The notes under the pieces are model-generated. The model was not told the DNA's origin and did not search any database. It worked only from the letters and a program-made list of their open reading frames with translations. From the NCBI GenBank assembly GCA_029547805.1, contig JAKPOP010000024.1, positions 1-64,000 of the forward strand: a stretch of 64,000 bases of DNA, read 5' to 3'. The translations under genes and the position numbers were made by a program. Positions 1-64,000 of this stretch are shown here, one piece after another; the first letter of the stretch is position 1, and each line of letters starts with the position of its first letter. This stretch comes from Deltaproteobacteria bacterium. GTDB taxonomy: Bacteria; Myxococcota_A; UBA9042; DTJE01.

Positions 1-3955
<3,955 letters not shown>

Positions 3956-4082
3956 CGACCCCGGACCGGGCCCTCGACTCCCGACGGGAGGGTCCACATC
4001 GACGCCCTCGGTCCCGAGGACTTCTGGCGTGTACCTCGCCGCTCGGTGGTATCATGTCCCGATCTTGCGCGGGAAAGCCCCC

Positions 4083-5402
4083 ATGAGCAGGTACACGACC
4101 GGACTCTGGATCGTCGCCATCTGGGCCTGCGGCGGGGCGAATCCGTCCTCGTCGGGGGACGTCTGGCTGCCCCGCAGCGATTCGGGGAGTGCCCGGGATG
4201 CCTCCCAGGGGACGGACCCGGGACGGGACCCGACCCTGGCCGAGGAAACGGTCTTCCCGGATTCCGGAGTTCCGGAAGACACGTCTCTCGGCGAGGAGTC
4301 CCCGGGTCAGCCGGACCCGGGACCGAGAGACTCGGGCATCGGGACCGATGGCGGGACCGACCGGGGACCCCTTCCGGACCCGGGCACCACCGACGACCCC
4401 TGGGTGCCAACGGACCTCGGCCCCCAGGATGGGGTCGGGGGATGCGATCCCTGCGGCATGGGCACGATTGCCGGTGTCACCTGTGCCCCGAACCTCCGGA
4501 ACGCCGTGCCATACGTGAAGGTCTGGGTGGACACCACCGACTGCAACGGCATGCCCCACCACTACCAGACCTACTCCGACGCCCAGGGCAACTTCTCCCT
4601 GGAGGTCCCCTGCGGGACCCAGACCGTCTGGATGGAGAAGAACTCCTACCGCAACTCCTTCACCCGCTGGGTGGACAAGGGCCTGACGACGACGATCCGC
4701 CCCGCCGACGGGTGCTTTCCGTCCACTGCGGCAAAGATCGCCATCGTCACGGGGGACTGGGACGACATCGGGCTGATCGTGGGCACCCACCTGCGCCTCA
4801 AGCACACCGACTTCGACGGGATCACCGGCGGCCAGGGGTTCACGACGGCGGGGGCCGAGGAGGCGGTCCGGTTCCTGACGGACCTTGGCCGGATGAGCGA
4901 GTTCGACATCATCTTCCTGAACTGCAGCGACTCCTCCTCGGCCATCATGGACCAGTACGGTGTGGAGGTCCGGAAGAACCTGGAGGACTTCGTGCGAGCC
5001 GGCGGGTCGATCTATGCCTCGGACTACGCCTTCTCGTACCTGGAGGGGACCTGGGTCTCGGCGATGAACTTCCCCAACGACCCCTATCTGGTCGGCGGTC
5101 ACCAGACCGTGACGGCCACGGTCACCGACCCGGACCTGGCGGCATTCCTGAAGAAGGGAACCGTCTCGATCAACTTCGACCTCGGGCCCATCGTGGCGGT
5201 GGACTCGGCCGGTCCCGGGTCCATCGTCCACATCCAGGCCATGGTGAAGGAACTCGGCAAGGTGGCTCCGCTGATGATCTCCTTCGAACCCTATCCCCCC
5301 GACGGGGGCCGGGTGGCCTTCACGAACTTCCACAACGCCCGGCAACTGGATGTGGGTTCCGACATCACCTCGATCCTGGAGTACGTGGTCTTCCTGATGT
5401 GA
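4083..5402 (+). CDS. Lipoprotein with acidic linker and a glutamine-amidotransferase-like C-terminal domain
   Basis: 439 residues. The start ATG at 4083 begins a short hydrophobic signal ending in a lipobox (AIWAC, Cys 16), so an exported, lipid-anchored protein is expected. Residues about 20-120 are a disordered linker of Asp, Gly, Pro, Ser and Thr. Then comes a Cys-containing beta region like the carboxypeptidase regulatory fold (VKVWVDTTDCNG, about 140-200). A C-terminal alpha/beta domain (KIAIVTGDWDDI; FIFLNCSDSS-like segment; GGSIYASDYAF) resembles class I amidotransferase-like folds, but no catalytic triad can be claimed. Convergent with the methyltransferase gene. Function unknown; the fold assignments are inference. 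Confidence 0.75.
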   Translation: MSRYTTGLWIVAIWACGGANPSSSGDVWLPRSDSGSARDASQGTDPGRDPTLAEETVFPDSGVPEDTSLGEESPGQPDPGPRDSGIGTDGGTDRGPLPDPGTTDDPWVPTDLGPQDGVGGCDPCGMGTIAGVTCAPNLRNAVPYVKVWVDTTDCNGMPHHYQTYSDAQGNFSLEVPCGTQTVWMEKNSYRNSFTRWVDKGLTTTIRPADGCFPSTAAKIAIVTGDWDDIGLIVGTHLRLKHTDFDGITGGQGFTTAGAEEAVRFLTDLGRMSEFDIIFLNCSDSSSAIMDQYGVEVRKNLEDFVRAGGSIYASDYAFSYLEGTWVSAMNFPNDPYLVGGHQTVTATVTDPDLAAFLKKGTVSINFDLGPIVAVDSAGPGSIVHIQAMVKELGKVAPLMISFEPYPPDGGRVAFTNFHNARQLDVGSDITSILEYVVFLM

Positions 5403-5423
5403 CGGCACCGGGGGACGATGGGA

Positions 5424-5918
5424 TCAGGGTCCCGCCGGTGCGCCCTCCAGGTCCAGCAGGCGGCGCTTGAGGGCCAGACCCCCGGGGGCCGAGAAGCCCG
5501 TCAGCCGTCCCCGGCGGGAAAGCACCCGGTGACAAGGCACCAGCAAGGGCAAGGGGTTTCGGGCCAGGGCCTGCCCCACCGCCCGGGGCGCCCCGGGACG
5601 TCCCAGGGCCGCCGCCACCTCGCCGTAGGATCGGGTCTCTCCAGGAGGGATGCGGCGGACCTCGGCCAGCACCGCCCGGGTGAACGGGGGCAGTCCCGAC
5701 AGGTCCACCGGGACTCTCGACAGGTCCTCCCGGCCCGACCGCAGGTGCCGCATGAGGGCCTCGACGGCCTCCCGGACCCATGGGGGACCCTCGCCGGTCC
5801 ACCGGGGCCAGAGGGCCGCCTCCGGGTCCCCGGGCCAACGCACCTCGGCGATCCCGTCAGGGCCGAAGCGAAGGCCCAGCAGGCCAAGGTCCGTGGGGAT
5901 CCGGACCCGATTCGTCAT
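5424..5918 (-). CDS. ogt: Methylated-DNA--protein-cysteine methyltransferase
   Basis: Repairs O6-alkylguanine in DNA by irreversible transfer of the alkyl group to its own cysteine. 164 residues, normal for the short Ogt/MGMT family. The acceptor site is PCHRVLS near residue 130, preceded by the DNA-binding helix region RIPPGETRSYGEVAAALG, in which the Arg finger and the Ser-Tyr pair are conserved. The ATG at 5918 overlaps the TGA of the upstream LolC/E-like gene (ATGA), so the two are probably translationally coupled; no functional link between them is obvious. The gene converges on the preceding lipoprotein gene with 21 bp between the stops. Confidence 0.93.
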   Translation of the reverse strand: MTNRVRIPTDLGLLGLRFGPDGIAEVRWPGDPEAALWPRWTGEGPPWVREAVEALMRHLRSGREDLSRVPVDLSGLPPFTRAVLAEVRRIPPGETRSYGEVAAALGRPGAPRAVGQALARNPLPLLVPCHRVLSRRGRLTGFSAPGGLALKRRLLDLEGAPAGP

Positions 5919-7348
5919 CCGATCCTCCGGAGCCCGGCGACCGGGTCCACCCGGGTCGCCCGCCAGGACGAAAAGAGGCAGGAGAACAGCACCACGCCCA
6001 GGGAGGTCCCGGCAATCAGCAGGGCATCCAACCAGGACAGCGATGCGGGCAGGCGGGAGATCAGGTACACCTTCGGGTCCAGCGAGAAGCGCAGCATGCC
6101 GATGCCCTCCACGACCAGCCGACCCAGCAGCAGCCCCAGCAGGACCCCCGCGAGGCCCAGCGTGAATCCGTGGGCCACGAAGACCCGCATCAACTGCCTC
6201 CGGGAGGCGCCCAGGGCCACCAGCGTGCTGACCTCCCGCTGGCGTTCCCGAGCGACGATCCACTGGGTCCCGACGATGTTGAAGGCCGCCACCAGCACGA
6301 TGATCAGGAAGAACAGCGCCAGGACCGCCTTCTGGGTCCGGAGGGCCCCGAAGAGGTTCCGGTTCATCTCCCGCCAGTCGATGATGCGGTAGCGCTGAGG
6401 GGGGCCCAGGGGCAGGTCGCTGAACAGCAATGCCTGGGCGACCTCGTGGACCTCGTGGGCCCAGTCCGACAGGCTCCACGCCCCTCCGGCAGCCAGGCGC
6501 TCCCCCGTCAGGCGCTGCAGGTCCCCCCGGAGTCGGGCGATGGTCCGCACCAGATCCAGCAGGGACCAGGGCTGGAGGGTCGCCAGGACCTCCTGGCGCA
6601 TCTCCTCGGTCCGGTCGATGTCCTGAATCCGCAGTTCCACCCACCGGACCGCGTCTCCCCGGCCCAGAAAGGCCTGGGCCCGGGAGAGTTCCATGACCAC
6701 GAGCCGGGAGTCGTACTCCCAGAACCCCGAGTCCAGGCAGTCGGCCACAAAGAAGGCCCCCTGCTGAGGCGCCATGCCCAGGGGGCCGGTCCCGCCACCC
6801 TCCAGGCCCCGGATCGGGGTCGTCAAGGTGACCCGATCCCCGGGCTCCAGATGCAGACGGGCTGCCAGGGCGCACCCCACCAGCAGGGCTGGCGGCCGGC
6901 CCTCGACGGGCCGGAGGGGGTCCAGCGTGCCTCCCCGGACCAGGGACCGCAGGGAACTCACCCGTTCCGCCCCCGCCAGGTCCACCCCCTTCAGGATCAC
7001 CCCGGCGCTGCCCCCGTCGGCCGACAACATCATCTCGTCGTAGGTCGAGGGATTGGTCCCGGCCACGCCCGGGATCTCGCCCAGCCGGCGCGCCACGTCC
7101 CGGTACTCGACGAAGGGGTCCCCTCGGGATAGCACGACCATGTGGGGATAGACCCCCAGGATGCGGTCCCGGAACGCCGCCTCGAATCCCCCGGTGACGG
7201 CCAGCACCGCCGTGAGGGTCGCCACGCCGACCCCGATGCCCAGCACCGACACGACGGTCGCCGCCGAGACCCTTCCGCCCCCCCGGCCCCGGAACAGGGA
7301 GATCCCCAGGGCCCAGGCCAGGGGCAATCTCTGCAAGGCACCGGCCAT
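5915..7348 (-). CDS. LolC/LolE-family lipoprotein-releasing ABC transporter permease
   Basis: Inner-membrane permease that, with a LolD ATPase encoded elsewhere, would release lipoproteins toward LolA. 477 residues. The first membrane segment is about residues 25-55 (VVSVLGIGVGVATLTAVLAV), followed by a large periplasmic MacB-PCD-type domain. Three C-terminal membrane segments follow (FFLIIVLVAAFNIVG; GFTLGLAGVLLGLLLG; LLIAGTSLGVVLF). The LolC/E hallmark EREISTLVALGAS-like stretch is present as RQREVSTLVALGAS. I chose ATG 7348; a GTG at 7360 in the same frame abuts GGA and is less likely. The lipoprotein-rich surroundings fit a lipoprotein-sorting role. LolC and LolE cannot be told apart from this sequence. 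Confidence 0.88.
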   Translation of the reverse strand: MAGALQRLPLAWALGISLFRGRGGGRVSAATVVSVLGIGVGVATLTAVLAVTGGFEAAFRDRILGVYPHMVVLSRGDPFVEYRDVARRLGEIPGVAGTNPSTYDEMMLSADGGSAGVILKGVDLAGAERVSSLRSLVRGGTLDPLRPVEGRPPALLVGCALAARLHLEPGDRVTLTTPIRGLEGGGTGPLGMAPQQGAFFVADCLDSGFWEYDSRLVVMELSRAQAFLGRGDAVRWVELRIQDIDRTEEMRQEVLATLQPWSLLDLVRTIARLRGDLQRLTGERLAAGGAWSLSDWAHEVHEVAQALLFSDLPLGPPQRYRIIDWREMNRNLFGALRTQKAVLALFFLIIVLVAAFNIVGTQWIVARERQREVSTLVALGASRRQLMRVFVAHGFTLGLAGVLLGLLLGRLVVEGIGMLRFSLDPKVYLISRLPASLSWLDALLIAGTSLGVVLFSCLFSSWRATRVDPVAGLRRIG

Positions 7349-7392
7349 CTTCCCACCCACTCCGGGCGCGATTCTACGCGGACATGGATCCG

Positions 7393-7421
7393 TTGTCTCC
7401 CGGCCCGGCAGCCTCTATGCT
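7393..7421 (+). promoter_or_regulatory. Promoter of the ceramidase-like lipoprotein gene
   Basis: TTGTCT (7393-7398) and TATGCT (7416-7421) are 17 bp apart. The expected start is near 7428, leaving a leader of about 23 bases before ATG 7451. Confidence 0.6.
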
Positions 7422-7450
7422 GTGGCCAACGACTCCTCGCGAGGACCCGC

Positions 7451-9658
7451 ATGGACCGACGCCCCCCTGCACGGCCCCCGGGCCCCGTCCCCCAGGACCG
7501 TACCAGGGCATCCTGGATTGGCGCCCTGATCCTGGCCCTGGGGCTGATGGCCCACTGCGGAGGCACCGGCCGCCCCGGAGAGACCGGACTCCCGGACGTG
7601 CCTCCCGATGGGCATGACGACCCGGCAGACGGCCAGGGGACATCGGACCCGGCCGAGGACCACCCTGCCGATCCGGCAGCGTCGGACCTGGCCGACGTGA
7701 CCACAGAGGACCTGGCAGCCAACGAGCCGGAACAGGGAGACACGGAGACAGGCGACCCCCGGCCCGATCCGCCCCCACCGCCGGACCCGCCCTTCACCCC
7801 GCCCGACGACCACCTCCGGGCCGCCTACGCCACCCGGGACCTCCCGGTGCCCCTGGGCATCTCCACCGGCGGCTACGGCCAGACGCCTCCGCCCGATGCC
7901 CCCCGAAGCCCCTTCCAGGACGTCTTCCAGGCGACCACCACGCTGGTCCATCCCCCACGGGTGCAGGTGATGCATCTTCTGAAGGGAGATCGGCGGCTGC
8001 TGCTGGCCACGGTGGACCTCGTTGCCGTCTTTCGCACCATCCACACCCGGGTGGTGGACCTGGTCCGACAGCGCACCGGAATCGACTGCGGAGACGTGCT
8101 GGTGATCGCGGCGAACCACTCCCACGTCGCCCCGGCTCGGGTCTTCGATACGCCGCTGGGCCCTCTCTTCTCGGACTCCTACGAGGAACAGGTCTTCCAG
8201 CGGGTCACCGGGGCCATCGCCGACGCGGTGGTCGAGGCCCTGGCGGCCGAGGCCGTGCCCGTGCGATTCGGTCACGCCGTGAGGGAGAACGGGGCGATGC
8301 ACGTGGACCGGCGGTGCGAGAACGGGCCGCTCCGGGACGACCGGATGCACCTGTGGCGCCTGGACCGGGCGGACGGCGGCGGGACCATCGGGCTGCTGGT
8401 GAACTACGCGCTCCACGGGACGGTCTTCGGCTGGCAGCAAGGGGTGCTGGGTGGCGACGCGCCCCGGGCCGTGGAACAGAAGGTCCAGGAGGTGATCCCC
8501 GGCGGAGCGCCGGTGATGTTCTTCCAGTCCTGGACTGGGGACGTGGGGCCTGCCGATCCCCGGGGAGATTTCGGCGACTCCCCGTGGCCCGAGGCCCCCT
8601 TTCCGGAACTGGATCGCCTGGAGGCCATCGGGCGGTCGGCCGCGGTCACCGTGATCGAGGCCTGGGAGGCCTTCACCTGGGAGGAGGACCCGGACCTCCG
8701 GGTCGTGGCGGCGGTGGCACCGATGACCTGGGAGGCCATCGGCTATGCCCCGGGCGAGTGGGACCACCCGGCCGGGGCGATGCTCTGTGGCGGCGGCGGA
8801 TCGGCCTGCGGCCCCGTGCCTCCGGCGATGGACAGCTGCCTGGACCTGGACTTCGGCTGGATCCCCGACACGGTGCGTCTGGCGGCCTTTCGCCTCGGCC
8901 CCGTGGGGGGAGTGACGCTCCCGGGAGAGCCCCACACCGCCCTGGGCCTGGACCTGTTGCAACGAGTCTCCGCAGCGGTCCCCGGCATCGGGACCTGGGC
9001 CCTGTTCGGCTATGCCCAGGACTACGTGGGCTACCTGATGACGCCCGACGACTGGGCCGGCGGGGGATACGAGCCGGGGATGGCCTTCCTGGGCCCCCGC
9101 CAGGGGGAACATCTCCGGGATGCGGCGGCCTCGGTGGCCGCCCGACTGGAGGACCCCCTGGCCCCGCTGGCGTTCGATCCCGCCTCCATTCCTCCCTGGA
9201 CCCCCGGCGCCTCCCGTCCCTACCTCCCGTCCGCCTCCATCGACCCCGGATCCGTGTTGGAGGACCTGCCGCCGATGGCCGCGACCGGGACCCCCTGGAC
9301 CTTCCGATGGCTCGGAGGCGACCCCTGGGTGGACCGACCGGAGGTCGTGGTGGAGTGGCGATCATCGGACGGCATCTTCCGCCCCCTGGAGGCCGGGGGC
9401 CGGGTCGTGGACCAGCGGGACTACCGGGTGCTGCTGCAGGTCGCCCCGGACCCTCCCTGGACCGAGAAGTCGCCCGGCCAGCGGGCATTCCACTGGACGG
9501 CACAGGTCCGCACGGCGGTCCGCATCCCGGCGCCAGTCCAGACCCTGGAGGGGGTCTTCCGCCTGTCGGTCGCCGGCCATGCGGTCCTCCCCGACGGCAC
9601 CGAGGCCCCATACCGCCTCTGGTCGTCCCCCATCACGATGTCGGCCGATCGTCCCTAG
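7451..9658 (+). CDS. Neutral ceramidase-like lipoprotein
   Basis: 735 residues. A signal sequence with lipobox LMAHC (Cys 37) is followed by an Asp/Glu/Pro linker to about residue 115, then a catalytic-like region. It matches the neutral/alkaline ceramidase family at the zinc-site motifs: NHSHVAPA (His ligands), NYALHGTVFG (His), QSWTGDVGPAD (nucleophile region), LPGEPHTALG (Glu) and FGYAQDYVGYL (Tyr). Family members hydrolyse the amide bond of ceramides; here the substrate is unknown. The C-terminal 130 residues look like the beta-sandwich domain usual in the family. ATG 7451 has GAGGA upstream and a good promoter. Being lipid-anchored and carrying an acidic spacer is unusual for the family, whose bacterial members are usually secreted. 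Confidence 0.75.
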   Translation: MDRRPPARPPGPVPQDRTRASWIGALILALGLMAHCGGTGRPGETGLPDVPPDGHDDPADGQGTSDPAEDHPADPAASDLADVTTEDLAANEPEQGDTETGDPRPDPPPPPDPPFTPPDDHLRAAYATRDLPVPLGISTGGYGQTPPPDAPRSPFQDVFQATTTLVHPPRVQVMHLLKGDRRLLLATVDLVAVFRTIHTRVVDLVRQRTGIDCGDVLVIAANHSHVAPARVFDTPLGPLFSDSYEEQVFQRVTGAIADAVVEALAAEAVPVRFGHAVRENGAMHVDRRCENGPLRDDRMHLWRLDRADGGGTIGLLVNYALHGTVFGWQQGVLGGDAPRAVEQKVQEVIPGGAPVMFFQSWTGDVGPADPRGDFGDSPWPEAPFPELDRLEAIGRSAAVTVIEAWEAFTWEEDPDLRVVAAVAPMTWEAIGYAPGEWDHPAGAMLCGGGGSACGPVPPAMDSCLDLDFGWIPDTVRLAAFRLGPVGGVTLPGEPHTALGLDLLQRVSAAVPGIGTWALFGYAQDYVGYLMTPDDWAGGGYEPGMAFLGPRQGEHLRDAAASVAARLEDPLAPLAFDPASIPPWTPGASRPYLPSASIDPGSVLEDLPPMAATGTPWTFRWLGGDPWVDRPEVVVEWRSSDGIFRPLEAGGRVVDQRDYRVLLQVAPDPPWTEKSPGQRAFHWTAQVRTAVRIPAPVQTLEGVFRLSVAGHAVLPDGTEAPYRLWSSPITMSADRP

Positions 9659-9663
9659 CCTTC

Positions 9664-10797
9664 TCAGGGCTGGGCAAGGACGCGGTACCGGAGACGGGCC
9701 GTGGCCCGCACCGCGCCGGACATGCCGTCGGCCGGCCGGACCTGGATGGAGTACAGGATGCCGTTGTCGCCCGGCTCGTTCTTTGCCGCCTCGTCGGCGT
9801 AGCCGTACCAGAAGGTGTAGCCCTTCCCGTTCTCCTCCGGATGGAAGATGCTGACCGGCGAGGCGACCAGTTGATGGGGAAAGTAGCCCCAGCCCGTCGT
9901 GAATTCCTCGACGACCGGCGGCGGGGTCGATGTCCTCGCGAGGTCCTCGTCGGCGAAGCGCAACTCGACCAGCATCTTCGCGTGGGTCATCTTGTCGGCA
10001 TTCCACTGCCCCGAGCAGTCGGAGGTGTTCAGTTCGAAGGGAGGACTGCCGGGTGCCACGATGCCCACCTTCTGGATCGTGTTGAAGCCGGGGGTCAGGG
10101 GATCGCCGCAGTCGCCCTGCCCCCGCAGGTCCATCCCGAGATTGAACATCGGGACGCTCCCCTTCACGACCCCGAAGGAGGGGTGGTACCAGACCTCCGC
10201 ATCCACCGGGAAGCCCCGGAGGAACTCCGGCACGCCCTCACCGGAGAGCGTGACGGTTCCGCTGTAGTGCTTCACGCCGGACAGCGTGCCGAACGGCGTA
10301 TCCACCGTCTCGTCGTCCGACTCCTTCACATATTCCACGGTGGCCGTGCCGGGCATCGGGGTCTGGTCGCCTTCCATCAACACCGTCCCCGCCACCTCGA
10401 CCGTCTCGACCTGTCCGGTGGGCCCGTCCAGTCTCACGGTGTAGGGCCGATCCCCCTGCACGGTCAGGACGCCCACCTCCCGGAAGCCCCGGAAGGTGAC
10501 CCGGTTCCTGTCCTCCTTGTCGATCCAGATCTCGATGCCCTGGCGGGGATCGGAGGGCTCGATGCCCACCTGGTAGGTGTCGAAGGAGCGACCGTCCACG
10601 GTGACCTCCCCGGTGACCTTGACGGTCCAGGGCCTCACCTCACCGTTGGGCAGGCGGCCCTCCACCTCGTACACCGTCGTGCGGGTCGGGGATCCGTAGG
10701 GAGACTTCACGTCGCCATCGTCTCCGCAGGCCGTCACCAGGACCGCCAGGACCGCCAATGCCACCGTGTTCCAGGCGTTGATCGTCGCGTATCTCAT
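9664..10797 (-). CDS. Hypothetical lipoprotein
   Basis: 377 residues. A clear signal sequence (NTVALAVLAVLVTACGD) has its lipobox Cys at residue 24, so it should be lipid-anchored. The rest is rich in beta strands with no motif I recognise; two stretches (about 40-130 and 130-210) look like repeated beta domains dealing with small modules such as TVKVTGEVTVDGRSF. The only cysteines after the anchor are near residues 227 and 257. It converges on the ceramidase-like gene with a 5-bp gap and is divergent from the membrane-protein gene at 10998. No function can be assigned. Confidence 0.7.
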   Translation of the reverse strand: MRYATINAWNTVALAVLAVLVTACGDDGDVKSPYGSPTRTTVYEVEGRLPNGEVRPWTVKVTGEVTVDGRSFDTYQVGIEPSDPRQGIEIWIDKEDRNRVTFRGFREVGVLTVQGDRPYTVRLDGPTGQVETVEVAGTVLMEGDQTPMPGTATVEYVKESDDETVDTPFGTLSGVKHYSGTVTLSGEGVPEFLRGFPVDAEVWYHPSFGVVKGSVPMFNLGMDLRGQGDCGDPLTPGFNTIQKVGIVAPGSPPFELNTSDCSGQWNADKMTHAKMLVELRFADEDLARTSTPPPVVEEFTTGWGYFPHQLVASPVSIFHPEENGKGYTFWYGYADEAAKNEPGDNGILYSIQVRPADGMSGAVRATARLRYRVLAQP

Positions 10798-10945
10798 GAC
10801 ATCGCCCCGTCATCGAGTCACGGGATGATACACGATTTTCCGGAGGCGGCGTCTGATCCCACCGACCCAGGGTGAGGACGGCGCCTTCCCCCCGGGCCAT
10901 GGCCGAACCGGGCCGTACCTCGGCTCCCACGCCCCGCAGGCACGG

Positions 10946-10975
10946 TTGACCTCGCCGCAGGGTCCACGGTATACC
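10946..10975 (+). promoter_or_regulatory. Promoter of the small membrane-protein gene
   Basis: TTGACC (10946-10951) and TATACC (10970-10975) are 18 bp apart. The expected start is near 10982; AGGAG at 10987-10991 then serves ATG 10998. Confidence 0.65.
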
Positions 10976-10997
10976 AGACCGGCACCAGGAGCAGCGA

Positions 10998-11540
10998 ATG
11001 GCGTCGCCGTCGGCCGTGCGCGTGGGGTTCGTGGACCTGCTCTATGCGGTGCTGATTGGCGTCGTGGTGCAGAACATCCGTTTCGTCTGGAACGCCACCA
11101 CCGCCGCCCAGGTCTTCTCCCTCGCGGTCATCCTGGAGGACTACCTGGCCTACCACCTGTCCACGGTGGTCCGACCCCAGGAGGGATCGGCGAGCGACAC
11201 CGAGGGCGACCCCGGCCCGACCCGATCCTATCGCGCCGCGGCCTTCGTGGTGGACATCGGGATCCTGCTGTGCTGGTACGGGGCGACCCTGGCCCTGACC
11301 GCAGGCGCGACTGCGGGATTCTTCGCGGGCCTCGCGGCCTTCTTCACCTGCAAGACCGGCTGGGAGGCCCTCTCCTATCGGATCGGCTGGCGGGAGGTCT
11401 TCACCCGGTCCCACGGCCTGATGGTGGGGATCCACGGAGCCCTGTCCCTGGCGGGCCTGTCCCTGGCCTCGGGCCTCGTCATCGCCGCGGGGGCCTGGGC
11501 CCTGTTCACCCCCTGGTGGTGGGTCCGGAGGTCCCGCTAG
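10998..11540 (+). CDS. Four-helix integral membrane protein of unknown function
   Basis: 180 residues. Hydrophobic segments lie at about 10-30, 83-105, 106-125 and 143-170. A short charged loop (about 58-75) separates the first segment, with the following HLSTVVRP stretch, from the rest. The pattern is of a small inner-membrane protein; no catalytic motif or known family was recognised. ATG 10998 is preceded by AGGAG and a convincing promoter, which supports it as a real gene. Convergent with the radical SAM gene. Confidence 0.7.
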   Translation: MASPSAVRVGFVDLLYAVLIGVVVQNIRFVWNATTAAQVFSLAVILEDYLAYHLSTVVRPQEGSASDTEGDPGPTRSYRAAAFVVDIGILLCWYGATLALTAGATAGFFAGLAAFFTCKTGWEALSYRIGWREVFTRSHGLMVGIHGALSLAGLSLASGLVIAAGAWALFTPWWWVRRSR

Positions 11541-11595
11541 TCCGCGTCCCCGAGCATTCGCCCGGCCGACGGACCACCCGGCCCCGAATGGCCCA

Positions 11596-12579
11596 TCAGT
11601 CGCGGATGGCCTCCCGGATCACCGCAGGGTCCAGGCGGCAGACCCGGGACAGGCGCAAGGTGCCGATGCACACGCATCCATCGCAGGTCACCGGCCTCAA
11701 CGCCCGGAAGGACTCCTGGAACCCCAGGGTCCGGGCATCCACCCACTGGGGATGCCGGGCCTGCTCGCAGAAGGTCATCCGCCCGTCGGGCATCACGGTG
11801 GCCATCACCGGGGCACAGTCCGCCCTCCCCGGGCCGTTGCGGCAACGATTGGCATAGTACTCCAGTTCCCCCAGGGTGTTCTTGAGAGCCCGCCCCCTGG
11901 GGCCTCCCGCCTCCTTGATCCGGCGAAGCCATTGAAGGCCCGCCAGCAGGTCTTCCGGAGTCGGGGCAAAGTCCGCCGCCTCGGGTCGATCCGCCACCTG
12001 GGACATCGGCTGGAAACTCATGCGGCCCCCCAGGGCCGCGGCCTGGTCCAGCACCTCGTCGAGCCGGCGGATGTTCAACCGGGTCAGGACGCCCACAAAG
12101 TGGAACGGAATGCGCTCCCGACGGGCCAGTTCGGCGGCCCGGACCACGGCCCGGAAGGACCCGGGACCCCGGGCCTGGTCCTGGTCCTCCCCGGGGCCGT
12201 CCAGGGACAACTGCAGCAGATCGACGGTCCGGAGGTCGCGCACCCGGGCCTCCAGCAGGTGACCGTTCGAGTTGACCTTGCAGACCATGCCCCGCTGGTG
12301 GATGCGCCGGACAATCACCCCGAGGTCCGGGCGAATCAAGGGCTCTCCACCGGTGATGGACACGAGCCGGACGCCCCCCTCCGCCATCTGGTCCACCAGG
12401 GACAGGGCCTCCGCCGTGTCCATCTCCCCCAGGCCCCGGAGGTACGCGGCGTCGCAATAGCGGCAGTTCCGGTTGCAGCGCCCGGTGATCATCCAGGCCA
12501 CCGCCAGGGGGACAGGCCGGCCCGTGACCCGGTATTGCAGGACCGCAGCCGCGAGTCGAATCTTCTGCCGAACGTCCAC
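11596..12579 (-). CDS. Radical SAM protein with C-terminal cysteine cluster
   Basis: 327 residues. The N-terminal half has the radical SAM signature CNRNCRYC (Cys 35, 39, 42), which binds the cluster used to cleave S-adenosylmethionine, plus the SITGGEPL motif. The C-terminal part has spaced cysteines (ANRCRNG, ADCAPV, TFCEQA, TCDGCVC) like the SPASM/twitch domains that hold auxiliary clusters and modify peptides. The GTG at 12579 has AGGGGG five bases upstream; a GTG at 12600 is an alternative. No precursor peptide gene was recognised next to it. It could equally be a heme- or cofactor-linked enzyme; the substrate is unknown. Confidence 0.8.
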   Translation of the reverse strand: MDVRQKIRLAAAVLQYRVTGRPVPLAVAWMITGRCNRNCRYCDAAYLRGLGEMDTAEALSLVDQMAEGGVRLVSITGGEPLIRPDLGVIVRRIHQRGMVCKVNSNGHLLEARVRDLRTVDLLQLSLDGPGEDQDQARGPGSFRAVVRAAELARRERIPFHFVGVLTRLNIRRLDEVLDQAAALGGRMSFQPMSQVADRPEAADFAPTPEDLLAGLQWLRRIKEAGGPRGRALKNTLGELEYYANRCRNGPGRADCAPVMATVMPDGRMTFCEQARHPQWVDARTLGFQESFRALRPVTCDGCVCIGTLRLSRVCRLDPAVIREAIRD

Positions 12580-12783
12580 TCTGGCCCCCTGCGGTCGCAC
12601 CCCGCCGGGGAACGATACCGGATCCGGGGCTCCGCGTCGCCTGCACTCCCGGCGCGGGGATCCGTCGGGCTCGTCCCAACATGCGCCGGCGAACGAGCGC
12701 GGACCCCTGTCGGCAGAGGGGATTCCAGGCCAGGACGAGGGAACGGATCCGCCATCCGCCCCCGCCCCCCCGGACGACCATCC

Positions 12784-15096
12784 TCAGGGATCCTCCTCCA
12801 GAGGGGGCGGGGCGGCGAGGACCGCCTGGATGCGTTGCGACAGATCCCGGAGCAGAAACGGCTTCTGCAGCAACTCCACCCCGGGGTCCAGGATCCCTCG
12901 GTGGGCGACCCCGTTCGCCGTGTAGCCCGACATGAAGATCCGCCGGATCCCCGGACGGATCCGGGCCACCTCCCGGGCCAGTTGCCTCCCGTTCATCCCG
13001 GGCATCACCACGTCGGTCAGCAGCACATGCAACTCGCCTGGATGATTGCGGGCCGTCTCGATGGCCTGGACCGGATCGCCCACGGCCAGGACCCGGTACC
13101 CCAGGTGATCGAGCATTCGGGACACGACCGCGCGCACCAGATCGTCGTCCTCCACGAGCAGGATGGTCTGGCCATCCCGCACCGGCGCCCCCTCTCGGGG
13201 CCCCGACGCCTCCACAGGGGTCGCCTGCTCCTCCCAGCAGGGCAGGTAGACCCGGAACGTGCTGCCCATCCCGGGCTCGCTGTAGACGTGGATGAAGCCA
13301 TCGTTCTGTCGAACGATGCCATAGACCGTCGCGAGACCCAGGCCGACCCCGCTGCCCTGGGCCTTGGTCGTGAAGAAGGGTTCGAACAACCGCCGCCGGG
13401 TCGCCTCGTCCATGCCCCGCCCGTTGTCCGACACGACCAGCGCGGCGTAGGTCCCCGGGGAATGCTCCGGGTGATCGGCGCAGTAGGGCTCGTCGAAGAC
13501 GACCCGGGCCGTCTCGATGGTGATCCGACCGGCACCCTCGATGGCGTCCCGGGCGTTGGCGCAGAGGTTCACGAGGACCTGGTCCATCTGGGAGGGGTCG
13601 ATCCGGACCCTCCCGACGTCTTTCCCCGGGACCCAGTCCAGGGTGATGTTCTCGCCGATCAGGCGGCGGATCATCGCCATGCGACCCGACAGGACCTCGT
13701 TGAGGTCCACCACCCGGGGGGCGACGTTCTGTCGCCGGGCGAAGGCCAGCAACTGCCGGGTCAGGTCCGCCGACCGCTCCGCCGCCTCCCGGATCCGATG
13801 GAGGTCCTCCCGGATCGGGTCCTCCGGCCCCAGGCGGTTCAGGGCGACCTCGGCCACCCCCAGGATCACCGCCAGCATGTTGTTGAAGTCGTGGGCGACG
13901 CCCCCGGCCAGTTGCCCGATGGCCTCCAGTTTCCGGGCCTGGACCAGTTGCTCCGTGAGTCGCTCCCGGTCCTCCTCGGCCTTCCGCCGGGACGTGATGT
14001 CCATCGCCACCCCGATGGTGGCCTGGATGGATCCATCGGGGCCACGGACCGGGGTGTAGGCGACATCGAACCAGAGGGGACCCACGGACACCTCGACCTG
14101 GAACCGTTCCCCGGCCAGTGCCCGATGCAGCGACTGCACGATCTCGGGAAACTCGGAATAGACCTCGAAGGCGGACCGCCCGACGACCTCCCCGGGCCTC
14201 AGGCCGAGGGCCCCCAGTCCCCGGCCCTCCGAAAACTGGAAGACCCCGTCGGGTCCCAGGGCGAAAAAGACCAGGTCCACGTTCTCGATCACCGTCCGCA
14301 ACTGGTGTTCCCGCTCCCGGAGTTCCCGCTCGATGGCCTTTCGGGAGGTGATGTCGGTGTGGATCCCCACAAGGGCGGTCACGCGGCCCGCCAGATCCAG
14401 GTTCGCATGGGCCCGAAGCAGGATGTCCCGAATGCCGCCGTCCTTCGCATGCATCCGCACCTCGCCTTCCCACCGCCCGCCGGCCTTGATGGTCCGGAAG
14501 ACCTCCTCGGCCTGGGACCGATCCACGAAGAGGGCGGTCTTCGGGTCGTCGCCGCACTCGCCGAACAGGTCCGTGAAGGCCCGGTTCTGGTAGAAATGGC
14601 GCCCCTCGGGAGTGGCCATCCCGATGGCGTCGGTGGCGTTGTCCAACGACTCCTGGAACAGGGCCAGCCGGGATCGGGTGTCCCGTCGGTCCGAGACGTC
14701 CCGGACGATGGCCCAGTAGCCCTCCAACCGACCCTCGTCATCCCGGTTGGCATAGGTCCGGACCTCCACGGGCACCCGGGTCCCGTCGCGACGGACGTAC
14801 TCCTTTTCGTAGAGGTCCGAAAACCCCCGGCGATCCACCTGTTCCTCCAGGATCGCCTGCTCCGGGGCCCGCCACTCCGGGGGCGTGAGGTCCTGCCATC
14901 GCAGGCGCCGGACCTCCTCCATGGCGTAGCCTCCCAGGAGGTCCAGGAACGCGGGGTTGCACGCGACGAAGAACCCCTCCCGATCCACCGATGCGACCCC
15001 GTCCCGGAGGTGATGCAACAGGCCCTGGAACAGGTCCGGCACGAGCCGTACCCCCGGTCCCCCGCCGGTCCTGGGCGACACGTCGTGATCCTCCAT
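12784..15096 (-). CDS. Hybrid sensor histidine kinase with three PAS domains and a receiver
   Basis: 770 residues, no membrane segment, so a cytoplasmic sensor. Domains in order: PAS about 22-140, PAS 148-265, PAS 275-395, dimerisation/phosphoacceptor about 400-470 with the H-box [14 protein letters not shown]-binding domain about 490-620 ([25 protein letters not shown]), and a receiver about 643-770 with [17 protein letters not shown] and the Lys of LLQKPF. The receiver probably accepts phosphate from the same chain or passes it on. GGGAGGAGGGG stands directly before ATG 15096. It is divergent from argR, but nothing ties it to arginine control. Ligand and output are unknown. Confidence 0.92.
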
Positions 15097-15341
15097 CCCC
15101 TCCTCCCGGCCGGGACTCCCCAGCCTCCTCCGATGGACGATTCGTTCCGTATCCCAAGGATCCGATGACCCGCCTTCCGGATCAAGAGGCCAGGCGTTCC
15201 CCGGTCGGCCCCCAGGAGGGGAAGGGTTCCGCCCCTTCCCGGGCCGCCCAACGGGTCGCGGCGCACGCCCGGACGGACCCGGCCAACCCAGACCATCGGG
15301 TTCTTCAACTCACCGGAAGAACTTGCGTTTTCACTTTCCTG

Positions 15342-15377
15342 TTGACTTTATGCGATAACTGGCCACTCTATGCGCAT
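15342..15377 (+). promoter_or_regulatory. AT-rich promoter/operator region of the arginine operon, candidate tandem ARG boxes
   Basis: In a very GC-rich window this stretch is conspicuously AT-rich. It has a -35-like TTGACT (15342-15347), then two TATGCG copies exactly 20 bp apart (15349 and 15369). Each sits in dyad symmetry: TTATGCGATAA (15348-15358) and the perfect palindrome ATGCGCAT (15370-15377), centres about 20.5 bp apart. ArgR hexamers bind tandem boxes with about this spacing. A good 17-bp-spaced -10 was not found. Confidence 0.45.
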
Positions 15378-15394
15378 CTTTTGCGAGACACGGG

Positions 15395-15853
15395 ATGCCT
15401 CGGAAGGATACCCGAAGAGAAGAACGCCTCCAGGCCATCCGGGGCCTGGTCCGGCGGCGTCGCATCCCGGACCAGGGAGCCCTCTGCGCCCTGCTCCGGG
15501 ACCGGGGATTCCAGGTGACCCAGGCCAGCGTCTCCCGGGACCTCCGGTTCCTGGCCATCCGCAAGATCGACGGGTGCTACCGGGAGGCCACGCCCCTCCC
15601 TCCGGTGGGCCAGGCCCCCGAGGTCCTGGGCCGGATCCTGGGAGTGGGCGCCGCGGGTCCCCACCTGCTGGTGGTCCGGACCCCTCCGGGGCAGGCCTCG
15701 GCGGTGGGCATCGCGCTGGATCAGGCGGCCTGGCCGGGCATGGTGGGGTGCGTGGCCGGGGACGACACGGTGATGGTGGCCGTGGAGGGATCTGAAGCGC
15801 AGGCCCGGATCCGGGAACGGCTGGAGCGGTTCCAGGACAGGGAGGAGAGATGA
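15395..15853 (+). CDS. argR: Arginine repressor
   Basis: 152 residues, the standard ArgR length. The N-terminal winged helix (about 5-70) shows RDRGFQVTQASVSRDLRFL, the DNA-recognition segment of the family. The C-terminal half (about 85-150) has the arginine-binding, hexamer-forming pattern with GQASAVGIALDQ and AGDDTVMVAV. It is the first gene of the arginine operon, placed directly behind a candidate operator, so it probably represses itself and the downstream genes when arginine binds. Its TGA overlaps the ATG of argG. ATG 15395 was chosen because it starts the family's usual N-terminus; the ribosome site is weak. Confidence 0.92.
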   Translation: MPRKDTRREERLQAIRGLVRRRRIPDQGALCALLRDRGFQVTQASVSRDLRFLAIRKIDGCYREATPLPPVGQAPEVLGRILGVGAAGPHLLVVRTPPGQASAVGIALDQAAWPGMVGCVAGDDTVMVAVEGSEAQARIRERLERFQDREER

Positions 15854-17091
15854 GCGGACCGGTGGTGGTGGCCTTCAGCGGGGGGCTCGACACGTCGTTC
15901 CTGGTGCCGTATCTGGCCGAGAGGCTCGGCCGGCCCGTGATCACGGTCACGGTGGACACGGGTGGACTGTCCGAGGAGGCCCGGGAGGACCTGTCCCGAC
16001 GGTCCCGGGCACTGGGCGCCGTCGCACACCGGACCGTGGAGGCCAGGCCCGCCTTCTTCCAGGAGACCCTGCGGTTCCTGATCTACGGCAATGTGCGCCG
16101 GGGTCATGTCTATCCGCTGTGCGTCGGGGCCGAGCGGACCCTCCAGGCCCGCAAGGTGGCGGAGGTGGCCCGGGAGGTCGGGGCCTCGGCCGTCGCCCAC
16201 GGGAGCACCGCCGCGGGCAACGACCAGGTCCGCTTCGAGGTGGCCCTCCGGGTGCTGGCCCCGGGCGTGGAGGTCCTGGCCCCGATCCGGGACGAGGGGT
16301 TCACCCGGGCCCAGGAGACGGCCTTCCTGAGGGAACGGGGACACGAGGTCTCGGAGGAACGGGCGGCCTATTCCATCAACCGGGGCCTCTGGGGCTGCAC
16401 GATCGGGGGCCGGGAGACGCTGGACACGGTGGACCCCCTCCCGGAGGAGGCCTGGGTCCTGACCCGAGGCGCCTTCGACGACCTGAGGCCCCCACTGGAG
16501 GTGCGGATCGGCTTCCGGGAAGGCGTTCCAACCAGCCTCGACAGGAAGGAGATGGACCCGGTGCCCCTGATCGAGGCCCTGGACGCCCTGGCCGCCCCTC
16601 GAGGCATCGGTCGGGGCATCCATCTGGGGGACACGATCTTCGGCCTGAAGGGACGGGTGGCCTTCGAGGCCCCGGCCGCCACGGTGATCCTGGAGGCGCA
16701 CCGGGAACTGGAGAAACTGGTGCTGACGGCCCGACAGCAGCGCCTGAAGGACCAGGTGGCGGCCCTCTATGGGGACTGGGTCCACGAGGCCCTGGCCCTG
16801 GAACCGGCCTGCCGGGACGCAGAGGCCCTGCTGCAGTCGTCCCAGGACCGGGTCACCGGGGAGGTCCGGATGCGGATGTGGGCCGGACGGATGGAGGTCC
16901 TGGGGGTGTCGTCGCCCTTCTCCCTGAAGGCGGCTTCCTCAGGGACCTACGGGGAGGCGGCCGGGGAGTGGACCGGTGCCGATGCGAGGGGATTCGCCCG
17001 GATGCTGGCCATCCCGGCCATGCTCCACGCCCGGGCAGGAACCGCCGCCGGAGCGACCGGCGGGTCGGAACGAGGAGGTGAGGCGCCGTGA
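15850..17091 (+). CDS. argG: Argininosuccinate synthase
   Basis: Joins citrulline and aspartate using ATP to make argininosuccinate, the seventh step of arginine synthesis. 413 residues, typical for the family. The N-terminal PP-loop AFSGGLDTS (residues 9-17) binds ATP; GNDQVRFE and YSINRGLWG are family signatures. ATG 15850 overlaps the argR stop (ATGA), so translation is coupled. The end (about 395-413) is a loose Ala/Gly tail running into the next gene, whose GTG start overlaps this stop. Confidence 0.95.
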   Translation: MSGPVVVAFSGGLDTSFLVPYLAERLGRPVITVTVDTGGLSEEAREDLSRRSRALGAVAHRTVEARPAFFQETLRFLIYGNVRRGHVYPLCVGAERTLQARKVAEVAREVGASAVAHGSTAAGNDQVRFEVALRVLAPGVEVLAPIRDEGFTRAQETAFLRERGHEVSEERAAYSINRGLWGCTIGGRETLDTVDPLPEEAWVLTRGAFDDLRPPLEVRIGFREGVPTSLDRKEMDPVPLIEALDALAAPRGIGRGIHLGDTIFGLKGRVAFEAPAATVILEAHRELEKLVLTARQQRLKDQVAALYGDWVHEALALEPACRDAEALLQSSQDRVTGEVRMRMWAGRMEVLGVSSPFSLKAASSGTYGEAAGEWTGADARGFARMLAIPAMLHARAGTAAGATGGSERGGEAP

Positions 17092-18137
17092 AGGTCCTCT
17101 CCCTGGACAAGATCGCGTCGGTCACGATGAACTGCCGGCTGCCCCGGGAGGTCCGCCTGATCCCGGAGGTGGTCGCCGAGGAGGGCAGCGTCGTCGCGGT
17201 CCGGGTGCTGAGTTCCAAGAGTTCCTACAACACCCTGGAACTCCCCTCGGGGCGCTTCAGCAAGATCCGCCCCGGGGACATCCTGGCAGTGGCCCTGGGG
17301 CACCGGAAGGCCCTCTTCGGATTCGCGGGCCGGGTGCCGTCGGAGGTCCGGGTGGGAGACCACCTGCACCTGCTGAACCTCGGGGGCGTCCTGGGACTCT
17401 GCGAGAGCGCGAACCCCGACTTCGGACAGCCCTTCGTCTGCGAGGTCCTGGGACAGGTGCTCCACTTCCCCTATCTCGAACAGCGAATCGGAGTGCCCGC
17501 CCACATCCGCCAGGGGGCCATCCCGGTCCGGGATCGGCTGGAGGTCCGGGGGATCCCCGTGGTCGCCGTGGTGGGCAGCAGCATGAACGCCGGGAAGACG
17601 GCTGCGGCCTGTTCCTTGATCCAGGCCTTTCGTCATCGGGGCCTGGCGGTGGGGGCCGCGAAGACCACGGGGGTCTCCCTGCGGCGGGACATCCTGGGGA
17701 TGGAGGACGCCGGGGCCCGGGACGTCCGGATCTTCACGGACCTGGGCATCGTCACGACGACGCCCGAGACGGCCCCGGTGGCCGCCCGAACCCTGCTGTC
17801 CGAACTGGCCGAGGGTCGCCCGGACGTGCTGGTGCTGGAACTGGGGGACGGCCTGTTGGGCCTCTACGGGGTCGATGCGATCCTCGACGACCCGGACCTT
17901 CGGGGGTCCTTCCGGGCCGTCGTGCTGGCCGCCAGCGATCCGGTGGCGGCCTGGGGCGGCGTGCGACTGCTCCGGGACCAGCACGGCATCGAGACGGACG
18001 TGGTGACGGGGCCCGCGACGGACAACGATGCGGGGTCGGTGCTCGTGGAGCGCCGGACCGGGGTGCCAGGACACAATGCCCGGACCGACGGGGAGGGGCT
18101 CGCGAACCGGGTGCTGCAGCGGATCGGAATCGCCTGA
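17088..18137 (+). CDS. P-loop protein of unknown function inside the arginine operon
   Basis: 349 residues, soluble. Residues 1-150 are probably a beta-rich domain with LSSKSSYNTLELPSGRFSKI and ALGHRKALFGFAG. A Walker A loop GSSMNAGKT (163-171) begins a MobB/dethiobiotin-synthetase-like P-loop domain with AAKTTGVSLRRD and a Walker-B-like VLVLELGDG (about 245). It distantly recalls the DUF1611/DgcN group, but I cannot confirm that. GTG 17088 overlaps the argG stop (GTGA), and argC follows 23 bp later. So it is expressed with the pathway and is probably needed for it. The operon holds all steps except glutamate N-acetylation, which makes that step one possible role; NTP-dependent regulation or ligation are others. 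Family unrecognised. Confidence 0.8.
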   Translation: MKVLSLDKIASVTMNCRLPREVRLIPEVVAEEGSVVAVRVLSSKSSYNTLELPSGRFSKIRPGDILAVALGHRKALFGFAGRVPSEVRVGDHLHLLNLGGVLGLCESANPDFGQPFVCEVLGQVLHFPYLEQRIGVPAHIRQGAIPVRDRLEVRGIPVVAVVGSSMNAGKTAAACSLIQAFRHRGLAVGAAKTTGVSLRRDILGMEDAGARDVRIFTDLGIVTTTPETAPVAARTLLSELAEGRPDVLVLELGDGLLGLYGVDAILDDPDLRGSFRAVVLAASDPVAAWGGVRLLRDQHGIETDVVTGPATDNDAGSVLVERRTGVPGHNARTDGEGLANRVLQRIGIA

Positions 18138-18160
18138 CCGGTCCGGACGGGAGAGGCACG

Positions 18161-19243
18161 ATGACGGAACGACCGGTTCGGGACCCAGGACCCACGCTGG
18201 TGCTGGGAGGCAGCGGATACGTGGCCGGGGAATGCCTGCGCCTGCTGGCGGGCCATCCGGTCTTCCGGGAGGTGGTGCCGGTGACCACGAGCCGGGCCGG
18301 AGACCCGGTCGGCAGGGTCTTCCCGCACCTCGAGGCCACCGACCTGGGGTCCGTGGCCTTCCGGTCCCTGGAGGAGGCGCTGGCCGCGGTGCCCGACGGC
18401 GGCCGGGTCTCGGTCCTGACCGCGACGCCTCACGGGGCGACGGCACCGCTGGTCGATCGCCTCATGACCGAGGCGGATCAGCGAGACCTGGACCTCCGAG
18501 TCGTGGACCTGTCCGCGGATTTCCGATTCCGGGATGCGGCCCGCTATCGCGCCCTCTACGGCCAGGACCACGGGGCCCCCCATCGCCTGGAGTCCTTCCG
18601 CTGCGGCATCCCCGAGTGGACCCCGGGACCCGCCGGGCGGTTCATGGCCCATCCCGGGTGCTTCACGACCGCGGCGGTGCTGGCGGCGGCCCCCTTCTGG
18701 AAGGCCGGCGTGGTGGAGCCGGAGGTCTTCGTGTCGGCGGTCACGGGGTCCTCGGGCAGCGGGCGACAGCCGGGACCTGACACCCATCATCCCGAGCGGC
18801 GATCGAACCTCCGGGCCTACTCCCCCCTGGGCCATCGCCACGAGGCCGAGATGGCCGCATTGCTCGGGGCCCTGGCGGCAGGAACGGAACCGGAGGTGGC
18901 CTTCGTGCCCCACTCGGGGCCCTTCGTCCGGGGCATCCACGCCACGCTGCACCTGCGCCTCACGAAACCCCTGGACACCCGGCAGGCCCGGGACCTGGCC
19001 CGGGAGTGCTATGCCGACGCCCCGCTCGTCTCGGTCCGGGACGACCCCCCGCGACTGGTGGAGGTCGTCGGGACCTGCCGGGCCGCCCTGGGAGTCTTCG
19101 TGCGAAACCGGACCCTGGTGGTCACCTCGGTGCTGGACAATCTGGCCAAAGGGGCCGCCGGTGGGGGAATCCAGTGGCTCAACCGCCTGCACGGGCTGCC
19201 CGACGACCTGGGTCTCCGGCAGCCGGGGATTGGCTGGTGTTGA
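18161..19243 (+). CDS. argC: N-acetyl-gamma-glutamyl-phosphate reductase
   Basis: NADPH-dependent reduction of N-acetylglutamyl phosphate to the semialdehyde. 360 residues. The Rossmann loop is LGGSGYVAGECLRLLAGHP (about 13-31). The catalytic cysteine lies in HPGCFTTA (about 165-172). VTGSSGSGRQPGPDTHHPER and GHRHEAEM follow the ArgC/LysY pattern. ATG 18161 has GGGAGAGG upstream. It sits between the unknown P-loop protein and argD, 14 bp from the latter. A LysW-carrier version is unlikely because no LysW gene is nearby. Confidence 0.93.
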   Translation: MTERPVRDPGPTLVLGGSGYVAGECLRLLAGHPVFREVVPVTTSRAGDPVGRVFPHLEATDLGSVAFRSLEEALAAVPDGGRVSVLTATPHGATAPLVDRLMTEADQRDLDLRVVDLSADFRFRDAARYRALYGQDHGAPHRLESFRCGIPEWTPGPAGRFMAHPGCFTTAAVLAAAPFWKAGVVEPEVFVSAVTGSSGSGRQPGPDTHHPERRSNLRAYSPLGHRHEAEMAALLGALAAGTEPEVAFVPHSGPFVRGIHATLHLRLTKPLDTRQARDLARECYADAPLVSVRDDPPRLVEVVGTCRAALGVFVRNRTLVVTSVLDNLAKGAAGGGIQWLNRLHGLPDDLGLRQPGIGWC

Positions 19244-19256
19244 TGGGGGGAACGGG

Positions 19257-20405
19257 ATGAGCACGAATGGGAGCGACGCCCTGCTGGAGGTCTTCTCCCA
19301 GGTGCCGCTGCGGTTCTGTCGGGGTCAGGGAAGCCGCCTCTGGACGGAGGACGGCCGGGAGTTCGTGGACTTCTACGGCGGCCACGCCGTGGCCCTGCTG
19401 GGCCACGGCCATCCGGCGGTGGTCCAGGCCATTGGGGACCAGGCCTCCCGGTTGATCTTCCAGAGCAACCTGTTCCCCCTGGAGGTCCGGGAGGAGGCCG
19501 CCCGGGACCTGCGGGCCTTCGCGGGCCTGTCGTCCCACCGGGTCTTCTTCGTGAACTCCGGGGCCGAGGCCAATGAGAACGCCCTGCGGATCGCCCTCCG
19601 GGCCACCGGGCGTTCCACGGTCGTGCGCATGGAGGGTTCCTTTCATGGCCGGACGGCGGCCGCCGCGGCGGTCACCGAAGGGGCCCGGGAGAAGTGGTAC
19701 GGCTTCCCGAACACCCCCTTCCCCGTGCGCCGGGTGGCCCTGGAGGACCTCGGGGGCCTGGAGCGGGCCATCGACCAGGACACCGCGGCCGTGATCCTGG
19801 AGCCGGTCCAGGGGGTCGCCGGGGCCCGGGACCTCTCTGCGACGTTCCTCCGGGCCGCACGGGACCTGACCCGAAGACACGGGGCGCTGCTGATCGCCGA
19901 CGAGGTGCAGTGCGGCATGGGGCGCTGCGGCGTCCCCTTTGTGAGCGTGGATCTGGGGCTGGATCCGGACCTGCTCACCGTGGGCAAGGGCCTCGCCGGC
20001 GGACTTCCCGGCGCCGCGGTGCTGGTATCGGAGGCCCTGGCCCGGGGCCTGCGGCCCGGGGACCTGGGGACCACGTTCGGCGGAGGGCCGGTGGTCTGCG
20101 CAGCCATCCGGGCGGTGATCCGGGCCATCGAGCAGGATCACCTGCTGGAACGGGTGCAGCGACTCTCGGCGCGCATCGACGCCGAGTGTCGCCGGGGACC
20201 GGTCCTGGGGGTCCAGGGACAGGGATTCCTGAAAGGACTGCGCACCAGGCGGCCAGCCTCTGAGGTCCTGGCGGGGCTCCGGGAGCGGGGCATCCTGGCC
20301 GGCGGCAGCGGGGACCCCCAGGTGGTCCGGCTGCTGCCGCCCCTGGTGCTGGACGACGCCGACGTCGATCGCCTGCGGGATGCCCTGGAGGAGATGGAAT
20401 CATGA
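19257..20405 (+). CDS. argD: Acetylornithine aminotransferase
   Basis: PLP enzyme that makes N-acetylornithine from the semialdehyde with glutamate as amino donor. 382 residues. Class III aminotransferase marks are VNSGAEANENALRIA (about 99-113), EGSFHGRTAAA, ADEVQCGMGR (Asp that contacts PLP) and the Schiff-base Lys in TVGKGLAGG (about 242). ATG 19257 has a GGGGGG ribosome site. Its stop overlaps the next start (ATGA). C-terminal segments are shorter than usual, but the motif set is complete. Confidence 0.93.
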   Translation: MSTNGSDALLEVFSQVPLRFCRGQGSRLWTEDGREFVDFYGGHAVALLGHGHPAVVQAIGDQASRLIFQSNLFPLEVREEAARDLRAFAGLSSHRVFFVNSGAEANENALRIALRATGRSTVVRMEGSFHGRTAAAAAVTEGAREKWYGFPNTPFPVRRVALEDLGGLERAIDQDTAAVILEPVQGVAGARDLSATFLRAARDLTRRHGALLIADEVQCGMGRCGVPFVSVDLGLDPDLLTVGKGLAGGLPGAAVLVSEALARGLRPGDLGTTFGGGPVVCAAIRAVIRAIEQDHLLERVQRLSARIDAECRRGPVLGVQGQGFLKGLRTRRPASEVLAGLRERGILAGGSGDPQVVRLLPPLVLDDADVDRLRDALEEMES

Positions 20406-21409
20406 GACGCTTCCTGGACCTCGAGGACCTCGATGACCAGCGACTGGAACGGGTGCTGGACCGAGCCCGGGACCTGCGGCTACACCCGGTCGGGCAGGGG
20501 CTGGCTGGACGCACGGTGGGTCTGCTCTTCCTGAACCCCTCGGTCCGGACCCTGGCATCGATGCAGGCCGCCGTGACCCAGCAGGGGGGGCAGGTCTTCG
20601 TGATCACCCCCGGCGCCGGGTCCTGGGTGATGGAGACCCGGGACGGGGCCGTGATGGACGGGCCCGCGGCGGAACATGTCCGGGAGGCGATCCCGGTCCT
20701 GGCAGAATACGCCGACCTGCTGGCGGTGCGCTGCTTTGCCCGGGGGGAGGACCTGGCCGAGGACCTCGCCGACGACCTGATCCGAAAGATGGCGGACCTG
20801 TGCCCGAAGCCCTTCATCAACCTGGAGTCGGCGTCGGCCCATCCCTGCCAGGCCCTGGGGGACTGGCGGACCCTGGAGGACCTGGAGGTGCCCCGGAACG
20901 GGCGGCTGGTCCTGTCCTGGGCCTGGCACCCGAAGCCGCTGCCCTACGCGGTGCCCGCGTCCACGCTGCGAATGGCGGCCCGGCGGGGCATGGAGGTGAC
21001 CGTGCTCCATCCGCCGGGCTACGAGCTGCCCCCCTCGGTGATGGAGGAGGCCCGGGCCCTGGCGGCACGGTCCGGCGGCACGGTTCGGGAGACGGTGGAC
21101 CGCCGGGAGGCGATGGAGGGGGCCCATGTCCTCTACGGAAAGTCCTGGGCCGCACCATCGTGCTACGGCGACCCGGAGGCCGACCAGAGGATGCGGGCGC
21201 CACTGCGGCAGGAGTGGTGCATCCGGGAATCCTGGTTCGCGAATTCCCGGCCCGAGGCCCGCTTCCTGCATTGCCTGCCGGTGCGCCGAAACGTGAAGGT
21301 GGCCGACGAGGTCCTGGACGGACCCCGGAGCGCGGTGGTGCACCAGGCGGGGAACCGCCTGCACGCCCAGAAGGCCCTGTTGCTGGAGATGCTGGGAGGA
21401 TGTCGATGA
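20402..21409 (+). CDS. N-acetylornithine (or N-succinylornithine) carbamoyltransferase
   Basis: 335 residues, carbamoyltransferase fold. The carbamoyl-phosphate loop reads LNPSVRTLASMQ (about 43-54), where ordinary ornithine enzymes have a KPSTRT-type loop. HPCQALGDW is conserved. The acceptor-binding end reads HCLPVRRNVKVADEV, as in acetylornithine carbamoyltransferases, instead of HCLPxHRG. The product would therefore be N-acetylcitrulline, which fits an argE later in the operon and the absence of argJ. Acetyl and succinyl versions cannot be separated by eye. Carbamoyl phosphate would come from carAB at 54.9-59.3 kb. Overlaps argD and argB by stop/start. Confidence 0.87.
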   Translation: MRRFLDLEDLDDQRLERVLDRARDLRLHPVGQGLAGRTVGLLFLNPSVRTLASMQAAVTQQGGQVFVITPGAGSWVMETRDGAVMDGPAAEHVREAIPVLAEYADLLAVRCFARGEDLAEDLADDLIRKMADLCPKPFINLESASAHPCQALGDWRTLEDLEVPRNGRLVLSWAWHPKPLPYAVPASTLRMAARRGMEVTVLHPPGYELPPSVMEEARALAARSGGTVRETVDRREAMEGAHVLYGKSWAAPSCYGDPEADQRMRAPLRQEWCIRESWFANSRPEARFLHCLPVRRNVKVADEVLDGPRSAVVHQAGNRLHAQKALLLEMLGGCR

Positions 21410-22356
21410 ACCGTGCCCTGGAACCGGATGCCGAGATCGCAGGTCTGCGGAGGGCCCTTCCCTACCTCCGTCTCTACCGGGGAAGGACCTTCATCGTGAA
21501 GGTCGGCGGGGAGGCCGCCGAGGACCCGGGGGTCGTCCAGGAGGTCGCCGAGCAGATCGGCGTGCTCCGAGAACTGGGGATCAAGGTCGTGCTGGTCCAC
21601 GGCGCCGGGCCTCAGGCCACGATGGTGGCCCGGCGACTGGGAATCGAGACGTCCTTCGTGGCCGGGCGACGGGTCACCTCCCGGGAGACCCTGGAGGCGG
21701 TCACGATGGCCCTGGTCGGGACCGTCGCGACGGCCTGGATGGCCGCGTTCCGAAAGTTGGAGGTGCCGGCCCTGGGCTTCTCGGGGATCTCGTCGGGGGT
21801 CCTCCGGGCCCGAAAGCGGCCCCCGGTGGAGGTGGAGGAGGCCGGGGAACGCCAGACCGTGGACTACGGCCAGGTGGGAGACCTGCGGTCCGTGGACCCG
21901 GCACCCCTGTTCCGGCTGCTGGAGACGGGCTTCGTCCCCGTGATGTCCCCCCTGGCGGCCGACGACCAGGGCCAGGTACTGAACATCAACGCCGACACCG
22001 TCGCCGCGAAGGTGGCCGAGGCCCTGGGTGCCGAGAAGCTGATCTTCCTGACCGGGGCCCCGGGCCTGCTGGAGGACCTGGCGGACCCGTCCTCGGTGGT
22101 GTCGGTGGCGGACCTCGAGGGGATCCGACAGCGGGTGGCCGACGGGACGATCCGGGGGGGCATGCTCCCGAAGGTCCAGGCGGCCTCCGAGGCCCTGCAG
22201 CGGGGCGTCCGGCGGGTGCACATCGTGGGCCACGGGCAGCCGCTGGGCCTGCTGCGGGAGGTCTTCACGAACGCCGGAGCCGGCACCCTGCTGGTCCGGA
22301 GCCTGGCCGAACTGATGCCCGAGGAGGGGGCCGCCGGCCCCGGGGGGGCCCCGTGA
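21406..22356 (+). CDS. argB: Acetylglutamate kinase
   Basis: Phosphorylates N-acetylglutamate with ATP. 316 residues, slightly longer than usual because of a loose C-terminal tail. Amino acid kinase motifs are FIVKVGGEAA (about 27-36), LVHGAGPQATM (about 62-72) and NINADTVAAKVA (about 193-204). I chose ATG 21406, which overlaps the upstream stop (ATGA) and lies six bases after GGGAGGA. The ATG at 21400 touches that ribosome site directly and is less likely. No N-terminal helix of the arginine-sensitive type is evident, so feedback control is uncertain. Confidence 0.94.
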   Translation: MNRALEPDAEIAGLRRALPYLRLYRGRTFIVKVGGEAAEDPGVVQEVAEQIGVLRELGIKVVLVHGAGPQATMVARRLGIETSFVAGRRVTSRETLEAVTMALVGTVATAWMAAFRKLEVPALGFSGISSGVLRARKRPPVEVEEAGERQTVDYGQVGDLRSVDPAPLFRLLETGFVPVMSPLAADDQGQVLNINADTVAAKVAEALGAEKLIFLTGAPGLLEDLADPSSVVSVADLEGIRQRVADGTIRGGMLPKVQAASEALQRGVRRVHIVGHGQPLGLLREVFTNAGAGTLLVRSLAELMPEEGAAGPGGAP

Positions 22357-23444
22357 ACGACAGGGACCTGCTGGAGTTCCACCGGCGGCTGGTGGCCACC
22401 CGGTCCGTCTCGGCGGAGGAGACGGCGGCGCTGGAGTATGTCGGGGGCGTGCTGGCCCACGGAGGCCTGGAGACCAGGATGGTCCCCCGGGGGGGCATCC
22501 TGGCCCTGCTGGGAACCGACGGCCCGGTCATGGTCTGGAACACCCATCTGGACACGGTCCCTCCGGTCCCGGGATGGACCGGGGACCCCTGGACGCCCCG
22601 GGTTGCCGATGGCCGGGTCGTGGGCCTCGGGGCCAACGACGCGAAGGCCTCCGTCGCGGCGATGGTCGGGGCCCTGCTGCGCATCGCCCGGGGACCCGGT
22701 TCCCTGCCGGGCATCCGACTCGCCCTGGCCCTGGCCGTCGAGGAGGAGACCACCGGACAGGGCAGCCGGACGCTGCGGCAGGCCCTGGATCAGGCGGGAT
22801 GGACTCCAGCGGCCGTGCTGATCGGGGAACCCACAGGCATGGAGCCGGCGGTGTCCCAGAAGGGCCTGGCGGTACTCCGGGTCGTCACCACCGGCGATGC
22901 CTGCCATGCGGCCCACGCCCGGGCCCTGGGGGCCAGGAACGCCATCCGGGAACTGGCCCGGGTGATCGCAGCGATGCCCGACACGCTGCCCGGTGCCGAC
23001 GACCCGGACCTCGGCCCCGTCACCGTGGAGCCGACCCAGATCCAGGGTGGGACGGCCCGCAACGTGGTTCCCGGGGAGGCGTCGTGCTATCTGGACGTCC
23101 GGACCAACCCCGGCCTCGATGCCCCGGAGGTGGCCCGTCGGTTGTCCCAGGACCTGGGCTGCGAGGTCCAGGTCCACAGCGGACGCTTCGTCCCCTGCCA
23201 CACGGATCCTGGCGACCCCCTGGTGCAGGCGGTGCTCCAGGCGGTCCCCGGGTCCCGGCCCTTCGCCTCCCGGGGGGTGTCGGACTGGGTGGCCTTCCGG
23301 GACGTCCCGGCGGTCAAGATCGGTCCCGGACGCACCGAGCGGTCCCACACCGCCGACGAGTTCGTGCTGGAGGAAGAGGTGCTGCACGGGGCCCGGTCCT
23401 ACCAGGCGATTGCCGAGGCCTGGGCCCGGGAGGTGTCCCGATGA
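22353..23444 (+). CDS. argE: Acetylcitrulline/acetylornithine deacetylase (M20 family)
   Basis: Removes the acetyl group late in the pathway; given the carbamoyltransferase above, N-acetylcitrulline is the likely substrate. 363 residues. The two-metal M20 site is visible: NTHLDTVPP (His and Asp), GANDAKASVAAM (bridging Asp), AVEEETTGQGS (catalytic Glu pair), LIGEPTGME and the late His of TERSHTADEF. GTG 22353 overlaps the argB stop; its own stop overlaps the ATG of argH. The lid domain lies at about 175-285. LysK or DapE relatives are possible by family, but context settles the assignment. Confidence 0.9.
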   Translation: MNDRDLLEFHRRLVATRSVSAEETAALEYVGGVLAHGGLETRMVPRGGILALLGTDGPVMVWNTHLDTVPPVPGWTGDPWTPRVADGRVVGLGANDAKASVAAMVGALLRIARGPGSLPGIRLALALAVEEETTGQGSRTLRQALDQAGWTPAAVLIGEPTGMEPAVSQKGLAVLRVVTTGDACHAAHARALGARNAIRELARVIAAMPDTLPGADDPDLGPVTVEPTQIQGGTARNVVPGEASCYLDVRTNPGLDAPEVARRLSQDLGCEVQVHSGRFVPCHTDPGDPLVQAVLQAVPGSRPFASRGVSDWVAFRDVPAVKIGPGRTERSHTADEFVLEEEVLHGARSYQAIAEAWAREVSR

Positions 23445-24709
23445 GCCGGCTCTGGGACGCAGGGGGAGACCTGGACCCGGAGGTCCTGCAGTACACCGCC
23501 GGGGACGACCCGGTCCTGGACCGCGAACTGATGCCCTGGGACATCCGGGCGACCCGGGCCCATGCCCGGATGCTCCGGTCCCTGGGCCATCTCTCGGAGG
23601 ACGAGTGGGTCGCCCTGGACGGGGCGCTGCAGGAAGCCCTCCGGGACTTCCAGGACGGGACCTGGGACATCACCCCCGAGGACGAGGACGGCCATACGGC
23701 CCTGGAGAACCGGCTGGTGGCCCGGATCGGCGATCCCGGCAAGGCGGTGCACCTGGGGCGTTCCCGGAACGATCAGGTCCTGGCGGCCCTGCGCCTCTGG
23801 CTGATGGACCGCCTGGAGGCCCTGGGACAGGCAGCCGACCAGGTCGCCGAGGCCCTGGAGGAGTGGGGCGCCCGCCAGGGTCCGGTGCCCATGCCCGGCT
23901 ATACCCACGGCCAGCGGGCGATGCCCCAGGACGTCGCCCTGTGGACCGGCGGCTGGGCCGCCGAGGTCCGGGACGATGCCGAGGCGATCCGGCTCGCCCG
24001 GCGGCGGGCCGCCCAAAATCCCCTCGGGAGCGCAGCAGGTTACGGGGTCCCGGGCCTGCCGCTGGACCGGGAGATGACGACCCGGGAACTGGGCTTCGAC
24101 CGGCCCCAGGAACCGGTGACGGCCGTGCAGATCTCCCGGGGGAAGGCCGAGGCCGAGGCGCTGTTCCAGGCGACGCTGCTGGCCCGGGACCTCGGGCGTC
24201 TGGCCGGAGAGGTCTGCCTGTTCGCCACGGCGGAGTACGGCTTCCTCCGGCTCCCGGAGGACCTCACCACCGGGTCCTCGATGATGCCCCAGAAGCGCAA
24301 CCCCGACGTCTTCGAGCGCGTCCGGGGCCGGGCCGCCGAGGCCCTGGCCGCCCTCCAGGAGGTCCTGATGATTGCCTGGGGCCTCCCCTCGGGCTACCAC
24401 CGGGACCTCCAGGGGATCAAGGCCCCCCTCTTCCGGGGCCTCCACGGGGTCCTGGCCAGCGCCCGGGTGATGGCCCGCGTGATCCCCCGCCTGTCCTTCG
24501 ACGAGGACCGTCTCCGGGAGGCCGCCGCCGACCCGGCCCTCCAGGCCACCGCCCGGGTCCTCGACCTGGTCCGCACCCAGGGCCTTCCCTTCCGGGAGGC
24601 CTACCGGCGGGTCAAAGGGGGACAGTCACCGATTGATCGGTCGCAACCTCCCGGTGGTCCTGCAGAAACCCCAACAGAACCGACCCCCGGGAAGGACCCG
24701 TCGGTCTGA
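23441..24709 (+). CDS. argH: Argininosuccinate lyase with an altered C-terminus
   Basis: Splits argininosuccinate to arginine and fumarate; last gene of the operon. 422 residues. Family signatures are HLGRSRNDQVLAALRLW (about 104-120), PGYTHGQRAMP (about 149-159), and TGSSMMPQKRNPD (about 282-294) with the catalytic Ser loop. Homology appears to stop at LPFREAYRRV (about 390). The remaining 31 residues are polar and Pro-rich and are encoded by a repeat-like hairpin sequence (24614-24641). The usual family end has a further 30-60 ordered residues here. The catalytic residues are before the break, so activity is plausible but should be treated as unproven. Confidence 0.9.
   Translation: MSRLWDAGGDLDPEVLQYTAGDDPVLDRELMPWDIRATRAHARMLRSLGHLSEDEWVALDGALQEALRDFQDGTWDITPEDEDGHTALENRLVARIGDPGKAVHLGRSRNDQVLAALRLWLMDRLEALGQAADQVAEALEEWGARQGPVPMPGYTHGQRAMPQDVALWTGGWAAEVRDDAEAIRLARRRAAQNPLGSAAGYGVPGLPLDREMTTRELGFDRPQEPVTAVQISRGKAEAEALFQATLLARDLGRLAGEVCLFATAEYGFLRLPEDLTTGSSMMPQKRNPDVFERVRGRAAEALAALQEVLMIAWGLPSGYHRDLQGIKAPLFRGLHGVLASARVMARVIPRLSFDEDRLREAAADPALQATARVLDLVRTQGLPFREAYRRVKGGQSPIDRSQPPGGPAETPTEPTPGKDPSV
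24614..24641 (+). repeat. REP-like hairpin inside the end of argH
   Basis: The G-rich head GGGGGACAGTCACC (24617-24630) runs into a perfect 6-bp dyad, ACCGAT (24628-24633) and ATCGGT (24636-24641), with a 2-base centre. Short repeats with a GGGGACAGTCACC core are, from memory, dispersed in many genomes near single-strand transposases. Only one copy was found here by eye. Confidence 0.4.
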
Positions 24710-24784
24710 ATCGCCACGCAGCACCCGCTGGAGAGGGTCCCGCCCATCCCTTCCTTGAGGGGAGTCCGGATCCGCCCGAAGGTC

Positions 24785-24812
24785 TTGCATCCGTCCAGGT
24801 CGGGGATAGACT
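24785..24812 (+). promoter_or_regulatory. Promoter giving a nearly leaderless lipoprotein transcript
   Basis: TTGCAT (24785-24790) and TAGACT (24807-24812) are 16 bp apart. The expected start is about 24819, next to ATG 24820, and no ribosome site precedes that ATG. Confidence 0.4.
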
Positions 24813-24819
24813 GATCCCC

Positions 24820-25353
24820 ATGAACCGGACAGTCCGGCATTGGATGATGGTGGTGGTGCTGATGGCGTCCTGCGGCGCCGCGGGAGGGCACCGCAAGGGA
24901 GAGGGGGGACCGAAGATGACCCACGCGACCTGGCAGCAGGAACTCCGGGAGTGGAACGGACATCCCGAATGGGAGGTCCAGATCACCACCGGCACCGAAC
25001 ATTTCCGCAAGGGACTCGTGACGCTCCTGCTGCGCGGCGACGGGACCGCCGTGATCAGGAACCGCCGCGCAGGACAGGACCTGCCGCCCCGGGAAGGGAC
25101 GGTCCCGGCGGAACAGGTCCGGGAACTGGGATCCCGGCTCGGGGCCCTGGACCCGTCGGCCCTCCCGGGAGGCGACAGGCCCCGGGTGCCCGGCGATACG
25201 CCGGTCCGCATCGAGGTCCGGAGGCAGGGCACGGTCCAGGCCGAGGTCCGCTGCTGGCACTCCGACCGCTACGAGGTGGCGACCCTGGACCGGGTGCTGG
25301 AACAGGCCGATGACATCGTGCTGGCCCTGACGAACGGGGAACTCCCGTTCTGA
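24820..25353 (+). CDS. Small lipoprotein of unknown function
   Basis: 177 residues. The signal sequence HWMMVVVLMASCGAAG has its lipobox Cys at residue 19. The mature part is an alpha/beta or beta domain with ITTGTEHFRKGLVTLLLRGDG and TLDRVLEQADDIVLALTNGEL. No family recognised. The gene ends 19 bp before the metalloprotease gene on the same strand, so the two probably form an operon. A promoter lies so close that the mRNA may have no leader. Confidence 0.68.
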   Translation: MNRTVRHWMMVVVLMASCGAAGGHRKGEGGPKMTHATWQQELREWNGHPEWEVQITTGTEHFRKGLVTLLLRGDGTAVIRNRRAGQDLPPREGTVPAEQVRELGSRLGALDPSALPGGDRPRVPGDTPVRIEVRRQGTVQAEVRCWHSDRYEVATLDRVLEQADDIVLALTNGELPF

Positions 25354-25372
25354 GGTCCGGAGGGAGGAAACC

Positions 25373-26179
25373 ATGGAGACGGCGAAGGACCCACGACCGG
25401 ATTCCCAGGCCGAGGGCCGTGGAGGCACTGGCCTCCGCCCATCCCCGGAGGGCCGAAGGAGTCCCCGGAACGCCCTGCAGCGACAACTGGGCAGCACGGG
25501 TTTCCAGCAGGGGACCCGGGTCCTGTCCCCTCGCCAGCCCGGGGAATCGCCGCCGGCCCGCCAGGTCCGCGAGGGTCCGGCCACGCAGACCTCCAGGCCG
25601 ACCGCCATCTCGGAGTTCATCGAGGACCGCCCCTACGGCTGGACCGCCCGGTTCGACGTCTCCTTCGCCGACCAGGCCTGCCTGGTCACGATCCGCCTGC
25701 ACCTGGACCCCCAGGAGGGCGTGACCGCCGAGGACGTGGCCGCGGTCCAGCAGCAGACCGCCACCGCCTTCCAGTCCTTCTTCGACAACCGGTTCCAGTT
25801 GCGGGACCGGGCCTCCGGGACCTCCTGGCCCCTGCGGGTCCGCCTGGTCTTCACGGACCGGGACCCCCACCTGAAGGTCCGCCTGCGCAAGGGGGCCGGA
25901 CGGGACGACGTGCTGAACTGGTTCGTGAAGTCCGAGCCCATCGTCCGGGCTCACGAACTGGGGCATCAACTGGGGCTCAAGGACGAGTACATCGACGGCA
26001 CGGCCGAGAACCGCAAGGACGCCTCGGCCCCCGGGGTTCACCGGGACCACTCCCTGATGGGCAACTTCTGGGAGGAGGGGGTCGAGAAGGCGGAGGTCAA
26101 GCAGCGTCACGCCCAGGACATCGCCGACCGGATCGGCCGCGGCACGGGCCAGTCCTTCGAGGCCACGCCGCTCCCCTGA
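25373..26179 (+). CDS. Metzincin-like zinc metalloprotease domain protein
   Basis: 268 residues with no signal sequence. Residues 1-80 are polar and low in complexity; about 85-260 form the catalytic region. The zinc motif is AHELGHQLGLKDEY: His 194, Glu 195, His 198, Gly 201 and Asp 204, that is HEXXHXXGXXD, with Met 229 (HSLMGNF) at the place of the Met-turn. The Asp third ligand recalls snapalysin-type proteases. ATG 25373 has GGAGGGAGGAAA upstream. It lies 19 bp after a lipoprotein gene. Without a signal the enzyme should act inside the cell or leave by an unusual route; substrate unknown. Confidence 0.75.
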   Translation: METAKDPRPDSQAEGRGGTGLRPSPEGRRSPRNALQRQLGSTGFQQGTRVLSPRQPGESPPARQVREGPATQTSRPTAISEFIEDRPYGWTARFDVSFADQACLVTIRLHLDPQEGVTAEDVAAVQQQTATAFQSFFDNRFQLRDRASGTSWPLRVRLVFTDRDPHLKVRLRKGAGRDDVLNWFVKSEPIVRAHELGHQLGLKDEYIDGTAENRKDASAPGVHRDHSLMGNFWEEGVEKAEVKQRHAQDIADRIGRGTGQSFEATPLP

Positions 26180-26180
26180 C

Positions 26181-28496
26181 TCATCGGGCGTCGGACTCGC
26201 AGGTCCCGAGGGTCTGCCAGGCCAGCACCTGCCCTGCGCCCTCGGTCAGGAAGCCGTAGCGCCGGGCGTTCCAGTACACCTCCGAGAGGTCGGCCCCGGG
26301 CATCTGGACGCCGCCCTCCATGCCCACGCCCTTGCGCAACTGGTAGGGGTTGCGCTGCCAGAGCCAGTCGGTGTACTGCCGCAAGGCCACCGGCAGCGCC
26401 GCCGAGGCCATCTTGTCCGTGCACTTGCCGTTCGGGACCCGGCACTGCCAGGGGTCCTCGTCGTTGCAGGGGACGTAGTCCATCAGGTTCTGCCCCGGGA
26501 TCTTGATCCCCATGAAGTCGATCTCGGTCGTGCAGAGTTCGTACTCCCGCTGGGTCGGGCAGTCGGCGGTGACCCCCTCCGGGACCCGGGCCATCACGAA
26601 GTCGGGAGTCAGCGTGTAGGACCGCCGGGGGTCGTCCAGGACCGGCTGGCCGTCCACCCAGCCGTTGCCCCCCATCGTCCGGACCTGTTCCAGGGCGTAG
26701 GCCAGGGCCTGGGACCGCTCCGGGGCCAGTTCGTCGGGGACCTCCCCGGCCAGCATCACGTAGAAGTCCGCATTGCCCTTCTCCCGGAGCAGTTTCAGGT
26801 ACATCTCGTCGTAGAAGGCCTTCTGGAGGTCCCGCTTGAGGTCCGAGTCCGGGAGCATCCCCAGCAGCACCCACCAGGACCCGTAGGTCAACTGGTCCCC
26901 AAAGAAGTGGCTGCAGAACTTCGGCTGGTCGAAGGCCCCGGTCGTGAACACCACCCGGATGCCCTGGAGATTGCCGATCAGCTCGTCGAACAGAAAGGAG
27001 CGGTATTGCTCGTCGCCGGTGAACCAGTAGGCCATCGCCGCCAGGTGCATCAGGTGGATCACGTCCCCACCCCGGATGCTCGGGAAGTAGTAGTGGTCGA
27101 TCTGGTTCTCGTTGCCGGCGCTCGTGTCCATGTCGTTGACCAGTTCCAGGAAGTCCGCCACGAAGTACTCCCCGGCGGCGTCGATCACTCGCCAGGGCTC
27201 CAGCTGGATCGTGTCCGGGCACGAGCGGTCGAAGGTCTCCTCGTTGGCCGTGTTGATCTGCCGCTGGACGTAGGCCACGATGCGGTCCGTCTGGGTCAGG
27301 TCGATGTCGTCAGGGTCCAGCATGAGTTCGCCGGCGTTGAAGAACTGCGTCAGGGACGACAGCAGTGCCGGGTTCTGCTGGAGGTGGATGATCTCGATCC
27401 GCTGCAGGCGCTTCAGATAGCACGTCAGGTGACGGGCGATCCGCTGCTTCAGGCCCTCGTCCCGCAACAGGGCCCAGGCCATCGGGAGGGCATTCATGGG
27501 CCCGGTGTTCTGGTCGATGGACGGCCGGCCCTGCCACATGGGCCGGCCCTTCCAGGTCACGCCCTGGTCGTCGGTGATCCCGTCCCGGTAGATCGCCGGC
27601 AGTTCGCCCAACGCCGCCGGGTCGACGTCGCGGTAGTGATGACTCATCCGGCCCATCCGACTCTCGTAGCGGATCAGGTGTTCCCTTGGATTCGGCGCCC
27701 CGTCGGGCATCAACAGGAAGAAGTAGCGGATGAAGTAGCCGGGGATGCCGGTGACGTCGTACATGGTCAAGAGCGTGCGGACCCCCTGCTCCATGCGCTG
27801 ATAGTCCGCCTCGGTGCCGGTCTGGGAATAGCGCAGGATGTCCCCGATCACGGTCCAGCCGGTCCAGATGCCCGAGTCGCCCATGCCCTCGTGGGAGGCG
27901 AACCGCTCCGGCGCGGCCCACTCCTCCTCGGGAGTCCCCGGAGGCGTCGGGGTGTTGAAGGCGACCTCGGAGGTCTGGCCGTCGGGACGACCATACTTGT
28001 CCCGCCAGCGCTCCATCAGGAGCACCCGCCGCAACAGGGGGTCCGGGTCCTCCACGAAGGAGTCCGTGGCCGGGTCGAAGACCTGGCAGACCTGCCACTG
28101 GCCACCCTCGCAGCGGGTGTCCTGGTAGATCGGGCAGGACTCCACGTCCTTCCCGGCCAGGGGGTCCACCGGCGGTGCCAGGGGCGGTTTCAGGACCAGC
28201 GGCGGCAGGTCGTGGACGTCCTCCGCATCGCCCGGGAGGTCCCCCGCGGTGCCGTCGCCGGCGATCCCATCCGATGCCGCCCCATCGTCCCCGGGCAGGT
28301 CCCCAGGACTTCCGTCGTCAAGGGTCCCCGTGTCGGTCACGGTCTCCCCCGGGACGTCCCGGCCAGGGTCCTCGTCGCCGCCGGGGATGCCGTCCTGGAC
28401 CACGTCCCGACCGGTATCGGAGGACGAGGAGCCGCCTCCGCAGGCCAGCGCCACCACGCACGCCATCCCGACCCACTGTCCCATGCCCCTGCGCAT
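26181..28496 (-). CDS. Large lipoprotein of unknown function with acidic linker
   Basis: 771 residues. The signal sequence ends in VALACGGG (lipobox Cys 19). Residues about 20-100 are an Asp/Gly linker with alternating hydrophobic residues. The remaining 670 residues are globular and mostly helical, with many Trp and Tyr and few repeats, and with cysteines near 120 (CPIYQDTRCEGGQW) and near the end. The helical, aromatic-rich pattern could suit an alpha/alpha toroid such as sugar-processing proteins, but no active-site motif was recognised. GGAGGAGG precedes the start. It converges on the metalloprotease gene with one base between the stops. Probably displayed on the cell surface. Confidence 0.7.
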   Translation of the reverse strand: MRRGMGQWVGMACVVALACGGGSSSSDTGRDVVQDGIPGGDEDPGRDVPGETVTDTGTLDDGSPGDLPGDDGAASDGIAGDGTAGDLPGDAEDVHDLPPLVLKPPLAPPVDPLAGKDVESCPIYQDTRCEGGQWQVCQVFDPATDSFVEDPDPLLRRVLLMERWRDKYGRPDGQTSEVAFNTPTPPGTPEEEWAAPERFASHEGMGDSGIWTGWTVIGDILRYSQTGTEADYQRMEQGVRTLLTMYDVTGIPGYFIRYFFLLMPDGAPNPREHLIRYESRMGRMSHHYRDVDPAALGELPAIYRDGITDDQGVTWKGRPMWQGRPSIDQNTGPMNALPMAWALLRDEGLKQRIARHLTCYLKRLQRIEIIHLQQNPALLSSLTQFFNAGELMLDPDDIDLTQTDRIVAYVQRQINTANEETFDRSCPDTIQLEPWRVIDAAGEYFVADFLELVNDMDTSAGNENQIDHYYFPSIRGGDVIHLMHLAAMAYWFTGDEQYRSFLFDELIGNLQGIRVVFTTGAFDQPKFCSHFFGDQLTYGSWWVLLGMLPDSDLKRDLQKAFYDEMYLKLLREKGNADFYVMLAGEVPDELAPERSQALAYALEQVRTMGGNGWVDGQPVLDDPRRSYTLTPDFVMARVPEGVTADCPTQREYELCTTEIDFMGIKIPGQNLMDYVPCNDEDPWQCRVPNGKCTDKMASAALPVALRQYTDWLWQRNPYQLRKGVGMEGGVQMPGADLSEVYWNARRYGFLTEGAGQVLAWQTLGTCESDAR

Positions 28497-28573
28497 CTGG
28501 ACCTCCTCCGCCCCTTCGGGGGCCTTCGCCGAGAAGACTGCATCATATCGGGGACGACGGGATCGAACCAGAC

Positions 28574-29674
28574 CTATGCCACCGGCATCGCCGCCACGAT
28601 GAGTCCCCCCGCCACGACCCGAACCCCGTCGTAGATCACCGCCGCCTGTCCCGGCGCGACGGCCCGGACCGGAACGTCAAACCGCAGCACGATGCGATCG
28701 GCCCCCAGGGGCGTCACCAGGGCCGGGACCTCCCGGGACCGATAGCGGACCTGCACCTGGCACCGGAGGTCCCCGGCAGGCACCGGGCCCCACCACCGCA
28801 CCGCCTCGACCTCCGCGCCTCCGGCGAGCAGGTCGCCCTCCTCGGTGGTCACCTCGACGGTGGCGGTCTCCGGGTCCAGGAACCGCACGAAGGCCCGCCG
28901 CCCCAGGACCACCCCGATCCCCTGCCGCTGTCCGACCGTGAACCGGTGCAGCCCCTGGTGTCTGCCGATCTCCCGGCCCTCCCGGTCCACCAGGATCCCT
29001 GGCCGGGCCTCCCCGTCCACCGCCCGCCGCAGGGCCTCGGCGAAGCTCCCCTCGGCCACCAGGCAGGCATCCTGGCTCTCGGGGCGGTCGGCGCTGGCGA
29101 GCCCCAGGTCCCGGGCCAGGGCCCGGACCTCGGCCTTGGTCATGGACCCCAGGGGAAACCGCATCCGCCCCCGGACCTCCCGGGGCAGGTCGTAGAGGAA
29201 GTAGGACTGGTCCTTGGACCGGTCCCGCCCCCGGAACAGGGCGAAGTCCCCGTCCTCGGCAGGTTCCAGCACCGCGTAATGCCCCGTGGCGACCTGGGAG
29301 GCGCCCAGCATCGCCGCGTACTGCCACAGCACCCCGAACTTGATCTCCCGGTTGCAGGCCAGGCAGGGGTTGGGCGTGCGTCCCTGGCGATAGAGGTCCC
29401 AGGCCGGCCGGAGCACCCGGTCCCGGAACTCGGTCCCCACCGGCAGCACCTCGTGGGCAATGCCGAGCCGGTCCGCGACGGCCCGGGCGGTCTCGATGGC
29501 CCTCGACCCGCAACAGGACCCCGCCTCGACCCCCTCCCCGCAGGGTCGCAACTGCAGCGTCACCGCAATGACGTCCAGGCCCTGGCGAAGCAACAGGGCC
29601 GCGGCCACGCTGGAGTCCACGCCCCCGCTCAGGGCCACGACCACCCGCCTGGGCTCCCCGGGCATCCCCCTCAT
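28574..29674 (-). CDS. mnmA: tRNA-specific 2-thiouridylase
   Basis: Thiolates U34 of Lys, Glu and Gln tRNAs with ATP and persulfide sulfur. 366 residues. The PP-loop is VALSGGVDSSVA (about 13-24). The first catalytic cysteine is in PNPCLACNREIKFG (about 103), and the second in ESQDACLVAEG (about 200). The MnmA beta-barrel follows at the C-terminus (LHRFTVGQRQGIG). ATG 29674 overlaps the hydE stop (ATGA), making it the last gene of the hydrogenase maturation series. Such a link between tRNA thiolation and HydE has no known mechanism; it may only share expression. Confidence 0.93.
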   Translation of the reverse strand: MRGMPGEPRRVVVALSGGVDSSVAAALLLRQGLDVIAVTLQLRPCGEGVEAGSCCGSRAIETARAVADRLGIAHEVLPVGTEFRDRVLRPAWDLYRQGRTPNPCLACNREIKFGVLWQYAAMLGASQVATGHYAVLEPAEDGDFALFRGRDRSKDQSYFLYDLPREVRGRMRFPLGSMTKAEVRALARDLGLASADRPESQDACLVAEGSFAEALRRAVDGEARPGILVDREGREIGRHQGLHRFTVGQRQGIGVVLGRRAFVRFLDPETATVEVTTEEGDLLAGGAEVEAVRWWGPVPAGDLRCQVQVRYRSREVPALVTPLGADRIVLRFDVPVRAVAPGQAAVIYDGVRVVAGGLIVAAMPVA

Positions 29675-30717
29675 CGTCCTCTGCCTCGCCGGGGTCCGGG
29701 CCCCCGGGCGATCGTCCGGCCCAGGGCCAGGACCCGACGGGTCACGGCCTCGGCGGTCCGTTCCGGGGGCTCGTCGGCGGAGGCCTTGGCCGGGTAGATC
29801 TCGTAGAGGACCCGGTACCGCTGGGGCGTCAGGTTCGGCATCACGACGTTGGCCCCACACTGGAGGCCGTGCTCCCGCCCCCTCTCCCGGTTGATCGTCG
29901 CCAGGGCCGTCGTGCTCGGGATGTTCGCGTCGGGTCGCAGCAGGCGAGCCAGCGCCACGCAGCGCAACACCGTGTCCTCGTTCGCCGGGACCTGATCCGG
30001 CCCGGCGTCCGGGACCCCTGGCCGGCCCAGGGGCGTCTCGGGATGGGGGATGAAGGGGCCGATGCCGATCATGTCCAGATCCATCTCCCGGAACCGCCAG
30101 AGGTCCCGGGCCAACGTCTCCCAGGTCTGCCCCGGGATCCCCACCATGATGCCCGAGCCCACCTCGTAGTCCAGTTCCCGCAGGCGGGCCAGGATCTGGA
30201 ACCGGTCCCGGGTCTCCCCCGGCAGCGGCGGGTGGATCTGCCGGTAGAGGTCCTGGTCGGTGGTCTCGAACCGCAGCAGGTAGCGGTCCGCCCCGGCCTC
30301 CCGCCAGGCGATCAGGTCCTCGTCGGGGCGCTCCCCCAGCGAGAGGGTGATGGCCAGGGGGGTCTCCTGCCGGATGGCCCGGACCACGCCGGCCACCCAC
30401 TCCCGGGTCAGGCCGTAGTCCTCGCCGCCCTGGAGCACGACCGTGCCAAATCCCAGCCGGGCCGCCATCCGGGCGCACGCGAGGACCTCCTCCGCCGTCA
30501 TCCGGTATCGCACCAGGTCCCGGTGGCTCACGGCGATGCCGCAGTAGGCGCAGTCCCGGACGCACCGGTTCGAGACCTCGACCAGCCCCCGGAGATGGAC
30601 CTCGTCCCCGACCTCCCGGCGTCGCACCGCGTCGGCCTCTTCCAGGAGGGAGCGCACCTTCGCCGGATCGGACTCCCGGAGCCATCGCAGCACGTCCGTC
30701 GCCCCTGTCCAGTCCAT
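29671..30717 (-). CDS. hydE: [FeFe]-hydrogenase H-cluster maturase HydE
   Basis: Radical SAM enzyme that works on the HydG product to make the two-iron precursor of the H-cluster. 348 residues. The cluster site is CVRDCAYC (Cys 52, 56, 59), followed by VVLQGGEDYG, RFETTDQDLYRQIHPP and GIMVGIPGQTWE, all typical of HydE. The optional second cluster with C-terminal cysteines seen in some HydE is absent. It lies between hydF (one base upstream) and mnmA (ATGA overlap). Confidence 0.94.
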   Translation of the reverse strand: MDWTGATDVLRWLRESDPAKVRSLLEEADAVRRREVGDEVHLRGLVEVSNRCVRDCAYCGIAVSHRDLVRYRMTAEEVLACARMAARLGFGTVVLQGGEDYGLTREWVAGVVRAIRQETPLAITLSLGERPDEDLIAWREAGADRYLLRFETTDQDLYRQIHPPLPGETRDRFQILARLRELDYEVGSGIMVGIPGQTWETLARDLWRFREMDLDMIGIGPFIPHPETPLGRPGVPDAGPDQVPANEDTVLRCVALARLLRPDANIPSTTALATINRERGREHGLQCGANVVMPNLTPQRYRVLYEIYPAKASADEPPERTAEAVTRRVLALGRTIARGPGPRRGRGR

Positions 30718-30718
30718 C

Positions 30719-31960
30719 TCAGTCCCCCCGGCCCCGGCGCCGATCCTGCCAGACCTCCAGCGCCCCGGGGAAGGGCGACAGGGCCCGGTCGAAGATCCCC
30801 AGGGAGAAGGCGATCACGAGCCCGTAGTTGGTCATGGGTACGCCCTGGCGACGGCAGCCGAGGACCCGGTTCAGGACCTCCCGGCGGTTCTGGGTGCAGG
30901 CCCCGCAATGGATGACCAGCCGGTAGGGCGACAGGTCCTCGGGGAAGTCGTGCCCCTGGACATGGGTGAACGCCAGATTCCCCCCGACGTACCGTTCCAG
31001 CCACCGGGGGATCTTGACCCGACCGATGTCCTCCCCGATGGGGTGGTGAGCGCAGGCCTCGGCCACCAGCACCCGGTCGCCTGGCCGGAGGTCATCGACG
31101 GCCATCGCCCCCTCCACGAAGGTGGCCAGGTCCCCCTTCAGGCGGGCGAAGAGGATGCTGAAGGACGTCATCGGCACCTCGGGCGGGGTGTCGGCGGCGA
31201 CCTTCAGGAAGGCCTGGCTGTCGGTCACGACCAGGCGCGGGGGCCGGCGCAGGCCTTGCAGCATCGCCTGCAACTCCCGCTCCTTGACCACCAGGGCCGC
31301 CGCATCGTGGTCCAGCAGGTCCCGGATCGTCTGGACCTGGGGCAGGATCAGGCGTCCCTTCGGGGCCTCCTTGTCGATGGGGACCACCAGGACCGCCAGG
31401 TCCCCCGGCGGCACCAGGTCCCCCAGGATCGTCGGAGTCTCGAAGGCCTCCGGCGGCGCCGCCCGGAGCAGGACCTCCCGGAGGTCCGCCATGCCCTCGC
31501 CGGTCACCGCCGCGGTCCGCACGGAGGGGATGCCCCGCCGGGCCAGCCCCTCCAGCAATGCCGCCGGGGGATCGACCCGGTCCACCTGGTTGAAGACCGC
31601 CACCACCGGGACCTTCCGGGCCACCAGTTCCCCGACGAGCCCCTCCTCGAAGTCCCCCCAGGCGTCCCCGACGGCCACCACGAGGCCCAGGTCCGTCCGG
31701 TCCAGCACCTGGCGGGTCCGGGCCACCCGCATCTCCCCCAGGGCCCCCACGTCGTCGATGCCGGCGGTGTCGATGAACACGACCGGCCCGAGGGGCAGCA
31801 GTTCCATTGGCTTCTCGACCGGGTCCGTCGTGGTCCCGGCCTGGTCCGACACCAGGCTGACCCGCTGGCGGGTGAAGGCGTTGAGCAAGGACGACTTGCC
31901 CACGTTGCGGCGGCCGAAGATCCCGATGTGGAGCCGCATCCCCCGAGGCGTCCCGGTCAT
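30719..31960 (-). CDS. hydF: [FeFe]-hydrogenase maturation GTPase/scaffold HydF
   Basis: GTPase that carries the precursor cluster and loads it into HydA. 413 residues. The GTPase domain has FGRRNVGKSSLL (about 15-26), TTTDP, DTAGIDD and NQVD. The C-terminal cluster-binding domain shows the usual CxH...HCxxC set as EACAHHP and HCGACTQNR (about 355-363). ATG 31960 overlaps the aspartase stop (ATGA). The order HydG-TM1266-aspartase-HydF-HydE is a recurring maturation cluster. Confidence 0.95.
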   Translation of the reverse strand: MTGTPRGMRLHIGIFGRRNVGKSSLLNAFTRQRVSLVSDQAGTTTDPVEKPMELLPLGPVVFIDTAGIDDVGALGEMRVARTRQVLDRTDLGLVVAVGDAWGDFEEGLVGELVARKVPVVAVFNQVDRVDPPAALLEGLARRGIPSVRTAAVTGEGMADLREVLLRAAPPEAFETPTILGDLVPPGDLAVLVVPIDKEAPKGRLILPQVQTIRDLLDHDAAALVVKERELQAMLQGLRRPPRLVVTDSQAFLKVAADTPPEVPMTSFSILFARLKGDLATFVEGAMAVDDLRPGDRVLVAEACAHHPIGEDIGRVKIPRWLERYVGGNLAFTHVQGHDFPEDLSPYRLVIHCGACTQNRREVLNRVLGCRRQGVPMTNYGLVIAFSLGIFDRALSPFPGALEVWQDRRRGRGD

Positions 31961-33381
31961 GGCGTCCCTCCTCCCCGCCGGCCGGGCACCTCAGGGCTCC
32001 CGAGGCGGCAGACCCGCTCCGGGGAGATCCACTGGTCGAACTCCGCGGCGGTCAGCCATCCCTGGTCCACCACCACCTCCCGGATGGTCCTCCCGGTCTC
32101 CCGGGCCCGTTGCGCGGCCTCGGCGGCCCGGGCGTGTCCCAGGGCGGGGATCAGCGCCGTCGCGGTCGCCGTCGCGCTCTCCACCAGGGCCCCGCAGCGG
32201 TCCCGGTCCGCCTCGATCCCCGCCACGCAGAGGTCCGCCAGGGCTTGACAGGACCGGGCCAGCAGGTCCAGGGATTCCAACAGGCAGTCCGCCATCAGGG
32301 GCAGGAAGGGCTGGAGTTCCAGGGACCCCATCATGGCGGCCTGGGCGATGGCCCCGTCCAGGGCCATCACGCGAATCGCCGCCTGGGTCACCGCCTCGGG
32401 GATCACCGGGTTCACCTTGCCCGGCATGATCGATGACCCCTCCTGCCGGGCAGGCAGTCGGATCTCCCCGATCCCCGCCTGGGGGCCCGACGACAGCAGA
32501 CGCAGGTCCGAGGAGACCTTCCCGAGGTTCGTCGCGCAGGCCTTCAGGATCCCCGAGACCTCGACAAAGGCGTCGGCGTTCTGGATGCACTCCAGCAGGT
32601 TCTCGGCCTGGGCCAGCGGCAGCCCCGTCTCCTCCCGCAGCACCTCGACGACTCGGAAGATGTAGCGCCTGGGGGCCCCAAGGCCCGTGCCGACGGCGGT
32701 CCCGCCCAGGGGCACCACCCGGATCCGCTCGGCACACTTGTAGACGCGCCAGCGGTCCCGTTGGAAGGCCTCCGCATACGCCCCCATCTCCCGTCCCAGG
32801 GTCACCAGCACCGCATCCTGCATCTCGGTGCGGCCGATCTTGACCACCCCGGCGAACTCCCGCTCCTTGGCCTGGAAGGCCTCCTGGAGACCCACCAGGG
32901 CCTGCTCCAGACGCGACAGCCCCCACAGCGCCGCGATGCGCACCGCCGTGGGAACGGTGTCATTGGTGCTCTGGAAGCGGTTCAGGTCCTCCAGGGGAGA
33001 GATCCGGTCGTATCGCCCCGGCGCCTCCCCGAGGATCCTCAGGGCCCGGTTGGCCAGGACCTCGCAGACCGCCAGGTTCAGGCTCGTCCCCGCGCCCCCC
33101 TGGAGGGCATCCACTGCGGCATCGGAGGCCAGCCCGCCGGCGGCCATCTCCCGGCAGGCGGCCTCGATGGCCTCCCCGGCCGCCGGGTCGTCGTCGAAGA
33201 GGCCCAGCTCCCGGCAGGTGCGCATTGCCGCCAGTTTGACGGCCCCCATGCCCCGGATCAGGTCTGGATGGACCGGGCGACCCGCCAGGAAGAAGTTGCG
33301 CCGGGCTCGGGCCGTGTGAATCCCGTGGAGGGCCTCCTCGGGGATCTCCATCGTGCCCAGGGCATCGTGCTCGATGCGCAT
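31957..33381 (-). CDS. aspA: Aspartate ammonia-lyase inside the hydrogenase maturation operon
   Basis: Converts aspartate to fumarate and ammonia. 474 residues, typical of AspA. The signature loop is GSSIMPGKVNP (about 316-326) with the catalytic Ser; the family also has QGGAGTSLN, STNDTVPTA and KIGRTEMQDA. It lies between the TM1266-like gene (six bases upstream) and hydF (overlap). Aspartase is a recurrent member of such clusters in fermenting bacteria, by recollection. A supply of ammonia for the bridging ligand is one suggested role, but this is inference. Fumarase is the main alternative; the motif set favours aspartase. Confidence 0.9.
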   Translation of the reverse strand: MRIEHDALGTMEIPEEALHGIHTARARRNFFLAGRPVHPDLIRGMGAVKLAAMRTCRELGLFDDDPAAGEAIEAACREMAAGGLASDAAVDALQGGAGTSLNLAVCEVLANRALRILGEAPGRYDRISPLEDLNRFQSTNDTVPTAVRIAALWGLSRLEQALVGLQEAFQAKEREFAGVVKIGRTEMQDAVLVTLGREMGAYAEAFQRDRWRVYKCAERIRVVPLGGTAVGTGLGAPRRYIFRVVEVLREETGLPLAQAENLLECIQNADAFVEVSGILKACATNLGKVSSDLRLLSSGPQAGIGEIRLPARQEGSSIMPGKVNPVIPEAVTQAAIRVMALDGAIAQAAMMGSLELQPFLPLMADCLLESLDLLARSCQALADLCVAGIEADRDRCGALVESATATATALIPALGHARAAEAAQRARETGRTIREVVVDQGWLTAAEFDQWISPERVCRLGSPEVPGRRGGGTP

Positions 33382-33387
33382 CGTCGA

Positions 33388-33663
33388 TCAGCCCGCCGGA
33401 TGCTCGAAGACCATCACCTGGACCTCGATGCCTGGGATCGTCTGCAGGCGCCCCATCAGTTCCCGGGCCTTGGCCTGGCCCCCGACCATCTCCAGCAACA
33501 GCAGCCCGTTGCCGGTCCCGCAGAGGCCATCGGGTCCCGGTTCATGGAGCCCGAGCCGCGTCTTTATGTAGACGCCGTACTCCGTCAGCAGCGCCTGGAC
33601 CGGCACCGCGTTCTGCAGCCGGTCCGTCACATGGATGCCCAGGATCACGTGTTCGGCCTTCAT
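33388..33663 (-). CDS. TM1266-like iron-only hydrogenase system regulator
   Basis: 91 residues. The ACT/NikR-like alpha-beta sequence (HVILGIHVTDRLQNA; GLCGTGNGLLLLEMVG; LQTIPGIEVQVMVFEHP) matches the small proteins annotated as iron-only hydrogenase system regulators. It lies between hydG and aspartase, as usual for this family. ATG 33663 has AGGAGGG upstream. The role is not known at mechanism level; a metal- or cofactor-sensing function is assumed from fold and context. Confidence 0.87.
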   Translation of the reverse strand: MKAEHVILGIHVTDRLQNAVPVQALLTEYGVYIKTRLGLHEPGPDGLCGTGNGLLLLEMVGGQAKARELMGRLQTIPGIEVQVMVFEHPAG

Positions 33664-33676
33664 CGCTCCCTCCTGT

Positions 33677-35077
33677 TCACACGAAGACATCCCGCCGTCC
33701 CTCCCGGACCTTCGCCAGCAGGCGTTCCGACACGGCCCGTTCCTTGCCCTCCATCCCCTGGAGCGTCGCCTCGATGGCCGCCTCCCCGGCGGCCCGGGTC
33801 TCCGGTGACCCATAGTCCAGGAGGTACTCCAGGAAGGTGCTCAGGGCATTGGGGTCGCAGTGGAGTCGGATCTCGCCCGGCTTCGCCAGGTCCATGAAGT
33901 CGGCCCCGGTCCGCCCCAGGCGGTAGCACCCGGTGCAGAAGGACGGGATGTAGCCCAGGGAGGCCACGTCCCGGACCACCTCGTCGAGGCTCCGGTGGTC
34001 CCCCAGGCTGAACTGTTCCGTGGAGCCCGGGTCGCACTCCCCCTCGGTGTAGCCCCCGGGGTTGGTCCGGCTCCCGGCGGAGATCTGAGAGACGCCCAGG
34101 GCAAAGGCCTCCCGGCGGATGTTGGGCGTCTCCCGGGTGGAGAGGATGATGCCCGTGTAGGGCACCGCCAGGCGCAGAATCGCCACCAGTTTCCGGAACT
34201 CCACGTCGGGCACCGCGAAGGGCGGGTGGGCCGAGAGGTCCGACCCCACGGCCGGCTCCAGCCGGGGCACGCTGATCGTGTGGGGCCCGACCCCGAAGCG
34301 CTGCTCCAGGTGCCGGACATGCTGCATCAGCGCCAGCACCTCGAAGCGCCAGTCGAAGAGCCCGAACAGGATGCCGACCCCCACGTCGTCGATCCCGGCC
34401 TCCATCGCCCGGTCCATCACCGTGACTCGCCAGTCGTAGTCCCGCTTCTTCCCGGCCAGATGCACCTTGCGGTAGGTCTCCCGATGGTAGGTCTCCTGGA
34501 ACAACTGGTAGGTCCCGATCTTCCGCTCCTTGAGGGCCCGGAACTCCTCCAGGGAGAGGGGCGCCACGTTCACGTTGACCCGCCGGACCTCCCCCGAGGG
34601 GGGCTCCTTCACCGAGTAGATCGTGTCGATGCACCGGAGCACGTAGTCGAACCCCTCGTCGGGGTAGGACTCGCCGGCGACCAGCAGCACCCGCTTGTGG
34701 CCCTGGCGGACCAGGGCCCGCACCTCCCGATCCACCTCCGCCTGGGTCAGGGCCCGGCGGGGCACGTCCTTGTTCCTCAGCCGGAAGGCGCAGTAGGTGC
34801 AGTCGTTCCGGCAGAAGTTGGACACGTAGAGGGGCGCGAAGAGGACCAGCCGGCGCCCATAGATCCGCTCCTTCACCTCCCGGGCCGTCTGGAACAGGTC
34901 CTCCAGGAGCCCGGGGTCGCTGACCCCCATCAGGGCCGCCACCTCATCGAAATCGAGTCCCCGGGCCTCCCGGGCCTTCGCCAGCACCTCCCGGACCCGC
35001 CCGGCGTCCGCCGACGCGCCCCGCCGGATCGCCTCGAAGACCTCCTCTTCGCGGATGAAATCGGCTGTCGGTTCCAT
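33677..35077 (-). CDS. hydG: [FeFe]-hydrogenase maturase HydG
   Basis: Radical SAM tyrosine lyase that makes the CO and CN- ligands as an Fe(CO)2(CN)(Cys) unit. 466 residues. N-terminal cluster CRNDCTYC (Cys 89, 93, 96); the C-terminal CX2CX22C cluster site is intact, beginning CTGCYRLGRTG and ending in the Cys of EIRLHC. Family hallmarks TYQLFQETYH and SRTNPGGY are present. It follows a 116-bp gap after hydA with an internal promoter (35105-35133), so the maturation genes may be made apart from the structural genes. Confidence 0.96.
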   Translation of the reverse strand: MEPTADFIREEEVFEAIRRGASADAGRVREVLAKAREARGLDFDEVAALMGVSDPGLLEDLFQTAREVKERIYGRRLVLFAPLYVSNFCRNDCTYCAFRLRNKDVPRRALTQAEVDREVRALVRQGHKRVLLVAGESYPDEGFDYVLRCIDTIYSVKEPPSGEVRRVNVNVAPLSLEEFRALKERKIGTYQLFQETYHRETYRKVHLAGKKRDYDWRVTVMDRAMEAGIDDVGVGILFGLFDWRFEVLALMQHVRHLEQRFGVGPHTISVPRLEPAVGSDLSAHPPFAVPDVEFRKLVAILRLAVPYTGIILSTRETPNIRREAFALGVSQISAGSRTNPGGYTEGECDPGSTEQFSLGDHRSLDEVVRDVASLGYIPSFCTGCYRLGRTGADFMDLAKPGEIRLHCDPNALSTFLEYLLDYGSPETRAAGEAAIEATLQGMEGKERAVSERLLAKVREGRRDVFV

Positions 35078-35104
35078 GACCCATCCTCGCGTTCACCCGG
35101 CCGC

Positions 35105-35133
35105 AACCTACAGTCCCGGGGAAGGAAAGGCAA
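35105..35133 (-). promoter_or_regulatory. Internal promoter for hydG and downstream genes
   Basis: On the minus strand TTGCCT (35133-35128) and TAGGTT (35110-35105) are 17 bp apart, in the only sizeable gap of the hydrogenase operon. The expected start lies about 20 bases before the hydG ATG at 35077. Confidence 0.5.
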
Positions 35134-35193
35134 GAACGAGACCGCTGGGGTCGGTTCAAATGAGTCCTTTTCGGAAGAAGGATACCGGAAGAC

Positions 35194-37119
35194 TCAGGGG
35201 ATGTACTTGCCCCGGGGGGTGTAGTGGGTGTGGAGCAGCTTGTGGCTCAGATGCCCGCAGGGCCCCTCGGTGAAGAACTCCTGGTACAGCCGGAGCACGG
35301 CGGGGTTCTCGTGGGACTTCCGGATCGGGTAGGCCGAGTCCTCGTCGTAGATCGCCTTTGCCCGGGCCTTGCGGATCTCGGGGCTCGTGGGAATCGGCTG
35401 GCCGCCGCCGCCCAGGCACCCGCCGGGGCAGGCCATGAACTCGATGAAGTGGCACTCGCTCATCTTGCCGCCGGCCTTCAGGTCCTCCAGGACCTTCCGG
35501 GCATTGGCCGTGCCATGGGCCACCGCCACCTTCACCGTGACCCCGTTCAGGAAGTCCCAGGACGGGAACAGGGGCTTCAGCAGGTCCGGGACCTCCCCGA
35601 CCTTCGGAATGGTCAGTTCCATGTACCGGATCCCCTCCATGCCCCGGAGTGGGATGATGTCGCAGTGGTCGAAGAGGTTCTCGACCTTGATCCCGACCAC
35701 CAGTTCGATCACGGACCGGAGGGCCGCCTCCATCACGCCGCCGGTGGCCCCGAAGATCACGCCGGACCCGGTCGCGGTGCCGAAGGGGTCGTCGAAGTCG
35801 CTCCTGGGCATCGCCGGCAGGTCGATCCCCGCCTCCTGGAGCATCTTGGCCAGTTCCCGGGTCGTCAGGCCGTAGTCCACGTCCTTGTAGCCCGAATCGA
35901 CCATCTCGGGCCGGTTGCACTCGAACTTCTTCGCCGAGCAGGGCATCAGGGCCACCGTGACGATGTCCTTCGGGTCGATGCCGTGGAGCCGGGCGTAGTA
36001 GGTCTTGATCACCGCCCCGAACATCTGCTGCGGCGACTTCGCCGACGAGAGGTGCGGGATGTACTCGGGATAGAAGTGCTCCAGGAACTTCACCCACCCC
36101 GGGGAGCAGGAGGTGAACTGGGGCAGGAAGACGGGCCCGTCCTTGTCCACCAGGGCCTTCTTGAGCCGCAGCAGCAGCTCGGTCCCCTCCTCGATGATGG
36201 TCAGGTCGGCCGTGAAGTTGGTGTCGAACACCCGGTCGAAGCCCGCCAGCCGCAGCGCGGTGTTCATCTCGAAGGTGAGGGCCCGTCCCGGCGGCAGGCC
36301 GAAGCACTCGCCGATGGCCGCCCGGGGCGCCGGGGCGGTCTGGATGACCACGTGCTTGGTCGGGTCGTCGATGGCCGCCCACACCTCGTCGGTGGGGTCG
36401 TTGGCCCGGAGCGCGCCGGTGGGACACCGGTTGATGCACTGGCCGCAGTTGATGCAGACCACGTCGGCCAGCGGCTTGTCCAGGAAGGTGACGACCTTCG
36501 TCTGGTCCCCCCGGCCCGCGACCTCCAGGCACCCGACCTCCTGGAGGTCGATGCAGGTCCGGACGCACCGGCGGCAGAGCACGCACTTGTTCATGTCCCG
36601 GAAGACCGAGTGGCTGGAGGTGTCCTTCTCCACCATCGGCTGGTCGGGGTGGCCGAACCGGAACATGTCCACCCCGTACTCCTTGGCCAGCGACTGCAGT
36701 TCGCAGTTGTTGTTGCGGGCGCAGGCGTAGCACTCGCCGTAGTGCCGGGCCAGCAGCAGGTCCAGGATGTGCCGCCGGGCCTGGCGCACCTTCCGGGTGT
36801 GGGTATGGATCTTCATCGGCTGGTGGACCGGGTAGGCGCAGGACGCCTGGAGCGTCCGCATGCCCTCCACCTCGACCACGCAGATCCGGCACAGGCCGGC
36901 GGTGCAGAGGTCCGGGTGATGGCACAGGGTCGGGATGCGGATCCCAGCCTTCTTCGCCGCCTCAAGAATCGTGGTCCCCATCGGGACCTTCACCTCCTGA
37001 CCGTCGATGGTCAGGGAGACCTTCGCACCGATCATGCCCTCGTCCTCGGGGACCGGGATCACGTGGCCGGTCTGGCTCACGGGGGCCCGCGAGGTGTCGT
37101 TGTTCAGGATGTCCGCCAT
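35194..37119 (-). CDS. hydA: NADH-linked [FeFe]-hydrogenase large subunit (HydA/HndD type)
   Basis: 641 residues. [2Fe-2S] site Cys 66, 72 or 77, 80 and 94; His 126 with Cys 130, 133, 139 (NuoG-type His-ligated cluster); two [4Fe-4S] clusters with Cys 179/182/185/189 and 222/225/228/232. H-cluster motifs are TSCSPGW (336-342), MPCSAKKFE (392-400) and FIEFMACPGGCLGGGGQP (Cys 564 and 568). The first motif has Ser 339 where TSCCP has the second Cys. The small C-terminal domain KSHENPAVLRLYQEFF is complete. It is expected to take electrons from the NuoE/NuoF-like partners and make or use H2, possibly by bifurcation with ferredoxin. AGGGAGG precedes ATG 37119. Confidence 0.95.
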   Translation of the reverse strand: MADILNNDTSRAPVSQTGHVIPVPEDEGMIGAKVSLTIDGQEVKVPMGTTILEAAKKAGIRIPTLCHHPDLCTAGLCRICVVEVEGMRTLQASCAYPVHQPMKIHTHTRKVRQARRHILDLLLARHYGECYACARNNNCELQSLAKEYGVDMFRFGHPDQPMVEKDTSSHSVFRDMNKCVLCRRCVRTCIDLQEVGCLEVAGRGDQTKVVTFLDKPLADVVCINCGQCINRCPTGALRANDPTDEVWAAIDDPTKHVVIQTAPAPRAAIGECFGLPPGRALTFEMNTALRLAGFDRVFDTNFTADLTIIEEGTELLLRLKKALVDKDGPVFLPQFTSCSPGWVKFLEHFYPEYIPHLSSAKSPQQMFGAVIKTYYARLHGIDPKDIVTVALMPCSAKKFECNRPEMVDSGYKDVDYGLTTRELAKMLQEAGIDLPAMPRSDFDDPFGTATGSGVIFGATGGVMEAALRSVIELVVGIKVENLFDHCDIIPLRGMEGIRYMELTIPKVGEVPDLLKPLFPSWDFLNGVTVKVAVAHGTANARKVLEDLKAGGKMSECHFIEFMACPGGCLGGGGQPIPTSPEIRKARAKAIYDEDSAYPIRKSHENPAVLRLYQEFFTEGPCGHLSHKLLHTHYTPRGKYIP

Positions 37120-37143
37120 GGAATGTTCCCTCCCTTTCGGGCC

Positions 37144-38334
37144 TCAATGGGCCTCGGTCCTTCCCATCAGTTCATCCTTGAAGTGCTTCACAATGGACAG
37201 GAAGGCATTCGGTGCGGACTGGCCCAGACCGCACTTGGAGGCCACCTGCATCGTCTCCCCGAGGGCGCAGAGCTCGTGCAGGTAGCGCATCGAGCACCGC
37301 CCATGCTCCAGCAGTTCCACGCCCTCCAGCAGTTTCGGGTTCCCTTCCCGGCAGGGGACGCACTGGCCGCAGGACTCCTCGGTGAAGAACTCCAGGAAGT
37401 TCCGGGCCACGGCCAGCATGTCCCGCTGGGGCCCGAAGACGATGACCGACCCGCCCGTCGCGACGTCCTCGAAGGCGATGGCGCGATGGAACTCCGAGGC
37501 GGGGATGCACTGTCCGGAGGCGCCGCCGATCTGGACGGCCTTGGCCCCCTGGCCCCCGCAGGCCTCCAGCAGTTTCTCGATCGTGATCCCCAGGGGGAAC
37601 TCGTAGATGCCCGGCTGCCGGCAGTCGCCGGAGACCGAGAGGATCTTGAGGCCCGCGGACCGGGGGGTCCCGATGCCCTTGAACCACTCGGCGCCCCGGA
37701 CGCAGATTGCCGTGACCCAGGCGAAGGTCTCGACGTTGTTGACGATGGTCGGATTGCCCAGGAACCCCGTATCCACCGGGAAGGGAGGCCGGTTCCGGGG
37801 CTCGCCCCGGTGCCCCTCGAGGCTCTCGATCAGGGCCGTCTCCTCGCCGCAGACGTAGGCCCCGGACCCCATGCGGATCTCGATGTCGAACTGGAAGCCG
37901 GACTTGCCGCCGACGTCCTGGCCCAGCAGGCCCTTCTTCCGGCGATCGGCCAGCACGCCCTCCAGGTGGTCCCGGAGGTAGGTGTACTCCCCCCGCAGGT
38001 AGAGGATGCCCCGGGCCGCCCCGATGGCATAGCCCCCGATGGTCATCCCCTCGAAGACCAGGTCCGCATGCTCGCTCAGGATCACCCGGTCCTTGAAGGT
38101 TCCCGGCTCCCCCTCGTCGGCATTGCAGACCACGAACTTCTGCTCCCCGGCGGCGGCGGCGGCCAGGTTCCACTTGACCCCGGTGGGGAAGCCCGCGCCT
38201 CCCCGACCCTTCAACTGGGACGCGGTCACCTCGGCGATCAGGTCCGCCCGGGTCTTCTGGAGGGCCTTGTGGAGCCCCTCGTCGGCCGGAATGGCGGCAA
38301 AGGTCAGAGGCGCCTTGTGATTCGGCGTGATCAT
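37144..38334 (-). CDS. NuoF-like hydrogenase subunit (HydB/HndC type, short form)
   Basis: 396 residues: NADH/FMN-binding and [4Fe-4S] subunit. KGRGGAGFPTGVKW (about 42-55) and CNADEGEPGTFKDR form the flavin/NADH site. Cluster ligands are in SCGQCVPCREGN and a later Cys of SKCGLGQ. Most HydB proteins also have an N-terminal thioredoxin-like domain and a C-terminal two-cluster ferredoxin domain; neither is present, so it resembles Complex I NuoF in size. ATG 38334 overlaps the NuoE-like stop. With HydA it should bring electrons from NADH or give them to NAD+. Bifurcation is less certain without the extra domains. Confidence 0.92.
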   Translation of the reverse strand: MITPNHKAPLTFAAIPADEGLHKALQKTRADLIAEVTASQLKGRGGAGFPTGVKWNLAAAAAGEQKFVVCNADEGEPGTFKDRVILSEHADLVFEGMTIGGYAIGAARGILYLRGEYTYLRDHLEGVLADRRKKGLLGQDVGGKSGFQFDIEIRMGSGAYVCGEETALIESLEGHRGEPRNRPPFPVDTGFLGNPTIVNNVETFAWVTAICVRGAEWFKGIGTPRSAGLKILSVSGDCRQPGIYEFPLGITIEKLLEACGGQGAKAVQIGGASGQCIPASEFHRAIAFEDVATGGSVIVFGPQRDMLAVARNFLEFFTEESCGQCVPCREGNPKLLEGVELLEHGRCSMRYLHELCALGETMQVASKCGLGQSAPNAFLSIVKHFKDELMGRTEAH

Positions 38335-38855
38335 GCGTGTCCCTCCTCGTGCTTCGCCTCCAGGGCATAGACCCCGAAGGTCCGCCGGCAGGCCTCGATG
38401 ATCTCGTGGACCGCGGCGGGGGTGACCCTCGTGTACACCTGGTCGTTGACCAGCAGGGCGGGACCCTGGTCGCACATCCCGAGGCAGTTGGCCCACTCCA
38501 GGCTGAACTTCCCGTCGGGGGTGGTCTGGCCGAACTGGATGCCCAGGTCGCTGCGCAACTGGGCGGCCACCCGGGACTTCCCGGCCATGTCGCAGGAGAT
38601 CGTCCGGCACAGCCGGATCACGAACTTCCCCTTCGGGCGGTGGTCCAGGAACGAGTAGAAGGAGACCACGCTGAAGACCTCGACCGGGTGGATGCCCAGC
38701 CGGTCCGCGACGACCTGCATCGCGTGCTCCGAGATGCGGTGGTACTTGCGTTGGATCTCCTGCAGGACCGGGATGAGCCCGCTCCGATCCTTGCCGAAGC
38801 GTTCAATCCAGACCCCGATGTCGTGCTCGAGGCGCTCGTTCTCGGTGACCAGCAT
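38331..38855 (-). CDS. NuoE-like [2Fe-2S] hydrogenase subunit (HydC/HndA type)
   Basis: 174 residues, thioredoxin-like fold. The [2Fe-2S] ligands are LCRTISC (Cys with 4-residue spacing) and NCLGMCDQGP. LGIHPVEVFSVVSFYSFL is the family's helical start of the partner interface. ATG 38855 lies eight bases after AGGGAGG; a TTG at 38861 is an alternative. It follows the receiver gene by 2 bp and overlaps the NuoF-like gene, so the three structural subunits are made together. Confidence 0.93.
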   Translation of the reverse strand: MLVTENERLEHDIGVWIERFGKDRSGLIPVLQEIQRKYHRISEHAMQVVADRLGIHPVEVFSVVSFYSFLDHRPKGKFVIRLCRTISCDMAGKSRVAAQLRSDLGIQFGQTTPDGKFSLEWANCLGMCDQGPALLVNDQVYTRVTPAAVHEIIEACRRTFGVYALEAKHEEGHA

Positions 38856-38857
38856 GG

Positions 38858-39238
38858 TCAACCTCCCTTCTTCGCAAGCAGTTCCTCCACGAGGGCCATG
38901 AGGCGCTTCGGCGCCACCGGCTTCTCCTGGAAGGCGTCCACCGGCACCATCTCGTGGTCCCGACCGTAGGTCATCCCGGTCACCTTGCTGATGCTGGTCA
39001 GCATCAGGATGGGCAGCCGGAATCCCTCCCGGCGGACCTCCTGGGCCAGGGCGATGCCGTCGTCCGGGGACTCCATCATCACGTCCAGGATCATCAGGTC
39101 GGGCTTCTCCTGGACCAGGGCGGCCTTGCCCTCCCGGGCGTTGTAGGCCGCCACGACCTGGTGCCCCGCCTTCTCCAGGATGAGCCGGCAGTCCTCGACC
39201 AGATCCGGGTCGTCATCCACCAACAGAATCTTTGCCAC
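38858..39238 (-). CDS. Single-domain response regulator at the head of the hydrogenase operon
   Basis: 126 residues, only a receiver domain: acidic pocket LVDDDPD, phosphoacceptor Asp in MILDVMM, Thr of MLTSISK and Lys of FQEKPV are all there. It has no output domain, so it acts by protein contact or as a phosphorelay step. GTG 39238 has AGGGAGG eight bases upstream; the ATG about 50 codons earlier lacks support. Being first in the operon, it suggests signal control of hydrogenase activity, assembly or a linked sensor. No partner kinase is nearby. The operon promoter is at 39375-39402. Confidence 0.88.
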   Translation of the reverse strand: MAKILLVDDDPDLVEDCRLILEKAGHQVVAAYNAREGKAALVQEKPDLMILDVMMESPDDGIALAQEVRREGFRLPILMLTSISKVTGMTYGRDHEMVPVDAFQEKPVAPKRLMALVEELLAKKGG

Positions 39239-39374
39239 GTGACCACCTCCCTGCTTTCGTCCGAATCGAGTTTCCCGGACCGGAGGCCTGCACATGGCTC
39301 CGGCGCCGGGGCCTGATCCGCGGCCGGGCGGGGTTTTGTTCCCCCGGAGGCCCCTGGACAGGCTGGGCTGGCTC

Positions 39375-39402
39375 ATCATAGAGAGGCGTCAGGTCCTGGC
39401 AA
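39375..39402 (-). promoter_or_regulatory. Promoter of the hydrogenase operon
   Basis: On the minus strand TTGCCA (39402-39397) and TATGAT (39380-39375) are 16 bp apart. The start near 39368 gives a leader of about 130 bases before GTG 39238, which is long for this gene-dense region. Confidence 0.55.
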
Positions 39403-39640
39403 CCGGGAATTTCGGGAAACCTGTCAAAAGACCGTTTTCCTCGATCGGACCCGCCTCCGATGCCAGGGCCTGCCATCGCATCTCGTCGGGGCCGCTGCCC
39501 GGCAGGATCCGGACCCAGCCCCGCCGCGGCAGCGGGGCCTGCAGCAGCAGGGCCAGCCGCGACCGGACCACGGCCTCCGGGGGGTTGTCGGGGTGCAGCA
39601 CCACCAGGTCCCCGATCACGCTGATCGCCACGCAGTCCAT
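39389..39640 (-). CDS. Small hypothetical protein
   Basis: 83 residues beginning MDCVAISVIGDLVVLHPD, soluble, with no recognised domain. GGGAG lies seven bases before ATG 39640, and the frame has the codon bias of its neighbours. It ends just within the hydrogenase promoter region. It could be a real small gene of unknown function or a chance frame; no homology evidence is available. Confidence 0.4.
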   Translation of the reverse strand: MDCVAISVIGDLVVLHPDNPPEAVVRSRLALLLQAPLPRRGWVRILPGSGPDEMRWQALASEAGPIEENGLLTGFPKFPVART

Positions 39641-39694
39641 CGATGACTCCCGGGTTCCGGATGCCCGGGTATCGACGCGACGGCGGGATCTGTT

Positions 39695-41338
39695 TCACCG
39701 GGGGGCGTCCAGGACCCCGATGGCGTCGTGCCCCTGGTCGTCCCAGGCATACACCTTCAGGTAGAGGTCCCCACCCGGGGCCCCTTCCGGGACCGCCAGG
39801 GCGCCGGTGAAGACGCCGTCGGCGACGGGAACCGTGGAGTCCACCAGGACCTTGTTGTTGGCCGCGGCCCAGTTGGCCTGGACCGTCGCCGGGTCCGGGT
39901 GATCCGGGTCCACCTTCAGCAGCGGACGCCAGATCTCGTCCCGCTCGGTCTCCAGCGTCAGGTAGGCCTGGCCGGACCCGACTCCCGGAACCTCGCCCCG
40001 GACCTCGAGATGGCCGCTCCGGACGCCGCCCGAGACCACGGTCATCGAGGCCACGGCCCGGGGGTACTGGAGCCGGGTGGCCGGGTCCCCCAGCAGGTTG
40101 TAGAGGTCCATGTGCTCCAGCAGCAGTCGTTGCTGCCTGGCCGGCGTGTCGCAGGAGGGGTCCACGGTCGCCCCGCCGTCGATGAACTGCCGGAACTCGT
40201 CGTCCAGATTGGCCACCAGGGCCTTCTTGATGGCCACCAGCACCTCGCCGATGGTCTCGTATCGCATCGCCAGGACCAGGCGCTGGGTCTCGTAGGCCAG
40301 CACCGCGTTGCCGTAGGGATGGGAGACGTCGGTGGCCCCAAAGGCCGCCACCGGTCCGTCCTCCTTGAAGGCAAGCCGTTCCCCGAGACTGTCGGCGGAT
40401 CCAACGTAGTTCCCCGCATAGCAGGCGAGGAAGAACGAGAAGGGACACCGGGTCCCCGAGCAGTCGATGGCCGAGACCTCCTGGGCCGTGAGCCCCTGGG
40501 TCCACTCCTCGGACCCGTGGCCGATGTAGACCGTGGCCAGGGCCCCGTCGCTGAACAGGTCCACGACCTTCTCGGTGAAGGGCAGATACCAGTAGGCCGA
40601 GTTGGGATTGTCCCAGGCCCCCAGGATGTCGAAGGCGTGCTCCACTCGCTTCAGGCCCTCCATCATGGCCAGTTCCAGCAGACTGTCGATGGCCTCCCCG
40701 AACCCCGCCTCGCCGACGTAGAGCCCCAGACGACGGTTGAACAGCCCGGTCCGATAGGTGCCCTCGAAGGCCTGGACCTTCCGGAGCACCTGCCGGGCCT
40801 CCTCGAGGGTCCGGGCAGGCACCCGCCCCACGGCCACCTCGGGCACCCCGTCCCCGTCGAGGTCCCCGTAACGGTTGTCGGTCCAGCACCCGGTGGCCCC
40901 CGGCGTGCTGTTCGTGCACCGCTGGGCCGGCCATCGCCCCCCTTCCACCCGGCCCCCGCTCGGTGCGTCCCCGAGGATCAGCAGGAAGAGGCGGTCGTCG
41001 GTCCCCCGGCGGTCCCGGACCTCCCGCAGCCGGCGCAACAGGCCGTCCCGCCAGTCCGAGGCCTGGACGGCCCCCGGGGCCAGGTCCTCCACCGTCCCCA
41101 CCTCGACCTCCATCCCCTGGTCCTGGCGATAGGCCTGCCACTCCAGCGCCGCGGACCTCAGGTCATCCTGGGTGGCGATCAGCAGGTAGGGCCCCGCCTC
41201 GGTTCCCGGGTCCCCCGAGTCTTCCTGGTCGCCCCCGAGGTCGGCAGGCCCCGTCGGGTCCGTGTCGGAGTCCTGGGCCAGCCACTCGCACGCCGTCAGC
41301 ATCGCCACCAGGGGAACCAGCCGGTACCCGGCACGCAT
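39695..41338 (-). CDS. Gingipain-like (peptidase C25) lipoprotein
   Basis: 547 residues. Signal with lipobox LTACE (Cys 17), then an Asp/Gly-rich spacer to about 45. A C25-type domain begins with YLLIATQDDL, with LLILGDA and NRYGDLDGDGVPEVAVGRVPA, which are typical of the family. The dyad is seen as His of YIGHGSEEW and Cys of FLACYAGNY. Gingipains are cysteine proteases, so a surface-anchored protease specific for unknown bonds is likely. After about 430 a beta domain follows (GGVRSGHLEVRGEV). No type IX secretion signal is expected for a lipoprotein. GGGGAGGG precedes ATG 41338. Confidence 0.82.
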   Translation of the reverse strand: MRAGYRLVPLVAMLTACEWLAQDSDTDPTGPADLGGDQEDSGDPGTEAGPYLLIATQDDLRSAALEWQAYRQDQGMEVEVGTVEDLAPGAVQASDWRDGLLRRLREVRDRRGTDDRLFLLILGDAPSGGRVEGGRWPAQRCTNSTPGATGCWTDNRYGDLDGDGVPEVAVGRVPARTLEEARQVLRKVQAFEGTYRTGLFNRRLGLYVGEAGFGEAIDSLLELAMMEGLKRVEHAFDILGAWDNPNSAYWYLPFTEKVVDLFSDGALATVYIGHGSEEWTQGLTAQEVSAIDCSGTRCPFSFFLACYAGNYVGSADSLGERLAFKEDGPVAAFGATDVSHPYGNAVLAYETQRLVLAMRYETIGEVLVAIKKALVANLDDEFRQFIDGGATVDPSCDTPARQQRLLLEHMDLYNLLGDPATRLQYPRAVASMTVVSGGVRSGHLEVRGEVPGVGSGQAYLTLETERDEIWRPLLKVDPDHPDPATVQANWAAANNKVLVDSTVPVADGVFTGALAVPEGAPGGDLYLKVYAWDDQGHDAIGVLDAPR

Positions 41339-41363
41339 CGGACCCTCCCCGCCAGACAACGGC

Positions 41364-41392
41364 ATTGTGTCGGCCCTGGCCGGTCGGGTCAA
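41364..41392 (-). promoter_or_regulatory. Promoter of the C25-like lipoprotein gene
   Basis: On the minus strand TTGACC (41392-41387) and CACAAT (41369-41364) are 17 bp apart, about 25 bases from the start codon. Confidence 0.5.
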
Positions 41393-41488
41393 CCGGGACC
41401 GGGGAGCGACCCATGCCCCGCCCCTCCCGAGTCGGCAGGTCTTCCACGACTCCCCTGCCCGAATGAATCCGGAAAGGCGAGGCCGGCA

Positions 41489-41517
41489 TTGACGGACCCG
41501 TCGAGCCGGGGTACCGT
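41489..41517 (+). promoter_or_regulatory. Promoter of the YbjN-like gene
   Basis: TTGACG (41489-41494) and TACCGT (41512-41517) are 17 bp apart; the expected start is near 41524, with GGGAG and ATG 41542 following. Confidence 0.5.
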
Positions 41518-41541
41518 GGGGGCCTCTCCTGGGAGTCGCCC

Positions 41542-41991
41542 ATGAATCGGAACATCTACAGCCTGGACCTGGAAGACCTGCAGAAACTGCTCGAATCCCT
41601 GGACCTCCGGAGCCAGATCGAGGAGGACCGCCAGCGCCTGACCCTCTTCCTGGAGGGGGAGTTCACCCAGTTGATGGTCCACCTGATCCCCGGGGGCAAT
41701 GAGGGAGAGCCCCCCTGGTACCTGCGCTTCCTCAGTTACTCCGTGGAGTTCGAGCCCGGCCGGGCCGGGGTGGACCGGCAGGCCCTGCTGGAGTGGATCA
41801 ACCAGCGCAACGCCCAGATCCTCTTCGGACGCTACTACTACGAGGCGGAGTCGGACACGGTGGCCTTCGAGCTGTCGATGCCCGCCACCGGTGGGGTGCT
41901 CGGGGAGGACCTGACCCGGATGCTCTGGATCGCCACCTCATCGGTGGACAAGACCCACGAGGGCCTCAAGGCCCTGGCCCCCGCCTCCTGA
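41542..41991 (+). CDS. YbjN-like (type III chaperone-fold) protein
   Basis: 149 residues, soluble and acidic. The pattern (LQKLLESLDLRSQIEED; LVHLIPGG-like strand QLMVHLIPGG; LRFLSYSVEF; LLEWINQRNAQILFGRYYYE; SSVDKTHEGLKAL) fits the YbjN/secretion-chaperone fold that many bacteria carry in small regulatory or chaperone proteins. GGGAG precedes ATG 41542. It converges on the ATP synthase c-subunit gene. The role is not known. Confidence 0.75.
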   Translation: MNRNIYSLDLEDLQKLLESLDLRSQIEEDRQRLTLFLEGEFTQLMVHLIPGGNEGEPPWYLRFLSYSVEFEPGRAGVDRQALLEWINQRNAQILFGRYYYEAESDTVAFELSMPATGGVLGEDLTRMLWIATSSVDKTHEGLKALAPAS

Positions 41992-42010
41992 CACCCCCGG
42001 AGGGGTCCCC

Positions 42011-42349
42011 TCAGCCGAGCTTCCCGATCAGCGCGAAGGCGATCACGAGGCAGTAGATCACCAGGGACTCGATCAGCGCGAGGCCCAGGATCATCGGCAC
42101 GAACATCTTGCCCGAGGCCCCGGGATTCCGGGCGATGCCCTCCATCGTCGCCGTCACGGCCTTGCCCTGGGCCATCGCCCCACCGAAGGCGCCGATGGCG
42201 ATCGTGAGGCCCGCCATCGCGGCCACGTACTTCTTGTAGGTCCACTCGCCGTCACCGGCCGCCGCGACCTGCTGCGCCAGCGCCGAGGAGGCGAAGAGCA
42301 CCCACGACCCGACCAGGGTTCCCAGGAACGACACGACCTTGCGCACCAT
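42011..42349 (-). CDS. atpE: F0F1 ATP synthase c subunit
   Basis: 112 residues, longer than the usual 75-85 because of an N-terminal segment ending in SSALAQQ that looks like a cleavable signal peptide. Helix 1 holds GAMAQGKAV with Gln 61; helix 2 holds the ion-binding Glu 94 in ALIESLVIY, followed by Ser 95. Forms the rotating ring of the F0 motor. AGGAGGG precedes ATG 42349. The Gln and Glu-Ser pattern is also seen in sodium-binding rings, but Leu follows instead of Thr, so the ion cannot be decided here. Confidence 0.94.
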   Translation of the reverse strand: MVRKVVSFLGTLVGSWVLFASSALAQQVAAAGDGEWTYKKYVAAMAGLTIAIGAFGGAMAQGKAVTATMEGIARNPGASGKMFVPMILGLALIESLVIYCLVIAFALIGKLG

Positions 42350-42436
42350 CGCCGACCCTCCTTCTGTCAGTGGTCTCGCCTTCGAGCCCGGAGGAGGGAA
42401 TCCTCCACGGCCGGGCCCGGCGAGTCAATCCCCGCG

Positions 42437-43333
42437 TCACGCCCCGTGGGCCGAACCCTCCTCCTCCTCGTGCTCGGTGGCCAGCTGGATGTAGACCACC
42501 GAGAGGATGCAGAAGACCAGCGTCTGGACCACGCAGACCAGCATCCCGAGGGGGAGGGGGATCACCGGGACCAGGATCCACCCGAAGAGGCCCACCCCCA
42601 GGAATGCCGCCAGGGCGCTGTGGTCCCCGAACATGTTCCCGAAGAGACGGATCGAGAGGCTCACGGGCCTCGCGATGTGGCTGATCATCTCGATGCAGAA
42701 CATCAGCACCATCAGGGGCAGGGCGTACCACTTGATGATGGGGCCCAGGAAGTGCTTCAGGTACGACAGCCCGTGGGCCCGGACCCCGTAGTAGTGGGTC
42801 GCCACGAAGACCACCGACCCCAGGGCGAAGGTCGTGTTGAGGTTGCTGGTGGCCGGCAGGAAGCCCGGGATCAGGCCCAGGAGGTTGTTGAAGAGGATGA
42901 AGAGCCCCAGGGACCCGATCAGCGGCAGGAAGTGGAGGGCCTTCTCGCGCCCCATCAACTGCTCCATGAGGCCCAGCAGGGCATCGGAGAGGACCTCGAA
43001 GAGGGCCAGCGGCGAAAAGCGGGCCCGGGGCAGCAGGTCGTCGGTCCGGGACCGCATCTGCCAGGCGGCGGCGCCCATGAGGGCCAGGATCAGCAGGAAG
43101 GCGATGCCTGCAAAGAACAGGTGTTCCACCTGGGTGACAGGCGTGCCCTCGATCCAGGAGTGTCCCAGGGACTCCTGGGCCTGATGCCGAAGGTCCGCCG
43201 GGACCACCACCTCGGCCCAGGACCAGTGGTGGCCCTCGGCCGCGGCGGCGTGCTCCGTCGCCGATGCCGCGGGCCCCTCCTCCGCCCAGGCCACCGCGCC
43301 CGGAAGGAGGAGCAGCCAGGCAAGCCGAGTCAT
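42437..43333 (-). CDS. atpB: F0F1 ATP synthase a subunit
   Basis: 298 residues, an integral membrane protein with the half-channels facing the c ring. The N-terminus reads MTRLAWLLLLPGAVAWAEE, like a signal peptide with AWA cleavage, followed by a His-rich lead region. Then membrane helices with the family's SLSIRLFGNMFGDH motif (essential Arg) near 215. ATG 43333 lies behind GGGAGG and overlaps the AtpI-like stop (ATGA). The other F0F1 genes are not in the window, so the synthase operon is split. Confidence 0.93.
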   Translation of the reverse strand: MTRLAWLLLLPGAVAWAEEGPAASATEHAAAAEGHHWSWAEVVVPADLRHQAQESLGHSWIEGTPVTQVEHLFFAGIAFLLILALMGAAAWQMRSRTDDLLPRARFSPLALFEVLSDALLGLMEQLMGREKALHFLPLIGSLGLFILFNNLLGLIPGFLPATSNLNTTFALGSVVFVATHYYGVRAHGLSYLKHFLGPIIKWYALPLMVLMFCIEMISHIARPVSLSIRLFGNMFGDHSALAAFLGVGLFGWILVPVIPLPLGMLVCVVQTLVFCILSVVYIQLATEHEEEEGSAHGA

Positions 43334-43743
43334 GACGACCTCCCTCGATCCGATTCGTCGCCCGGAGGCGTCTCGAGGCCCCCGGCCCGGTACCACGTCC
43401 ACCCGCCGATTCCCACGGCGATCATCGGCCCCAGAAGACCCACCGCCATTCCCAGGGGGTCCACCGGCAAGGCCCAGAGCGCCCAGCCGACCACCCCCAG
43501 GAACAGCGCGAACTTCAACGCCAGGAGCAGGGCCCAGACCCACCGCCGCCGATCGTCCCCGGGCCGGATCAGGCGTCCTCCCAGGTGGCCCAGCGCCGCG
43601 ATGTTCAGGCACCCGAGCCCCGCACCCAGGGCGACTCCCCCCGGGGTTCCCTCGCCGCCGATGGCCAGGGCCCCGGCCACCAGCGCCATGGAGATCCCCC
43701 CGGCCCACAAGAGGACCCGCCCCAGGAAGCCGGTCGGCGTCAT
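43330..43743 (-). CDS. AtpI-like ATP synthase subunit I
   Basis: 137 residues with about four membrane segments (VLLWAGGISMALVAGALAIGG region; GGVALGAGLGCLNIAALGHL; WALLLALKFALFLGVVGWALWALP; GLLGPMIAVGIGGWTWY) and a C-terminal polar tail. The position between the AtpZ-like gene and atpB, with ATGA overlaps on both sides, marks it as the subunit I chain that assists c-ring assembly; sequence similarity alone is weak. The longer reading frame to 43998 is not supported by a ribosome site. Confidence 0.7.
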   Translation of the reverse strand: MTPTGFLGRVLLWAGGISMALVAGALAIGGEGTPGGVALGAGLGCLNIAALGHLGGRLIRPGDDRRRWVWALLLALKFALFLGVVGWALWALPVDPLGMAVGLLGPMIAVGIGGWTWYRAGGLETPPGDESDRGRSS

Positions 43744-43967
43744 GGGCCACCATCCCGGGGCCAGTGTCTCTTCGCGGTCCTCCAGAGCCCCCGGAAAGCC
43801 GCCCCGGCCCCGATCCCGACCCAGATGACGGTGCCCCAGGGACCGATGCCCGTCGCCTCGTCCAGCGAGGACCCGATCCACCAGCCCACCACCAGGCAGA
43901 CCGCCATCTCGATCCCCAGCGAGGCCACGGCCATTGCCGATCGCCAGTCCGTTCCCATCGCCGGCAC
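43740..43967 (-). CDS. AtpZ-like small membrane protein
   Basis: 75 residues with two membrane helices (AVASLGIEMAVCLVVGWWIG; GPWGTVIWVGIGAGAAFRG). The pattern fits AtpZ/AtpQ family proteins at the head of ATP synthase operons. GTG 43967 has GGGGG close by; ATG 43958 in the same frame is an alternative. The stop overlaps the start of the AtpI-like gene. The promoter at 43989-44017 fits it as the first gene of the F0 operon. Confidence 0.78.
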   Translation of the reverse strand: MPAMGTDWRSAMAVASLGIEMAVCLVVGWWIGSSLDEATGIGPWGTVIWVGIGAGAAFRGLWRTAKRHWPRDGGP

Positions 43968-43988
43968 CGGCCCCCGGGATTTCCCGCG

Positions 43989-44017
43989 TTCGTAGCATCC
44001 CGGGGGCAGCGAGTCAA
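43989..44017 (-). promoter_or_regulatory. Promoter of the F0 ATP synthase genes
   Basis: On the minus strand TTGACT (44017-44012) and TACGAA (43994-43989) are 17 bp apart, about 20 bases before the first start codon. Confidence 0.6.
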
Positions 44018-44078
44018 CCGGAGTCGCGGCTCCCCATGGGAGAAAGGGGGCCTTCGAGGAACTTCCGCGGGCCTTCCG

Positions 44079-45956
44079 TCAGGGAAGGTCGACCGTGGCG
44101 GTCCCTCCCGCCTCCAGCCGCACCTGGACCTCCCGAGCCGGGCGGTCGTCCCACTCGACCCGCAACCGAATCGGTACCGGGCCCACCTGGCGCATCGGGA
44201 TGGACACCGGCGCCCCGACCCGGCCCCGCTCGGTGCGTTCCCCCGCCAGGAAGACCCGGCCGCCCGGGTCGCCCCGGATCAGGACCTGGGCATCGCGATA
44301 GCGGATGGACAGGCGCAAGGGTCCTGGCGGGGGCCTCCGGGGGTCCAGCACGACGTCCTCTTCCACGTCCAGGCAGACGGTGCAGGCCGGGTGCGAGAGG
44401 CGGACCCGGTGCCGCCCGGGGGACAGGGGGAGGCCCTCGACCCGACCCTCCCCGAGGAGGTTGCCGTCCACGAAGATCCGGACCGCCGGCGGAAAGGCCT
44501 GGATGCTCAGGGGGACCATCACCGGGGACGGAGACCGCCCGGCGGCACCGCCCCGGGGCCCTCCGTCTCCCCGGCTCCCCTCCCCGGAGACCCGGTGGCC
44601 GTTGCGTCCCAGGGCCGTCTCATGGGGCTCTCGTTCCACCTCCTCGACCCCCGGTTCCCCCCCGACCAGGACGTCCCGGGCATCCCCAGGTCCCCCACCG
44701 GGGTCCATCCCGGCAGCCGGGTCCTCGAGGGCCCGGACATCCCCGGGACCCCGCAGGCCTCCCGGGTCCCCTGGATCGACAACGTCCCGGGAGTCTCCGG
44801 CCCCGAGGCCCGCCGGGGAACGCGACGCCAGCCACCACGCCGCCGCCGCGATCAGCCCCATCGCCGCGACAGCCAGAACCCCGAGGCCCACCCTGCGGGC
44901 CCAGGCCCGGCGACCGGCCACCCGGCGGGCCCGGTCCATCGCCTGCCGGGCCCCCTCGTGGTCTGGGACGCAGGCCAGGGCCGCCCCGGCCTCCTGGATC
45001 GCCAGGGCCGGGCGCCCGACCCGGAGGGCCGCCTGGGCCCGGGCCGCCCGGGCCTCCGCGACCCGCTGCCGGAACTCCCGCTCCCCGGCGACCGGGTCCG
45101 CCAGGTAACGAGGCAGTTCCTCTGCCGGCGGACCGAGGCCCAGGGCCCGGGTCTGCTCCAGCAGCGCGTCCCGGACCTGGCCCGCGTCGGCATGGCGCTG
45201 GTCCGGGTCCCGGGCCATCATCCGCAACAGGATCCGGCACAGGTCCTCCGGGAAGCCCGGCCGCCGCTGGCGCGGGTCCGGGAAGCGCCCCTCGGCGATG
45301 GCCCGGAACAAGGCCGTCGGGGAATCGGCCTCGAAGGGGTAGTGCCCCGTCGCCATCAGATAGAACAGGGTCCCCAGGCTGAAGACGTCGGTCCGGGCAT
45401 CGAGCCCCCGGCCGTCCACCTGCTCCGGGGACATGTGGGCCGGCGACCCGACGATGGCCCCGGTCACCGTCAGGTGCTCCATGTCCACGACGTGGGCGAT
45501 CCCGAAGTCCATCAGTTTCAGCACGCCGTCCCGGCGCACCATGAGGTTCTCGGGCTTCACGTCCCGGTGGATCACCCCCCGCTGGTGGGCATGGGCCAGG
45601 GCGTCGGCCACCGAGGCGACGGCCAGGGCCGCCACCTCCGGCAGCAGGGGGTCATGGCGGGACAGAAAGGCCGACAGGGGCTCGCCGTCCACGTACTCGA
45701 CCACGAGCACCACCTGGTCCGCGTCGGCCTCCGAGAAGTCATGGACCTCCACGATCCCCGGGTGCTTGAGCCGGGCGATGACCCGGGCCTCCCGGGCGAA
45801 ACGGGCCCGGGCGTCGGCCTGGGTCAACAGGTGGGGGTGCAGCACCTTGATGGCCACCGGCCGCCTCAGGACCCGATCCTGGCCCAGGAAGACCGTGGCC
45901 ATGCCCCCGCGACCGACCTCCCGGACGACCTCGTATCGTCCCAGGTAGACCGTCAT
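44079..45956 (-). CDS. Serine/threonine protein kinase with membrane anchor and PEGA-like C-terminal part
   Basis: 625 residues. Kinase domain about 7-265: GRGGMATVFLG (ATP loop), IKVLHPHL with the Lys, VIHRDVKPENLM and DFGIAHVVDM (catalytic and metal-binding Asp), and SPAHMSPEQV. A cytoplasmic segment, a membrane helix at about 370-392 (GLGVLAVAAMGLIAAAAWWLA) and a Gly/Asp/Pro-rich linker follow. The C-terminal periplasmic portion has two PEGA-like beta modules (AVRIFVDGNLLGEG; YRDAQVLIRGDPGGRVFLAGE). GGAGAGGG precedes ATG 45956; the longer reading frame upstream is not supported. Targets are unknown. Confidence 0.9.
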   Translation of the reverse strand: MTVYLGRYEVVREVGRGGMATVFLGQDRVLRRPVAIKVLHPHLLTQADARARFAREARVIARLKHPGIVEVHDFSEADADQVVLVVEYVDGEPLSAFLSRHDPLLPEVAALAVASVADALAHAHQRGVIHRDVKPENLMVRRDGVLKLMDFGIAHVVDMEHLTVTGAIVGSPAHMSPEQVDGRGLDARTDVFSLGTLFYLMATGHYPFEADSPTALFRAIAEGRFPDPRQRRPGFPEDLCRILLRMMARDPDQRHADAGQVRDALLEQTRALGLGPPAEELPRYLADPVAGEREFRQRVAEARAARAQAALRVGRPALAIQEAGAALACVPDHEGARQAMDRARRVAGRRAWARRVGLGVLAVAAMGLIAAAAWWLASRSPAGLGAGDSRDVVDPGDPGGLRGPGDVRALEDPAAGMDPGGGPGDARDVLVGGEPGVEEVEREPHETALGRNGHRVSGEGSRGDGGPRGGAAGRSPSPVMVPLSIQAFPPAVRIFVDGNLLGEGRVEGLPLSPGRHRVRLSHPACTVCLDVEEDVVLDPRRPPPGPLRLSIRYRDAQVLIRGDPGGRVFLAGERTERGRVGAPVSIPMRQVGPVPIRLRVEWDDRPAREVQVRLEAGGTATVDLP

Positions 45957-46165
45957 CGCCGCCCTCTCCGCTCCTGGTGCCGCCCCGGGAGGATACCACT
46001 CCCGGGGCCCCGGGAGTCCCCGGGGATCGGGACCGGACTCCCGGGAACGACCCGGCGACATCCCACCGGACCGGAACGTCTGGTCCCGATCGGGGATCCT
46101 CCCGGCGGGTCGTGCCTCGCCGCCCCGTCAGGCGATGGACTACAATGGCCCCGGCGGAGGCCCCC

Positions 46166-47827
46166 ATGACCCGGAACCGGCAGTTGCTGGAACTGCAGCG
46201 CCTCCTCTACGACGCCAACGAGCGGCGCATCCGGGAACTCGTCGCGGCCCCCCGGCGCTTCTCCCGCCAGGACCTGGACCGCTACGAGGCCGACCTCCTC
46301 CAGTCCGTGCCGTCCCACTGGGAGCCCTCGACCCCGGCGGCGCTTCGAGCGGCCATCCGCCATGCCCGGGTGGTCCTGGTCGGGGACTACCACACCCTCC
46401 GGCAATCCCAGCGGGGCTTCCTGCGCGTGGTCCGGGCCATCCGATCCCGGCGACTGATCCTGGGCCTGGAGTTCGTCTCGGCCCGCTACCAGAAGGCCGT
46501 GGACGACTACCTCCAGGGGCGGATCGACGACGAGGCCTTCCTGCGCCGCAGCCGCTACGCCCAGTCCTGGCCCTCCTACCAGGTGTGGCCGAACTTTCGG
46601 CCGATCTTCGACCTGGCCCGGCAGCGCCAGGCCCCGGTGGTGGCCCTGGACTGCCTCCCGGCGGAGTGCGGCACGGTGTGGTCCCGGGCGGCCTTCGCCG
46701 CCTGGCGGATCGCCGAGACCCTCCGGGAACGCCCCGGGTCCAAGATGGCGGTGTTGATGGGAGAGGCCCACCTGGCCCCGGACCATCTGCCCCAGGAACT
46801 GGAGCGGGCGATGACCCGCCTGGGCGTCCGGGGCGATGTGCTGGTGATCCACCAGAACCTGGACGACCTCTGGTTCCGGATGATGGCCCGGGGCCTCCAG
46901 GATCAGGTGGACGTGGTGCGCCTGGGGCCCGGGCGCTTCTTCGTCCCGGTCAGCACCCCCATCGCCGCCCAGGCCTCCTTCCTGGCCGCCGTGGCCGGGG
47001 AGGAGGTCGGGACCGCCGAGGACGCCTCCGGGGTCCGCCGGGAGTTCGGCCGCTATCTCCGCATCCTGGCTCGATTCCTGGGGGTCCGGCCCCAGCGGGG
47101 GCTCACGGGCATCACGGTCTGCGGTCCCGGGAACCTGGAGCCCGTGCTGGCGCTCCAGTCCTCGATGGACCCCGAGACCTTCCAGGTGGTCCACCGTCAG
47201 GTGCTGGCCGGGGAGTCCCTCTGCCTCCCGGAGTGGGGGGTCGTCTATCTGGCCCAGACCGGCCCCACGCACCTGGGGGAGGAGGCGGCCCACTTCCTGA
47301 AGGTCACCCTGGGCTCCGGGAGCCTCCCGGCGGACCCGGTGGACTTCTTTTACAGCCGCCTGCTGCACGAGGCCCTGGGCTACCTGGGGTCCAAGGTCTT
47401 CAATCCCAAGCGAAAGCCCCCGAGCCTGAAACTGCTCCGGCGGCGGCGCCGCCGGGAGAAGGCGGACCCGGACGACGTCGGGGACCTCTCGGCTCCCCTC
47501 AGCGTGGCCGTGCACCTGGCCGGATGGCACCGGGCCCGGGACCATCGGAAGGACTTTTGCCGGGAGACCTTCGACCGCTATCTGAAGACCCTCGAGGTCG
47601 TGGACGGCGTGGGGGACCTGGGACCCGAGGTCCTGGGGCCCCTCGTGCACCTGCTGGGCTACGAGATGGGCGAGCGGATCTGGGTCGCCTTCCGGAGCGG
47701 GTCCCTGCCGGTCCGGCACATCCGGGACCTCTTCCAGGCGGACCTGGAGGCGCCGGGCGTCGCCTTCGATCACTGGCATCGGCTGGCGATGTCCCTTCGG
47801 TCCGTGCGGCCCCCGATCCGCTTCTGA
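46166..47827 (+). CDS. ChaN-like (Tiki superfamily) protein
   Basis: 553 residues with no signal sequence. The N-terminal half carries the ChaN/heme-binding-uptake marks VLVGDYHTLRQSQ and VLMGEAHLAPDHL, with His and Glu in the expected positions, plus ARLEF-like GLEFVSARYQ. The second half (about 300-553) is of unknown type with an acidic/basic stretch PKRKPPSLKLLRRRRRR around 420-436. ChaN proteins bind heme or act like metal-dependent hydrolases; here the lack of a lipobox and double length are unusual. GGAGG lies five bases before ATG 46166; ATG 46145 is a weaker start. TACAAT at 46141-46146 may be part of the promoter. Confidence 0.7.
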   Translation: MTRNRQLLELQRLLYDANERRIRELVAAPRRFSRQDLDRYEADLLQSVPSHWEPSTPAALRAAIRHARVVLVGDYHTLRQSQRGFLRVVRAIRSRRLILGLEFVSARYQKAVDDYLQGRIDDEAFLRRSRYAQSWPSYQVWPNFRPIFDLARQRQAPVVALDCLPAECGTVWSRAAFAAWRIAETLRERPGSKMAVLMGEAHLAPDHLPQELERAMTRLGVRGDVLVIHQNLDDLWFRMMARGLQDQVDVVRLGPGRFFVPVSTPIAAQASFLAAVAGEEVGTAEDASGVRREFGRYLRILARFLGVRPQRGLTGITVCGPGNLEPVLALQSSMDPETFQVVHRQVLAGESLCLPEWGVVYLAQTGPTHLGEEAAHFLKVTLGSGSLPADPVDFFYSRLLHEALGYLGSKVFNPKRKPPSLKLLRRRRRREKADPDDVGDLSAPLSVAVHLAGWHRARDHRKDFCRETFDRYLKTLEVVDGVGDLGPEVLGPLVHLLGYEMGERIWVAFRSGSLPVRHIRDLFQADLEAPGVAFDHWHRLAMSLRSVRPPIRF

Positions 47828-47869
47828 GACACCGCCCGGCGTCGTCGATGAGGAAGGACCCCCATGGGG

Positions 47870-49474
47870 TCAGGAGTCGGCGCCGCCCACCGCCAGGTCC
47901 TCCGAGGGCCCGACCTCCCAGATGGACCATCCCCCGGGCCCCTGCCAGCGCTGCCTCACGCCCGGGACCGCCGGGACCTCCCCCAGGGCCTCCCGCTCCC
48001 GGGGGCCGTGGAGCAGATAGCGGACCCGGGCCGCCTCCAGCAGGCCTCGTCGCTGGGCCTCCGTCGCGGGCCCCCGGTAGAACCACCGGACCAGCCGGTC
48101 CTTCTCGCCAAACCGGGTGCTCAGGAACCACTGGCCCACGAAGACCGGCCGCCCGGTCTGCCCCGGGACCCACAGCGCGGTCCGGGGCAGGCACAGGACG
48201 CCCCCCTCGGGCATCGACCGAAGGGCCTCCCAGGCCTCCCGCTCGCCGGGCAGCGGCTTCAGCACCGCCCGGGTCCCGGGGTCCCGGAAGTCCCGGACCA
48301 TCCCGGCCCAGAAGGACGACGACGACGCCAGGACCAGCACGGTGGCGGCCGCCATGCGCCCCCGATGGCCGAGGCCCAGGCGGCCGGCGACCCGGATCGC
48401 CCCCCGGGCCGTCAGCAGGCCCAGAGGCACGATCAGCAGGGGCTGGAACTTGGCCCCGGTGATCCAGGGGTTGGCCGTCGCCAGGACCCCCATCAGGGCC
48501 CAGGCCTGCACGAGGCCGAAGCCCCGCTCCCCCTCCCGGTCCCGGCCCAGGCCCGCCAGGGCCAGCAGGACCTGGGGCCCACAGGCCAGGGGCCAGAGAT
48601 ACGGGGGATACGACAGGCGCCAGAGGCCCACCTGATCCGTGGACCACCGATAGACCACATCGCCTCGGGCCCAGAGGAGATAGAGGCCCACCAGCAGGGG
48701 ACCCAGGATCACCGGGGCCCTCCGGACCAGGGCCGCCGCCCCGGCCCCCCGGACCTCCCGGGGCAGGTCCCTCAGGGCCAGGAAGGCCACCAGCAGGCCC
48801 TGGAAGACCGCCGTGTAGGGGTGCATCGCGAAGAGCAGCGCGCAGATCCCCCCACGGCCCAGCCAGGTCCCGGGCCCCGGGTCCCGATCCCGCCGGACCT
48901 CCCACCCCAGCCAGGCCAGCAGGACCGCCAGGGGCCAGACCCACACGAGGTTGGCCCCGGCCCAGAACAGACTGAAGTTCCAGGGATTCCGGGCCCACGA
49001 GGAGAGGCCCGGGTCCCCCCAGAGGCCCAGGGAGGCGCCGCCCAGGGCCCAGAAGTCGAGCCCCCCGGCGAAGAGCAGCAGCCCAAAGGCGAAGACCCGC
49101 GCCCCCCGGGTGGGCCACAGGCCCCGGACCAGGGACCCCAGGGCCCCGACGACCGCCGCCACGCCGATCCACCGGACCAGATGCCAGGCCCAGGGCACCG
49201 GGAGGCCCGTGGCCCGCATCAGCCAGCCCACGGCCGTCAGCGTCCCCATCAGGAAGCGGCCATCCTGGGCCTCGGTCGTGAAGAGATTGCGGGACCAGGG
49301 ACCCCCACCCTCGATTCCCTGGCGAACGAACGACAGATAGGCCGCGTGGTCCGTCGGCAGGTAGGGGTACGGCAGGGCACCGGGATCCTGGAGGATCGGC
49401 CCCAGGGCCTGCCAGGCCTCGCCGGCCAGGAAGACCAGGGCCAGCCATGCCGGCAGTCGCCAGTGCCGCCCCAT
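47870..49474 (-). CDS. GT-C-like polytopic membrane protein
   Basis: 534 residues with about ten hydrophobic segments. After the first helix (LPAWLALVFLAGEAWQA) comes a periplasmic loop with YLPTDHAAYLSFVRQGI, including an Asp-His pair at the place of the GT-C catalytic acidic motif. The C-terminal 130 residues are soluble and begin after SSSFWAGMVRDF. It probably moves sugar from a lipid-linked donor or assists lipid-linked polysaccharide synthesis. Its ATG overlaps the upstream stop by one base (TGATG). Donor and acceptor are unknown. Confidence 0.65.
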   Translation of the reverse strand: MGRHWRLPAWLALVFLAGEAWQALGPILQDPGALPYPYLPTDHAAYLSFVRQGIEGGGPWSRNLFTTEAQDGRFLMGTLTAVGWLMRATGLPVPWAWHLVRWIGVAAVVGALGSLVRGLWPTRGARVFAFGLLLFAGGLDFWALGGASLGLWGDPGLSSWARNPWNFSLFWAGANLVWVWPLAVLLAWLGWEVRRDRDPGPGTWLGRGGICALLFAMHPYTAVFQGLLVAFLALRDLPREVRGAGAAALVRRAPVILGPLLVGLYLLWARGDVVYRWSTDQVGLWRLSYPPYLWPLACGPQVLLALAGLGRDREGERGFGLVQAWALMGVLATANPWITGAKFQPLLIVPLGLLTARGAIRVAGRLGLGHRGRMAAATVLVLASSSSFWAGMVRDFRDPGTRAVLKPLPGEREAWEALRSMPEGGVLCLPRTALWVPGQTGRPVFVGQWFLSTRFGEKDRLVRWFYRGPATEAQRRGLLEAARVRYLLHGPREREALGEVPAVPGVRQRWQGPGGWSIWEVGPSEDLAVGGADS

Positions 49475-51051
49475 CACCGGGCCTCCCCGGGTCCCGCAGG
49501 CCCGATGGCCCCCGATCCCCCGTAGCGCTGCCGGCAATACTCCCAGGCCTGGGGCCGGGGGGTGGCCCGGAACAGCACCACCCGGCGGATCCCGGTGCCG
49601 TCCCCGGAGGTCCAGACCCCCGTCTCCCAGCGGGCGACCTCCTGCTGATCGAAGCCGGGGTCCAGGCGGTCCCGCCAGGACTCCGGGATCAGCAGCAGGT
49701 CCGGCCTCCGGCCCAGGATGTAGCAGGACCGGGCCTCCGGGTCCCCGGCGGACCAGGCGATCCGATGGTCGTTGAGTCCCAGCAGGTCCAGCACCTGCCG
49801 GTCCGGCGGCAGGTGGAACCGGAGGCTCCCGGCGGCCTCGGTGGCCACGGTGGCCCCCGCCGGCAGCATTGCCTTGACGGCCAGCGCCGGGAGGGTGTGG
49901 GCCTCCCGCACCTCCCGGCAGTGACCCCGGTAGGACTGCCGCTGATCCCTCCACCCGGTCCAGGAGGCCGCCAGCACGCCCAGGGCCAGGGCCGCCGTGA
50001 GGCCCCACCGGGCCCCCGGGGACCGGAGACGCCGGGCCAGGTCCTCGGCGCCCAGGGCCCCGAAGGCCAGCAGGGGCACCAGGAACGGCAGCAGGTAGCG
50101 GGTGTGGAAGAACCGCACCGCCGGGGACAGGGGGTGCGTGTCCATCACGACCCCGAGGGAGACCAGCACCGCCAGCATCGGCACGAGGGCCGGCTCCCGC
50201 CGGGCCGGCTCCCGGACCACCGACCGGAGACCCCAGAGGGCCGTCAAGGCCACCAGGGCCGTCCGGAAGGGGCCCTCGCCGGCCAGGAAGACCCGCCGGA
50301 GGTGGGCGACCGAGTCCCCGATGCCCCCCCCCGAGAAGGCCTTCACGGCGTAGGTGTTCGGGAAGGGATGCCCCGAGACGCCCAGGCACCAGGCGGCCCA
50401 GACGAGGCCCGCCGCGACCGGCGGCAGCAGCATCCGCAGGGTCGGACCCCGGGGGTGCCGCCACAGGGCCCAGCCCAGGGCCAGGGCCCCCGGGACCACC
50501 GCCTCGGGCCGCGCCCAGAGGGCCAGGGCCCAGAGGACACCGGCCCCCCAACCGGGACATCGGGTCGTCCGATCCAGGGCCAGCAGGATCAGGGTGGCGA
50601 AGAGGGTCGCCTCCATGCCCGACAGGGAGGCGAAGGTCCAGGCCGGCGAGGACCAGAGGAGCCACCCGGCGGCCCCCCGGGCCAGGGGGCCTCCTCCGAG
50701 GGCGCCGACCCACCGGGCCAGGGCCCAGGCCGCCAGCACCCCGAAGGCCAGGGACAGGGCCTTCACCGGCATCACCGGCGAGACCCCCAGAGCGTCGCAG
50801 ACCGCCAGCACCGGGGTCTCGGCCAGCACCCAGAGGGGGGACGAGAAGCCCGCCTCCGGTTCCCCGGGGTTGTAGGAAAAGGTCCCCTCCCGGATCAGGC
50901 CCCGGGCGTAGTCCAGGTGGATCCAGGCGTCATCCAGCGGGAAGTCCGGGGCCGCGGCCACCGGCAGTCCCAGGAACCCGGCCACCGCCAGGGCCCCCAG
51001 GCCCCCCGGTCCCATCGCGGCCCCGATCCTCGACCAGCGCCCCCGGTCCAT
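49474..51051 (-). CDS. GT-C family glycosyltransferase-like membrane protein
   Basis: 525 residues with about nine hydrophobic segments. The first periplasmic loop has FPLDDAWIHLDYARGLI and GTFSYNPGEPEAGFSSPLW, with the Asp-Asp pair typical of GT-C enzymes that use polyprenyl-phosphate sugars. The soluble end (about 400-525) has LDLLGLNDHRIAW and a YILGRRPDLLLIPESW stretch seen in similar proteins. It probably adds a sugar to a lipid or cell-wall acceptor. I chose ATG 51051 (AGGGGAGGG before it); TTG 51108 is possible. It is followed by a second GT-C-like gene. Confidence 0.75.
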   Translation of the reverse strand: MDRGRWSRIGAAMGPGGLGALAVAGFLGLPVAAAPDFPLDDAWIHLDYARGLIREGTFSYNPGEPEAGFSSPLWVLAETPVLAVCDALGVSPVMPVKALSLAFGVLAAWALARWVGALGGGPLARGAAGWLLWSSPAWTFASLSGMEATLFATLILLALDRTTRCPGWGAGVLWALALWARPEAVVPGALALGWALWRHPRGPTLRMLLPPVAAGLVWAAWCLGVSGHPFPNTYAVKAFSGGGIGDSVAHLRRVFLAGEGPFRTALVALTALWGLRSVVREPARREPALVPMLAVLVSLGVVMDTHPLSPAVRFFHTRYLLPFLVPLLAFGALGAEDLARRLRSPGARWGLTAALALGVLAASWTGWRDQRQSYRGHCREVREAHTLPALAVKAMLPAGATVATEAAGSLRFHLPPDRQVLDLLGLNDHRIAWSAGDPEARSCYILGRRPDLLLIPESWRDRLDPGFDQQEVARWETGVWTSGDGTGIRRVVLFRATPRPQAWEYCRQRYGGSGAIGPAGPGEAR

Positions 51052-51144
51052 CCCTCCCCTGCGGCCCGCCCCGGCCCCGATCCTGGCCCGAGCGCCATCG
51101 TCCCGCAAGCCGCCAGATGGCCAGGTCCCGACAGCCCGTCACGG

Positions 51145-51184
51145 GGCCCGGGACGGAGGAGTTCCGGTTCCGGGCCTTTTTTTT
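51145..51184 (+). terminator. Intrinsic terminator with no gene before it on the same strand
   Basis: GGCCCGGGA (51145-51153) pairs with TTCCGGGCC (51168-51176) as nine pairs with one wobble. An inner CGGA/TCCG stem (51154-51157, 51063-type partner at 51163-51166) extends it. Eight T follow at 51177-51184. It points to plus-strand transcription, but the nearest upstream genes lie on the minus strand. Confidence 0.7.
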
Positions 51185-51186
51185 GA

Positions 51187-51215
51187 TGGACACTGTGAAA
51201 CCGGAGGCCTATGCT
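51187..51215 (+). promoter_or_regulatory. Promoter of the membrane sensor kinase gene
   Basis: TGGACA (51187-51192) and TATGCT (51210-51215) are 17 bp apart, immediately behind the terminator. The expected start is near 51222, with a leader of about 50 bases. Confidence 0.55.
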
Positions 51216-51271
51216 CCAGATTGGCTGAGTGTGGAAAGGCCACCACCTGACAGCCCGGAGGGGGTCATGCC

Positions 51272-53797
51272 ATGAAGGGGTCTCCAGGCCGGTGGATCGC
51301 CCTGGGCGTCATCGCCTGCTCGCTGGCCATCCTGGCCGGGGCCACCGGAGCCATCACGGCCGCCCGGCAGGAGGCCGAGGAAAAGGCCCAAGAGACCCTG
51401 GCCGATGTCGCAGAACTGGCCTCCGGTGGCCTCTCCCGCTGGATCAGTCGGCGGATCCGCGACGTGGACCGGGAGGGCCAGAGCGGCCTGACGGACCTCA
51501 TCGTCCGTGGCGCCCTCTGGGACTTGGAGCCGTGGCGTTCCCTGGTGCGGCATCACCTGGAGGCCTTCCAGCAGACCTCCGACTTCCGGGACATACTGGT
51601 CCTCGATGACCAGGGCCGACCGGTCCTTTCGGCCTCCGGGGACAGGCCTGCACCCCCACCCCAGACCGCGGACCTGGTCCGCCGGGCCCGGGAGTCGCCT
51701 GCGGTGGTCCGTGGCGACATCTACCGGTGCGACCGATGCGGGCATGTGCACCTGGAGTTCGCGACGGCGATCCGGGATCCGGAGGGTCAGGTCCTGGGGT
51801 TCCTGGTGGCTCGGATCCATGCCGAAGAGATCCTCTTCCCCCATCTGCTGCGATGGCCGACCCCCTCGGCGACGGCCGAGATCCTGCTGATCGAGCGCCA
51901 GGGGGACCAGGTGACCTTCCTGTCGCCCCTGCGCCACCGGCCGGACATCCCTCCCGCCACGCTCCGGATGCCTGTGACCCGGTTCCCTCGCACCGGGGGC
52001 CTCACGGGACCGGGGCCCGAAGGGTCCTGGGAGGGCACGGACTACCGAGGCATCCCGGTGCTGGCTTACGTCCACGCCATCCCGGAGACGCCCTGGGTCC
52101 TGATCGCCCAGATGGACCGGACCGAGGCCCTGGAGCCCTGGACGCCGATCCGACGGGCCATCGAGGCCATCGCCCTGCTGGCCGTCGCCTTCGTGGTCGC
52201 CTTCGGCCTGTGGATCCACCGGCTGTATCGGACCCGGCGGCTGGCAGCCAACCTGGCCCGGGAGCGGGCCCTGCGCCTGGCCCTGTCGGAGTCCGAGGCG
52301 ATCCTCCAGGGGATCGGCGACGGCGTGATCGCCACGGACCGGGAGGGCCTGGTCCGGCGCATCAACCCCGTCGCCGCCTCCTTGACCGGCTGGACGGTGG
52401 CCGAGGCCCTGGGTCGTCCCCTGAGAGAGGTCTTCCGGATCCGCAACGAGGAGACGGGCCAGCCGGCCGAGGACCCGGTGGCGCGGGTGCTGGCCACCGG
52501 CGAGGTGGTGGGCCTCGCGAACCACACCGAACTGGTGGCCCGGGACGGCACCGCCCGACCCATCGCCGACAGCGGCGCCCCGTTCCGGGACGACCAGGGG
52601 GCCCTCCTGGGCGTCGTGCTGGTCTTCCGGGACCAGTCGGAGCGCCGGGCCCGGGAACGGGCCGTCCAGGAGGTCTCGGAGCGGTTCGAGCGGTTCTTCC
52701 GAGGCCTCCCCCAGGGCGTGGCCATCGGCCGAAAGGCCCCTGGCGGCCCTGGCGATTTCCGGCAGACGCGATGGACCGCCGTGAACCCCGCCCTGGCCCG
52801 GCTGGCGGGACGGCCGCCGGAGGCCCTCGAGGGGCGTCTCGCCTCGGAGGTCCTCGGGGAGGCCTGGTCCCGGTGGGTTGGAACCTGTCACGGACAGGAC
52901 CACGCGGTGCACCTGGAGGACGACTGGCCCCTGGACCAGTCCCGGCGGGTCGCGGTGACCCTGATCCGCACGGCCCCCGACGAGTGCGTGCTGGTCGTCG
53001 AGGACGTCACCGACCGCCACCGGGCCGAGCGGGAGCGGCAGCGCATGGAGGCCGTCGCCGCCCAGCAGCAGCGCCTGGAGGCCATCGGCACGCTGGCCGC
53101 GGGGGTGGCCCACGAGATCAACAACCCGGTCCAGTCGATCCTGAACTATGCCGAGGTCCTGGAGGGGCGTCCCGAGGACGCCGGGTCGGTCCGGGAGTTC
53201 GTGCCCGAGATCGCCCGGGAGGCGCAACGCATCGCCGAGACCGTCCGGAGCCTGCTGGGGATCGCCCGCCCGGGGACCGACGCCATCTCGACCATCCGGC
53301 CGGAGCAGGTCTGGGAGCGGGCCCTGGCCCTGGTGCGAACAATGCTCCAGAAGGAGAAGATCTCCGTCCGGGTCGAGGTGATGCCGGACCTGCCCGCGAT
53401 CCGGTGCCGGACCTCCCAGGTGCTCCAGGTCCTGCTGAACCTGCTGATCAACGCCCGGGATGCCCTGACGGACCCGGGTCGGAATCCCGACACCCCCCGG
53501 CACGTCCTCTGCCGGTCCGAGGCGGTCGCGGTCCAGGGCCGCCCCGGGGTCCGGTTCCTGGTCCGGGACAACGGTCCCGGCATCCCCGACGATCTCCGGG
53601 AGCACCTGTTCGAGCCCTTCTTCACCTCGAAGGGACGGGACCGGGGCACGGGCCTCGGGTTGTGGATCAGTCGCCGGATTGCCGAGGATCACGGCGGCAG
53701 GCTGTGGTTCGAATCGACCCCTGGCGAGGGGACCACGTTCCTGCTGGACCTTCCCCTGGAGGAGGCGACCGATGGCGAAGGTGCTGCTGGTCGATGA
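51272..53797 (+). CDS. Membrane sensor histidine kinase with Cache-like and PAS domains
   Basis: 841 residues. Membrane helix about 8-30, a periplasmic Cache-like sensing region to about 290, a second helix about 295-318, PAS domains about 340-455 and 470-580, phosphoacceptor region with AAGVAHEINNPVQS (His near 613) and ATP-binding domain about 700-835 (NARDAL; DNGPGIPDD; GTGLGLWISRR). The sensing region has a CxxC pair, YRCDRCGHVHLEF (about 152-155), which might bind a metal or respond to redox. The following HD-GYP gene overlaps this one by 26 bases, so it is its probable partner. GGAGGGGG precedes ATG 51272. Confidence 0.92.
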   Translation: MKGSPGRWIALGVIACSLAILAGATGAITAARQEAEEKAQETLADVAELASGGLSRWISRRIRDVDREGQSGLTDLIVRGALWDLEPWRSLVRHHLEAFQQTSDFRDILVLDDQGRPVLSASGDRPAPPPQTADLVRRARESPAVVRGDIYRCDRCGHVHLEFATAIRDPEGQVLGFLVARIHAEEILFPHLLRWPTPSATAEILLIERQGDQVTFLSPLRHRPDIPPATLRMPVTRFPRTGGLTGPGPEGSWEGTDYRGIPVLAYVHAIPETPWVLIAQMDRTEALEPWTPIRRAIEAIALLAVAFVVAFGLWIHRLYRTRRLAANLARERALRLALSESEAILQGIGDGVIATDREGLVRRINPVAASLTGWTVAEALGRPLREVFRIRNEETGQPAEDPVARVLATGEVVGLANHTELVARDGTARPIADSGAPFRDDQGALLGVVLVFRDQSERRARERAVQEVSERFERFFRGLPQGVAIGRKAPGGPGDFRQTRWTAVNPALARLAGRPPEALEGRLASEVLGEAWSRWVGTCHGQDHAVHLEDDWPLDQSRRVAVTLIRTAPDECVLVVEDVTDRHRAERERQRMEAVAAQQQRLEAIGTLAAGVAHEINNPVQSILNYAEVLEGRPEDAGSVREFVPEIAREAQRIAETVRSLLGIARPGTDAISTIRPEQVWERALALVRTMLQKEKISVRVEVMPDLPAIRCRTSQVLQVLLNLLINARDALTDPGRNPDTPRHVLCRSEAVAVQGRPGVRFLVRDNGPGIPDDLREHLFEPFFTSKGRDRGTGLGLWISRRIAEDHGGRLWFESTPGEGTTFLLDLPLEEATDGEGAAGR

Positions 53798-54875
53798 CGA
53801 AGAGGGCATCCGGCGGACGACCCCGATCCTGCTGGGCCAGGACGGCCATCAGGTGCGGACGGCCCGGGATGTCCCCGAGGCCCTGGAGGCCCTCCAGGAG
53901 GAGGACTGGGACGTCATCCTGACCGACATCGTGATGCCAGGACCCAGCGGCATCGACCTGCTCGCCGAGGCCCACCGCCTGCGTCCCCATGCCACGGTCG
54001 TGCTGCTGACCGGACAGCCGAGCATCGAGACGGCCACCGAGGCCCTGCGGCAGGGGGCCCACGACTACCTGCCCAAGCCGGTCCGGGGGGAGACCCTGCG
54101 CCGGGTCGTCCGCCAGGCCGCCGAGCGGGCCGGCCTCCGAAAAGAGAATGCGCGCCTTGAGGAGGCCCAGCGGCGCCATCTGCAAGACCTGGAGGTCCAG
54201 ATCGCCACTCGGACCCGGGAGATCCGGGACCTGATGGATGCCCTGCAGAAGCGCCTGGACGAGACCCATCGCATCCTCGAGGCCACCGTCGAGGCCTTCT
54301 CCCGGGCGATGGAACTGCGGGACCCCTATACGGCGGGCCACCAGCGGCGGGTCACCCGGCTGGCCATGGCCCTCGGCACGGCCCTGGGCTGGCCCCCCGA
54401 TCGCCTCCGGTTCCTCAAGATCGCCGCCCTGCTCCACGACCTCGGCAAACTGAAGGTCCCTGCGGAGATCCTGGCGAAGCCCTCCCGCCTCTCCGCGGCC
54501 GAGTTCGCCCTGATCCGCCAGCACCCGGTGTCGGGCTGGGAGGTCATCGCGCCGTTGGACTTTGCGGGCCCCGTGGGGCTCATCGTCCGGCAGCACCACG
54601 AGCGTCTCGACGGCAGCGGCTATCCCGACGGTCTGAAGGGCGACCAGATCCTCCCAGAGTCCCGGGTCCTGGCGGTCGCCGACGTGGTGGAGGCGATGGC
54701 CTCCCACCGGCCCTACCGCCCGGCCCTGGGCCTCGACGCGGCGTTGGAGGAGATTCGCCGAGGGTCCGGGGTCCTCTACGACCCCGAAATGGTCCAGGCC
54801 GCCGAGACCACCTTCCGAAGTGGACTCCCCTTCGAAGAGGATCCCACCGCCTCCGCTCTCCGGGCCGGGAGTTGA
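53772..54875 (+). CDS. Response regulator with HD-GYP domain
   Basis: 367 residues: receiver about 1-120 (LVDDEEG, phosphoacceptor in ILTDIVMPGPSG, Lys of LPKPV), a coiled-coil link about 130-170 and an HD-GYP domain about 175-345 with LLHDLGKLKVP and HHERLDGSGYPDGLKG, the complete metal and cyclic-di-GMP site. It should break down cyclic di-GMP when phosphorylated by the kinase encoded upstream. ATG 53772 sits inside the last codons of that kinase gene, with GGAGG before it. Converges on carB. Confidence 0.93.
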   Translation: MAKVLLVDDEEGIRRTTPILLGQDGHQVRTARDVPEALEALQEEDWDVILTDIVMPGPSGIDLLAEAHRLRPHATVVLLTGQPSIETATEALRQGAHDYLPKPVRGETLRRVVRQAAERAGLRKENARLEEAQRRHLQDLEVQIATRTREIRDLMDALQKRLDETHRILEATVEAFSRAMELRDPYTAGHQRRVTRLAMALGTALGWPPDRLRFLKIAALLHDLGKLKVPAEILAKPSRLSAAEFALIRQHPVSGWEVIAPLDFAGPVGLIVRQHHERLDGSGYPDGLKGDQILPESRVLAVADVVEAMASHRPYRPALGLDAALEEIRRGSGVLYDPEMVQAAETTFRSGLPFEEDPTASALRAGS

Positions 54876-54940
54876 TCGGGTCGGACCAACAACGCTCCCC
54901 GGTGCAGGCCACTACCGTGTCGGATCGGGATCCGCAGGTT

Positions 54941-58121
<3,181 letters not shown>

Positions 58122-58132
<11 letters not shown>

Positions 58133-59285
58133 GGCGGGCCTCCATCGCCTCGACGAACCGGTCGAAGAGCACCAGGGCGTCCCGGGGACCGGGGCTCGCC
58201 TCCGGGTGGAACTGCACGCTGAAGACCGGTCGCCCCCGGATCGCCATGCCCTCGAGCGTCCGGTCATGGAGCGAGAGGTGGGTCACCTCCACCTCCGGCG
58301 GCAGCGTGTCCGGGTCCACCGCGAACCCGTGGTTCTGGCTCGTGATCCAGACCCGGCCAGACCGGAGGTCCTGGACCGGGTGGTTGGTGCCCCGGTGGCC
58401 GAAGGGCAGTTTGAAGGTCCGGGCCCCCATCGCCAGGCCCAGGACCTGGTGTCCCAGGCAGATGCCGAAGAGCGGGAGGTCCCCGTGCTGGAGCAGGCGG
58501 CGGACCGTCGCGATGCCCGCCGAGACCTGGGCCGGGTTGCCGGGGCCATTGGACAGGAAGACCCCGTCCGGCTCGTGGTCCAGGACCTCCCGGGCGTCGG
58601 TCCAGGCCGGGAAGCAGGTGACCTGGCAGCCGCGCCAGACCAGGTTCCGGACGATGTTCCGCTTCATCCCGAAGTCGATCGCCGCGACCCGGAGTCGGAG
58701 CGTGGTCCGCCGGCAGGGGACCGGGCTCACCTCTCCCGGCTCCAGGGGCAGGGCCACCGGCGTCTCCACCGTGACCCGCCGGGTCAGGTCCTCGTGGTCG
58801 ATGCCCGGCCATTCCCGGAGCCGCTTCTGGAGCGTGGCCAGCGGCGTCCCATCGGTGGCGATGGCCGCCTTCATGGTCCCCTGGTTCCGGAGCCGCCGGA
58901 CCAGGGCCCGGGTGTCCACCCCTTCCAGGCCCGGGACCCCCTGGGCCCGGAGGTAGTCCTCCAGGCTCCCCTGGGCGCGCCAGTTGCTGTGGAGCCTCGG
59001 TCGGGAGGCCACCACGAACCCGGCCAGGTGGATGCGGCGGCTCTCCACATCGTCGGGGTTGACCCCGTAGTTGCCCACGTGGGGGACCGTCAGGGCCAGG
59101 ATCTGCCCGCAGTAGGACGGGTCCGTGAGGGCCTCCTGATAGCCTGCCATCGCGGTGCTGAAGACCGCCTCCCCGAGGCGGACTCCGCGCCACCCGAAGG
59201 GCAGCCCATGAAAGACCGTCCCATCTTCCAGCAGCAGCACCCCATCACCGGTCCAGGGGGGGTCAGGGGGGGCGAGGTCCTTCAC
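58122..59285 (-). CDS. carA: Carbamoyl-phosphate synthase small subunit (glutaminase)
   Basis: Hydrolyses glutamine to supply ammonia to CarB. 387 residues. The N-terminal CarA domain shows TAMAGYQEALTDPSY and VGNYGVNPDD. The class I glutaminase domain has the nucleophile Cys in FGICLGHQVLG, GTNHPV and the His-Glu pair of QFHPEASPGP. GTG 59285 follows GAGG at about six bases and has a TTGACA promoter at 59312-59340. No ARG-box-like dyad was seen at this promoter. Confidence 0.95.
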
Positions 59286-59311
59286 CCGATCCTCGTGGCG
59301 GAACCCGCGGG

Positions 59312-59340
59312 AGCCTATGCGAAGGCCCCGTCCCTGTCAA
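59312..59340 (-). promoter_or_regulatory. Promoter of carA-carB
   Basis: On the minus strand a perfect -35 TTGACA (59340-59335) and TAGGCT (59317-59312) are 17 bp apart, about 20 bases before the GTG start. Confidence 0.65.
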
Positions 59341-59433
59341 CGACCCCGTCACAAGCGGCCCAGGTGTCCGGACCATCCGCGCGTGCAGACGTCCGAAGGA
59401 AGGGAAACGGAGGTAGCAGTGGGATCAGATCCC

Positions 59434-59965
59434 GGAGGACCGGCCCCCGGGCCACCCGCCACCCAACGCCTCGCTCCACCGCCCTCCACCGACCGCATCC
59501 CCCGCCAGCGCCCCGCTTCACCACCCCCTGGCACCCACCTCCCTCGGGGGGCCCGGGGGCCGGGCCCGGAGGACGCTCCGCAGGCGCGCGCGACCTTGCG
59601 GGGGCCATCCATCCCCTCGCGCGCGCCGAGGTCGCAGACGCGCCCCGGGGGCAGCGCCCCCGGGGCGACGGCGTGTCCGGAGGACCGGCCTCCGGGTCCC
59701 CCGCCACCCAACGCCCCGCTCCACCACCCCGCCCAACAACCGCATCCCCCGCCAGCGCCCCATTCCACCACCCCGTGGCGGCCACCTCCATCGGGGGGAC
59801 CTGGGGGCCGGGCACGGAGGACGCTCCGCAGGCGCGCGCGACCTTGCGGGGGCCATCCATGCCCCCGCGCGCGCCGAGGTCGCAGACGCGCCCCGGGGGC
59901 AGCGCCCACGGGGCGACGTCGTGTCCGAAGGACCGGCCCTCGGGCCCCCCGCCACCCAACATCCC
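59434..59965. repeat. Structured tandem repeat, about 245 bp unit, just over two copies
   Basis: The stretch between carA and the alpha-2-macroglobulin-like gene holds no supported gene. Units start near 59434, 59679 and 59927 (last one partial), so the period is about 245-248 bp. Each full unit has two strong hairpins. In unit 1 an 11-bp perfect dyad GGCGCGCGCGA/TCGCGCGCGCC (59583-59593, 59617-59627) is followed by a 12-bp perfect dyad CGCCCCGGGGGC/GCCCCCGGGGCG (59641-59652, 59656-59667) with loop AGC. Unit 2 keeps both at 59831-59875 and 59889-59915 with small changes. Reading frames inside it on both strands are low-complexity and are taken as chance. Confidence 0.8.
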
Positions 59966-59999
59966 GGAATGGCGGGAACAGGTCCGGATCGCCGGAAGG

Positions 60000-62900
60000 T
60001 CAGCGGACCTCGAGGCCGGGACAGGTGGCCGTCGCGGCGCTTGTGGCGTCGTAGTAGAGCGACGCGGTGCTGGAGGGGCACTGGACCTTCAGGGGATAGC
60101 GTGCCCGCAACTGATACGAAAGCACCAGTCGCTGCCCCGCCTCGATGGCATCCACGTAGACCAGGATCTGCCGGTCCGTCGTCTCGAACTTCTGGATCGT
60201 CCGGTCCCGCACCGCCTGCTCCAGCCCGTCAGGCAGCAGGTCGAACCCCGGAGGCATCCCCAGGTCCACCAGGACCATCGGCGCCACCTTCTCCGAGACG
60301 TTGCGCACCGTCGCGGTGACGTTCACCACGTCGCTCACCGCCAGGTCCGTCCGGTCATAGACCACGTCGATCTCCAGCGGTCCGGTCCCCGGGCCTCCAG
60401 AAACGCCGGGGACGTAGTGGGACCACACCACCTGATACATGAGCGTCCCTTCCCCGTCGAAGCGCAGGTCCACCACGTTGGGCCCCGCCGGGTCCAGGCG
60501 GTCCGACAGGTCGAACTGGAAGAAGACGTCGGCGTTCTCCGGCGTCACCTCCTGGGACTCGGCCGCCTCACCGTTGAGCATCAGCGTCACCAGCCCCCGA
60601 GCGTCCTGGGTCAGGGACGACAACGAGGCCGTGAAGGCCTTCAGGGCCAGGATCGTCGCGTGGGTCGATCCCCAGTTGCCGAAGGAGTCCTTCTTCGAGG
60701 CCAGGTACCCGATGGCCCCCGAGACCAGGTCCATCGCCCGCCCGGCCTTCATCAAGGCCAGCGATGCCAGCGCCGTCGCCTCCAGGTCCGTGCCCTCCCC
60801 GCCGCCATACCAGCACGAGTCCTGGCTCACCCCGGCGCTCCAGTGCACCAGGTCCCCCTCCCGGACCGCCCGCCCCTCCAGGTCCCGGAAGGCCTGGTCC
60901 GTCGCGGCCCCATTCGGGTCCAGGACCGCCAGCGCGTTCGCGCAAAGGGCCAGGGCGTACGTCGAGGTCCCGGCCCTCAGATGCCCGGCGATGTAGGAAC
61001 GGGCATTTCCGGCAGACGCCCCGGCCCCTCCCAGGGCCCATCCAATGAAGCAGGTCGTCATCAGGTCGTCGTACTGCACCGTGGCGAACTCGCTGCCCTG
61101 GGTCTCGTGCCAGGACCCGTCGGCGGCCTGTCGACCGGCCAGGAAGGCCGCCGTCCGGGGCACGATGGCCTCGTCGATGTCCATCACCGCGCCGATGTCC
61201 GAAAACTCCATCACCCCCATCGCCGACAGGATCAGGTTCGGCGGATTGGGGTCCCCGAACCAGGTGAAGCCGCCGCCGGTGCACTCGAAGGTCAGCAGGC
61301 GCTGGTAGCCCAGGCTCACGAACTCCCGGGCCTTCAGTTCGATCTCCGGCGTGATCTTGCCCGACAGGGCCGCATACTGGAGCACCAGCGCATCGGGCCA
61401 CAGCGTCGCCGTGGTCTGCTCGAAACATCCCGAGGGCATCTGCAGGATGCTGTCCAGGCCCTCGACCACCTGGGCCATCACCCCCGGGAAGACCTTCACC
61501 AGGACCTTCGGCGTCCCGGGGATCGCCTCCACCGGGAAGGTCACGGTCCGGGTCACCGGCTGCGTCAGGCGCCCCTGGTCCGACCCCCGAACCTCGATGC
61601 CGTCGGGCAGCACCTCCAGCGTGCGCATCACCGCATCGGCGACCCCGCCGTCCCCGTAGGCCCGGACCAGCACGCCATGCCAGCCCACCTCCCGAGCCCG
61701 GAGGGTCACCGAGACCCCCTTCACGGCCCCGGGTTCCACCGCGACGCTGGGTGCCGTGTCCCCGGCCAGGTCGGCCCAGGCCCCCGCCTCGATCTCCAGC
61801 CGCACCGTCTGGGTCGTGTCCAGGTAGTTGTAGACCGCCACCGGGAACGAGACCTCGTCACCCCGGGTCATCGTCCGGGGCAGGTCCACGTCCACGAAGA
61901 AGGGCTGGAAGACCCGGATGCCCCGGTCCACGGACCCGAGGCGCCCGTCGGCGCTGTTGGCCAGCGCCGACAGCCGCCACTCTGTGATGCTGTCCGCGAT
62001 GGGGAACGAGACCTCGGCCCGCCCGTCGGGTCCCGTGATCACCTGGGGATTCACGTACAGGGTCTCCGGGAACCAGTTCCGCACCCGGGGTTGCCCCTCG
62101 CCCTCGGCCACCGGAGGAGTGGCCCCCGCATCCATCCCCATCGCGGCATCGGCGGCCCCGGGGACCGCTCCGCCGCCCCCGTTGAACTCCCCGTCCTCCC
62201 AGCCCCGGTCGATGGCCTCCCACAACTCGAACCGACCCTGCCAGTCGTCGGCGGTCCCCTCCCGCTCGTCGGGCCCGCGGCTGGCCATCGTGACCGTGTA
62301 GCCGTCGGTCGAGTCGAATCGATAGAGATTGCCGAAGAAGTCATAGAAGTACTTCTGGTCCTTCAGGAACGACAAGGCGTTTTCCCAGGTGATCTGGCCG
62401 TTCTGGGCCATCGCCCGGGTCACCGACAGCACCCGGTCCCGCTCCTTCTGGTAGTAGGGGTTCAGGGCCGTCAGCGCCGTCTTCAGGTCCTGGTCCCAGG
62501 ACGAGGCCGCCCCGAGGGCCTCGGGGGTCTGCATCGCCGCGAAGGCCGCCTGGGCCTGCCGGTCCTGCCGGGCCCGGGCCTCGGGGTCCTCCGGGTCCTC
62601 GGTCACCAGATCCACGACCGGGAACGAGGCGCCATGGATCTCGTACTTCGGCTCCCGGATGGCGTCCTCCAGTTCGAACCAGGTCCGGAGCAGCCCCGGC
62701 TGGTTCTCCGACAGGGCATAGACCGCCTCGTCCACCACCTGAAGGCCCAGGGCCGCCACCACCGGGTCCCCGCTGGCGCTCCCGGTCACCCGGATGCCAA
62801 TGCGGGCCTCCTCTGCCGGCGCATAGGTCTCCCGGGAGGGCTCCACGTCCACCTGCAGCCCGTCCGCCCCCTGGACGAAGACCACCTTCTGGTCCCGGAT

Positions 62901-64000
62901 GACCCGGCCCTTTGACGACAGGTAGAACGCCGACACCACCAGGTCCCCGGCCAGCTGCCCGTCCAGGTCCACCTGGGTCGTGGCCCGGCCGTCCTTGAGG
63001 TCCAGGGCCTCCTGGCGCACCAGTTGTCCCTGGCGCAGGAGGTCCAGGTAGATCCGGTCCTTCCCGTCGGGGGCCAGGATCGTCACCTCCAGGGTCTCCC
63101 CGACCCGGTAGAGGGCCCGGTCCGTCCGGACCAGCACCGCCTCCCCGGAGGCCCCGGGCATCATCATCTGCCGGGTGGTGGCGGTGGCCCCCTGGGCGTC
63201 CCGGGCCGTCGCCTCCAGGATCAGGGCCTCCGACTCGGGGGTCAGCAGGAACTCCCCGATCCCGGTCTCGTCGGTCTGCAGCGTGATGGCCGGGGCATCC
63301 TCCCCGACCTTCACGGTCACCTGGGCCTTCACGGCCTGCCCCGAGGGGTCTTCCACGAAGACGAAGACCCGGTTCTCGATCCCGGGCACCAGCACTCCCG
63401 ATTCGGGGATCAGCACCACCTTCAATGGGTCCTGGGCCACCAGCACGGCGGCCTGCTTCGCCACCACCTGTCCGGCCGTGTCCGTCACCTCCACGGCCGC
63501 CTTCACCAGGGCCTTCCCCTGCTCCAGAGGCTGCCCGACCAGGTAGGTCGGCAGCCGCGCCTCGAAGGTCCACAGGCCCTCGGCGCTGGTCGTCCCGGTC
63601 AGCGTCGCGAAGTCGCTGAACTCCACGTCATAGGCCGACAGGACCAGTTTCACCGTGCCCCCGGCCACCGGCTTGCCGAAGAAGTAGCGCGCCGAGACCT
63701 GGCCCTTCACCACGCCCCCGACCAGATACCAGGGGCGGTCCAGCGCCAGGTCCAGCCGGAACTTCGGCAGCGTGTAGCGGTCCACGGTCACCGCCTTCTC
63801 CGTCACCGTGTCCCCGACGGTGACCCGGACCTTCCAGGTGCCCAGGTTCACCTCGTTCGCGATGCGCATCCGGGCCGAGGCGATGCCGAACTCGCTGGCC
63901 TCGGCCTGGACCTTGAAGACCTTGTTGCCCTTGGCGTCCATCACCTCGATGCGCACCGGGGCCCCCGCATCGGGATGCAGCGCGGGCTTCCGCAGCGCCA
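60000..64000 (-). CDS. Alpha-2-macroglobulin-like protein (N-terminus beyond the right edge)
   Basis: At least 1333 residues remain open to the right edge. The visible part begins within an MG2-type beta domain (LHPDAGAPVRIEVMDAKG) and continues through several macroglobulin domains, a bait-like Ala/Gly/Asp-rich region (about 62.1-62.2 kb) and a thioester-containing helical domain with PSGCFEQTTATLWP (Cys codon near 61425). The Cys-x-Glu-Gln pattern is that of an active thioester. The end is a receptor-binding-type domain. Such proteins trap proteases in the periplasm. The usual partner gene (a PBP1C-type transpeptidase) is not visible. Function as protease inhibitor is by family. Confidence 0.85.
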   Translation of the reverse strand, partial: ALRKPALHPDAGAPVRIEVMDAKGNKVFKVQAEASEFGIASARMRIANEVNLGTWKVRVTVGDTVTEKAVTVDRYTLPKFRLDLALDRPWYLVGGVVKGQVSARYFFGKPVAGGTVKLVLSAYDVEFSDFATLTGTTSAEGLWTFEARLPTYLVGQPLEQGKALVKAAVEVTDTAGQVVAKQAAVLVAQDPLKVVLIPESGVLVPGIENRVFVFVEDPSGQAVKAQVTVKVGEDAPAITLQTDETGIGEFLLTPESEALILEATARDAQGATATTRQMMMPGASGEAVLVRTDRALYRVGETLEVTILAPDGKDRIYLDLLRQGQLVRQEALDLKDGRATTQVDLDGQLAGDLVVSAFYLSSKGRVIRDQKVVFVQGADGLQVDVEPSRETYAPAEEARIGIRVTGSASGDPVVAALGLQVVDEAVYALSENQPGLLRTWFELEDAIREPKYEIHGASFPVVDLVTEDPEDPEARARQDRQAQAAFAAMQTPEALGAASSWDQDLKTALTALNPYYQKERDRVLSVTRAMAQNGQITWENALSFLKDQKYFYDFFGNLYRFDSTDGYTVTMASRGPDEREGTADDWQGRFELWEAIDRGWEDGEFNGGGGAVPGAADAAMGMDAGATPPVAEGEGQPRVRNWFPETLYVNPQVITGPDGRAEVSFPIADSITEWRLSALANSADGRLGSVDRGIRVFQPFFVDVDLPRTMTRGDEVSFPVAVYNYLDTTQTVRLEIEAGAWADLAGDTAPSVAVEPGAVKGVSVTLRAREVGWHGVLVRAYGDGGVADAVMRTLEVLPDGIEVRGSDQGRLTQPVTRTVTFPVEAIPGTPKVLVKVFPGVMAQVVEGLDSILQMPSGCFEQTTATLWPDALVLQYAALSGKITPEIELKAREFVSLGYQRLLTFECTGGGFTWFGDPNPPNLILSAMGVMEFSDIGAVMDIDEAIVPRTAAFLAGRQAADGSWHETQGSEFATVQYDDLMTTCFIGWALGGAGASAGNARSYIAGHLRAGTSTYALALCANALAVLDPNGAATDQAFRDLEGRAVREGDLVHWSAGVSQDSCWYGGGEGTDLEATALASLALMKAGRAMDLVSGAIGYLASKKDSFGNWGSTHATILALKAFTASLSSLTQDARGLVTLMLNGEAAESQEVTPENADVFFQFDLSDRLDPAGPNVVDLRFDGEGTLMYQVVWSHYVPGVSGGPGTGPLEIDVVYDRTDLAVSDVVNVTATVRNVSEKVAPMVLVDLGMPPGFDLLPDGLEQAVRDRTIQKFETTDRQILVYVDAIEAGQRLVLSYQLRARYPLKVQCPSSTASLYYDATSAATATCPGLEVR

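Follow-up and report, generated by a model that had tools for sequence, protein, structure and literature searches.

A P-loop protein encoded within an arginine operon is a candidate non-GNAT N-acylglutamate synthase

The window, by which we mean the entire 64,000-nucleotide stretch of DNA analyzed here, contains an operon with the gene order argR-argG-PLP-argC-argD-carbamoyltransferase-argB-argE-argH. All of these genes lie on the plus strand and are overlapping or closely spaced. The operon begins with the arginine repressor gene argR (15395..15853; TIGR01529, E = 2.7e-25, 89 bits, below the curated cut-off), which shares ATGA with argG (argininosuccinate synthase; 15850..17091; TIGR00032, 281.7 bits, cut-off 268.2). 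PLP, the name used here for a P-loop protein of 349 amino acids, starts with GTG and occupies positions 17088..18137. The GTGA at 17088–17091 is common to the argG stop and the PLP start, and 23 bp separate PLP from argC, which starts at 18161 (N-acyl-gamma-glutamyl-phosphate reductase; 18161..19243; TIGR01850, 272 bits, cut-off 233.6). These genes are followed by argD (N-acylornithine transaminase; 19257..20405; NF002874, 337 bits, and TIGR00707, 322 bits, both below the curated cut-offs), an N-acylornithine carbamoyltransferase gene (20402..21409; NF003384, 364 bits, cut-off 288), and argB (21406..22356; TIGR00761, 214 bits), which encodes an N-acylglutamate kinase of 316 amino acids that Pfam recognizes as AA_kinase only, without a GNAT fusion. 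The last two genes encode an ArgE/DapE-like M20 deacylase (22353..23444; PRK07522, 7.5e-41, and DapE-ArgE, 8e-38, both below cut-off) and the argininosuccinate lyase ArgH (23441..24709; TIGR00838, 285 bits, cut-off 279.5). Supported by NCBIfam, with matches below the curated cut-offs for ArgR, ArgD, and ArgE, the operon encodes a complete set of arginine enzymes apart from one for the N-acylation of glutamate. The coordinates agree with the preliminary description, which had noted a 349-residue P-loop reading frame in mid-operon, overlapping argG by GTGA and separated from argC by 23 bp. Its list of enzymes (ArgB, ArgC, ArgD, ArgE, ArgG, ArgH, and a carbamoyltransferase) also stands; its naming of the last as an acetylornithine enzyme calls for revision, given the alanine at the specificity residue discussed below. 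On the minus strand, the window also encodes a PAS-domain hybrid histidine kinase (12784..15096) and, downstream of it, a radical-SAM-like protein (11596..12600) with a CxxxCxxC motif recognized by eye, for which an NCBIfam match at 1e-25 was not found. Neither has a link to the arginine operon.

PLP matched no profile above any cut-off in Pfam, NCBIfam, or PHROGs. A scan of genome contigs recovered at least 59 relatives of PLP. Those listed are labeled Myxococcota, Planctomycetota, Acidobacteriota, Gammaproteobacteria, and Armatimonadetes and are 47–94% identical, except for four from Rhodobacteraceae at ~33%. Because homologs with 47–94% identity occur in several phyla, we consider the PLP gene to be real. 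An alignment of 29 sequences revealed more than 60 invariant residues, including G163, M166, G169, K170, T171, K192, T194, G195, D201, and E251 as well as GDG at 253–255 and TDN at 311–313. The Walker A motif (GSSMNAGKT; 17574..17600) falls at residues 163–171, where it had been placed initially, and its residues G163, M166, G169, K170, and T171 are also common to paralog subfamilies.

Two such subfamilies were observed. PLP2 paralogs, which are ~33% identical to PLP, lie outside arginine operons (L057–L060, L141–L143, L154) in Rhodobacteraceae, on a Paracoccus plasmid, and in some genomes of this phylum. Their modules include an alpha/beta-hydrolase-like protein and, in most loci, an ABC transporter; an Asp/Asn hydroxylase-like gene is found near PLP2 in Rhodobacteraceae. 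PLP3 paralogs adjoin an M20 peptidase and a flavin-reductase-like protein (L140, 6811–9590; L144) in genomes that use ArgJ or have PLP elsewhere. All 10 genomes with only weak, paralog-type matches to PLP contain ArgJ, and a plasmid search for PLP returned a single distant paralog. It is tempting to speculate that the occurrence of this P-loop family together with hydrolases or deacylases may reflect acylation chemistry in general.

The structure of PLP predicted by AlphaFold2 from the alignment (pLDDT 94.6, pTM 0.91) comprises a beta-rich N-terminal domain (residues 1–153; 17088..17546) and a SIMIBI-type P-loop domain. Foldseek returned partial matches in the PDB to SRP54/FtsY, dethiobiotin synthetase, and HypB (TM ~0.4 of the query). 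When modeled alone (pLDDT 91), residues 1–153 had no PDB match in Foldseek (best E 0.46). The invariant K192, which lies in a KxTG(V) motif (17661..17675), aligns with Lys37 of dethiobiotin synthetase, a catalytic residue of that enzyme. A whole-length match to the dethiobiotin synthetase family was not found (33–93 residues align, E 0.02–0.05), and the gene lies in an arginine operon rather than in a biotin context.

PLP had been described initially as a distant relative of the MobB/DUF1611 group, a membership that our comparisons do not support. PLP scores 18.3 bits with the DUF1611/DgcN profile PF07755 (Pfam gathering threshold 25), for which the best E-value among 29 members is 0.0013, and 19.6 bits with the MobB profile PF03205 (gathering threshold 26.6). 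Alignment of PLP to a true DUF1611 protein (L070) by hhalign gave a probability of 6% over 36 columns. GSSMNAGKT of PLP lines up with GTDMAIGKM of that protein, whose PDB relatives 2obn, 7xrj, and 2g0t do not appear among the 50 best structural hits for PLP. The N-terminal domain of DUF1611 proteins is of the Rossmann type, whereas residues 1–153 of PLP are beta-rich and not Rossmann-like in the model and have no DUF1611_N match in Pfam. With the exception of DgcN, which is distantly similar and presumably a DUF1611 member, we know of no acyltransferase with the exact fold of PLP. DgcN is a D-glutamate N-acetyltransferase (EC 2.3.1.312; PMC11747546).

We found no recognizable enzyme for the first step of the pathway in the window genome (4.08 Mb, 96.7% complete), which extends to the whole genome the earlier remark that the operon is accompanied by neither a GNAT-type N-acetylglutamate synthase (NAGS) nor ArgJ. 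Genome-wide, there is no ArgJ and no NAT/DUF619 domain; no ArgA match exceeds the cut-off, and the ArgA model matches ArgB only. The genome encodes at least nine GNATs with PF00583, one of which is RimI, and none of the nine is assigned to a NAGS family. GNATs found with the PF00583 profile were compared among three genomes (9 proteins from the window genome, 11 from Geothrix, and 10 from an Armatimonadota genome); the RimI-like GNAT was the only likely ortholog common to all three, and other matches were weak. No named NAGS was present among the GNATs scanned in Geothrix fermentans (9/15). Holophagaceae other than Acidiparvus have been reported to lack NAGS in a study of freshwater Acidobacteriota (PMC11561045). 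A GNAT gene past argH (L009, L010) was rejected as the missing NAGS because it lies ~240–300 bp beyond argH, beside polA, and is absent from L013; apparent fusions of ArgB to GNAT or of PLP to argG in long reading frames (L005, L010, L052) reflect high-GC read-through or a different frame.

The distribution of PLP ties it to the arginine pathway. Homologs were sought by protein similarity rather than by context, and in 61 PLP loci from several phyla argC is directly downstream in each of the 57 loci that hold it and argG directly upstream in each of the 55 that hold that gene. We surveyed 379 genomes of the phylum and identified strong PLP matches in 66, AOTC-family enzymes above the cut-off in 94, strong NAT matches in 28, and ArgJ in 211. 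The ArgJ survey covers the genomes of this phylum. Of the 94 genomes that encode an AOTC-family enzyme, 61 contain PLP, 23 contain an ArgB-NAT fusion, none contains both, and 10 contain neither; conversely, 61 of the 66 PLP genomes encode an AOTC-family enzyme. PLP and NAT also replace one another inside families (G100 among NAT-bearing members of f19; G211, G266, and G294 versus G251 in f48). PLP and ArgJ occur together in 4/66 genomes (p ~1e-20 with relatedness ignored, which inflates p-values). The expectation that PLP occurs where GNAT-type NAGS and ArgJ are missing was borne out among the 379 genomes.

Two of the four genomes with both PLP and ArgJ (G267, G310, G319, and G346) have an estimated contamination of 6%. 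G319 carries a PLP-type arginine operon and, on another contig, ArgJ (L137, L153), and genomes of the same genus contain ArgJ only; this combination could result from horizontal transfer or a mixed assembly. Among the 10 genomes with neither PLP nor NAT, G189 carries part of PLP at the edge of a contig, the sequence of G165 stops at the expected site of PLP, and G244, G275, and G287 are 73–79% complete. The other five (G120, G164, G173, G215, and G238) have no clear assembly reason. In G069, G340, and G346, PLP adjoins argC-argD-argB in a cluster without an AOTC-family gene, and G069 and G340 have no ArgJ match either. This arrangement indicates that PLP goes together with the part of the pathway that handles acylated intermediates.

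The carbamoyltransferase provides an indication of which acyl group is used. The acyl-specificity residue of the X. campestris AOTC is Glu92. Alignment confirmed this position and placed Ala90 of the window enzyme (codon 20669..20671) opposite it. The best PDB match of the window enzyme, 3l02, likewise has Ala at the specificity residue, and 3l04, 3l05, and 3l06 have Pro, Ser, and Val. According to a passage in PMC7311316 that cites Shi et al., S, P, A, or V at this position leads to a preference for N-succinylcitrulline. Among 85 PLP-linked carbamoyltransferases, the residue is A in 60, P in 11, V in 9, S in 3, T in 1, and E in 1; thus, 84/85 are non-Glu and 83/85 have A, V, P, or S. The sole Glu belongs to an additional copy, not near PLP, in G070, a genome with two AOTC-family carbamoyltransferases (L186, G070:C178; L187, G070:C22), one carrying Glu and the other Pro. 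In contrast, all 22 readable NAT-linked enzymes have Glu (Fisher p 6e-22 versus PLP-linked enzymes, with relatedness ignored). Because its residue is Ala and published mutants of this kind favor N-succinyl substrates, the window operon is, as judged from sequence, probably succinyl-type, and its carbamoyltransferase probably N-succinyl-specific. The missing step, initially taken to be N-acetylation, is accordingly better described as N-acylation, probably N-succinylation. The residue split indicates an association of PLP with a succinyl-type pathway and of the GNAT fusion with an acetyl-type pathway. It follows that the exclusion between PLP and ArgB-GNAT may reflect differing pathways and is by itself no proof that PLP is the catalyst.

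The position of PLP in mid-operon and its near-exclusion from known first-step enzymes suggest that it is probably a new glutamate-capping enzyme. From this context we infer that PLP is itself the catalyst, and we favor, as the most probable reading, a non-GNAT N-acylglutamate synthase that most likely produces N-succinylglutamate. PLP would cap the amino group of L-glutamate, most likely with succinyl, and the N-acylglutamate would then feed ArgB, ArgC, ArgD, the carbamoyltransferase, and the ArgE-like deacylase, all encoded next to PLP. Two proposed chemistries fit the data. The acyl group may be transferred from succinyl-CoA, with the phosphates of CoA held at the P-loop, a mode of binding that could also apply to the P-loop protein DgcN. 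Alternatively, succinate may be ligated in an ATP-dependent reaction through an acyl phosphate, with Lys170 and Lys192 used as in dethiobiotin synthetase. We rank the former slightly above the latter. It is conceivable, if doubtful, that PLP ligates succinate to glutamate at the expense of ATP in the manner of dethiobiotin synthetase, possibly reusing succinate released by the deacylase. It would then be an N-acylglutamate-forming enzyme distinct from both GNATs and ArgJ and would define an N-succinyl arginine pathway in several phyla outside Bacteroidetes. Against a synthase stand the four genomes with PLP and ArgJ and the five unexplained AOTC-family genomes without PLP or NAT; in addition, a novel type of GNAT, beyond those found with PF00583 in the three genomes compared, may be encoded elsewhere in the genome.

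Other roles for PLP would leave more of these observations unaccounted for. Were PLP an NTP-driven regulator or partner, such as a PII-like controller of ArgB, an unrecognized acyltransferase elsewhere would make the acylglutamate. The P-loop fold with its intact Walker A motif, the frequent coupling of regulators in operons, and the presence of at least nine GNATs in the window genome are consistent with this role, which the preliminary description had offered as an alternative. However, ArgR already heads the operon, a regulator does not account for the rarity of PLP alongside ArgJ or its complete absence alongside ArgB-NAT, and among the GNATs scanned none is named as NAGS and the RimI-like protein alone is common to three genomes. 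We consider a regulator possible but unlikely. A glutamate N-acetyltransferase in an acetylated pathway, the L-glutamate analogue of DgcN suggested initially, seems improbable to us. The NCBIfam name of the carbamoyltransferase, assigned above cut-off, is of the N-acetylornithine type, and the enzyme is closer overall to AOTC (224 bits) than to SOTC (178 bits); nevertheless, the residue in PLP operons is mostly Ala, Pro, Val, or Ser, as in the AOTC E92 mutants described in that passage as succinyl-preferring, every GNAT-linked enzyme examined has Glu, and the relation to DUF1611 is below every threshold. A helper of the carbamoyltransferase or of carbamoyl phosphate handling could account for the co-occurrence of PLP with AOTC-family enzymes and for the PLP genes beside the carbamoyltransferase in L068 and L069. 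This role is very improbable, as PLP stays with argC-argD-argB in the three genomes whose clusters lack a carbamoyltransferase and is missing from the 23 AOTC-family genomes with ArgB-NAT.

If PLP is a P-loop synthase, it fills the first-step gap in several phyla and extends the succinylated arginine pathway beyond Bacteroidetes; many "acetylornithine carbamoyltransferases" would need renaming, and the SIMIBI fold would acquire a new chemistry. Known routes for the first step are ArgA, ArgB-NAT, short NAGS, ArgH-linked GNATs, and ArgJ, and ArgA2 (GNAT) and ArgA3 (deacetylase-like) have been proposed in addition (PMC1382215, PMC9026213). None of these alternatives is a P-loop protein. ArgA2/BT3761 of Bacteroidetes has the same proposed step in an N-succinyl pathway (PMC7311316, PMC9026213); however, it is a GNAT N-succinylglutamate synthase, whereas PLP is a two-domain P-loop protein in which Pfam and NCBIfam detect no GNAT domain. 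ArgA, the Xanthomonas-type ArgB-NAT, and short NAGS also fill the first step, and ArgB-NAT takes the place of PLP in AOTC-family genomes, but all three are GNATs and the carbamoyltransferase that accompanies ArgB-NAT is acetyl-type (Glu). The ornithine acetyltransferase ArgJ is an alternative source of N-acetylglutamate that belongs to an unrelated family and is nearly exclusive with PLP. BioD and other SIMIBI NTPases share with PLP the C-terminal fold (Foldseek E ~1e-6), the Walker A motif, and the lysine aligned with Lys37, but BioD lacks the N-terminal beta domain, identity is ~15%, and the pathway is another one. DUF1611 proteins and DgcN share the P-loop motif GTxMxxGKxT, and DgcN acylates glutamate; its substrate is D-glutamate, however, and the DUF1611 N-terminal domain differs from the beta-rich domain of PLP.
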